The position numbers were made by a program, and so were the translations under genes. Source: a virus. Taken from it: a stretch of 26,514 nucleotides of DNA. Below are positions 1 through 26,514 of this stretch, one piece after another; position 1 is the stretch's first letter; the number at the start of each line of letters is the position of its first letter. The notes under the pieces were generated by a model, which made no database searches, was not told where the DNA came from, and saw nothing but the letters and a program-made list of their open reading frames with translations. Location of the stretch: positions 1-26,514 of the IMG/VR virus record IMGVR_UViG_3300009774_000298. One strand, 5' to 3'.

Positions 1-396
1 ATTGGTCAGATTGTTGCCGATATGGCCGATAAGGTTGTCGGAATTGAAATCATTGAAGAAGCGGTCATTGCAGCCAATGAAAATGCTGCAACCAATGGAC
101 TTGATCATGTTCATTTCTTAGCTGGGGATGTCAAGGACATCATCAAGACTCTTGAAGGATCTCCGGACCTCATCATTCTGGATCCACCAAGAAGCGGCGT
201 GCACCCTAAGGCACTGGAATATGTCAAGGATTTTGGTGCGAAGGAAATCATCTATGTTTCCTGCAATCCGAAAACTTTAGTTATCGATCTAAATTACTTA
301 GCCCTGAATGGTTATAAGGTCATCCAAACGAAAATACTCGATCTTTTTCCTAATACGCCACACGTGGAGACTGTCGTACTGCTGGAAAGAAAATAG
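1..396 (+). CDS. rlmD: 23S rRNA (uracil-5-)-methyltransferase, C-terminal part (RlmD/RlmCD/RumA type)
   Basis: This is the C-terminal 131 codons of a SAM-dependent RNA m5U methyltransferase. The frame is open from base 1, so the N-terminal TRAM and central domains lie outside the window. Visible motifs are a Rossmann-type beginning ([17 protein letters not shown]), the DPPRSG motif, and the catalytic-cysteine motif YVSCNPKTL, in the order seen in RumA/TrmA enzymes. The family methylates a uridine of 23S rRNA using S-adenosylmethionine, and in Bacillota one enzyme (RlmCD) often modifies two sites; which one applies here cannot be told. The gene ends with TAG at 394-396 and is followed by a weak terminator. 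It is ordinary chromosomal housekeeping DNA and marks the host side of the window. Confidence 0.9.
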
Positions 397-404
397 ATTG
401 AGAT

Positions 405-450
405 AACCCTGTAAATTAGCTATAGGAGCTGTTTCCAGGGTTTGTTCTAT
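405..450 (+). terminator. possible intrinsic terminator after the rRNA methyltransferase gene
   Basis: AACCCTG (405-411) pairs with CAGGGTT (436-442), followed by a T-rich stretch GTTCTATTT. The loop is long (24 nt) but holds a small inner AGCT/AGCT pairing. It sits 9 bases after the stop codon. The stem is short and the T tract interrupted, so the call is moderate. Confidence 0.45.
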
Positions 451-543
451 TTGGCTATAAATTATAGATTCAGGTATATAACTATGTTTATTGTTACAAG
501 GGGGTTTTTGGAATTAGATGTATTGTTTTATGGGGGTATGGGT

Positions 544-572
544 TTTGATAAATAATTAAACCATTTATCAAA
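544..572. repeat. perfect 10-bp inverted repeat upstream of the type I RM operon
   Basis: TTTGATAAAT (544-553) and ATTTATCAAA (563-572) are exact reverse complements separated by 9 nt. There is no T-tract after it, so it is not a typical terminator. It lies about 100 bp upstream of the hsdM promoter and could be a protein binding site; the function is unknown. Confidence 0.6.
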
Positions 573-654
573 TGAGACAACCTTACCTCAAACTAGATTA
601 TTTTTAACTGATTTTTATGTATATGTTTAAACTAGCATAAAGGGATTTATAGTA

Positions 655-681
655 TTGTACATGTTTTGGGACTGGTATAAT
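655..681 (+). promoter_or_regulatory. candidate extended -10 promoter for hsdMSR
   Basis: TATAAT at 676-681 is preceded by TGG, forming the extended -10 motif TGnTATAAT. TTGTAC at 655-660 is a possible -35 at a short 15-bp spacing. A second TATAAT at 703-708 (overlapping another at 708-713) has no good -35. The predicted transcript would lead into the AAGGAGG ribosome site at 739-745. Confidence 0.55.
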
Positions 682-753
682 GATAAGATTCTTTTTGAGT
701 GATATAATATAATGGATGTTACTAAACCAAAGAAAACCAAGGAGGAATTATAA

Positions 754-2235
754 TTGGCGATTACAGCACAAATGGAAAATAAATTATGGGAAATGGCAGA
801 TAAACTGAGAGGAAATATATCAGCATCGGATTATAAAGATGTCGTCTTAGGACTCATATTTTTAAAATATATTTCGGACAGTTTTGAAGAAAAATACAAT
901 GAACTTATCTCCGATGGTGAAGGATTTGAAGAAGATCGAGATGCATACGTTGAAGACAATGTTTTCTTTGTTCCAGTAACTGCAAGGTGGGGATATATCA
1001 AAAATAATGCTAAGCAGAATACAATTGGACAAATCATCGATGATGCCATGATAGCTATTGAGAAAGAAAATGCTCACCTTAAAGGTGTACTTCCAAAAAA
1101 CTACGCAAGGCAAGAGCTGGACAAGACAAAACTTGGTGAACTTGTGGACTTGTTTTCTTTCAATATGGGTAGTAAGAAAGCCAAAGCACAGGATGTACTT
1201 GGTAGTGTTTATATGTACTTCCTTGGTAAATTTGGATCTACAGACGGTGAGTTCTATACGCCAGAGACCATAGTAAAATTGCTTGTAGGGATGATTGAGC
1301 CGTATGAAGGGAGAGTATATGACCCATGCTGTGGATCAGGTGGGATGTTTGTACAATCTGCAAAGTTCATAGAAGAGCATCAGGGGAGAAAGGATAACAT
1401 CCATATTTTTGGCCAGGAATTCAATTCGAATACTTGGAAACTAGCAAAGATGAATTTAGCAATCAGAGGGCTAGACGGTAACCTTGGAGAGCGTGATGCT
1501 GATACATTTGGAAATGACCTGCATAAGAATCTTAGGGCAGATTATGTTCTGGCAAATCCCCCATTTAATATAAGTGATTATACGCTCATTCAAGACGATC
1601 CTCGTTGGAAGTATGGGATACCACCACAGAATAATGCTAACTATGCATGGATTGAGCATATGATTAGTAAATTATCTCCAAAAGGAATCGCTGGTTTTGT
1701 CTTGGCTAATGGATCCATGAGTACATCAACCAAAGCAGAGGCTGAAATTAGAAAAAATATCGTGGAAGCTGGATTAGTGGACTGCATTGTAACCATGCCA
1801 CCTAATCTTTTTTATACAGTTACGATTCCAGTTTGCTTGTGGTTTATCTCTAAAAAAAAGGATAACAGAAAGAACAAAATTCTCTTTATAGATGCGCGTA
1901 AGTTGGGATACATGGAAACCAGGAAGCATAGAGTAATGACCGACGACGAAATCAAGCAAATTTATGATACATATCATAACTGGCGTAATGGCAAAGATGA
2001 ATATGAAGACGTCCAGGGCTTTTGTAAGTCTGCTAACATTGAAGAGGTAATAGGTCATGAATACATATTGACTCCAGGTAGGTATGTAGGAATTGAAGAG
2101 GTGGCGGACGATGGAGAACCATTTGATGAAAAGATGACAAGGCTTACTGAAGAACTTGCAGAGATGTTCATCAAATCACATCATCTTGAGGAGGAAATTA
2201 AGCAACGATTGGGGGCAATCGGATATGAGTTCTAA
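754..2235 (+). CDS. hsdM: type I restriction-modification system, modification (methyltransferase) subunit HsdM
   Basis: This 493-aa N6-adenine DNA methyltransferase subunit pairs with HsdS to methylate the recognition site and joins HsdR in the restriction complex. The N-terminal 150 residues match the helical HsdM N domain. The SAM-binding motif DPCCGSGGM is at about residues 190-198, preceded by the typical GEFYTPETIV, and the catalytic NPPF is at about 268-271. The length is normal for the family. The start is TTG at 754, chosen because AAGGAGG (739-745) lies 8 bases upstream and no upstream in-frame ATG fits. The gene overlaps hsdS by 11 nt, implying translational coupling. Base composition is near 45% G+C in the one line I counted by hand (1321-1380). 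Confidence 0.96.
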   Translation: MAITAQMENKLWEMADKLRGNISASDYKDVVLGLIFLKYISDSFEEKYNELISDGEGFEEDRDAYVEDNVFFVPVTARWGYIKNNAKQNTIGQIIDDAMIAIEKENAHLKGVLPKNYARQELDKTKLGELVDLFSFNMGSKKAKAQDVLGSVYMYFLGKFGSTDGEFYTPETIVKLLVGMIEPYEGRVYDPCCGSGGMFVQSAKFIEEHQGRKDNIHIFGQEFNSNTWKLAKMNLAIRGLDGNLGERDADTFGNDLHKNLRADYVLANPPFNISDYTLIQDDPRWKYGIPPQNNANYAWIEHMISKLSPKGIAGFVLANGSMSTSTKAEAEIRKNIVEAGLVDCIVTMPPNLFYTVTIPVCLWFISKKKDNRKNKILFIDARKLGYMETRKHRVMTDDEIKQIYDTYHNWRNGKDEYEDVQGFCKSANIEEVIGHEYILTPGRYVGIEEVADDGEPFDEKMTRLTEELAEMFIKSHHLEEEIKQRLGAIGYEF

Positions 2236-3385
2236 AGACTGGAAGGTGGCTTCATTGAATGATTTATGTGAATATATTTCAAGAGGTGTAACTCCAGTGT
2301 ATTCAGATTGTAATGGAGTGGATATATTAAATCAAAAGTGTATAAGAGATAATCGAGTTTCATTTAAACAGGCAAGACTAACAAATCCAAATATGAAAAA
2401 CATTCCCGAGGCTAAATATCTGCAAATAAATGATATTCTAGTCAATTCAACAGGTGTCGGTACGTTAGGTAGAGTAGCTCAAATAAAGGTAATTGATAGG
2501 AAAACAACCGTTGATTCTCACGTAACAATAGTGAGAGCTAGTAATAGTGTGAATGCAAGATTTCTTGGATACAATCTGTATATGCAGCAGCCTAGTATTG
2601 AGGCATTAGCTGAGGGCTCAACCGGTCAGACAGAACTATCAAGATTAAGATTAGCAGAAACGATAAAGGTATTATTACCTACTCCGAGAGAACAACAATT
2701 AATTGCAGAAACTATTTCATGTTTAGATGACAAAATTGATGTAAATAGAAAGATAAATGATAATTTAGAGCAGCAAGTTCAGGCGATTTTCAAATCCTGG
2801 TTTTTAGATTTTGAACCTTTTCAAAAAGAAAATTCGGAAAATCTTCCATCAGGCTGGATGTTCTATATGTTAGGAGATGTTACAGAAATGAGTGCTGGTG
2901 GAGATAAGCCACTAGTATTTTCAAAAACACCTACTGAAATCTGTCAAATACCGATATACTCCAATGGAATAAATAATTATGGTCTTTTTGGATATACAGA
3001 TACTGCGAAAATAACTTCTGAAAGTGTCACCGTATCTGCAAGAGGTACTATTGGTTTTACTTGTTTAAGAGAAACGCCTTATGTTCCTATCGTTCGTCTA
3101 GTTTCGATAATTCCTAATGATGATTTTTTATCTAGTAAATACTTATACATTTGGTTGAAAAATTCAAATATTAGTGGCACTGGAACTACACAGCAACAGC
3201 TTACAGTACCTGACTTTAAAAGAACGAATATACTAATCCCTATATTTGATGTGATGGAACAATTCACATCAATTGTTAATCCTCTATTTACTAGAATCAC
3301 GGCTAATAGAAATGAAATCGACAAGCTTGCAGAACTTCGTGACACAATGATTCCTAAGTTAATGTCCGGTGAAATCGATATGTAA
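2225..3385 (+). CDS. hsdS: type I restriction-modification system, specificity subunit HsdS
   Basis: This 386-aa subunit chooses the bipartite DNA target. Two target recognition domains are visible, each followed by a helical spacer. TRD1 spans about residues 1-155 and is followed by PTPREQQLIAETISCLDDKI and a coiled segment. TRD2 spans about 210-350 and ends in a second helix with LRDTMIPKLMSGEI, the usual HsdS C terminus. I start at ATG 2225 because it opens with the family-like SSKDWKVASLNDL, sits inside the 3' end of hsdM, and has a G-rich site (GGGGG near 2211) upstream; an in-frame ATG at 2156 would add 23 residues read inside hsdM. The gene is clearly more AT-rich than hsdM (16 of 60 G+C in line 2341-2400), as expected for frequently exchanged specificity genes. 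Confidence 0.93.
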   Translation: MSSKDWKVASLNDLCEYISRGVTPVYSDCNGVDILNQKCIRDNRVSFKQARLTNPNMKNIPEAKYLQINDILVNSTGVGTLGRVAQIKVIDRKTTVDSHVTIVRASNSVNARFLGYNLYMQQPSIEALAEGSTGQTELSRLRLAETIKVLLPTPREQQLIAETISCLDDKIDVNRKINDNLEQQVQAIFKSWFLDFEPFQKENSENLPSGWMFYMLGDVTEMSAGGDKPLVFSKTPTEICQIPIYSNGINNYGLFGYTDTAKITSESVTVSARGTIGFTCLRETPYVPIVRLVSIIPNDDFLSSKYLYIWLKNSNISGTGTTQQQLTVPDFKRTNILIPIFDVMEQFTSIVNPLFTRITANRNEIDKLAELRDTMIPKLMSGEIDM

Positions 3386-3522
3386 GCAATAAGATTCTAA
3401 GCCGCTAAATTATCATTTATCCGAGTATTGTTCAAACCGATAACCATAATCCCAACTAAATTTGTTTTGTAATTATTAATGTCTCGAGAACATAGTAATA
3501 TTCGATAAAAGGGGTGCCGTAT

Positions 3523-6500
3523 ATGAAAAGTAATCCTTTCTGCGAGTCTCATTTAGAAGAAGCCACGCTTGAGTGGTTTCAAGAATTAGGATACGATATT
3601 ATTTTTGGACCTGATATAGCGCCAGATGGTTCATATCCTGAACGTAAAGACTATAGCGAAATCATCCTAACTGATAGGCTTAGAGATTCATTGATAAAGA
3701 TTAATCCAATGCTCCCTGAGTATGCCATAGATGAGGCCGTACGAGAGGTACTTATCCCAAAGAATCCAAGTCTAATCATGAACAATAAATCCTTTCAAAA
3801 GATGATGACCAATGGAATAGATGTCCAGGTCAAGAAGAGGGATTCCAGTTATAAGACAGAAAAAGCTTATGTGTTTGATTTTAATAATACCCTCAACAAC
3901 AGCTTCATTGCAGTAAATCAGTTTACCATTATTGAACATGGCATCGAAAAAAGACCCGATGTCATTATATTTATTAATGGTATTCCACTTGTCGTCATTG
4001 AATTAAAGAGTGCGAGCTCTGAAACAGTTAGCATTTCGGATGCATTCAATCAGCTCCAGACCTATAAGATCAAGATCCCATCGCTCTTTACCTATAATTC
4101 ATTTATGGTCATTAGTGACGGTATCAATGCCAAAGCAGGAACACTTACTTCAGACGAAGAAAGATTTATGTCCTGGCGCACAATTGATGGTATGGATGTA
4201 GCTTCCCATGCTATTCCTCAACTCGAGGTCCTGATTAAAGGAATGTTCCAAATGGAACGCTTCCTGGATATTATTAACCACTTTGTGCTCTTTCAAAGCA
4301 ATGGTTCTGACTTCACAAAAATCCTTGCAGGATATCATCAGTATCATGCAGTCAATAAGGCTGTAGAAAGTACGCAAAGAGCTACTAATGAAAAGGGAGA
4401 TAGACGTATCGGTGTCATCTGGCATACTCAAGGTAGCGGAAAGAGCCTGTCTATGGTCTTCTATGCAGGAAAGCTCGTCATCAACAAAGAACTGGAGAAT
4501 CCCACAATTGTCGTGATAACAGATAGAAATGATCTGGATGATCAACTATATGGAACCTTTTTAAAAAGTGAAGATATTATAAGAAGCAAACCAGTTCAGG
4601 CTGAAGACCGGATCCATCTCAGAGATCTTCTGAATAATCGTACCAGTGGAGGCGTTATTTTCACCACCATTCAAAAATTCTCGCCCCCTGAATTAACTGA
4701 AGAAAACATGTCTAAAAGCGAAACTAATGTTCCTAATTGGAGAGGCTATATCGGAGACGAAATTGTGCTAACAAACCGCAAGAATGTCATTGTTATAGCG
4801 GATGAAGCGCATCGAAGTCAGTATGGATTTGGAGCACAAGTCATAACAGCAAATAATCTTGCTGAAACAAAATTCGGATATGCAAGGTACATGCATGACA
4901 GCTTACCAAATGCTTCATATATCGGATTCACAGGGACACCGGTGGAACTTACGGATAAAAACACCCGAGCAGTATTTGGAGATTATATCGATGTTTATGA
5001 TATGACTAGAGCTGTAGAGGATGGTACTACAGTTAAAATCTTCTATGAAAGCAGAATTGCGAAACTGGAGATCCCTGAAAATCTAAAGCCTAGGATTGAT
5101 CCGGAGTATGATGAAATTACGGAGAAGCAGGAGCTTACACAGAAGGAACAGCTAAAAAGTAAATGGGCACGACTAGAAGCTGTCGTAGGAACCCATGAGC
5201 GAATCAAGCAGATTGCTAAGGATATCGTTGCCCATTTTGAAAAACGTGAACAAGCGCAAGAGTACGAAGGTGGTAAAGCTATGATCGTGGCAATGAGCAG
5301 AAGGATTGCGATCGAAATCTATAAGGAAATTGTAGTGCTTCGTCCAGACTGGCATAGCGATGATCTTATGAAGGGGAAAATCAAGATCGTCATGACAGGA
5401 AGTTCATCCGATTCTTTAGATTGGCAACCTTTTATTGGGACCAAGTTTAATCGGGAAACACTAGGGGCAAGGATGAAGGACAGAAAAGATGAGCTTAAAC
5501 TTGTGATTGTAAGAGATATGTGGCTAACTGGATTTGATGTGCCAAGTCTCCATACCATGTATATTGATAAGCCGATGAGCGGTCATAACCTCATGCAGGC
5601 AATTGCTCGAGTAAACCGTGTATTTAAGGAGAAACAGGGTGGCCTCATTGTGGACTACATCGGAATTGCTGAGAATCTTAAAGAAGCGTTGGCCCAATAT
5701 ACAAAGCAGGATCAAGAGACAGCTGGAGTAGATACAGAGCAGGCAGCTCAGGTATTGCTTGAAAAATATGACTTGATTAGAGAGCTTCTACACGGTCACA
5801 ATTATCAAAAGTTCTTTACAGGAAAAGCCAGCGAGAAGATGCAGGCAATCATTGAGACTATGGATTACATCTTGGGGTTGAGTAAGGAAAGGAAAGATGA
5901 CTACATCAAGCTTGTCACAGAACTGAGCCAGGCTTATTCCTTATGCTCTACAACAGATTCTGCGCTCAGGCTCAATGAAGAAGTAGGATTCCATAAAGCA
6001 GTCAAAGCAAGTATCATGAAAATTATGATCGATGACAATAGAAAGAAAACGACAGCACAGCTGGACAACGAGATTAATCAACTGATTTCCAAATCTATTT
6101 CTTCGAATGAAGTTGTAGATATCCTAAGCTCAGTGGGTCTCTCAAAACCTAACATCGCTATCCTTTCTGATGAATTCCTAGAGGAAATAAAGGGTATGAA
6201 GCAGAAGAACTTAGCTTTACAGCTACTTAATAGACTTATTGCGGGTGGAATCCGGATGTATTCTAGAACAAACCTTGTACAGGCAAAAAAGTTTTCTGAA
6301 ATGCTGGATGCTTCCATTCGTAAGTATATGAGTCGAACAATTGAAACAACCCAGGTGATCATGGAACTAATCGAACTGGCGAAGAAGATCACAGAAGCTG
6401 AAAAGCGGGGAGAGAGTACTGGGCTAACTTCAGATGAACTGGCTTTTTATGATGCGCTTGCTGATAATGAATCTGCGCGTGAGATTATGGGTGATGATAT

Positions 6501-6708
6501 TCTAAAGCAAATTGCTAGGGAACTGACCCTATCTATTCGGAATAATTTGAGTGTAGACTGGGCAATTCGAGATAGTGTCCAGGCGAAAATGAAAATGATT
6601 ATAAAGAGGCTTCTCAAGAAATATGGATACCCACCGGATAAAACGGAAGCTGCAGTGACTGTAATTATGGAACAATCTATATTGATGTGTGAGAAGGAAA
6701 GTGCTTAG
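3523..6708 (+). CDS. hsdR: type I restriction-modification system, endonuclease/translocase subunit HsdR
   Basis: This 1061-aa subunit cleaves unmethylated DNA after ATP-driven translocation. The N-terminal nuclease has the PD-(D/E)XK signature (RPDVIIF, D146, then VVIELKS with E160 and K162). The SF2 translocase motor has Walker A TQGSGKS at about 302-308, DEAHRSQYG at about 427, motif III FTGTP at about 469, and motif VI-like [14 protein letters not shown] helical C-terminal domain contacts the methyltransferase. The length is normal and the reading frame intact. I prefer ATG 3523 over GTG 3514 because AAAAGGGG (3507-3514) is well spaced for the ATG and would overlap the GTG. A 137-base gap separates it from hsdS, so it may be read through or have its own weak promoter. 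Confidence 0.95.
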
Positions 6709-6806
6709 TAAAGAACATCATGATAAATTGCTTATTTTTCTAAAACTAGATGACTCGTTTCGTCTTTGTTTGGAAATTTTAATAATGAGTATTGGAGGGG
6801 TCTTCA

Positions 6807-7703
6807 TTGTCGGATATAAAGCTGTTTTCTACTGAAGTAGGTGTAACAGAACTACCATCATCATCAGTTGTACTTGAAAAAGACTTGCAAATTTTAATCG
6901 AACAAAATATGGCGACATTTTTTGGAGTTACATTTCTAAAAAGTGAATATCCAATCACAAATGGAAGAATTGATAGTCTAGGAATTGATGAGAATTATTG
7001 TCCTGTAATTTTTGAATATAAAAGGAGTCTTAATGAAAATGTAATAAACCAAGGATTATTCTATTTAGATTGGCTACTGGATCACAAGGCAGATTTCAAG
7101 CTTAGTGTCATGGAAAAATTAGGTAAGGAAGTAGCTGATAAGATTGATTGGACAATTCCATGTGTTATTTGTATTGCATCGGATTTCACTAAGTTTGACG
7201 AACATGCTGTTAACCAAATGCAGAGAAATATTAAACTTGTGCGATATAGAAAATTCGGAAATAATTTAATACTATTTGAACATATAAATGCGCCTACTTT
7301 GAAAGCAATAACTGAAGTGTCCGATTCTGGTGGAAATGGCAAGAACACAAGTCAGAATTCATTTCTAAAACAATACGATGGTGCACAGTACGAACTTAGG
7401 AAGATCTATGATTCAATAAGAAATTATATAATGTCACTTGGTGACGATATTTCTGAAAATCAGTTAAAGTTCTATGTTGCTTTCAAAAAAATTAAAAATA
7501 TTGTTTGTGTTGAAATATACAAGAAAAAGATATTACTTTATCTGAAGTTAAATCCGGATGATGTAGAAATGGTCGAATTTTTCTCGAGAGATATGAGAAA
7601 TATTGGGCATTACGGAACTGGAGATGTGCAAATAATAGTTAATAATGTTGAGGACTTTGAGCGGGCTAAAGCATATATTGATAAAGCATACCATCAAAAT
7701 TAA
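6807..7703 (+). CDS. PD-(D/E)XK nuclease-like protein with C-terminal DUF5655 domain
   Basis: The protein has 298 aa. The N-terminal half carries a restriction-endonuclease-like core: RIDSLGID with D56, then VIFEYKR with E70 and K72, the acidic/lysine triad of PD-(D/E)XK folds (NucS/DUF91-like). The C-terminal part (about 190-298), with FYVAFKKIKNIVCVEI, LYLKLNP and RNIGHYGTGDVQI, matches DUF5655. Members are often annotated only as predicted transport or hypothetical proteins, and the biochemical role is not established. The start is TTG 6807, six bases after GGAGGGG (6794-6800); the upstream in-frame TTG at 6792 overlaps this ribosome site. The gene follows hsdR by 98 bases and shares the AT-rich composition of hsdS. 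By context it may be an accessory nuclease of the defence locus, which is inference. Confidence 0.8.
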   Translation: MSDIKLFSTEVGVTELPSSSVVLEKDLQILIEQNMATFFGVTFLKSEYPITNGRIDSLGIDENYCPVIFEYKRSLNENVINQGLFYLDWLLDHKADFKLSVMEKLGKEVADKIDWTIPCVICIASDFTKFDEHAVNQMQRNIKLVRYRKFGNNLILFEHINAPTLKAITEVSDSGGNGKNTSQNSFLKQYDGAQYELRKIYDSIRNYIMSLGDDISENQLKFYVAFKKIKNIVCVEIYKKKILLYLKLNPDDVEMVEFFSRDMRNIGHYGTGDVQIIVNNVEDFERAKAYIDKAYHQN

Positions 7704-7731
7704 TGTGAAACTGAATAGACCAAACGAAGGC

Positions 7732-7760
7732 TTCCACTTTGAGAACAAACATTCTATAAT
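7732..7760 (+). promoter_or_regulatory. candidate promoter for the small broken gene
   Basis: A consensus TATAAT at 7755-7760 lies 17 bp after a weak -35 TTCCAC (7732-7737). It is followed by the ribosome site AAGGGGTG and ATG 7785. Confidence 0.4.
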
Positions 7761-7784
7761 ATATCTCAAGAAGGGGTGAATATT

Positions 7785-8045
7785 ATGGAATCGAAATTCT
7801 TGGAAGTGGAAGTCTTGTCCTAAAGTAAACCGGGACAACCACCAAGACCTGTCTCGTTCAGGTTCATGATGGGTGAAGAAATGTTCAAGGGTAAAGTACT
7901 CAAGGTGAAAGATATGAAACTGGATAATCGAATGGGAAATAAAATATTTGAGTATTTGTGTGATGCGGTGATCGAAGGAAATGGAAGTACAGTCAAGATT
8001 GGCTATGAGAAGGACAGTATGAAGTGGTATTTAAAAAACCTGTAA
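7785..8045 (+). pseudogene. small gene interrupted by an in-frame TAA (unknown family)
   Basis: ATG 7785 follows a good ribosome site (AAGGGGTG) and reads MESKFLEVEVLS, then hits TAA at 7821-7823. The same frame stays open without interruption from 7824 to TAA 8043-8045 and reads SKPGQPPRPVSFRF and onward, ending KWYLKNL. The two parts are in one frame and look like one protein of about 86 residues with a premature stop. The downstream part could restart at ATG 7866 or 7869 (59 or 58 aa), but no clear ribosome site precedes these. The beta-rich layout (EVEVLS, RPVSFRF, KGKVLKV, TVKIGYE) recalls small Bacillota proteins of the DUF6504 type; that is only an impression. A strong terminator follows directly. 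Confidence 0.55.
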
Positions 8046-8054
8046 ATAATTGAT

Positions 8055-8089
8055 GAGTCATCTAGCTTAAAGATGGCTCTTTTATTTTT
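8055..8089 (+). terminator. intrinsic terminator
   Basis: GAGTCATCT (8055-8063) pairs with AGATGGCTC (8071-8079): nine pairs with one G-T wobble and a 7-nt loop. The T-rich tract TTTTATTTTT follows at once. It ends the transcript of the small broken gene and separates it from the phage region. Confidence 0.88.
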
Positions 8090-8133
8090 ACCTAAATTTT
8101 TGTAAATATTAAAATATATATTAAAATACACCA

Positions 8134-8162
8134 TTTACAGAACAGTAGTTCTGTTTTATAAT
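8134..8162 (+). promoter_or_regulatory. sigma-70-type promoter with a LexA-like box in its spacer
   Basis: TTTACA (8134-8139), a 17-bp spacer and TATAAT (8157-8162) form a near-consensus promoter. The spacer and the end of the -35 hold ACAGAAC (8137-8143), AGTA, GTTCTGT (8148-8154), a perfect 7-bp dyad whose core GAAC-N4-GTTC matches the Gram-positive LexA (SOS) box. A bound repressor there would block polymerase. The gene downstream is the Com-like zinc ribbon at 8216. Confidence 0.75.
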
Positions 8163-8215
8163 GAGCATACGGAATAGGCTACAGGAATGTGCGGAAAATG
8201 AAGGAGAGGTATGGT

Positions 8216-8392
8216 ATGAACGAAACAGTGAAGTGCCCCAGCTGCAAACGGCGGCTGTTTGATAAATTAGATGATACTAGTGGTGTGATTGAAATTAAGT
8301 GTCCCAATTGTAAAACAGTGCTTAAAATAAAATTAGAACGAGGAATTGAAAAGAAATTATATAAATCTATACCGAGCAAAGGATCCGATTAA
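8216..8392 (+). CDS. Com-like zinc ribbon protein
   Basis: This 58-aa protein has two knuckles, CPSC (C7, C10) and CPNC (C29, C32), with KRRLF after the first and GVIEIKCPNCKTV around the second. That is the layout of the Mu Com family, whose founding member binds mom mRNA and switches on its translation. A zinc-binding nucleic-acid-binding role is likely; the target here is unknown. The start is ATG 8216 because AAGGAGAGG (8201-8209) is correctly spaced; an in-frame GTG 8189 and ATG 8198 lie upstream or too close to that site. It is a single-gene unit between the LexA-box promoter and a strong terminator. Com genes often sit near DNA modification genes, and a methyltransferase lies 14 kb downstream here. 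Confidence 0.75.
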   Translation: MNETVKCPSCKRRLFDKLDDTSGVIEIKCPNCKTVLKIKLERGIEKKLYKSIPSKGSD

Positions 8393-8417
8393 ACTATCGA
8401 GTTTGATCTGAGTTACC

Positions 8418-8470
8418 AAATCGCCGGATAGCTACTTTAATGCAAAGTGGTTATCCGGCGATTTTTTATT
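8418..8470 (+). terminator. strong intrinsic terminator
   Basis: AAATCGCCGGATA (8418-8430) is the exact complement of TATCCGGCGATTT (8452-8464), a 13-bp GC-rich stem. A short inner helix ACTTT/AAAGT sits in the loop, and a T-rich tract (8462-8470) overlaps the stem end. It isolates the Com-like gene from the early operon. Confidence 0.93.
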
Positions 8471-8494
8471 TTGAAAATTTTTAAAGAAACATTT

Positions 8495-8539
8495 TTAACT
8501 ATGAAATGAACTTGCATAGTTAACTTTTATTCTTAATAC
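8495..8539 (+). promoter_or_regulatory. early phage promoter with operator-like inverted repeat
   Basis: TTAACTATG (8495-8503) and CATAGTTAA (8515-8523) form a perfect 9-bp dyad with an 11-nt spacer. The right arm overlaps a possible -35 TTGCAT (8512-8517), followed after 16 bp by TAATAC (8534-8539) as -10. The next gene has the ribosome site AAAGGAGGTGA. The arrangement fits a repressor-controlled early promoter; the regulator is not identified. Confidence 0.6.
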
Positions 8540-8569
8540 ACAGAGCAAAAGAAAGGAGGTGAGAAAGCG

Positions 8570-8893
8570 ATGAGACCAAATGAAAGGCGCATGGAGATCA
8601 TGAAGACTTTAAATTTCAGAAGACATGAAACCATGAGCAATCTGGCATTTGAGTTTGGTGTCAGCATTAGAACCATTGTGAATGACATAGACTACTTATC
8701 GCTTTCTTACCCGCTGGAGACCATGTGTGGACGATATGGTGGAGGAATTCAGGTATTAGAAGGGTTTCATATGGACCAGAAATACCTGAAGTCAAATCAG
8801 AAGGAGCTTCTTGAAAGACTAGGTGCACAGCTTTTAGGATCAGATCTTCTCGTCATGCAATCCATCATGAAGGACTTTGCTCTCACAAAATAA
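8570..8893 (+). CDS. DeoR-type helix-turn-helix regulator
   Basis: This 107-aa protein's N-terminal 60 residues form an HTH_11/DeoR-type winged helix: RRMEIMKTLNFRRHETMSNL followed by the recognition part VSIRTIVNDIDYL. YGGGIQV forms the wing. The C-terminal tail is short and has no ligand-binding domain, unlike full DeoR proteins (about 250 aa). It is the first gene of the long early operon. ATG 8570 follows a near-perfect AAAGGAGGTGA site with slightly wide spacing. It may regulate the adjacent dyad at 8495-8523, which is inference. Confidence 0.8.
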   Translation: MRPNERRMEIMKTLNFRRHETMSNLAFEFGVSIRTIVNDIDYLSLSYPLETMCGRYGGGIQVLEGFHMDQKYLKSNQKELLERLGAQLLGSDLLVMQSIMKDFALTK

Positions 8894-8911
8894 GTGAAAG
8901 GATGAAAGGAT

Positions 8912-9307
8912 ATGAAGAAAGTATTTGTCTGTTCTCCCTATCGTGGAGACATTGAAAAGAACAAGAAACGAGCAGTGATCGCTGCAAGAATTCTCACTGA
9001 ATACGGATATATGCCGGTGGTACCACATCTGTACTTTCCACAGTTCTTCAATGATAAGAATGAAGTAGAAAGAGCGAGGGCCATTGATCTGGGAATCGAG
9101 CTTCTCAAAGAATGTCAGCTCATGTGGATCCTTGGACCGACCATCACCGAAGGAATGCAGCAGGAGATAGAGGAAGCAAAGAGTCTTCTCATACCTGCTG
9201 AAATGTACGACGAAGACTATGTTCCCATTAAAGCAAGAAACATGTTCATTGATCAACGAATTGATGATCGGACAAGAAGTAGCTTAAAAGGCTTAAAACT
9301 CAAGTAG
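8912..9307 (+). CDS. DUF4406 (nucleoside deoxyribosyltransferase-like) phage protein
   Basis: This 131-aa protein opens with KKVFVCSPYRGD, the start of the DUF4406/nucleoside 2-deoxyribosyltransferase-like fold, and continues with VVPHLYFPQFF and LMWILGPTITEGMQQEIEEA, both typical. The fold binds nucleotides. An enzymatic role in nucleotide salvage is possible but not shown for the phage members. It sits 18 bases after the regulator and 12 before the next gene, in one operon. The length is usual for the family. Confidence 0.8.
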   Translation: MKKVFVCSPYRGDIEKNKKRAVIAARILTEYGYMPVVPHLYFPQFFNDKNEVERARAIDLGIELLKECQLMWILGPTITEGMQQEIEEAKSLLIPAEMYDEDYVPIKARNMFIDQRIDDRTRSSLKGLKLK

Positions 9308-9319
9308 GAGGGATTAGGA

Positions 9320-9622
9320 ATGAATGAAACATATCTAAATTTAGCAGAAGGGTTCGAAAAAGTGGCAGCCGGGTTAAGAGACCTAGCCAAATCAAGTAAT
9401 ACCATTGCTGCAAAAAAAGTTGTGGAGGAGGTTCTCAAAGAAGAAGTGAAGGAAGAACCAACAGTAAATATTGAGAACGTCAGAGCAGTGTTGGCTGATA
9501 AGAGCAGAAACGGAAAGACAAAAGACGTAAAGGCACTACTCATGAAATATGATGCTGGAAAGCTCTCAGATGTTAAACAAGAAGACTACAGGAGACTTCT
9601 GTCAGATGCCGAGGTTCTTTAA
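9320..9622 (+). CDS. conserved small phage protein (often misnamed rRNA biogenesis protein Rrp5)
   Basis: This 100-aa protein has a helical N terminus, an acidic/lysine-rich linker (EEVLKEEVKEEP), and a C-terminal motif VRAVLADKSRNGKTKDVKAL followed by KYDAGKLSDV and YRRLLSDAEVL. That C-terminal pattern recurs in replication-module proteins of Bacillota phages, which from memory are often annotated as Rrp5-like without evidence. The function is unknown; a DNA-related or scaffold role is only a guess. Its TAA overlaps the ATG of the next gene by one base (TAATG), so the two are translationally coupled. Confidence 0.7.
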   Translation: MNETYLNLAEGFEKVAAGLRDLAKSSNTIAAKKVVEEVLKEEVKEEPTVNIENVRAVLADKSRNGKTKDVKALLMKYDAGKLSDVKQEDYRRLLSDAEVL

Positions 9623-10749
9623 TGGGGACTCATGCAAGGTTCTCCCCATCATCAGCGAGTAGGAGAATACACTGTCCACCATCGCTCATCCTCGAAGAAC
9701 AGTTTAACGATGAAGAGTCTATCTTTGCGGCAGAAGGATCCGCAGGTCACGAGTTGGCAGAGCATCTCATCAAAAAGTACCTCAAGCTTAGAACCAAGCG
9801 ACCGGTATCCGAATGGTACACTGATGAACTCCTCGAGGCTGTAGAGTCCTATGTGTCTTATGTTACTGGTGAGATTGAAGAGGCAAAGAGAAGCTGCAAG
9901 GCTCCGATCATGATGGTGGAACACAGAGTGGATGCATCGGAGTATGTAGAGGAGTGTTTTGGAACAGCAGACATGGTAATCATCACTGAGAACCTGGTTC
10001 ATATCATAGACCTCAAACTGGGAAGGGGTGTAGAAGTTTCTGCAGAAGAAAACCCGCAGCTGATGATCTACGGATTAGGCGTTCTTTCTATGGCGGAACT
10101 ACTCTACGACATCGAGGAGGTAAGACTCACTATCTTTCAGCCAAGGCTCAACAATATGAGCTCCTGGGACATTGATCCAAAGATGCTCAAGAAGTGGGGA
10201 GAGGAAGTCTTGAAGCCAAGAGGAGCTATGGCACTAATGGGAGCTGGAGAGTTTTCTTCAGGTAGCTGGTGTCGGTTTTGTAAGGCAAGAAAACAGTGTA
10301 GAAAGAGAGCAGAAGGTTTCCTGGAGCTGGCCAAGATGGAGTTTAAAGAACCATCACTATTGTCCGATGCGGAGATTGCAGAGATTCTAAGTGTCGCAGA
10401 TGATCTTTCCAAGTGGGCATCGGACCTATACGGCTATGCTCAAGAAGAAGCCATCCTCAGAGGGAAAAGCTTTCAGGGATTCAAGCTGGTGGAAGGGAGA
10501 AGTATCCGCAAGTACTCCAGTGATGAAGATGTGGAAGAAACCGCAAAGAAGGCTGGTTATGAGGACATTTATAAAAAGACCCTGGTTCCCATCACAGAAA
10601 TGGAGAGGCTCATGGGTAAGAGCGAATTTAAGAGGATCTTGGGACATCTGGTTTATAAACCGGATGGCAAAATCACATTAGTACCCGAATCAGATAAACG
10701 AGAAGAACTTATTAATACATCCGCACAGACGGAATTTCAGGAGGAATAG
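9622..10749 (+). CDS. DUF2800 protein, Cas4/RecB-like PD-(D/E)XK nuclease
   Basis: This 375-aa protein carries the RecB/Cas4-type layout: AAEGSAGHELAEHLI (H43), GTADMVII (D117), IIDLKLGRG (D130, K132), and a QLMIYGLG motif (Q146). A cysteine set, C18 and C217/C220/C226, resembles the four cysteines that hold an iron-sulfur cluster in Cas4 and AddB. A 5'-to-3' or structure-specific nuclease role in phage recombination is likely by family. It lies immediately upstream of the DUF2815 ssDNA-binding-like protein, the usual pairing in these phages. Confidence 0.85.
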   Translation: MGTHARFSPSSASRRIHCPPSLILEEQFNDEESIFAAEGSAGHELAEHLIKKYLKLRTKRPVSEWYTDELLEAVESYVSYVTGEIEEAKRSCKAPIMMVEHRVDASEYVEECFGTADMVIITENLVHIIDLKLGRGVEVSAEENPQLMIYGLGVLSMAELLYDIEEVRLTIFQPRLNNMSSWDIDPKMLKKWGEEVLKPRGAMALMGAGEFSSGSWCRFCKARKQCRKRAEGFLELAKMEFKEPSLLSDAEIAEILSVADDLSKWASDLYGYAQEEAILRGKSFQGFKLVEGRSIRKYSSDEDVEETAKKAGYEDIYKKTLVPITEMERLMGKSEFKRILGHLVYKPDGKITLVPESDKREELINTSAQTEFQEE

Positions 10750-10752
10750 AAA

Positions 10753-11295
10753 ATGAAAAACAATACAGTAGCAACAAAAGTCATAGTCCCATGCAGGTTA
10801 TCTTATCTACATTGTTGGGAGCCAGATTCAGTAAATGGCGGTGATCTCAAGTACAGCGTATCAGCGATCATACCAAAGTCAGATACCAAGACGGTAGAAG
10901 CAGTGAAAGCTGCAATCGAGCTGGCCAAGAAGGAATCAGCATCCAAGTGGGGAGGAAAGATTCCAGCTAACCTGAAGGCTCCCTTAAGAGATGGGGATGC
11001 TGAAAGACCGGAGGATGAATCCTATAAGAACTGCTATTTTTTCAATGCAAACAGCCGTGTCGCTCCACAGGTAGTGGATGCTAAAGTGCAGCCTATACTG
11101 GACAAATCGGAAGTTTACTCCGGATGTTACGGAAGGATCAGTGTGACCTTCTATGGTTACAACAGTACAGGAAATAGAGGTATCGCAGCTGGCCTTGGAA
11201 ACATTCAGAAACTGAAGGATGGAGAGCCCTTAGGTGGAAGGGTTGATGCAACAGATGAATTTGTATCTGCAGAAGAAAGCGGTTTCCTGGATTAA
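10753..11295 (+). CDS. DUF2815 protein, probable phage single-stranded DNA-binding protein
   Basis: This 180-aa protein begins with a beta-rich part (ATKVIVPCRLSYLHCWEP) and has the family features YSVSAIIPKSD, a KAPLRDGD segment, FFNANSR and GCYGRISVTFYGYN. The acidic C-terminal tail (DATDEFVSAEESGFLD) resembles protein-interaction tails of SSB and T7 gp2.5. The protein probably coats ssDNA for the polymerase and the nuclease next door. AGGAGG lies at the end of the previous gene, nine bases before ATG 10753. An intrinsic terminator follows the stop codon. Confidence 0.8.
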   Translation: MKNNTVATKVIVPCRLSYLHCWEPDSVNGGDLKYSVSAIIPKSDTKTVEAVKAAIELAKKESASKWGGKIPANLKAPLRDGDAERPEDESYKNCYFFNANSRVAPQVVDAKVQPILDKSEVYSGCYGRISVTFYGYNSTGNRGIAAGLGNIQKLKDGEPLGGRVDATDEFVSAEESGFLD

Positions 11296-11304
11296 TGATT
11301 TGAC

Positions 11305-11334
11305 GGGCAGTGGATTAGTCTGCTGCCCTTTTTT
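11305..11334 (+). terminator. intrinsic terminator or attenuator inside the replication operon
   Basis: GGGCAG (11305-11310) pairs with CTGCCC (11323-11328) across a 12-nt loop, followed by six T residues (11329-11334). It lies between the DUF2815 gene and the polymerase gene, whose ribosome site starts about 10 bases later. It would favour production of early proteins over polymerase. Confidence 0.75.
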
Positions 11335-11349
11335 ATCAAATTAGAGGAG

Positions 11350-13311
11350 GTGAGAACTATAGAAAAAAATAATAGAACGCTATTAGCCTTGGATATTGAG
11401 ACATATTCTGATGTAGATCTCACGAGATCCGGAGTGTATGCATATGCGGACAGTCCAGCTTTTGAGATATTGCTGGTAGCTTATGCCTTCGATGACGATG
11501 AAGTACACATTGCAGATCTGGCATCAGGTGAAGAGCTGCCAAATCAAATCATAAAAGCCATCCTAGATCCTTCCATCATCAAGACTGCATTCAATGCAGC
11601 TTTTGAAAGAGTGTGTTTATCCAAACATTTGAATCAGATGCTGACTCCAAAATCCTGGCAGTGTACAGCAGTACAAGCAGCCATGTTGGCATTACCTCTA
11701 TCACTTGATGGAGTAGGAAAGGTCTTGGATATTAAGAGGAAGAAGCTAAAAGAAGGTATGGACCTTATCCGCTACTTTTCCATACCATGTAAGCCAACCA
11801 AAACAAATGGAGAGAGAACTAGAATCCTTCCGGAGCATGATCCGGTGAAGTGGCAAAGGTACAAAAAATATTGCATAAGAGACGTGGAAGCAGAAAGAGA
11901 AATCAGAGAGAAACTTCATAACTTTCCGATTCCAGTGCAAGAACAGATCAACTATGAGCTGGATCAGGAGATCAACGATCGAGGAGTAGAAGTGGATCTT
12001 CAATTAGTGAAAAATGCTGTGGAGCTGGACAGCATGTATAAAGATAAAATCACTGAAGAAGCCTATGAGATCACTGGGCTAGAAAATCCAAATTCAGTGG
12101 CTCAGGTGAAAAGGTGGCTGGAAGATAAGGGAGTAGAGATAGAAAGCCTCAACAAGAAAACGGTGAAGGAGCTTCTATTAGAATCAGATGGTGAAGTACA
12201 TGAGATGCTGAAGCTCAGGCAGGAAATGGCCAGGACATCAGTGAAGAAATATGAAGCCATAGAACGTTCAGTAAATCAGGATGGAAGAGTGAGGGGAATG
12301 TTTAAGTTCTACGGAGCAAATAGAACCGGTAGATTCTCAGGAAAGAACATCCAGCTCCACAACCTTCCACAAAACCACCTGCCTGACCTAGACTTGGCCA
12401 GAACATTAGTGAAAGAAGGAAGATTTCAAGATGTGGAGCTTCTTTACGATTCGGTACCAGGAGTTTTGTCGGAGCTCATCAGAACAGCATTTATTCCAAA
12501 GAAAGGAACCCGGTTCATCGTGGCAGATTTCTCTGCCATCGAAGCTAGGGTGCTGGCATGGCTGTCTGGAGAAAACTGGAGACTCGATGTTTTCAAAAGC
12601 CATGGAAAGATCTATGAGGCTTCAGCATCAGCCATGTTTAAAGTTCCTCTGGAAGAAATCGGTAAAGGATCTCCTTTAAGGCAGAAAGGAAAGATCGCAG
12701 AGTTAGCTCTTGGTTATGGTGGCGCTACAGGAGCGCTTAAGGCCATGGGTGCCCTTGAGATGGGGCTGAAGGAACAAGAACTCCCTGAGCTAGTAAAGCA
12801 GTGGAGAGCAGCCAATCCGCACATTACAAAGTTCTGGTGGGAAGTGGATGCTGCAGCTCTAAAAGCTGTAAAAGAAAAAACAACAGTGCAAGTTTGGGAT
12901 ATTGAATTTCAATATCGATCGGGAATATTATTCGTCACTTTACCCTCAGGGAGAAAACTATCCTACATCAAACCGAGATTGGAAACTAACAAGTTCGGTA
13001 GAGATGGACTCACTTATGAAGGCATAGGGGAAAACAGAAAGTGGACCAGGATCGATACCTATGGTCCGAAGCTGGTGGAGAACATAGTCCAGGCTGCAAG
13101 TCGAGATCTTCTCACTGAAGCTATGCTCAGACTGAAAAACAATGGATTTGACATTGTAATGCATGTGCATGATGAAATTGTTCTGGAAGTGGAAGAATGT
13201 AAGTCCAGCGTCGAAGAGATATGCGATCTTATGGCCATGAATCCTGACTGGTCAGAAGGACTGCCTTTGAGAGCAGATGGCTATGAGTGCAGCTATTATA
13301 AAAAAGATTAA
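11350..13311 (+). CDS. phage DNA polymerase, family A
   Basis: This protein of about 650 aa copies phage DNA. The N-terminal 3'-5' exonuclease domain opens with LALDIETYSDVDL (D15, E17). The polymerase domain has motif A ADFSAIEARVLAW (D393), a finger helix around RQKGKIAELALGYGGATG, and motif C MHVHDEIV (D608). It is shorter than Pol I because the 5' nuclease domain is absent, as is usual for phages. The start is unsettled. GTG 11350 is itself part of the SD sequence AGAGGAGGTGAG. The codon at the ideal distance is ATA 11359, and the next TTG (11389) would cut into the exonuclease strand. The coordinate given is the longest frame. Confidence 0.93.
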   Translation: MRTIEKNNRTLLALDIETYSDVDLTRSGVYAYADSPAFEILLVAYAFDDDEVHIADLASGEELPNQIIKAILDPSIIKTAFNAAFERVCLSKHLNQMLTPKSWQCTAVQAAMLALPLSLDGVGKVLDIKRKKLKEGMDLIRYFSIPCKPTKTNGERTRILPEHDPVKWQRYKKYCIRDVEAEREIREKLHNFPIPVQEQINYELDQEINDRGVEVDLQLVKNAVELDSMYKDKITEEAYEITGLENPNSVAQVKRWLEDKGVEIESLNKKTVKELLLESDGEVHEMLKLRQEMARTSVKKYEAIERSVNQDGRVRGMFKFYGANRTGRFSGKNIQLHNLPQNHLPDLDLARTLVKEGRFQDVELLYDSVPGVLSELIRTAFIPKKGTRFIVADFSAIEARVLAWLSGENWRLDVFKSHGKIYEASASAMFKVPLEEIGKGSPLRQKGKIAELALGYGGATGALKAMGALEMGLKEQELPELVKQWRAANPHITKFWWEVDAAALKAVKEKTTVQVWDIEFQYRSGILFVTLPSGRKLSYIKPRLETNKFGRDGLTYEGIGENRKWTRIDTYGPKLVENIVQAASRDLLTEAMLRLKNNGFDIVMHVHDEIVLEVEECKSSVEEICDLMAMNPDWSEGLPLRADGYECSYYKKD

Positions 13312-13330
13312 AAGGAAGGAGGAAGAGAAT

Positions 13331-13735
13331 ATGGGAATCAGTAAATATAACGCTGAAAGATACTACGATCCTATAGCCTATGAAGGATTAACTAAAGTGC
13401 TGGAAAGCGATAAACAATTCAGAATCAATTATCAGACAGGATATATGGAAATCAATTTGGACTGTTTCTTTCCCTGTACAGTGCGGGAAGCAAGAAAGGT
13501 CTTTGGGATCATTCACAAGTACTCATCGGAGATTGAGATAGAAAGACTGTCAGCATTTTTGAAGGACAAGGAAAAATACTGTTATAGAAGAATGAAGCTC
13601 TATGCGGAAAAAGCAGTGGAGCTGCCGACGTCATCAAGAGAGTATCGAGAAATGATGGGAAAATTCAAGGAAGCCAGAACAATACATCAGAGAATGAAAA
13701 GAAACATTGAAATCTTTCAGGAAGGGAGAGAATAA
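13331..13735 (+). CDS. conserved phage hypothetical protein
   Basis: This 134-aa protein opens with GISKYNAERYYDPIAYEGL, a phrase common in small proteins next to phage polymerases. The body is mostly charged helices, and the C terminus (EARTIHQRMKRNIEIFQEG) could form a coiled coil. No catalytic motif is seen and the function is unknown. ATG 13331 is preferred because AGGAGG (13318-13323) lies just upstream; an earlier in-frame ATG (13277) lies inside the polymerase gene. It ends two bases before the VapE start. Confidence 0.7.
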   Translation: MGISKYNAERYYDPIAYEGLTKVLESDKQFRINYQTGYMEINLDCFFPCTVREARKVFGIIHKYSSEIEIERLSAFLKDKEKYCYRRMKLYAEKAVELPTSSREYREMMGKFKEARTIHQRMKRNIEIFQEGRE

Positions 13736-13737
13736 AT

Positions 13738-16113
13738 TTGAAAATAAAACTATATACAGGAAACTCCCGAATGGAGAAGAACTGGAACTTTACAGAAATG
13801 GAGCTGGAGGACTTCAGGGATAGAATCTCAAAGACCATCCGGACCTCTGAAACCATGGACCAGTATCGAAAGCTCAGTAAAGCCAAGCAGGATGACATTA
13901 AAGACGTGGGAGGTTTTGTGCTAGGAACGCTCAAGGATGGGTTAAGAAGAAAGGATCACGTATTGACTCGGTCAGGATTGACCCTTGATATGGACTACGC
14001 AGAACCTGATTCAATAGAGCAGCTGGAGATGCTGTTCTCAAATCTATGCTACATCTACTCCACACATAAACACACATCGGAAAGGCCAAGACTCAGGCTG
14101 ATCATCCCGCTGAAAAGAGAAGTATCGCCGGATGAATATACAGCCATAGCCAGAAAAGTGGCTGAGGACATAGGTATAGAGCTGTTTGATGATACAACCT
14201 ACGAACCAAGCAGACTCATGTACTGGCCATCCACACCTCATGATGGTGAATTTATCTTCAAGGAGCTGGAAGGAGAACTACTGGATCCGGATGAAGTCCT
14301 GGTGAAATATAAAGACTGGAAAGATTCATCAAGGTGGCCGGTATCGAAAAGGCAGTCAGCTGTTGTGCAGAGGGATGTGAAGAAGCAGGCTGATCCCTTG
14401 GATAAAGCAGGTATCATTGGAGCATTCTGCCGGACCTATACAATAACTGAAGTCATACAGAGATTTATTCCGGATGTCTATGAACCAAGTCTCATGGAAG
14501 GACGCTTCGATTTTATCCAGGCTGACTCCCAGGCTGGCGTGGTCATCTATGGTGATAAATATGCTTATAGCCACCATGCCACCGATCCTGCCTGCGGTCT
14601 TCTAGTAAATGCCTTTGATATTGTAAGAGTCCATAAATATGGACACCTGGATAAAGATTCGGATGAAGGCATAGATCAGGTCAAGCTACCATCATTCAAA
14701 GCCATGCAGGAGTTCGCTGCTAAAGATGAAAACGTAAAGGTCCAATTAGGGGTAGAGAGAGAAAAACTGATAGTTGAAGAATTTGAAGTGAGCAGCGATG
14801 ACAACTGGCAGACAATGCTAGACATCGACAAGCAGGGAAAGGTAAAGGACACATTAACCAATATAGTAAACATTTTAAGATTTGATAAGTATCTGAAAGC
14901 CATCGTCTATAACGAGTTCAGACATATGATCGATGTGGTGGGTGAGCCTCCATGGAACAAGGTGAAACCTGGATGGGGCGATGCGGACCTTGCCTGTGCG
15001 AAAGTGTACTTTGAAAGAGTATACGGCATCTGGTCTCCAACTAAGTTTAAAGATGCGATCCTGGCAGTGGTGACATCCGAGAGAACCTATCATCCCATCA
15101 AAAACTATCTGAATGACCTGGAGTGGGATGGAACTGAAAGACTGGATTCTATTCTGATAGATTACCTGGGAGTTGATGATACATCATTTGTCAGAGAAGT
15201 TACTCGAAAGACACTGGTTGCAGCTGTTGCAAGAATCTATGAACCAGGTACAAAGTTTGACTCCATTCTAGTTTTAAACGGTCCTCAAGGTATCGGTAAA
15301 TCAACCTTATTCTCACTGCTTGGTAGGGAATGGTATTCAGACAGTCTATCCATTGCAGATATGAAAGACAAGACAGCAGCTGAGAAGCTTCAAGGGTACT
15401 GGATCCTGGAGCTGGGGGAACTTGCCGGTATCAAGAAGATGGATGTGGAAACAGTGAAATCATTCATCACGAGAACAGATGATAAGTTCAGGCAGGCTTA
15501 TGGTGTCAATGTAGAAAGCCATCCAAGATCAAGTATCATTGTTGGTTCCACCAATGCAGATAATGGCTTTCTAAGAGACATCACAGGGAACAGAAGGTTC
15601 TGGCCTGTGTATGTTACCGGAAACGGTAAATACAAAGCCTGGGAGCTCACAGAGGTGGATCAGGTATGGGCTGAAGCATTGAAAAGGTACCATGAAGGAG
15701 AAGAACTATTCTTGAAAGGTTCAGTTGCAAATGAAGCTTATGCAGCACAACAGCAATCCATTGAAGCGGATGATCGTGAAGGAATCATTGAAGATTACCT
15801 TGATCGCAAGTTACCTGAGGACTGGAACAAAATGGATCTATACCAGAGAAGGAGCTTCTTTGCTGGCAGTGAATTTGATGGAAGCGTCAATGAAGGAACA
15901 GTGGTCAGAGAGAAAGTATGCATAATGGAAATCTGGTGCGAGTGTTTTAGTAAAGAGAGACAGAACCTGAAAAGAACCGATTCGTATGAAATTGAGTCCA
16001 TCTTGAACCGTATCGGCGGATGGAAAAAACTCGATTCCAATAAAACCGGGAAGACATACTACACACTTTACGGACCGCAGAAAACTTTTGTCAGGCAAGC
16101 TGCAAAGCTTTAA
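13738..16113 (+). CDS. virulence-associated E (VapE) family primase-helicase
   Basis: This 791-aa protein probably primes and unwinds phage DNA. The N-terminal part has LTLDMDYAEP (D84, D86) and STHKHTSERPRLRLIIPL, which fit motifs of an archaeo-eukaryotic primase fold. The C-terminal VapE ATPase contains EWDGTERL, Walker A GPQGIGKST (about 516-524), a Walker B-like YWILELGEL and RSSIIVGSTNADNGFLRD with NRRFWPV, all family hallmarks. The start is TTG 13738, following GAAGGGAGAG. The fused layout is normal for Bacillota phages. It lies between the polymerase pair and a structured non-coding gap. Confidence 0.9.
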   Translation: MKIKLYTGNSRMEKNWNFTEMELEDFRDRISKTIRTSETMDQYRKLSKAKQDDIKDVGGFVLGTLKDGLRRKDHVLTRSGLTLDMDYAEPDSIEQLEMLFSNLCYIYSTHKHTSERPRLRLIIPLKREVSPDEYTAIARKVAEDIGIELFDDTTYEPSRLMYWPSTPHDGEFIFKELEGELLDPDEVLVKYKDWKDSSRWPVSKRQSAVVQRDVKKQADPLDKAGIIGAFCRTYTITEVIQRFIPDVYEPSLMEGRFDFIQADSQAGVVIYGDKYAYSHHATDPACGLLVNAFDIVRVHKYGHLDKDSDEGIDQVKLPSFKAMQEFAAKDENVKVQLGVEREKLIVEEFEVSSDDNWQTMLDIDKQGKVKDTLTNIVNILRFDKYLKAIVYNEFRHMIDVVGEPPWNKVKPGWGDADLACAKVYFERVYGIWSPTKFKDAILAVVTSERTYHPIKNYLNDLEWDGTERLDSILIDYLGVDDTSFVREVTRKTLVAAVARIYEPGTKFDSILVLNGPQGIGKSTLFSLLGREWYSDSLSIADMKDKTAAEKLQGYWILELGELAGIKKMDVETVKSFITRTDDKFRQAYGVNVESHPRSSIIVGSTNADNGFLRDITGNRRFWPVYVTGNGKYKAWELTEVDQVWAEALKRYHEGEELFLKGSVANEAYAAQQQSIEADDREGIIEDYLDRKLPEDWNKMDLYQRRSFFAGSEFDGSVNEGTVVREKVCIMEIWCECFSKERQNLKRTDSYEIESILNRIGGWKKLDSNKTGKTYYTLYGPQKTFVRQAAKL

Positions 16114-16358
16114 GCACAACAAACAGCTTGCTCATAGTTCCTTTAACTACTGATGGCACAGCACATGGCACAGCCAAGACACGAGTCAAATCAACAGGTA
16201 GCTTAGCTTTATGCCTGTCATGCCTAGAAAGAACCCTTATATACTAATAAATATAGATATAAAGAATAATCGGGTACGTATATACGTGTATGCGCGCGTA
16301 AGGGTTTTAGAGTATAAAGCATGGATTTAGGCATAGTGGTAAAAAAGGGAGGATTGAG
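16114..16358. other. structured non-coding gap; candidate replication origin or regulatory RNA
   Basis: The gap has 245 bases without a gene. It contains a tandem repeat ATGGCACAGC (16153-16162 and 16165-16174) and two ATGCCT copies (16211-16216, 16220-16225). Nested dyads are GCTTTAT (16206-16212) with ATAAAGC (16314-16320), ATGCCTA (16220-16226) with TAGGCAT (16328-16334), and AACCCTTA (16232-16239) with TAAGGGTT (16299-16306). The palindrome ACGTATATACGT (16276-16287) is followed by GCGCGCG. Its position just after the primase-helicase gene suits an origin. Confidence 0.5.
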
Positions 16359-16640
16359 ATGCTTGAAAGAAAAATAGAAAGGTGTTTAGTTCAAGAAGTA
16401 AATAAACGTGGAGGGTCAGCTTTCAAGTTTGTATCGCCAGGGTGTGATGGAGTGCCTGATCGATTGATATTATTTCCTGGTGGAAAGATTGCCTTTATTG
16501 AAGTGAAGGCTCCTGGGAAAAAGTTAAGGCCTCTGCAGATGAAAAGAGTAAAGGATTTTGTGGAGCTGGGACAAAAGGTCTATGAAGTGGATAATGCTGA
16601 AATGATCGGAGGAGTTCTGGATGAAATACAATCCACATGA
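16359..16640 (+). CDS. VRR-NUC domain nuclease
   Basis: This 93-aa stand-alone VRR-NUC protein belongs to the PD-(D/E)XK group related to the FAN1 nuclease domain. The active site is visible: SPGCDGVPDRLIL (D34), then IAFIEVKAPGK (E48, K50) and LQ at about 59-60. Family members from phages form dimers that cleave branched DNA. The ribosome site GGGAGG precedes ATG 16359. Its 3' end overlaps the start of the SNF2-like helicase by 20 bases, the usual phage pairing, so the two probably act together in replication or recombination. Confidence 0.9.
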   Translation: MLERKIERCLVQEVNKRGGSAFKFVSPGCDGVPDRLILFPGGKIAFIEVKAPGKKLRPLQMKRVKDFVELGQKVYEVDNAEMIGGVLDEIQST

Positions 16641-17967
16641 GTATCAGAAATATTGTGCAGATTATATTATCGATCATCCGTACTGCGGGATTTTTCTAGA
16701 CTGCGGACTCGGGAAAAGCGTCATCACACTGACAGCACTCTGGGATCTTATTCTGGATCGGTTTGATATGGGAAAGGTCCTGGTCATTGCACCAAAGAGA
16801 GTGGCAGAGGATACATGGCCTAAAGAGATTGCAAAGTGGGAGCATCTGAATGGGCTTACTTACTCTTTAATATTAGGGAGTCCAAAAGAACGAGAAGAGG
16901 CACTGAAGAAGAAGGTGGATCTCTATATCATCAATCGAGAAAATGTATCGTGGCTTGTGGAATATGGGTCTTGGCAGTTTGATGGAATCGTCATCGATGA
17001 GCTTTCAAGCTTCAAATCCAATAAGGCAGAGAGGTTCAAAGCTTTAAAGAAAGTAAGACCAAAAGTTATTAGAGTCATCGGTCTTACGGGTACTCCAGCT
17101 CCGAACTCGCTGCTTGATCTATGGCCACAGCTTTATCTTTTAGACATGGGAGTAAGACTTGGAAGGTTTATAGGTGGATACCGGGAAAGGTACTTTATGC
17201 CAGACAAGCGAAACCGGGAGATTGTATATTCCTATAAGCCTCGTGAAGGAGCTGAAGAAAATATCTATAATCTCATTGGTGATATATGCATCTCTATGAA
17301 AGCAGTGGATCTTCTGGAAATGCCTGAAAAGATTGAGAACCGAGTTGAAGTAGCTATGGACAAGAAGGAGCTGGACCTCTATAAGAAATTCAAGAAGGAT
17401 TTGGTGGTGAATCTGGAAGGTGAAGAGATCGATGCGCTTAATGCTGCAGGACTTTCCAACAAGCTTCTGCAGATGGCCAATGGAGCTGTCTATGGAGAAG
17501 ACAAGAAAGTAGTGAAACTTCATGATCGGAAGCTGGATGCTCTGGAGGATCTTATCGAGATGGCCAATGGTAAACCGGTCCTCGTTGCATATTGGTATAA
17601 ACATGATCGTGCTAGAATTCTTAATAGATTTCCTGAAGCTAAAGTGATTGAGACTTCAAAAGATATTGATGTTTGGAATGAGGGCAAAGTCAAAGTTGCA
17701 CTTATTCACCCGGCTTCAGCGGGTCATGGACTCAACTTACAAGATGGTGGGTCGACAATCATCTGGTTTGGTTTGACCTGGTCCTTGGAGCTATACCAGC
17801 AGATGAACGCCAGGCTTTGGAGACAAGGTCAGAAGAATACTGTAGTTATCCACCATATTATAACTAAAGGAACACATGACGAGGATGTAATGAAAGCGCT
17901 TGAGCAAAAGAACATCAGGCAGTCAGATTTAATCGAAGCTGTAAAAGCAAGAATAGGAGGAGAGTAG
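16621..17967 (+). CDS. SNF2/DEAD-like helicase (phage type)
   Basis: This 448-aa superfamily 2 ATPase opens with HEYQKYCADYII. Walker A is CGLGKSVITL (about 28-37), motif II IVIDELSSFKS, motif III GLTGTPAPNSLLDLW, motif V ALIHPASAGHGLNLQDG and motif VI QMNARLWRQGQ. These match phage SNF2-type helicases that sit downstream of VRR-NUC. It probably remodels or unwinds replication intermediates. ATG 16621 overlaps the upstream gene, implying coupling through GGAGGAG just before it. The stop is one base before the next gene's ATG. Confidence 0.92.
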   Translation: MKYNPHEYQKYCADYIIDHPYCGIFLDCGLGKSVITLTALWDLILDRFDMGKVLVIAPKRVAEDTWPKEIAKWEHLNGLTYSLILGSPKEREEALKKKVDLYIINRENVSWLVEYGSWQFDGIVIDELSSFKSNKAERFKALKKVRPKVIRVIGLTGTPAPNSLLDLWPQLYLLDMGVRLGRFIGGYRERYFMPDKRNREIVYSYKPREGAEENIYNLIGDICISMKAVDLLEMPEKIENRVEVAMDKKELDLYKKFKKDLVVNLEGEEIDALNAAGLSNKLLQMANGAVYGEDKKVVKLHDRKLDALEDLIEMANGKPVLVAYWYKHDRARILNRFPEAKVIETSKDIDVWNEGKVKVALIHPASAGHGLNLQDGGSTIIWFGLTWSLELYQQMNARLWRQGQKNTVVIHHIITKGTHDEDVMKALEQKNIRQSDLIEAVKARIGGE

Positions 17968-17968
17968 A

Positions 17969-18460
17969 ATGAGTGAAAGGATTGAATCACTTTTGAAAGA
18001 GTACCCTAAGTTGAAGATGGAACTTAAATGCTTAGAACATCAGATTAGTAATTTTGAAGGAATATCTGAAACCGATATGATTGAATCTTTATACCATCAG
18101 AAAGCTGAAGGAGATAGGGTTCAGACAAGTAGGGTCTCAGAGAAAACAGCTAATATTGCTATTTCGTATAGAAAGAAAATGGAGAGGATCAACAAAGAAT
18201 GGCGGGAACATCTTGAAAAGAAATATGCCATCATCTCAGAGGAAATTGTATTCTTTGAATCAGCCATTCATGCTTTAAGTGGTGAACTGCCTAACTTTAT
18301 ATCCGACTTGGTTTTTGAAGGATTGACCTGGGATGAATTAACACTTAAGTATCATATATGTAGGACTAGTGTTGCAAAATATCGAAAGAAAGCGATAAAT
18401 GAATTGATAATACTTTACCTTATACATGAAAAAGAATTGGCGGAATATTTACTGAGTTGA
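17969..18460 (+). CDS. sigma-70 region 4-like / ArpU-type transcriptional activator
   Basis: This 163-aa protein is mostly charged helix in its first two thirds. The last third has an HTH resembling sigma region 4: FEGLTWDELTLKYHICRTSV followed by AKYRKKAINEL. Proteins like this close the early module of Bacillota phages and are thought to switch on late genes (ArpU, RinA-like). It lacks region 2, so it cannot be a full sigma factor. AGGAGGAGAG ends the previous gene. After its stop the composition becomes AT-rich and a new unit begins. Confidence 0.65.
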   Translation: MSERIESLLKEYPKLKMELKCLEHQISNFEGISETDMIESLYHQKAEGDRVQTSRVSEKTANIAISYRKKMERINKEWREHLEKKYAIISEEIVFFESAIHALSGELPNFISDLVFEGLTWDELTLKYHICRTSVAKYRKKAINELIILYLIHEKELAEYLLS

Positions 18461-18526
18461 TTATGAAATATATTCTTAGTTAGATATTCTATCTTTACAT
18501 GAATAGTTTTTAATTTATATTTCTAG

Positions 18527-18532
18527 TATAAT
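18527..18532 (+). promoter_or_regulatory. possible -10 box for the DUF2971 gene
   Basis: TATAAT (18527-18532) lies 41 bases before ATG 18573. No good -35 is found at 16-18 bp; TTTACA (18494-18499) is 27 bp away, too far. Weak evidence, kept because the gene seems to form its own unit. Confidence 0.35.
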
Positions 18533-18572
18533 TAATAAAGAGTACTGTGCAATTTAGACAGGGAGAAGATTA

Positions 18573-19529
18573 ATGGATAATATTATAAGGTTGTCTGTAA
18601 AAGAAAAAGTTAATATACTAGAACAAAATAATATTGAATATGACACCCGGGATAAGGAGCAATGGTTAAAGGATAACCCGATGGATTATGTTAAGGCAGT
18701 AAAAATCCTGAACAGCTTCCCGGTAGAAGTCAGACACGAAGTATTCAGACAAATCTTTTCTATAACGAGACTATTCTTACCTGAAACTTTATATAAGTTT
18801 TATTCAATAACTGAAGATAAGGCACTTAATGAGAAAAAATTAAAAACTCTTAATGAACACAAAGTTTACTTATCAGAACTAACTAAACTTAATGATCCAT
18901 TCGACGGAAGAGCAATTTTTTATAATGCGGAGGAATTAATGCAATTTAATGTTCTGAAAAGGCATGATGGAATGCTGATAGACGATTTTGCTTCATTTCA
19001 TATAGGAACCTCACTATCTTCTGCCGATTTTAGAAGTATGCCTATGTGGGCTCATTATAGTAATAATCATCTAGGATATTGTACCTCCTATAAAACTTCT
19101 AACAATCCAAATTTAAGAACTTTTGGATTTCCAGTGCAGTATTTAGATGCACGTATCGACATAACAGAATATATGGTGGAATTTACAGAATATTTTTTAA
19201 ACGAGAAAAGGAAGCAGAGTGTCCGTGGAAATAAAGTCATTATATTAAGTGATTTTAAACTGATTTATATGATGCAGTTACTTGAAAATATAAAAGGAAT
19301 TGACTGGGCTTATGAAAAAGAATTTAAAGTAATGCTGCCCAAAAATCATCCAAACCCATATATGGAGCTTCATCCAAATCAGATATATATTGGGAAAAAT
19401 TGCAACGATGATGTTGTTAATACACTTCTTAATATTGGTAAGGAGCAAAATATTGAAGTCTACAAAATGAGGCAAGGAACAGCGAGTACACGTTTTGAAA
19501 TACATCCAAATCTAATATATTCTCCTTAA
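18573..19529 (+). CDS. DUF2971 domain protein (likely phage moron)
   Basis: This 318-aa protein has the DUF2971 core: LYKFYSIT, a segment ending KLNDPFDG (about 105-112), MWAHYSNNHLGYC (about 158-170) and FPVQYLDA. The C terminus reads IDWAYEKEFKV and ends with a conserved-looking basic segment. The biochemical function of DUF2971 is not established; such genes are scattered in mobile elements and near defence genes. This copy is notably AT-rich (15 of 60 G+C in line 18841-18900, against 28 of 60 in line 14281-14340 of the VapE gene). A terminator lies 95 bases downstream, so it looks like a transferred single-gene unit inserted between the early module and metK. Confidence 0.8.
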   Translation: MDNIIRLSVKEKVNILEQNNIEYDTRDKEQWLKDNPMDYVKAVKILNSFPVEVRHEVFRQIFSITRLFLPETLYKFYSITEDKALNEKKLKTLNEHKVYLSELTKLNDPFDGRAIFYNAEELMQFNVLKRHDGMLIDDFASFHIGTSLSSADFRSMPMWAHYSNNHLGYCTSYKTSNNPNLRTFGFPVQYLDARIDITEYMVEFTEYFLNEKRKQSVRGNKVIILSDFKLIYMMQLLENIKGIDWAYEKEFKVMLPKNHPNPYMELHPNQIYIGKNCNDDVVNTLLNIGKEQNIEVYKMRQGTASTRFEIHPNLIYSP

Positions 19530-19623
19530 TATGTATGAAAGCATAAGCTTTAATGAAACGCGTACTAATGGTGTACTGACAAAAAGGATTTCATGGTTTA
19601 TAGTTATAATTGTCAAGAACTGT

Positions 19624-19657
19624 AGAGTCTGGGAAATAACCCAGGCTCTTTAATTTT
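19624..19657 (+). terminator. intrinsic terminator after the DUF2971 unit
   Basis: AGAGTCTGGG (19624-19633) pairs with CCCAGGCTCT (19640-19649): ten pairs with one wobble and a 6-nt loop AAATAA. TTAATTTT follows. It may also act as an attenuator in a leader upstream of metK, since a TATAAT lies at 19605-19610. Confidence 0.88.
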
Positions 19658-19661
19658 GTCC

Positions 19662-19710
19662 GGGTGCGATTTCATCCTTTCACGCATCCAATATTAATTT
19701 GAGGTGAGAG
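19662..19710 (+). promoter_or_regulatory. metK leader with two competing helices, one hiding the ribosome site
   Basis: GGGTGCG (19662-19668) can pair with CGCATCC (19683-19689). Alternatively CTTTCAC (19677-19683) can pair with GTGAGAG (19704-19710), covering the SD region GAGGTGAG of metK. The helices share one base, so only one can form fully. This might be a translation switch; it does not match a SAM riboswitch I can recognise. Confidence 0.35.
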
Positions 19711-19713
19711 ATT

Positions 19714-20763
19714 ATGATTTTTACGAGTGAGCAAGTATCTTGTGGACATCCAGATAAAATATGCGATCAAATTTCAGATGCTATTGTTACAGACTGCTTA
19801 AAACATGATAAGAAATCTAGAGTAGCTGTGGAATGCATGATAAAAGATTATAATATCATGATCGCTGGAGAACTTTCTTCAAGCCATGACCCGAGTTATC
19901 AGAAACTCGTAGAAAAAGTATTGAAGAAGATTGGTTTAGGAAATATTGAATTATATAGAGTAAATGTCATGATCAGCAAACAGAGTTCTGATATTGCTCT
20001 TGGAGTTGATGGGCCACAGGGTGCTGGGGATCAAGGGATGATGTTTGGTTATGCAACCAATGAGACACCAGAATACCTTCCGATACCTTATGCAGTAGCA
20101 ACTTATGCACTAAAGCTCCTAAGAGATCTCAAGAGTCCCTTCCTTCTTCCTGATGCAAAGAGCCAAGTTTCCTATGATTATGAAAGTGGAAGAATCGAAA
20201 CGTTTCTAATCAGTACCCAACATAAAGAAGATTTTACCGTGAACATGATCAGGCCGATCGTGGAAGCAGTAATGGAGACAGCTGCAGCAGACTATGGTTT
20301 AAACACAGATTTCAAGAAGCTGGTCAATCCAACCGGAAGATTTGTCATCGGATCGTCCTTTGCTGACAGTGGACTAACCGGTAGAAAAATCATAGCAGAT
20401 ACCTATGGTGGGATGTGTCGTCATGGTGGCGGTGCTTTCTCGGGTAAAGATCCGACTAAGGTTGATCGGAGCGGTGCATACATGGCCAGGAAGATCGCTA
20501 AGGACATTGTAAAGCAGGGTTATGCTGATCGCTGTGAAGTGCAGCTCGCTTATGCCATTGGTGTGGCAGAGCCTGTATCCATAGCAGTGGACGGCTTCGG
20601 TACCGAGAACATAGATCTAAAGATGATTGTAGAGAATATCAAATCAAACTACGATATGACACCAGCAGGCATCATAAGATTTCTGAAACTTCTCGAGATC
20701 GACTACAACGAGGTGTCCAGCTACGGCCACTTCGGTAAAAAACATCTTCCCTGGGAGGAGTAG
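19714..20763 (+). CDS. metK: phage S-adenosylmethionine synthetase (MetK)
   Basis: This 349-aa enzyme makes SAM from methionine and ATP. Signature motifs are intact: GHPDKICDQISDA (about 11-23), VDGPQGAGDQGMMFG with the GAGDQG ATP motif (about 103-108), and GGGAFSGKDPTKVDRS (about 238-253). The protein is shorter than cellular MetK (about 380-400 aa), with the differences spread over loops and the C terminus; this compact form is typical of phage copies. It stands just before the HNH gene and upstream of a DNA methyltransferase, so its likely role is to raise SAM for phage DNA modification. The ribosome site is GAGGTGAGAG. The upstream leader may regulate translation. Confidence 0.93.
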   Translation: MIFTSEQVSCGHPDKICDQISDAIVTDCLKHDKKSRVAVECMIKDYNIMIAGELSSSHDPSYQKLVEKVLKKIGLGNIELYRVNVMISKQSSDIALGVDGPQGAGDQGMMFGYATNETPEYLPIPYAVATYALKLLRDLKSPFLLPDAKSQVSYDYESGRIETFLISTQHKEDFTVNMIRPIVEAVMETAAADYGLNTDFKKLVNPTGRFVIGSSFADSGLTGRKIIADTYGGMCRHGGGAFSGKDPTKVDRSGAYMARKIAKDIVKQGYADRCEVQLAYAIGVAEPVSIAVDGFGTENIDLKMIVENIKSNYDMTPAGIIRFLKLLEIDYNEVSSYGHFGKKHLPWEE

Positions 20764-20765
20764 CA

Positions 20766-21125
20766 ATGCCAAGAAGACCAGACATCCCATGCAAGCATCA
20801 AGGATGTGGCAAGCTCATCCCATCAGGTACAAAGTACTGTGATGAGCACATTGAACTTCATCGCGTTGAGATAAGAACGACGAAGCAAAAAGGCTATGAC
20901 AACACATGGAGAAAAGCCAGAACAAGGTTTCTGAAGCTGCATCCTCTTTGCGTCAGATGCTTGGAGAAGGGAACTCATCGTAGAGCAAATGTTGTGGACC
21001 ACATCAGACCACATCGAGGAGTTGAGTTACTCTTCTGGGATGAAAAGAATTGGCAACCGTTATGTAAATCCTGTCACGATAGAAAGACCATGACAGAGGA
21101 TCGGTATCAGACATTTAAATACTAA
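20766..21125 (+). CDS. HNH endonuclease
   Basis: This 119-aa protein has an HNH nuclease with the metal-finger form: LCVRC (C62, C65), VVDHIRPHRG (D78, H79), NWQPLCKSCHDRKT (N95, C100, C103, H104). An N-terminal cluster C9, C14, C25 and H28 may bind a second zinc. Small HNH proteins of this type cooperate with terminase in cos cleavage in HK97-like phages. Here a 4.2-kb block separates it from the small terminase gene. It starts two bases after the metK stop. Confidence 0.9.
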   Translation: MPRRPDIPCKHQGCGKLIPSGTKYCDEHIELHRVEIRTTKQKGYDNTWRKARTRFLKLHPLCVRCLEKGTHRRANVVDHIRPHRGVELLFWDEKNWQPLCKSCHDRKTMTEDRYQTFKY

Positions 21126-21190
21126 CTTGTAAAAGAAAGTTGATGTGGTAATCTTGAATAAAGGAATTAATAAGAGAATCGAGGTTACCT

Positions 21191-21901
21191 ATGAATAGAC
21201 ATCAACTACCAGAGTATTTATTCAATCAAATTCATATCGTTGAGCCATACTCCGATAAAGTTAAGCCTGTAAATGAGATGATGGATGTCACAGCTTTCTT
21301 TCCAGGAGGGAAGGGGTTGTGGCTTGAAGAAAATTCAAAGATTGTTCCTGATATCTTAGTTCTCGGACATGACTTTTCAACAGTTACTGCATACAACAAA
21401 ATGCTTGTCAGCGGGGAAAATGAAATAAACTCACCAACATGGAGAGGAATGAGAAATCTATTTAAGGATTCAAGTGTAGATCTCAATCGTTGTTTCTTTA
21501 GTAATGTCTACATGGGACTTCGAGATGTTGTATCAATGATAGGGGTGTTTCCTGGATCGAAAGACAAAGAGTTTAGGAAAAGAAACCAAGACTTCTTAAG
21601 CATTCAGATTCTAACAATGAAGCCAAAAGTGATCATCACACTCGGGATACCAGCTTCGATTAATCTTTCATTCTTATCTGAGCAGCTTAAGGAAGATTGG
21701 TCAAAAGGTAAAGCTTTGAGCAGTCCAAATAATGGATTGAAAAGAAATGTATGGATAGATGATCATGAGTATGTTTGCGTTGCTCTGGAGCACACATCAA
21801 TGAGAAATCCAAACGTTAAGAGAAGAAGCTATGTTAATGAAAGAGGTAACTACGTAGGAAACGAAGCAGAGATCGAAATGCTGAAAGATGCACTGAGGTG
21901 A
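21191..21901 (+). CDS. uracil-DNA glycosylase superfamily-like protein
   Basis: This 236-aa protein has the UDG-fold pattern: PDILVLGHDFST (about 53-64) in place of the usual GxDPY-type motif I, WRGMRNLF and FFSNVYMGLRD after it, then QILTMKPKVIITLGIPAS and a late LEHTSMRNPNVKRR in place of the HPS-type motif. Enzymes of the fold remove uracil or other bases from DNA. The altered motifs leave activity uncertain; some phage relatives act instead as inhibitors or binders. The gene starts at ATG 21191 with a modest GAGG site and ends directly against the GC-rich cos/pac-like segment. Confidence 0.65.
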   Translation: MNRHQLPEYLFNQIHIVEPYSDKVKPVNEMMDVTAFFPGGKGLWLEENSKIVPDILVLGHDFSTVTAYNKMLVSGENEINSPTWRGMRNLFKDSSVDLNRCFFSNVYMGLRDVVSMIGVFPGSKDKEFRKRNQDFLSIQILTMKPKVIITLGIPASINLSFLSEQLKEDWSKGKALSSPNNGLKRNVWIDDHEYVCVALEHTSMRNPNVKRRSYVNERGNYVGNEAEIEMLKDALR

Positions 21902-22010
21902 CCCCTAGGGGGAGTCGAAATCGCTACAACCCGCACCACAGGAGACCGCGCCTCCCTGCCACGTGAAAAAACGCGAAATTACATAGGGGGGATACCGCGA
22001 AACATGAAGG
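21902..22010. other. GC-rich packaging-site-like segment (candidate cos or pac)
   Basis: A perfect palindrome CCCCTAGGGG (21902-21911) starts directly after the UDG-like stop codon. It is followed by GTCGAAATCGCTACAA, a run with GAGACCGCGCCTCCC, then AAAACGCGAAATT and TAGGGGGGATACCGCG. As I remember them, Bacillota phages have a very similar non-coding signature right behind the HNH gene and before the terminase, which suits a DNA-cleavage site for packaging. The composition stands out sharply from the flanks. Proof is not possible from sequence alone. Confidence 0.5.
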
Positions 22011-22088
22011 CGAGTACTCTAAATGCCTGAAACGATAAGGATTACTAAATCTTAGAAATAATGCGATTCAATAAATAGTATGGTTTAT

Positions 22089-22131
22089 TGCTGTTAAACA
22101 TCTACATAAAGTAGAGTTTAGCAGCATTTTT
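22089..22131 (+). terminator. very strong intrinsic terminator before the methyltransferase cassette
   Basis: TGCTGTTAAAC (22089-22099) pairs with GTTTAGCAGCA (22116-22126), 11 pairs with one wobble. An inner TCTAC/GTAGA helix and 5-nt loop extend it, and TTTTT follows. It ends upstream transcription 30 bases before the next gene. Confidence 0.9.
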
Positions 22132-22161
22132 CATGCTGAAAATAAGAAAGGATGATAAGCA

Positions 22162-22632
22162 ATGACTGATCAGCAGATGAAACAGATTAGAGAGTTTCGC
22201 TTGAAAGGAGTTGGGTATAAAGCAATTGCTTCTGTGACTGGACTCTCTAGAGATATTGTTAGAAATTACTGTAAGACAAATGGTCTTGATGGTCATTCAG
22301 AAGTTGTTCCACTTAATCTTCAAGAAAAGATGAAGCAAGGGATATCATGCATGAACTGCGGAAAAGATATTAATCAACCTTCAACTGGAAGACGAAAGAA
22401 GTTCTGCACAGGTGAATGTAGAAGAACATACTGGCTAAACCACACCCAGCAGATTCAAAGAAAAGAGACAGCGTTTTACCATAAGAGCTGCGTTTATTGT
22501 GATGATGAATTTAAAGTGTATGGAAACAAGAACAGAAAGTATTGTAGTCATGAATGCTATATTCGTGACCGTTTCTGGCGTGAAGAAGAAGGAAGAGCTC
22601 CTTATGTTGGACCTTCCATTAGTGAGGAGTAA
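22162..22632 (+). CDS. HTH protein with two C4 zinc fingers (often called sigma-70-like)
   Basis: This 156-aa protein has a resolvase/sigma-like HTH at the N terminus, LKGVGYKAIASVTGLSRDIV followed by RNYCKTNGLDG. Two treble-clef-like zinc sites follow: C63, C66, C82, C86 and C110, C113, C128, C132, the latter ending RKYCSHECYIRDRFW. Relatives in mobile elements of Clostridia are labelled RNA polymerase sigma subunit, but no sigma core-binding region is present. Its place directly before the methyltransferase gene (4 bases apart) suggests it regulates or targets that enzyme. ATG 22162 follows AGAAAGGATG. Confidence 0.75.
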   Translation: MTDQQMKQIREFRLKGVGYKAIASVTGLSRDIVRNYCKTNGLDGHSEVVPLNLQEKMKQGISCMNCGKDINQPSTGRRKKFCTGECRRTYWLNHTQQIQRKETAFYHKSCVYCDDEFKVYGNKNRKYCSHECYIRDRFWREEEGRAPYVGPSISEE

Positions 22633-22636
22633 AAAC

Positions 22637-23893
22637 ATGAATGATATGAATTTCAGAGCAATTCCTGTAGGAGATTTGAAACCAGCAGAATATAACCCTA
22701 GAAAGAAACTCAAAGCTGGAGACAAGGAATATGAGAAGATAAAAAATTCCATTAAAGAGTTTGGGTATGTAGAACCGATTATTGTAAATTATGATATGAC
22801 CATCATTGGGGGTCATCAGAGATTAACAGTTCTAAAAGACATTGGCTATACGGAAGTCCAGTGTGTTGTTGTAGACATTAAAGATATAAATAAAGTGATA
22901 GCACTTAATATAGCACTCAATAAAATTAGTGGCGAATGGAATGAACAGCTCCTTGCTGACCTCTTAGTTGATTTGCAGTCAGTAAACTTCAATACTGACT
23001 TTACAGGATTTGACCCCCCGGAAATCGAGCAGCTTTTTTCAAAAGTACATAACAAAGAAATTAAAGAAGATGATTTCGATGTGGATGAGGCTTTAAAGAA
23101 ACCACATATGAGTATAAAAGGTGATGTATGGATCCTTGGCAAGCACCGAGTCATTTGTGGAGATTCAACTGAGCCAGAAGCTTATAAGACACTCATGGAT
23201 GGAGACAAAGCCAATATCGTTGTGACGGATCCGCCATATAACGTGAATGTAGAAGAATCAGCAGGGAAGATTAAAAATGATAACATGTCTGATTCTGATT
23301 TCTATAAATTCCTTTTTGCATCATTTGTTAATATGGAGCAGAGCATGGAGAAAGATGCTTCCATCTATGTTTTCCATGCGGATACTCAAGGACTGAATTT
23401 TAGAAAAGCCTTCACAGATGCCGGCTTCTATCTTTCTGGATGCTGCATTTGGAAGAAGAATTCACTGGTCATGGGTCGCTCACCATATCACTGGCAGCAT
23501 GAGCCTGTTCTATTTGGATGGAAGAAGGGAGGCAAGCATCTGTGGTACACGGACAGGAAGCAGACGACCATATGGGAATATGATCGGCCAAGATCTTCTA
23601 AGGAGCATCCAACAATGAAACCGGTAGCTTTAATGGCTTATCCGATCCAGAATTCTTCTATGAGCAACTGCATCGTCCTCGATCCCTTCTTAGGGAGTGG
23701 GTCCACATTAATTGCTGCAGAGCAGATCGGAAGAATCTGTTATGGTATTGAACTGGATGAAAAGTTTGTGGATGTTATCGTGAATCGATTTATAGATGTT
23801 ACTGGTGAAAGCAGCGGTGTGTATTTACTTCGAGATGGAGAAAAGATCTCCTATGAAAAAGTAAAAGAAAACTTCAACAGCGAATCTGAATAA
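22637..23893 (+). CDS. ParB-like domain fused to DNA methyltransferase (N4/N6 type)
   Basis: This 418-aa fusion has an N-terminal ParB/Srx-type domain, with PRKK, VEPIIVN and GGHQRL (about 58-63). The methyltransferase part has VTDPPYNVN (about 197-204) followed later by DPFLGSGSTLIAAEQ (from about 349) and YGIELDEKFVDVIVNRF. The order motif IV before motif I marks a beta-class amino-methyltransferase making N6-methyladenine or N4-methylcytosine. The start is ATG 22637 (NDMNFRAIPVGDLKP) with GAGGAG seven bases upstream; an earlier in-frame ATG lies within the previous gene. SAM could come from the phage MetK. No partner restriction enzyme is visible. Confidence 0.93.
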   Translation: MNDMNFRAIPVGDLKPAEYNPRKKLKAGDKEYEKIKNSIKEFGYVEPIIVNYDMTIIGGHQRLTVLKDIGYTEVQCVVVDIKDINKVIALNIALNKISGEWNEQLLADLLVDLQSVNFNTDFTGFDPPEIEQLFSKVHNKEIKEDDFDVDEALKKPHMSIKGDVWILGKHRVICGDSTEPEAYKTLMDGDKANIVVTDPPYNVNVEESAGKIKNDNMSDSDFYKFLFASFVNMEQSMEKDASIYVFHADTQGLNFRKAFTDAGFYLSGCCIWKKNSLVMGRSPYHWQHEPVLFGWKKGGKHLWYTDRKQTTIWEYDRPRSSKEHPTMKPVALMAYPIQNSSMSNCIVLDPFLGSGSTLIAAEQIGRICYGIELDEKFVDVIVNRFIDVTGESSGVYLLRDGEKISYEKVKENFNSESE

Positions 23894-23903
23894 GTAATAT
23901 TGC

Positions 23904-23932
23904 TTGACTTATATACCTTTCTAAGTGATATA
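23904..23932 (+). promoter_or_regulatory. candidate promoter for the three-gene cassette
   Basis: TTGACT (23904-23909) is a good -35; after 17 bp comes GATATA (23927-23932), with the near alternative TATATG (23929-23934). AGGAGGT (23951-23957) and ATG 23964 follow. Confidence 0.5.
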
Positions 23933-23963
23933 TGTAGTACCAAAATATTAGGAGGTAAAAGTT

Positions 23964-24746
23964 ATGCAAATCAAAACAAATTTTGAGAAGAGAAAAGAAG
24001 TCGCTAAGCACATTGGAGAGTATATACATGTGAAAGCGGTCTACGAAGGACCACCTACATTCTCTTACTTGATCGCAGGATTCAACCTGGACAGAAACGG
24101 AATCATTCATTGTGGAAATGAGGAAGAGGGTAAGAAACTGAAGGAGCACTTAATCGAACTCGGGTATGTAGAACCGGAAGTTGATATGCTGGAAATCAGC
24201 GTGCCAATAGAAAGCATGGATGGACTGGGGATGACAAACCTTATCTTTGAAATGAAGAGTAAAGCATATCTACTCAACAGAATTGTCAGACGAGAACATT
24301 TCAAAGTTGATGATCATGTTATTAAAACCTTACAGGAAAAGAAACCAGAAGACATCGCTTCATTCGAAGAAATTATCAAAGAATATCATGAAGGCATTTC
24401 CGGACTGAAATTCGAAGAGGACACAGTGACATTCAGCTTTCCAACCTCAGACGATGCAACGAAGAACAGAGCCTACATTGAACTTGCAGCAATGATTGTG
24501 GCCCATGCTAGGGATGCCAAAAGGATAAGTCCGAATGAAAACAAATCTGAAAATGAAAAATACTACCTTCGCATCTGGCTGCTGAGACTTGGCTTGGATG
24601 GGGAGGGAGCTAAAGGGACAAGGAAAGCATTGCTAGAAGGTTTAAAAGGTCACACAGCCTTCCGTACGGCCGAGGATGAGGCAAAACACAAGGCAAAGTA
24701 CAGGGAGAGGATACTTCAAAGAAAAGCAGGTGAAAACCATGAGTAA
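23964..24746 (+). CDS. conserved protein of phages and conjugative elements, unknown function
   Basis: This 260-aa protein belongs to a family common in mobile elements of Clostridia and labelled virulence protein without evidence. The N-terminal part (KRKEVAKHIGEYIHVKAVYE followed by GPPTFSYLIAGF) is the recognisable block: a short helix and beta unit that often repeats with NRNGIIHCG-like text. The middle has an acidic stretch. The basic C terminus (HKAKYRERILQRKAGE) could bind nucleic acid. No catalytic motif is seen. It has its own promoter and a strong AGGAGGT site, and overlaps the next gene by 8 bases. Confidence 0.65.
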   Translation: MQIKTNFEKRKEVAKHIGEYIHVKAVYEGPPTFSYLIAGFNLDRNGIIHCGNEEEGKKLKEHLIELGYVEPEVDMLEISVPIESMDGLGMTNLIFEMKSKAYLLNRIVRREHFKVDDHVIKTLQEKKPEDIASFEEIIKEYHEGISGLKFEEDTVTFSFPTSDDATKNRAYIELAAMIVAHARDAKRISPNENKSENEKYYLRIWLLRLGLDGEGAKGTRKALLEGLKGHTAFRTAEDEAKHKAKYRERILQRKAGENHE

Positions 24747-25077
24747 CCAAAGAGCTTTATTTGGAAGAAAGATGAGTAATCTGGAAGAACTTCTCGAAGC
24801 TACGTACTTTGCCAAGCAGGAAGGGCATAAGGGTGTACCTTATGAAGTGAACAGAGATATAGTATTAGATAGCGAAGCTTTTCAGAAATTTGCAGATGAC
24901 TTCCTAGAAGATCAGTTATGGATCGAAAAGACAGATGGTGGAATGAATAAGAAAGGGGAAATCAGATGCATTCGAGTAATCAACAAATCAACAGGTGAAA
25001 AGATCCTATGTAATTCAGAAGGATATGATTACTGCCGATATGTTGCGATTGAAGAAGAGGAGAGAAACCATGAATAG
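24739..25077 (+). CDS. conserved small phage/mobile-element protein
   Basis: This 112-aa protein has a family-like core RALFGRKMSNLEELLEATYF, followed by AKQEGHKGVPYEVNRDIVLD, FADDFLEDQLWIE and IRCIRVINKSTGEKILCNSE. The pattern recurs between methyltransferase genes and terminase in mobile elements of Clostridia; I know no function. ATG 24739 is chosen because it overlaps the previous stop and begins at a point where family members begin; an in-frame ATG at 24676 lies inside the previous gene. The stop overlaps the next start by 8 bases, so three genes are chained. Confidence 0.65.
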   Translation: MSNQRALFGRKMSNLEELLEATYFAKQEGHKGVPYEVNRDIVLDSEAFQKFADDFLEDQLWIEKTDGGMNKKGEIRCIRVINKSTGEKILCNSEGYDYCRYVAIEEEERNHE

Positions 25078-25279
25078 TAACTTACTGAGCAAGCTTAGAA
25101 AAGAATACCCAAAGGGTACTAGAATTGAACTTGTTAGAATGGATGATCCTCAGGCACCCCCGATTGGTACAAAAGGAGCTGTGGTGTGGGTAGATGACAT
25201 TGGTAGTATCCTTGTGGATTGGGATAACGGTAGCGGATTGAATGTCGTCTATGGAGAAGATGCTTGTAGAAAAATATAA
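25070..25279 (+). CDS. DUF4314 protein
   Basis: This 69-aa protein matches DUF4314: KGTRIELVRMDDPQAPPIGT, then GAVVWVDDIGSILVDWDNGS and LNVVYGEDACR. It is a single small beta-rich domain, probably SH3-like. The function is unknown. ATG 25070 overlaps the previous stop; the longer frame begins inside the upstream gene. A terminator follows 13 bases after its stop. Confidence 0.85.
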   Translation: MNSNLLSKLRKEYPKGTRIELVRMDDPQAPPIGTKGAVVWVDDIGSILVDWDNGSGLNVVYGEDACRKI

Positions 25280-25291
25280 AACTTGGAAATT

Positions 25292-25314
25292 AGATCTCTT
25301 CGGAGGTCTTTTTT
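25292..25314 (+). terminator. intrinsic terminator with UUCG loop
   Basis: AGATCTC (25292-25298), loop TTCG, GAGGTCT (25303-25309), seven pairs with one wobble, then five T residues. It closes the three-gene cassette before the terminase genes. Confidence 0.88.
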
Positions 25315-25347
25315 CATGCTCTAAAAAATCAAGAGGAGGTGGAACGT

Positions 25348-25821
25348 TTGGCGCAACGAGGGAGAAAACCAAAACCAACAGCTTTAAAAGTGTTGGAAGG
25401 GAACCCAGGCAAAAGACCTTTAAACACGAACGAACCTAATCCTCCTAAAAAAGCTCCTCGCTGTCCTTCCTGGCTTGAGCAGGAGGCAAAGAAAGAATGG
25501 AGGAGAACGGGTAAGTTACTTGAAAATACAGGGGTCTTAACTGAAATCGATATGGCTGCATTTGCAGGGTACTGCCAAGCTTATGCCAGATGGAAAGAAG
25601 CAGAGGAATTCATCACCCAACACGGAACCATGATCAAAACTCCTAACGGATATCTCCAGCAGGTCCCTCAGGTATCCATCGCTCAAACAAATCTGAAGAT
25701 CATGCTGAAGTTCTGTGAGCAGTTTGGAATGACGCCATCTTCAAGAAGCAGAATAGTTGCGAGTGAAGGAACGGTAGATCCAGCGGATGAGATGGAGAAG
25801 TTATTAGGAGGTAGGTCGTAG
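25348..25821 (+). CDS. phage terminase small subunit, P27 family
   Basis: This 157-aa subunit binds the packaging site and feeds DNA to the large terminase. It opens with the family phrase RGRKPKPTALKVLEGNPGKR, continues with PSWLEQEAKKEWRR and LLENTGVLTEIDMAAFAGYC, and has a conserved end (QFGMTPSSRSRI). The TTG at 25348 is chosen over GTG 25339 because GAGGAGGT (25334-25340) covers the GTG and is well placed for the TTG. It overlaps the large terminase start by one base. Confidence 0.93.
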   Translation: MAQRGRKPKPTALKVLEGNPGKRPLNTNEPNPPKKAPRCPSWLEQEAKKEWRRTGKLLENTGVLTEIDMAAFAGYCQAYARWKEAEEFITQHGTMIKTPNGYLQQVPQVSIAQTNLKIMLKFCEQFGMTPSSRSRIVASEGTVDPADEMEKLLGGRS

Positions 25822-26514
25822 TGTCATATGAATACACTCCTTCACCATTTATGCTGGGGACTTCTCATTATGATAAAGGCAAGGCTGATCGAGTAGTGGC
25901 TTTTATTGAGAACTTGAAACATACCAAAGGAAAGTGGGCAGGCAAGAAGTTTATTCTTTTACCATGGCAGGAGCAGATCATAAGAGATCTATTCGGGATT
26001 GTCGGAGAAAATGAGAAGAGACAGTTCTTAACTGCTTATGTAGAAATCCCCAAGAAGCAGGGCAAATCAGAACTCGCAGCTGCCCTGGCGCTTTACCTTC
26101 TCTATGCTGATAACGAACCAAGTGCGGAGGTATATGGAGCTGCCTGTGACAGAGCGCAGGCTTCAATAGTTTTCGATGTGGCCAAGCAGATGGTGCAGAT
26201 GTCACCAGCCCTACTTAAAAGATCAAAGATTACAGCAGCAAATAAGAGGATCGTGAACTATTCCAATGCAGGTTATTATCAAGTGCTCTCAGCAGAAACT
26301 GGAACGAAACATGGTCTGAATGTTTCAGGTTTAGTCTTTGATGAAATACATGCGCAGCCTAATAGAAAACTCTATGATGTATTAACTAAAGGTTCAGGAG
26401 ATGCGAGAGAACAGCCGCTATTCTTTATCATCACGACAGCAGGGAATGACAAGAACAGCATCTGTTATGATCTCCATAATAAATCACTGGATATCAAAGC
26501 GGACAAGAAAAATG
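25821..26514 (+). CDS. phage terminase large subunit, N-terminal part (cut by window end)
   Basis: The frame opens with GTG 25821, sharing one base with the small-subunit TAG, and is open to the window end (231 codons). It is the ATPase that drives DNA into the head. Visible motifs are LPWQEQIIRDLFG, Walker A-like EIPKKQGKSELAAALAL, EVYGAACDRAQASIVF, Walker B-like GLVFDEIHAQP and FIITTAGND (motif III). The order and words are those of HK97/phi-type large terminases, preceded by P27-type small subunits. The ribosome site GGAGGTAGG lies at the end of the previous gene. The nuclease domain would follow outside the window. Confidence 0.93.
   Translation, partial: MSYEYTPSPFMLGTSHYDKGKADRVVAFIENLKHTKGKWAGKKFILLPWQEQIIRDLFGIVGENEKRQFLTAYVEIPKKQGKSELAAALALYLLYADNEPSAEVYGAACDRAQASIVFDVAKQMVQMSPALLKRSKITAANKRIVNYSNAGYYQVLSAETGTKHGLNVSGLVFDEIHAQPNRKLYDVLTKGSGDAREQPLFFIITTAGNDKNSICYDLHNKSLDIKADKKN

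Follow-up and report, generated by a model that had tools for sequence, protein, structure and literature searches.

The question raised by this locus is whether a LexA-type box in the promoter of a small phage gene, com, places that gene under direct control of the host response to DNA damage. The window, that is, the whole stretch of DNA analyzed, is the 26.5-kb virus contig of the source record. A sequence-only reading had described a box, a 7-bp dyad and a near-consensus promoter at positions 8134–8162, and all three were found there. The promoter is of the sigma-70 type, with TTTACA (8134–8139) and TATAAT (8157–8162) separated by 17 nt on the + strand (11/12 consensus), and no other promoter-like site in the 5 kb scanned scored as high (runners-up 9/12). 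Its spacer is filled by the GAACAGTAGTTC core (8140–8151, + strand), an exact match to GAAC-AGTA-GTTC and a predicted LexA (SOS) operator core. The dyad ACAGAAC-AGTA-GTTCTGT, with 7-bp arms, spans 8137–8154 around this core. A palindromic GAAC-N4-GTTC core that overlaps the promoter is what is seen in Gram-positive LexA operators. We also considered the dyad as a terminator hairpin and rejected this, given its position between −35 and −10 and the retention of the core, not the flanks, in relatives.

A rival explanation is an accidental GAACN4GTTC in an ordinary promoter. In Markov-1 simulations of the window sequence, exact boxes occurred at a mean of 0.29 per window and about one quarter of simulated windows held at least one (P = 0.25); the window itself has a single exact copy, the one in the com promoter. 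An exact box within the spacer of a promoter matching at least 10/12 positions was expected only 0.005 times per simulated window. The box alone is thus unremarkable, whereas the box at a promoter position is not. Because the association is also seen in two Com clades in addition to the window (see below), we regard coincidence as extremely improbable. An exact search with the window promoter sequence gave no match.

The sequence-only reading had also placed a lone Com-like gene between two terminators, and this was borne out. An intrinsic terminator upstream (8055–8079, + strand; hairpin, z −3.3) isolates the com promoter. The 5′ leader (8163–8215, + strand), with the SD sequence GGAGAGG at 8203–8209, leads to the ATG at 8216 of a gene for a 58-aa zinc-ribbon protein with a CPxC...CPxC pattern (8216–8392, + strand). 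A strong intrinsic terminator (8418–8464, + strand; 20-pair stem and T tail) closes the transcript; folding of an 86-nt stretch containing it gave −34 kcal/mol (z −7.2), and nearly all relatives have a terminator 3′ of com. With its box, its promoter and a terminator on either side, com would be a small regulator gene in its own predicted LexA-controlled unit, as in the Gifsy/Tum type.

The best family match of the product was PHROG 6417, “translational regulator” (E 3e-9), followed by PHROG 13819, gpCom (E 0.0015), and Pfam Zn_ribbon_Com (PF10122; E 0.008), where the score of 16.0 bits is below the cut-off of 22.9. Residues C7, C10, C29 and C32 are invariant in the alignment of Com homologues (A3). 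The AlphaFold model is a small all-beta domain (pLDDT 76) with a disordered C-terminus, and both CxxC pairs fall in its confident part, so that alignment and model agree on two putative zinc-binding CxxC pairs in a small zinc-ribbon fold. A fold search with the model returned nothing significant, the best hit being a LysW-like zinc ribbon (E 0.46). In Mu, com stands beside mom, the target of its translational activation; among the window ORFs scanned no mom gene was recognized. No Xre-type repressor was seen adjoining com in the window. Rfam searches of the window and of six related loci returned nothing.

The order of genes in the window is the end of rlmD (22–396), a type I restriction-modification (R-M) system, two ORFs, com and a co-directional early region (HTH_11, DUF7768, DUF2800, SSB, DNA polymerase, helicase, VRR-NUC and SNF2). 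The location first given for com, the left edge of a prophage, therefore holds only approximately, since the R-M system and two ORFs separate the host rlmD end from com. In a complete related Dorea phage, com starts the rightward genes, with a restriction gene to its left and the integrase at the far end. The first gene of the Heliusvirales-type early operon encodes a 107-aa HTH_11/DeoR-like protein (8570–8893, + strand; Pfam HTH_11 E 4e-5, just under the cut-off), with homologues at 39–57% in the Heliusvirales records examined. The DUF2800 exonuclease-like protein, a marker of the early region (9622–10749, + strand; Pfam E 3e-143), shares 60–67% identity with Heliusvirales phages. In gene order and in its proteins the early region agrees with phages recorded as Ca. 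Heliusvirales, and the replication genes shared by that group (Pol I, helicase, nuclease and two DUFs) have homologues here in order. The window ends near a small-terminase-like gene; the capsid and portal genes fall beyond its 26.5 kb. The phage region also carries a complete S-adenosylmethionine synthetase gene (19714–20763; three Pfam domains), and DNA methyltransferase genes are present in the same phage. Assignment of a host through the rlmD fragment was rejected: the best match was 73%, in a genome with ∼27% GC at the locus compared with 43% for the window fragment.

To learn whether box and gene belong together, Com homologues were gathered by protein-only searches and then by a profile run on bacterial genomes, and each locus was scanned for boxes. 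Viral contigs scanned with the window Com alone yielded nothing; homologues emerged through the profile searches. Bacteroidota loci recovered in the Com scan (L046, L050 and L051) were not true Com and were excluded. The set comprised 39 distinct Com-like proteins. With the window counted, and with three loci of the set that had been fetched by a box-containing DNA pattern left out, 19 exact boxes lay in the 16 kb made up by the 450 nt upstream of com, compared with 1 in the other 227 kb (binomial p 8e-22, treating related loci as independent). Because the loci are related, this count overstates the independent events, and the occurrence in two clades and the window, in three geometries, is the safer measure.

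By clade, the box preceded 19 of 22 Com genes of the CPCCKNKRLFD type (three of the 22 having been fetched by the box-containing pattern) and all five of the CPVCHQRLFD-like type. The RAFD/RMFD type (0/9) and another group (0/2) had none, showing that LexA control is not universal for Com. Such RAFD/RMFD-type genes (L010–L015, L017, L018, L022 and L036) lie upstream of DUF2800, and E. coli and alphaproteobacterial LexA-type boxes, sought upstream of the box-less Com genes, were not found either. Many leaders of this type are short, with GCTAAC/GCTTAC repeats before the SD. The window Com forms its own long branch on a Com tree that such short proteins leave unsure.

Phages of Dorea, Agathobacter and Coprococcus encode a Com ∼50–55% identical to that of the window, and there TTGACA-NNN-GAACN4GTTC-GA-TATAAT precedes com. 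Com prophages are also carried by culturable hosts such as Butyrivibrio sp. VCB2006 and Lachnoclostridium phytofermentans KNHs2131. The box shifts by ∼3 nt within the spacer: it directly follows the −35 in the window, lies 1 nt after it in L039 and 3 nt after it in most loci. Promoters of the second clade read TTGACA-17-TATTTT, with the box just after the −10, at +1. As this box is outside the spacer, the motif does not arise from its place in the promoter. Among relatives GAAC and GTTC are fixed and the central N4 varies freely; a floating box with variable N4 is, on this comparison, the behavior expected of a LexA operator. Three of the box-positive loci in these clades have AAAC in place of GAAC, and clostridial LexA accepts the mirror form, GAAC-N4-GTTT (PMC4234289).

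A blind search of viral contigs with a promoter-plus-box DNA pattern returned 11 contigs, three of which lead into com (L028, L032 and L033). Two others agree with these in leader and in type of first gene (L029 and L030), one shares leader and terminator without com (L023), three carry a TCGCTAC element with other small genes (L026, L027 and L031), and two are unrelated (L024 and L025). In L009 (about 118–945) there are two tandem com-like genes, the second preceded by AAACGTACGTTC in its promoter. The first ORF of at least 80 aa after com in relatives often encodes an HTH_3 repressor-type or a sigma-region-4 protein, which places com at the regulatory start of the phage. Taken together, the recurrence of the box–promoter–com arrangement across distant Com homologues supports com as a LexA target, and DNA damage probably switches com on directly.

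The box may nevertheless be a real operator for another protein, such as a phage repressor with LexA-like specificity, or for LexA acting with a phage cofactor. HTH_3 or other HTH regulators are indeed encoded beside com, and in Bacillus phage GIL01 the phage protein gp7 assists LexA at its SOS box (PMC4551915). The downstream regulators, however, differ completely among loci (HTH_3, sigma-like or no Pfam match) while the box core is constant, and the lexA promoters of related host genomes carry the same core. Using model TIGR00498, lexA was found in 20/20 related genomes (12 bearing Com and the 8 nearest by rlmD). Within 300 nt upstream of lexA, a GAACN4GTTC-like box with at most one mismatch was present at 20 of 22 loci, in genomes that are related but may not include the host of the window. 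Indirectly, this speaks against the objection that the host LexA might use a different box. The 12-nt core of the window, already read as a Gram-positive SOS box, is moreover identical, together with the preceding CA, to the C. difficile sspB site CAGAACAGTAGTTCCA, a site that fell into the high-affinity group when binding of C. difficile LexA was measured by SPR (PMC4234289). We consider control by a phage repressor or by a LexA–cofactor pair very unlikely, and host LexA remains the preferred occupant of the box.

What Com does once made is a separate matter. In the SOS-promoter operons of relatives, a conserved RNA hairpin (GGUCAG...UCCCUU...CUGGCC) precedes the SD of the first gene, and its stem covaries more than in shuffled controls (0.427 vs. 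0.287; 0/500 shuffles). It was seen in L005, L007, L023, L028, L032–L034, L037, L041–L049, L097 and L098, and Rfam had no match to it in the loci searched. A Mu-like Com would be an SOS-made, RNA-binding translational activator or autoregulator, acting in relatives on its own leader hairpin. The motif bound by Mu Com lies in an RNA hairpin (PMC6483171), and the covarying hairpin with its TCCCTT loop element in the leaders of related com operons would offer such a target. The Mu Com motif CC(N)2-3GAG, however, is absent from the hairpin loop of the relatives, the short leader in the window has no hairpin (z −0.6), and both the lack of a recognized mom in the window ORFs scanned and the sub-threshold Zn_ribbon_Com score speak against a Mu-type system. 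We consider this account of Com action fairly unlikely.

The same type of promoter was also observed with other genes. In L023 and L079 the SOS promoter, leader and terminator are the same but com is missing from between them, and a 300–340 aa HTH-like protein follows. The Heliusvirales phages L097, L098 and L100 share this leader behind a 12/12 promoter whose SOS-type box reads GAAC- or AAAC-N4-GTTC; there a 52–104 aa protein (IESNRII..) replaces com and is followed by HTH_3 and M78 (ImmA-like) genes. Repeated elements of genome G012 (L081, L086, L089 and L090) have an SOS-box promoter followed ∼30 nt further on by a second box. The promoter of L081 leads into an IS1595-like transposase gene, so that LexA would here control an insertion sequence. 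Three more repeated elements of that genome (L084, L087 and L088) combine GAACN4GTTC-GATATAAT promoters with a long conserved region that is non-coding and possibly intron-like.

A further reading has the SOS transcript run through leader, com and terminator, with the Com made from it acting as an antitermination or attenuation factor that would allow polymerase to read on through the terminator and reach the regulator and early genes. The strong terminator directly after com, in the window and in nearly all relatives, would fit this role, as would the recurring elements that relatives carry after the −10 and before the terminator. The first of these, TCGCTAC..TAGGA, directly follows the −10 in the hairpin-leader loci; the com leader of the window holds AGGCTACAGGA (8176–8186), whose weak resemblance to the corresponding element TCGCTACNNTAGGA is suggestive only. 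The lambda PL-N-tL1 layout resembles this placing of leader elements and terminator around com. We know of no antitermination factor of Com-like fold, however; genes after com have their own promoters in at least some relatives, and the Com model showed no structural match to a transcription factor (best LysW, E 0.46). We judge antitermination by Com to be quite unlikely.

Sequence and comparison show that (i) box, promoter, gene and terminators are present in the window, and their association is conserved in relatives; they suggest that (ii) host LexA probably represses com directly, DNA damage releasing an early phage regulator that would help to start the lytic program. From the comparisons we infer binding of LexA in the host of the window, induction by the SOS response and the action of Com. 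In a lysogen, RNA polymerase would be blocked by LexA sitting in the −35/−10 spacer, and com would stay silent. DNA damage would lead to RecA-driven cleavage of LexA and free the com promoter; judged from the sequences, this block and its release upon damage are a well-supported step. com would then be read as a short transcript ending at the 8418–8464 terminator, and the zinc ribbon would be among the first phage proteins made and would help to launch the lytic program. It would most likely bind RNA (or DNA) of the neighboring regulatory and early region, in a role functionally similar to that of the SOS-induced antirepressors of other phages. In our analysis, a regulator or antirepressor in this broad sense, starting lytic growth, ranks above Mu-like RNA binding and above antitermination. 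More speculatively, a widespread group of gut prophages of the Ca. Heliusvirales type might use host LexA directly as the repressor of their first lytic gene, com, with a structured leader and the terminator forming an RNA-based switch, working by antitermination or through translation, that takes the place of a classical CI-type switch or overrides it; we hold this broader scheme to be unlikely.

The proposal ties DNA damage in the host, in a concrete and testable way, to the first regulatory gene of a gut-phage group that is common, and offers a clue to the function of a “translational regulator” family of Firmicutes phages. GAACN4GTTC in a com promoter would be a simple signature with which to predict SOS-inducible members. 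No description of induction control in Heliusvirales-type phages was found in the literature searched, and the founding paper of the Heliusviridae mentions neither LexA nor SOS nor a repressor (PMC9226167). The sequence-only reading had taken the arrangement as undescribed. This stands for the Com-like target, since no description of a LexA-controlled Com-like gene was found in the literature searched, but not for direct LexA control of phage regulators, which is known from Gifsy (PMC3121763) and GIL01 (PMC4551915); CTX has been named as a further LexA-controlled phage (PMC3121763).

Among the known systems, the antirepressor operons of the Gifsy prophages share with com a small regulator, direct control by host LexA (predicted for com) and a terminator in front; they lie outside the immunity region and link induction to SOS (PMC3121763). 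They differ in protein class (no zinc ribbon is known there), in having an E. coli-type SOS box and in their Salmonella host, and antirepressor activity has been shown for them, whereas the com of the window is known from sequence. At P1/dinBox1 of GIL01, as proposed for com, a box of the GAACN4GTTC type serves host LexA in repressing an early phage promoter (PMC4551915). Unlike in the com promoter, the GIL01 box comes after the transcription start and is joined by a second half-site and the cofactor gp7; the replicon is linear and non-integrating, and the target genes are unrelated to Com. The sspB operator of C. difficile, which has the same core as the window and is bound by LexA in vitro, belongs to a chromosomal gene, not a phage regulator, and its box is annotated at +34 from the gene start (PMC4234289). 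Mu Com (PMC6483171; PHROG 6417/13819, PF10122) is, like the window Com, a small phage protein with two CxxC pairs; in Mu, com adjoins mom, which Mu Com activates, whereas com in the window stands alone behind an SOS-type promoter. With the Ca. Heliusviridae/Heliusvirales gut phages (PMC9226167) the window shares the early DUF2800, SSB, Pol I, helicase, VRR-NUC and SNF2 proteins, which are ∼55–81% identical in the closest records. Heliusvirales-type phages of Dorea, Agathobacter and Coprococcus carry com with an SOS promoter, and several members lack com or the box. LexA-controlled phage regulators were thus already known; what is new here is the Com-like LexA target and its conservation in Heliusvirales-type phages.
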